Shown piece after piece: positions 1 through 6,134 of a stretch of DNA of 6,134 nucleotides. Positions within the stretch are counted from its first letter, which is position 1. Each line of letters opens with the position of its first letter. The notes below the pieces were generated by a model. That model was not told where the DNA came from. It saw only the letters and a program-made list of their open reading frames with translations, and made no database searches. Source of the DNA: Gemmataceae bacterium (GTDB lineage Bacteria > Planctomycetota > Planctomycetia > Gemmatales > Gemmataceae); assembly GCA_026418875.1 (NCBI GenBank), contig JAOAAM010000186.1, positions 1-6,134 on the forward strand. The letters are read 5' to 3'. The translations under genes were made by a program, and so were the position numbers.

Positions 1-2
1 GA

Positions 3-617
3 CAAGCTTACGCTGCCGCATTACTTAACGTCTGCGAAACGCTGACGCAGAGAGCGCAACCCGCACCCGCGCTGGGAATCGGTGGCGGTTTCCACGACAT
101 GAAACAGCGCTTAACGCTCATCATGGCCACGGGTGCCCCGAAAAACACGCCGAGATTCGTTTGGGCACTGGGCTTGGTGATCGCATTGATCACTGTCCCA
201 AGTTGGGCGGCTCGGGAATCCGCATCGCCAGCCGAAGTCGATCTCGACTGGACTCCACCGGAGTTGGTCCTCTCACTTGACGCACATGAGGCCTTGGCCG
301 AATTACATCGGGCCACGCATTCACACGCCACGGATGAGTCCGGCGCCAATCATGCGAAACCGATTCCGGCCAATGCACGACGCCCCGAAATCTCACCCGG
401 ACTCGGCGATGTTCCCTCGACCATGCGCTACCGGATGGCCCCCGAATTAGCGCAACCCCTAGCCCGGCTGCTCCGCCGACTCGCCGCTCCGGATCGCCTG
501 ACGGCCAACGCGGACGGCGATCAGTTGATCGTCACGACTCGTGCCGAGGATCAACCGATCGTCGCTCGCCTCATTCATGCGATCGCCTCGTCGAGTTCGG
601 CCGAGAGTCCCCGATGA
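3..617 (+). CDS. M56 family (BlaR1/MecR1-like) membrane peptidase, C-terminal part, 5'-truncated by window edge
   Basis: The reading frame is open from the first bases and gives 204 residues before TGA at 615-617, so the ATG at 99 is very probably internal. Residues 2-9 (AYAAALLN), the segment ALGIGGGFHDMKQRLTLIM at about 23-41 and the hydrophobic helix at about 51-69 match the end of the Peptidase_M56 domain, where a conserved YA-x-x-LL helix and an R-(I/L)-x-x-I-(L/M) segment precede the last membrane helix. The zinc-binding HExxH would lie upstream, outside the window. After the helix comes an extension of about 135 residues. It ends in a small module (about 142-195) resembling a secretin-N-type alpha/beta domain that recurs in the next gene. 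M56 proteins are membrane sensor proteases, often paired with BlaI-type repressors, but no repressor is visible here. The next gene starts 38 bases downstream on the same strand, suggesting an operon. The family call is from motif memory, not a search. Confidence 0.75.
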   Translation, partial: QAYAAALLNVCETLTQRAQPAPALGIGGGFHDMKQRLTLIMATGAPKNTPRFVWALGLVIALITVPSWAARESASPAEVDLDWTPPELVLSLDAHEALAELHRATHSHATDESGANHAKPIPANARRPEISPGLGDVPSTMRYRMAPELAQPLARLLRRLAAPDRLTANADGDQLIVTTRAEDQPIVARLIHAIASSSSAESPR

Positions 618-640
618 TCTGCGTCCCTGGTTTTCTCACA

Positions 641-647
641 AAAGGAG
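641..647 (+). promoter_or_regulatory. Shine-Dalgarno site fixing the start at 656
   Basis: AAAGGAG lies 8 bases upstream of the ATG at 656. It decides between that start and the earlier in-frame ATG at 614, which overlaps the previous stop codon as ATGA. Starting at 656 places the signal peptide exactly at the N-terminus, whereas starting at 614 would add 14 residues in front of it. Confidence 0.8.
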
Positions 648-655
648 ATGCGACG

Positions 656-1948
656 ATGTCTCGATGGTTCGTGTTCACGTCGATTGTGGCGCTGGCTGTG
701 CCCCTGGCCCGAGCCGATGAACCTTCCGATGAGCCGCCGGCGGCCCGGAAGGGGATGCCCGAAGAGATCCGTCGGCTGGTGGAGGCTGCCGAGTCGCAGA
801 GAGCGAAAGCACAGCAGTTGATCGAACGGCTCACGCACGATCGGGAGCAGTGGTCAGCCGAGATTCAAAAAAGATTGCAGGCTGAACTCGCACGGTTTCA
901 AGAAGAGCGTCAACAGATCGAGTCCGCCTGGCGTCGCCGTCAGGAGCAGCTCCAAGAACAATGGCATGCGGAGCGTGCCCGTTTGGAGAAGGCCCTGGCA
1001 GAGCTGCAAATGCGGGAGGCAACGCGAGGGAATCCACCGGTCGCAGTTCCCCCGCAGGCGATCCCAGCACCCGCGGCTCCACCGCCAGCAGTCGCCCCAA
1101 TCCCTGGTCACAAGCCGCCTCAAGGTATTGTGGTCGCCGCGCCACCACCCTCACCCCAAGCGACTTCACCTGCGGCTCCGGGCAAGATTGTCCCTCCCCC
1201 AATGGCCGGAGCGTATATGGTCCCCCCGATGGCCGGAGCTTTTATGGTCCCGGCAGACGCTTCCGATGACGATTCAACCATCACACTCATCCGAAAGACC
1301 TACACCCTGAAGGACGAGCAAGCCAAGGCGCTCGCCGACTTCCTCAAAGCGTTCGTGAAGACCAAAGTGCTCGAGACTCAGATCGAGGGGGGTAAATTAA
1401 CCATCACCACGACTCCCGAGGTCCAATCGACCATCGGTCAGGTCGTCAACCTAATGACCGGCGAGGCCAAGAAACCCCGCATGCGGGTTTTTTTCGTCGA
1501 GCCAGAACGGCGAGAGGGAATGCACCTTCAAGAAAAGATGCAGTTTCAACTGTTGATCGATCCGGACAAGTCCAAGCCGGATTCGAAGAAGGAAAACGTC
1601 GGCAAGAAGCCCCACGACGGGGAGAAGGGCGAGAAATCTAAGAAAGCCGAACGGACGGAGTCCGACAAGTCCGAAGAGGCCAAATCCGACAAGGCCGAAA
1701 AGGCTAAGTCAGACAAGGCGGAAAAGGCCGAGTCGGACAAGAGGAAGGACACCGACGAGAAAAGCGAGAAGAAGCCCAGACAGGCCAAGAAGGAACGAGA
1801 AGAAGAGTCCGACAGCAAACCGGATAAAGCGAAAAAAGACAAAGAAAAGGAAGAGACCAAGGACAAAGACGACAACGGCAAGAAGGACAAGAAAGATGAC
1901 AAGGACGACAAAGATGACAAGGACGATGACGACGACCGAGTCGATTGA
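656..1948 (+). CDS. Secreted coiled-coil protein with secretin-N-like module and Lys/Asp-rich tail (uncharacterised)
   Basis: The protein has 430 residues and I do not recognise a named family. Residues 1-20 form a Sec signal peptide (MSRWFVFTSIVALAVPLARA) ending in an A-R-A cleavage site, so the protein is exported. Residues about 35-122 are a charged amphipathic helix rich in Glu, Gln and Arg, probably a coiled coil. Residues 126-200 are Pro/Ala-rich and contain a tandem MAGA(Y/F)MVP duplication. Residues about 207-302 are the only globular-looking part. Within it, 215-268 resembles a secretin N-type alpha/beta module, and the same pattern occurs at the C-terminus of the upstream M56 protein. 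Residues 303-430 are a low-complexity tail of Lys, Asp, Glu and Ser ending in a run of Asp. The gene lies 38 bases after the M56 gene and ends 21 bases before a strong hairpin, so the two are likely co-transcribed. A role as an envelope partner of the M56 protein is inference only. Confidence 0.8.
   Translation: MSRWFVFTSIVALAVPLARADEPSDEPPAARKGMPEEIRRLVEAAESQRAKAQQLIERLTHDREQWSAEIQKRLQAELARFQEERQQIESAWRRRQEQLQEQWHAERARLEKALAELQMREATRGNPPVAVPPQAIPAPAAPPPAVAPIPGHKPPQGIVVAAPPPSPQATSPAAPGKIVPPPMAGAYMVPPMAGAFMVPADASDDDSTITLIRKTYTLKDEQAKALADFLKAFVKTKVLETQIEGGKLTITTTPEVQSTIGQVVNLMTGEAKKPRMRVFFVEPERREGMHLQEKMQFQLLIDPDKSKPDSKKENVGKKPHDGEKGEKSKKAERTESDKSEEAKSDKAEKAKSDKAEKAESDKRKDTDEKSEKKPRQAKKEREEESDSKPDKAKKDKEKEETKDKDDNGKKDKKDDKDDKDDKDDDDDRVD
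1202..1255 (+). repeat. 27-bp tandem duplication in the coding sequence
   Basis: Two adjacent 27-base units at 1202-1228 and 1229-1255 encode MAGAYMVPP and MAGAFMVPA. They sit at the junction between the Pro-rich linker and the alpha/beta module of the secreted protein. The units differ at a few bases, so the duplication is not brand new. Confidence 0.8.
1682..1741 (+). repeat. 24-bp repeats encoding KSDKAEKA in the charged tail
   Basis: The units at 1682-1705 and 1706-1729 both encode KSDKAEKA, and a partial third unit (ESDK) follows at 1730-1741. They lie inside a longer low-complexity stretch of Lys, Asp, Glu and Ser codons (about 1562-1945) that becomes a KDD repeat near its end (about 1886-1934). 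Codons vary between units (TCC/TCA/TCG for Ser, GCC/GCG for Ala), so the protein repeat may be kept by selection on charge. Confidence 0.75.
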
Positions 1949-1969
1949 CCAAGTCAATTAAGCAAACGT

Positions 1970-2003
1970 CACGGTCCGCAGGAGTCCCCCCCTGCGGACC
2001 GTG
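1970..2003. terminator. Perfect 13-bp hairpin between convergent genes, likely bidirectional terminator
   Basis: CACGGTCCGCAGG at 1970-1982 is exactly complementary to CCTGCGGACCGTG at 1991-2003, with an 8-base loop. It lies 21 bases after the stop of the plus-strand gene and 22 bases after the stop of the minus-strand DUF1559 gene. No clear T-run follows on the plus strand. On the minus strand the flank is moderately T-rich. It probably ends transcription from both sides, but without a proper U-tract this is not certain. Confidence 0.65.
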
Positions 2004-2025
2004 GTTCGTCGTCACACGGGGCCAA

Positions 2026-2859
2026 TCACGGCGTTGGAACTTCCCGACCGTAGTACGGTGCCAGTCGATTCGACAGGTAGCCGATATTGTTCAAGCGACG
2101 AAGTTCATTTGCTCCGACGCTCCACCAACTTGGGCTGGGCACCTCGACCTCGGTCAGCGCGTCCACGTGCCCATCGACGAATGCCACCATCGCAATTTTG
2201 CTGGCATGGCGGAAGTGAGTTGTAGGCTGAGCGGCCCCTGCCTTAGTGTTGACCGGAGCAGCGATGGAGTACGACTCTTGCAATTTCGGCGGACTACTCC
2301 ACGCGGCCACCAACGCCGAGTCCGAGAACATGTACGTCTGGGTTGAGCCAATGCCATTGACGATCTCGATCATCCTCCGCTTGATGACGAATGGCTGCGT
2401 CCAGTTGGGCGGAACCCAGTAAGTCGTACCCAATTCTCGGTTGTAGCCGTAGCCGCCGGTAAATCCCTGAAATTGTTTCTCGAGTTCATCCTCGGGCAAG
2501 CTGGGGCATTTCAGGATGGCGGCGTTGTTCTCGTAGTACGGCGTGAGGTGCCCTTTGGTCGGATCGATCTGCGGCGGCCAAGTCGGTTGCGCCTCGCCAA
2601 ACCAGTAGGTCGTGACGTACGGCCAGTTGGAAGGGTTCGGCGTCGTGAACGACTGCGGCAGGTGCCCTCGGGTGTCGTGAAAATTGTGTGCTGCCAAGGC
2701 TAACTGTTTCAAGTTATTTGCGCACTTGATGCGTGCAGCCGCCTCGCGCACTTTTTGCACCGCGGGCAACAACAGCCCGATCAAGACCGCGATGATCGCG
2801 ATCACGACCAACAACTCGATCAGGGTAAAAGCCAGACGAACGGCGCGTAGCGCCTTCAT
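2026..2859 (-). CDS. DUF1559 domain protein with prepilin-type N-terminus
   Basis: The protein has 277 residues. The N-terminus [10 protein letters not shown] followed by [20 protein letters not shown] is a type IV prepilin/pseudopilin class III signal. The residue before F11 is Ala rather than the usual Gly. The hydrophobic helix (about 11-33) continues into [20 protein letters not shown] and [12 protein letters not shown], the hallmark of the large planctomycete DUF1559 family. The C-terminal part has [20 protein letters not shown] (216-235), the family's His-to-Asp-Gly processing-associated motif, with ten residues between His218 and Asp229 by my count instead of nine. Cys46 and Cys118 could form a disulfide. 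A Shine-Dalgarno AAGGAG lies 7 bases before the ATG. The family is thought to be exported through a type II/IV-pilus-like route and its molecular roles are largely unknown. It is the only gene in its transcription unit and sits behind a cobalamin riboswitch, so its expression probably depends on vitamin B12. Confidence 0.92.
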
Positions 2860-2865
2860 GATGGG

Positions 2866-2896
2866 ACTCCTTCTGCCGGATCGGGCAGGTTAGAGT
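2866..2896 (-). promoter_or_regulatory. Candidate Shine-Dalgarno-masking hairpin (riboswitch expression platform)
   Basis: In the minus-strand RNA, CTGCC (2884-2888) pairs with GGCAG (2873-2877) around a 6-base loop. After a small internal loop, ACTCU (2892-2896) pairs with GGAGU (2866-2870, one G-U), which covers most of the Shine-Dalgarno AAGGAG at 2867-2872. A competing pairing, GATCGG at 2903-2908 with CCGATC at 2879-2884, would involve the loop and one inner-stem base. The arrangement fits control of translation initiation by the upstream riboswitch. No folding program was run. Confidence 0.5.
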
Positions 2897-2908
2897 GACG
2901 AACCGATC

Positions 2909-3086
2909 TCGACAGGCAGGTCTTCTGGCTTTCGGCTCATGGCGAACCCGGAACGGCCTTCCCACTCATCGCAGTGGCCAATGTGTGTTCCGGGGTCTGG
3001 CCGATCACAGCGGCGTCCCCGCGACGGACTTGCACCGTCTTCCCTCTTCGTCCCGCATCCGTCTCCAGCATGCGGGAACCTGTCGA
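2909..3086 (-). promoter_or_regulatory. Cobalamin (vitamin B12) riboswitch upstream of the DUF1559 gene
   Basis: Read on the minus strand, about 178 nt match the cobalamin riboswitch core. P1 is a perfect 8-bp pairing of TCGACAGG (3079-3086) with CCTGTCGA (2909-2916). P2 is TCCCGCAT/ATGCGGGA (3070-3077 with 3051-3058). The conserved GGTGCAAGTCC (3026-3036) sits in a GACGG/CCGTC hairpin (3023-3039) and is followed by a GCCGCTGTGAT segment. A perfect 8-bp stem CCCGGAAC/GTTCCGGG (2987-2994 with 2947-2954) encloses GGCCACT...AGTGGGAAGGCC, the usual CCACT...GGGAAGG element. The 3' end carries the B12 box AAGCCAGAAGACCTGCCTG (2913-2931). It should bind a cobalamin, with the form (adenosyl, methyl or aquo) not decided here, and usually represses the downstream gene when bound. 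The only downstream gene is the DUF1559 protein, whose start lies 49 bases after P1. Confidence 0.93.
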
Positions 3087-3099
3087 ACTAGACGAAGAA

Positions 3100-3126
3100 C
3101 GTATATCGACCCCCGCGAAACGTCAA
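3100..3126 (-). promoter_or_regulatory. Weak promoter candidate for the riboswitch/DUF1559 transcript
   Basis: On the minus strand TTGACG (3121-3126) could be a -35 box and TATACG (3100-3105) a -10 box. The spacer is only 15 bases, shorter than the ideal 17. A start about 7 bases after the -10 would fall just before riboswitch stem P1 at 3086, which fits well by position. The match itself is modest, and planctomycete promoters are poorly known. Confidence 0.3.
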
Positions 3127-3193
3127 GCCGCCAATGACCGACACCCCCGGTCCACAGGCGTCTTCCGCATCCGAACGGCTGTACTATGTCATC

Positions 3194-4216
3194 ATGATCT
3201 TCCTCGATTACGAATTGCCGCCGGAATTGATCGCTCAATACCCAGCCCAACGCCGGGACGAATCGCGCCTAATGTTCGTCCACCGCGCGACAAGGACAAT
3301 CCAGCATCATGTCTTTCGTGACTTGCCGACCTTGCTCCAGTCCGGCGACCTTTTGGTTCTCAATAACACCCAAGTGCTGCCAGCCCGACTGTACGGACGA
3401 AGGCAATCGACCGGCGGGAAGTGGGAGGGCCTCTTTCTCGGTGAGTCTGGCGGGTTGTGGGAGTTGGCATGTCAAACACGCGGCCAGTTACACACGGGTG
3501 AACGCATCGAGATCGATCCGCCGGGGCTGCGGCTTCAGCTGGTCGAGAAGACAAGCGACGGTCGTTGGCGGGTTATCCCGGACCCAACCGGGGCGACCCT
3601 GACCTTGCTGCAAAAGCACGGACATATCCCCCTGCCGCCCTACATTCGAAAGGGTCGAGCCGAAGCGGCCGACGCACAAAGGTATCAGACGATCTATGCC
3701 AGTCAGCCGGGCGCGGTCGCCGCTCCGACGGCGGGACTGCATTTCACGCCGGAAGTTTTTGAAGCCCTCGCAGCCCGCGGGATTGACCGGGCCTTCCTCA
3801 CGTTGCATGTCGGAGCCGGGACGTTCGAGCCGATCCGCACGGAGGATTATCGCCAACACGTGATGCACGCGGAGTATGGTGAGTTGCCCGCTTCCACCGC
3901 CGCGGCGATTCTCCGCTGCCGTCAGCGAGGGGGGCGAGTCGTCGCCGTGGGAACAACTAGCGTGCGGGTGCTGGAGACGGTGGCCGCCTCGGGCGAAATT
4001 CGGGAATGGCGCGGCGAGACGAGGCTATACATCCACCCTCCGTATCCGTTTCGCGCCGTGGATGCGTTAATCACGAACTTTCACCTGCCACGGAGTACGC
4101 TCCTGTTACTCGTGGGCGCATTTGTCGGGGGTGAGCTCTTGCAGGATGCTTACGCGGCGGCTGTGGCCGAGAAATACCACTTCTACAGTTATGGTGATGC
4201 CATGCTGATCGTGTAA
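3194..4216 (+). CDS. queA: S-adenosylmethionine:tRNA ribosyltransferase-isomerase (QueA)
   Basis: QueA transfers and isomerises the ribosyl group of S-adenosylmethionine onto 7-aminomethyl-7-deazaguanine at tRNA position 34, making epoxyqueuosine, the next-to-last step of queuosine synthesis. The 340-residue product (Escherichia coli QueA has 356) is co-linear with the family from end to end. It has YELPPELIAQYP (6-17), GDLLVLNNTQVLPARLYGRR (51-70), PLPPYI (146-151), YQTIYASQPGAVAAPTAGLH (164-183), LHVGAGTFEPIR (204-215), VAVGTTSVRVLE (250-261), ALITNFHLPRSTLLLLVGAF (291-310) and YSYGDAMLI near the end. An in-frame ATG at 3134 would add 20 residues (MTDTPGPQAS...) unlike the family, so 3194 is preferred. 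Neither start has a clear Shine-Dalgarno. The gene is divergent from the riboswitch/DUF1559 unit and has no tgt neighbour in the window. It looks intact. Confidence 0.97.
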   Translation: MIFLDYELPPELIAQYPAQRRDESRLMFVHRATRTIQHHVFRDLPTLLQSGDLLVLNNTQVLPARLYGRRQSTGGKWEGLFLGESGGLWELACQTRGQLHTGERIEIDPPGLRLQLVEKTSDGRWRVIPDPTGATLTLLQKHGHIPLPPYIRKGRAEAADAQRYQTIYASQPGAVAAPTAGLHFTPEVFEALAARGIDRAFLTLHVGAGTFEPIRTEDYRQHVMHAEYGELPASTAAAILRCRQRGGRVVAVGTTSVRVLETVAASGEIREWRGETRLYIHPPYPFRAVDALITNFHLPRSTLLLLVGAFVGGELLQDAYAAAVAEKYHFYSYGDAMLIV

Positions 4217-4389
4217 GCCCAGCGAGATCGCCTTGCCGATCCTCGACGAGAGCGTCGGCGAAGCGATTCACTGGACAACACCCCCGCAGCGACCTAGGCT
4301 TGTTTGCCTGTGGATGCTGGACCGTCGGAGGCAGAGCCGATCGGCGACGGTCTGTCCATTTCGAGTCGCCTAGTTTTCGTGAGCCGGCC
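4217..4389 (+). other. Intergenic leader with possible alternative hairpins
   Basis: This 173-base gap between queA and the kinase gene holds no gene I can support. CTTGCCGA (4232-4239) pairs with TCGGC-G-AAG (4255-4263, one bulge), possibly a weak terminator after queA, without a T-run. Further on, GACCGTCG (4320-4327) can pair with CGACGGTC (4345-4352). GGCGAC (4343-4348) can instead pair with GTCGCC (4365-4370), which is followed by TAGTTTT. The last two stems share bases and exclude each other. The kinase reading frame stays open through the gap but has no ATG there. Confidence 0.35.
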
Positions 4390-6115
4390 ATGAACTGGTT
4401 GCGCGAACCGGATGCCGAGCCGATTCCCGGTTATCGTCTGCTCTGCCCGCTCGGAACGGGCGGATTTGGCGAGGTATGGAAATGCGTCGCCCCGGGGAAC
4501 ATCCACAAAGCGATCAAATTTGTGTACGGCAATCTGAACTCGCTGGATGGCGACGGCTATCGGGCCGAGCAAGAGTTCAAAGCCGTGCAGAAAATGAAGG
4601 AAATCCGCCACCCCTTCATCCTCTCGATGGAACGGGTCGACATCGTGGAAGGCGACCTCGCCATCGTCATGGAACTGGCCGACAGCAGCTTGCACGACCT
4701 GCTGCAACAGTACCAAGCGGAGGGCTACCCCGGCATCCCCCGACAGAAATTGCTCCGCTACCTCCGCGATGCCGCGGATGGGCTTGATTACCTGAACGAC
4801 TGCGGCTTGCAGCACCTCGACGTGAAACCGAGAAATCTGTTTCTGGTCGGTGATCGGGTGAAGGTGGCGGACTTCGGCTTGGTCAAGAACCTCGACCGCC
4901 AAAGTTCGTCCGGACTGCTCGCCGGCGTCACACCCATCTACGCGGCCCCAGAGACCTTTTCCGGGAAATTCTCCCGCCATTCCGATCAATACAGCTTGGC
5001 TATCGTCTACATCGAATTGCTGACGGGGAAGCGGCCGTTCAATGGCAAAAGCATCCGCTCGTTGGCTTTTCAACACGTCTCCGAGCCGCCCGACCTATCC
5101 GAAGTGCCGCCGACCGACCGTCCGATCCTCCTCCGTGCGTTGGCCAAGGATCCCGAGGAACGATTCCCGAGTTGTCAGGCGATGATCTCGGCGCTGATGC
5201 AGGCCAGCCCGAAGAGCGATGACGACGGACTGTCGCCAGCGTCGCCGAGATCCCAGCCGACCCCGAGCCGAAAAGGACAGTCCGACACCAAGTCGCCTGT
5301 CGAACCGCATCGAAATGGCGTCGCGCTCAGTGGGCTGGAACGCACCGTCGTGAACGCCGAGACGGCGATCCTTCGACCGACGCTGATTGTTGCTGCGGGC
5401 AACTTCGGGCGCAAGGCACTGCTGGATCTCCGTTATCGTTTGCTGGATCGCTTGGGCGACCTGTCGCAGGTACCTGTCTTCCGATTCCTGTACATCGACT
5501 CAGATCCGGAAGGATTGCACGATTCGCAGCAGGGAGTGCCGGGAGTCGCTTTATCCGCATCCCAGGTTTTCCCGTTGCCGCTGCAACCCGTGACGAACTA
5601 CCGTCGCCGCACACTGGAGCACCTCTCCGATTGGCTACCCAGGGAGAAACTCAACGCCCTTCCCCGCTCTTTGCAACCGCATGGTTCCCGTGCCCTGGGT
5701 CGTTTGGCGTTTCACGACAATTACCTGCGTTTGATGACTCGCCTGCGGCGCGAGCTGCAAATTGCGACTCATCCCGAGTCGTTAGCGGAGTCTGTGTCGC
5801 AGACGGGGCTTCTCTTGCGCGACAATCACCCGCGGATCATCATTTTGGCCTCTGCCTGCGGCGGCTCCGCCGGGATGATCGTCGATTTGGCTTACGCCCT
5901 GAACCGCTTGTGCCAGCAATTGCACCTGAAATCGGAGAAACCGAACCTATTCCTCTTCTGCGGTGCGCCCGGCGATCCTGCCACACCGGCGGAAGAACTC
6001 GCGAACCTGTATGCGACGTTGACGGAAGTGCATCACTACCATGCCGGGGAGACCGGCTTCTCAGCGCAGTACGGCCCCGATTGCAAACCGGTGATCGACG
6101 CCTCGGCCCCGATCC
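4390..6115 (+). CDS. Hanks-type Ser/Thr protein kinase fused to a tubulin-like (Tubulin_2-type) domain, 3'-truncated
   Basis: About 575 genomic residues are present. The frame runs on into the adapter and no stop is reached. Residues about 14-270 are a complete kinase domain: glycine loop LGTGGFGEVW (21-30), ATP lysine K43 in KAIKF, helix-C Glu around E60/E62, catalytic loop HLDVKPRN (142-149) with D144, K146 and N149, DFG (161-163), AAPE (185-188), D199 before the YSL helix, and ERF (257-259). HLD in place of HRD makes it a non-RD kinase. A Ser/Pro-rich linker (about 272-325) follows. Residues from about 329 resemble the Tubulin_2 family: LIVAAGNFGRKALLDLRYRL (332-351), FRFLYIDSD (364-372), GSRALGRLAFHDN (432-444) and IIILASACGGSAGMIVDLAY (483-502), the counterpart of the FtsZ/tubulin GGGTGSG loop. 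There is no membrane helix in the visible part. It starts 173 bases after queA, with no clear Shine-Dalgarno before the ATG. The kinase call is firm and the tubulin-like call is from pattern recognition. Confidence 0.88.
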
Positions 6116-6134
6116 CTGTCTCTTATACACATCT
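6116..6134 (+). other. Tn5/Nextera mosaic-end sequencing adapter (artefact)
   Basis: CTGTCTCTTATACACATCT is identical to the 19-base Tn5 mosaic end used in Nextera libraries. It ends the window exactly, so it is untrimmed adapter and not genome sequence. The last residues of the kinase/tubulin-like frame (PVSYTH) come from it. Confidence 0.97.

Follow-up and report, generated by a model that had tools for sequence, protein, structure and literature searches.

A cobalamin riboswitch precedes one subfamily of DUF1559 pseudopilins across a planctomycete class, pointing to a likely role in B12 scavenging

In the genomes searched from the planctomycete class to which the source genome of this DNA belongs, a cobalamin riboswitch lies almost constantly before the members of one DUF1559 subfamily, and the protein linked to it is likely, on sequence evidence, to be an unrecognised B12-scavenging tool. 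In the window (the whole stretch of 6,134 nt analysed here; Table 1), cmscan recovered the RF00174 aptamer with 101.3 bits and an E-value of 3.3e-25, from position 1 to 189 of the 189 of the model, which clears the gathering score of 31.5 over the whole aptamer and leaves a gap of 38 bases before the ATG of the DUF1559 gene. This score and the genome survey described below rule out a chance match or an artefact. The first-pass annotation, made from the letters alone, had called a riboswitch at this place and suggested an Infernal search with RF00174; the riboswitch is real, but its 'perfect P1' was an overstatement, a few of its closing-helix pairs being non-standard in the cmscan alignment, and the aptamer match extends 12 bases beyond the end proposed for it, position 3086. 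The site is the sole RF00174 match in the source genome, a draft that is 83% complete (816 contigs, 3.45 Mb).

Table 1. Features of the window (6,134 nt); strand '.' means that none is assigned.
Feature	Position	Strand	Basis
Cobalamin riboswitch aptamer (RF00174)	2898..3098	(-), 5' end 3098	cmscan
Riboswitch-linked DUF1559 pseudopilin, 277 aa	2026..2859	(-)	PF07596, PF07963, TIGR02532, structure model, profile
Shine-Dalgarno AAGGAG of the DUF1559 gene	2867..2872	(-)	sequence; mostly paired in minimum-energy folds of the window leader
Hairpin CUGCC-CGAUCC-GGCAG directly 5' of the Shine-Dalgarno	2873..2888	(-)	covariation in 45 aligned leaders
13-bp inverted repeat between two convergent genes	1970..2003	.	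read by eye
Convergent gene	614-1948	(+)	no Pfam match
queA, upstream of and divergent from the riboswitch	3134-4216	(+)	
Ser/Thr kinase domain fused to a Tubulin_2 domain	4390-6132	(+)	Pfam

The 277-aa protein matches PF07596 (DUF1559) at 53.8 bits (cut-off 23.3), the alignment covering just profile positions 1-130 of 268, and PF07963 (N_methyl), the prepilin cleavage/methylation motif, at 23.2 bits (cut-off 21.2); TIGR02532 scores 23.1 against a cut-off of 16.3. GspG/GspH and type IV pilin models match its N-terminus as well, at scores below their whole-protein cut-offs. In the structure model (mean pLDDT 91.1), a long helix (residues 13-64) is present together with a beta-rich C-terminal domain, and the predicted fold has a pilin-like look. 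With a prepilin motif followed by a long hydrophobic helix, the protein has the N-terminal make-up of a pseudopilin. No family other than PF07596 and PF07963 is matched at E ≤ 0.001; at that threshold the TonB receptor domains PF00593 and PF07715 are absent and PF01497 (Peripla_BP_2) gives no match.

The DUF1559 gene stands alone in the window, since the inverted repeat, probably a bidirectional terminator, and the convergent gene lie on its downstream side; the earlier description of a single gene followed by a convergent gene and a hairpin is accurate for this DNA. The convergent gene encodes a protein with an unusual tail in which Lys, Asp, Glu and Ser abound. On the other side of the riboswitch lies queA; QueG, which carries out a later step of queuosine synthesis, uses B12, and the position of queA may reflect coincidence or mild co-regulation. 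The contig end (6116-6134) reads CTGTCTCTTATACACATCT, which we take to be the Nextera transposon adapter, i.e. a library residue.

RF00174 is present in 83 of the 95 genomes of the family. Downstream DNA was read for 132 riboswitch sites, and in 78 of them a pilin motif follows within 900 nt; six of the 78 look like ordinary DUF1559 proteins, and nearly all the remaining ones match a profile of the window protein's C-terminal domain. This profile (A1) was built from 33 of 76 aligned proteins with the pilin N-terminus omitted, and it gives the window protein, itself one of its rows, 243.7 bits. Mean identity to the window protein over the 76 (itself and the six ordinary-looking ones included) is 47%, and the subfamily carries the C-terminal motifs YWFG, G-L-x-P-Y-x-E-N-N, C-P, G-G-Y-x-Y-N and F-R-H...D-G-H-V-E. 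A further alignment (A3) holds the window protein and 94 of 120 listed homologs.

When the profile was run on the 102 genomes of the order, 79 matches of at least 136 bits were obtained, a cut set after inspection of a list that has no clean gap there (137.0, 134.5, 125.2). RF00174 lies on the same strand 0-1500 nt upstream in 75 of the 79, and these linked loci are spread over 72 genomes and 31 genera. As for the four unlinked matches, a partial riboswitch is cut by the contig end in G069, two (G068:C132 and G084:C209) lie at contig ends, and the one in G050 has a weak AdoCbl-II match upstream (35.0 bits; cut-off 36.5). Linkage was found for only 2 of the 25 matches of 95-135 bits (one comes second in a tandem gene pair, the other is a member truncated where its contig stops) and for none of the five below 95 bits. 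Since related paralogs are hardly linked, DUF1559 in general is ruled out as the riboswitch target; the target named in the first-pass annotation holds for the subfamily, whose members are usually linked, but not for DUF1559 genes at large. The same was seen in six sampled genomes, which hold 21, 18, 129, 79, 100 and 57 PF07596 matches and 11 riboswitches in total: one riboswitch per genome precedes a subfamily member, the remaining five stand before genes of DUF6580 type, NrdA type or another kind, and no DUF1559 gene from outside the subfamily lies behind any of the 11. Where the subfamily is found, a genome has one to three profile matches.

In a tree of 79 proteins, the linked rows of the subfamily fall on one side of a single (starred) branch, apart from other DUF1559 proteins. 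This tree took in about half of the in-family linked proteins; its class rows were labelled by motif and not by riboswitch, and five rows labelled 'other' (L261, L262, L263, L266 and L092_o1) are actually riboswitch-linked members. The six ordinary DUF1559 proteins (261-333 aa; sites 51, 60, 63, 80, 108 and 109, judged by eye; L051, L060, L037, L079, L104 and L105, from G051 twice, G094, G014, G031 and G005) make up a second riboswitch-linked group in a separate part of the tree, so riboswitch recruitment by DUF1559 may have occurred more than once. Tandem riboswitch matches were seen before one pseudopilin gene at two loci, three at G091:C797:2242-4291 (L111) and two at G059:C65:1953-2449 (L081), the weakest match of each being below the gathering score.

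Loci outside the order took no part in building the profile. In the 397 genomes of the class, profile matches occur in 177, and among the 59 matches listed outside the order, 39 lie 374-691 nt downstream of a listed riboswitch; in 16 of the other 20, cmscan finds a same-strand RF00174 upstream, which brings the count to 55 of 59. Among the four misses, G218 and G332 are cut off by a contig end, unlike G321 and G317. One linked gene of the class is that of G163, at C1:2425819-2426358 (-). Named GTDB loci found by the profile, which overlap the genome sets of the order and class, have RF00174 upstream in 69 of 80 cases (17, 18, 17 and 17 of 20), under labels that include Gemmata, Fimbriiglobus, Schlesneria, Fuerstiella, Thermogutta, Pirellulaceae and strain Pan216. 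Seven of the 11 misses are at most 720 bases from a contig end; L194, L226, L237 and L240 are not. Three loci with riboswitch and pseudopilin (L213, L223 and L243) are labelled Candidatus Kuenenia stuttgartiensis, an anammox genus of another class, and the label may be wrong. The survey of planctomycete genomes that had been proposed along with the riboswitch call thus returned a near-constant pairing with one DUF1559 subfamily. This pairing makes it highly improbable that the true target is a leader-encoded small ORF or RNA, with the DUF1559 gene a mere passenger: there is some space for such an element in leaders that measure 38-374 bases (with start codons set by script), but 75 of 79 matches in the order and 55 of the 59 listed outside it keep to one subfamily while leader length and neighbours vary, and a conserved hairpin abuts the Shine-Dalgarno of the DUF1559 gene itself.

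This hairpin, of the form YGCC-CGnYCC-GGCR, stands right before the Shine-Dalgarno in many leaders: 52 of the 78 leaders of pilin type have the combination, as do 18 of the 53 leaders of other riboswitches and 24 of 930 random windows. Alignment A4 comprises 45 of 47 distinct hairpins (L031 and L050 were omitted, their register being shifted) and leaves outside it the 18 leaders that lack the pattern. In the 45 leaders, five of the seven pairs change on both sides, the covariation score is 0.353 against 0.214 in shuffled alignments (0 of 500 as high), and 50 cells show two-sided pair changes versus 21.5 in shuffles. It is mainly the outer pairs that test covariation, because the search pattern demanded most of the inner G-C pairs. 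Pairing reaches 83.5%, compared with 29-52% in slid versions. The hairpin is therefore likely, as far as comparison of leaders can tell, to form part of the expression platform. In the window leader, ACUCU is able to pair with GGAGU of the Shine-Dalgarno around the hairpin; across 66 leaders, Shine-Dalgarno pairing is not clearly above that in shuffles. Transcription termination was not favoured, there being no U-run after the conserved hairpin; 13 of 66 leaders carry a run of at least five T somewhere. A kissing loop between the hairpin loop and the aptamer was discarded too: a GAUCGG match exists in the window, but no consistent partner appears over 59 leaders. Since the covarying hairpin abuts the Shine-Dalgarno and no U-run follows it, the riboswitch would act on translation, a conclusion held with moderate confidence.

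Outside the window's family, the DUF1559 gene often heads a cluster. At 13 of 20 loci of other families, hand-picked and not random, a DUF6580 gene and/or a BtuF-like gene lies downstream on the same strand; the word 'lone', apt for the window, does not extend to these relatives. At L255 (G354) the riboswitch and DUF1559 are followed in turn by a 111-aa protein whose start looks lipoprotein-like (by eye), Diphthami_syn_2, DUF6580, an alpha/beta hydrolase and Peripla_BP_2, and L264 (G103) has the same order minus the hydrolase. As the NCBIfam scores of the BtuF-like proteins are all below cut-off, including that for BtuF PRK03379, 'BtuF-like' is a name given by family and context. In the window's family, DUF1559 and DUF6580 units are more often separate, with a riboswitch for each; in the sister species G002, one riboswitch precedes DUF6580 and a member of the BtuF-like cluster, and another precedes the DUF1559 gene. 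Linkage of DUF6580 in the family was assessed with all 30 matches that reach 145 bits and 15 that score lower. Sixteen of the 30 lie at most 250 nt behind a cobalamin riboswitch, six follow a riboswitch-pseudopilin gene at 27-914 nt (G005, G006, G007, G015, G022 and G093), which makes 22 with a riboswitch at most 2.5 kb upstream, and eight have none within that distance. DUF6580 (PF20221; e.g. L007, L032, L255 and L264) is likely, given this company, to be a cobalamin permease; no mention of it was found in the literature searched, which mostly excluded subscription papers. By riboswitch position and by transport-gene clustering in its relatives, the subfamily is assigned to a predicted B12-uptake regulon, the window gene itself being unclustered.

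These neighbours also bear on what the pseudopilin might do. It could serve as a B12-regulated component in a machine, for secretion or for a pilus, by which another factor (adhesin, hydrolase or carrier) is exported or mounted, and make no contact with B12 itself. The N-terminal matches to GspG/GspH and type IV pilin models and the pilin-like fold speak for this, as does the fractionation of Tuwongella immobilis proteins with both domains together with detergent-soluble material (excerpt of PMC8567305). We nevertheless find it unlikely: the partners at the 13 of 20 other-family loci are transport-type genes (DUF6580, Peripla_BP_2), and no secretion gene was noticed on inspection, as opposed to a profile search, of those loci.

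CbiC is a marker of corrin ring synthesis, and it was matched in 6 of the 102 genomes of the order and in 17 of the 397 of the class; B12-binding domains are present in 100 of the 102. The subfamily occurs in one of the six CbiC genomes compared with 74 of the 96 others (Fisher P = 0.005), and the association persists among genomes at least 90% complete (Fisher P = 0.009). Within genus g15, G038 and G039 have riboswitch and pseudopilin and no CbiC; G036 and G037 have CbiC and no pseudopilin match, the riboswitch of G037 (41.0 bits) preceding a gene of a CobN cluster. Counter-cases are G001, with CbiC and the subfamily, and, outside the order, G203 and G224, with CbiC and a linked match. TonB-dependent receptors are found in just 26 of the 102 order genomes, so most show no candidate BtuB; the negative link between TonB receptor and subfamily is weak, and within the family it is not significant. 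The source genome has 21 PF07596 matches, two B12-binding domain matches and one DUF6580 match, away from any riboswitch, and no CbiC or TonB receptor match in the 83% of it that the draft represents. The planctomycete Stratiformator vulcanicus has MetH and is without de novo cobalamin synthesis (excerpt of PMC10509075); B12 use has been surveyed in general (PMC2667541). That 96 of 102 genomes have no CbiC match and yet 100 of 102 have B12-binding domains would also fit a pseudopilin that is made under B12 shortage and attaches cells to B12-producing neighbours or particles, scavenging then being indirect, and the DUF1559 proteins in detergent-soluble fractions (excerpt of PMC8567305) agree with such attachment. 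The clustering with BtuF-like and DUF6580 genes favours uptake over adhesion, however, and attachment seems to us quite improbable.

These results are consistent with the idea, which we regard as probable, that the protein is a B12-repressed pseudopilin made under B12 shortage and helping corrinoid capture. In the RF00174 class, binding of B12 by the RNA lowers expression, and from this the direction of regulation is taken: plentiful B12 would lead the riboswitch to shut off translation of the DUF1559 gene, and shortage would allow the predicted envelope protein to be made. After prepilin processing, the protein would be anchored in the envelope by its N-terminal helix, either singly or as part of a pilus-like fibre, the envelope being proposed as the site of action because of the prepilin motif. 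Its C-terminal domain would bind a corrinoid or a corrinoid carrier, and the corrinoid would be handed to the BtuF-like protein and an inner-membrane permease of DUF6580 or FecCD type, a function in corrinoid acquisition that derives from gene context. B12 binding by the pseudopilin is the weakest step of this mechanism. The exported protein, possibly for B12 capture, that was envisaged in the first-pass annotation is supported by the subfamily pairing, by the DUF6580/BtuF-like clustering and by scarcity in CbiC genomes. More tentatively, planctomycetes may have swapped the TonB/BtuB route for a pilin-based vitamin receptor, composed of a corrinoid-binding pseudopilin, a BtuF-like protein and a DUF6580 permease, in which corrinoid binding by the B12-repressed pseudopilin would take place on the surface of the cell or in the periplasm; we consider this possible, somewhat short of an even chance. 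If true, it would be, to our knowledge, the first demonstrated role of a DUF1559 member and the first pilin-type vitamin receptor.

Known systems offer partial parallels to a B12-capturing pseudopilin. BtuB is a TonB-dependent outer-membrane B12 receptor under a cobalamin riboswitch, and the likeness is that of an envelope B12-acquisition gene behind RF00174 in a B12-importing diderm; the window protein, in contrast, has no TonB receptor domain and has a pilin-type N-terminus. BtuG and BtuH are surface B12-capture lipoproteins of Bacteroidetes that act with BtuB. The window protein would resemble them as a riboswitch-controlled, non-barrel surface B12-capture protein, but it is of prepilin type and not a lipoprotein (the comparison is by description, not by sequence). 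Genes resembling that of BtuF, the periplasmic B12-binding protein (PF01497), are cluster partners at some other-family loci, although the window protein itself does not match that family. The planctomycete DUF1559/SBP_bac_10 paralogs share PF07596 and the prepilin motif with the window subfamily, which differs from them in being distinct, low in copy number and usually riboswitch-linked.

DUF1559 is among the most expanded planctomycete families, and the class-wide riboswitch link gives one subfamily a testable job; one member of a large family of unknown function is now tied across the class to a specific metabolite. The finding bears on B12 uptake by diderms that are mostly without corrin synthesis and mostly show no TonB receptor, and each of the other DUF1559 subfamilies may be devoted to a solute of its own. 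In Planctopirus limnophila, 68 DUF1559 paralogs form the biggest paralog group and two are essential (excerpt of PMC10632474). This species is reported to have a strict requirement for B12 (PMC12639061). An RF00174 match has been recorded in the planctomycete Thermogutta terrifontis, with its target unnamed in the passage concerned (PMC5673643). The literature searched, mostly without subscription papers, yielded nothing tying a cobalamin riboswitch to DUF1559, and what it held on cobalamin riboswitches and pilins was unrelated by title.

Riboswitches of the family also precede genes of other kinds. Among the 54 sites without a pilin, 12 were assigned by cluster to DUF6580 and 10 to NrdA, and others to MetE, BtuF-like, CobN or Mg-chelatase genes; at 17, quick labelling finds none of the genes that make up the main B12 clusters. 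Pfam searches on representative targets identified NrdA, NrdB, MetE, MetF, Peripla_BP_2, DUF6580, Diphthami_syn_2, CobN and Mg-chelatase, and also CbiM, a CobB/CobQ-type protein, CobO, FecCD and an ABC protein. In G030 and G029, which have no pseudopilin profile match, the riboswitch (L116 and L120, respectively) precedes a protein of 436-468 aa, with a TIGR03067 domain in the L116 member. At L014, L015 and L035 (G009, G008 and G011), it stands before genes of a protein family marked by a VVDWK...WGYRWDG-like motif, which is a second candidate for a surface protein in the B12 regulon and which at L035 has a PEP-CTERM motif at its end.
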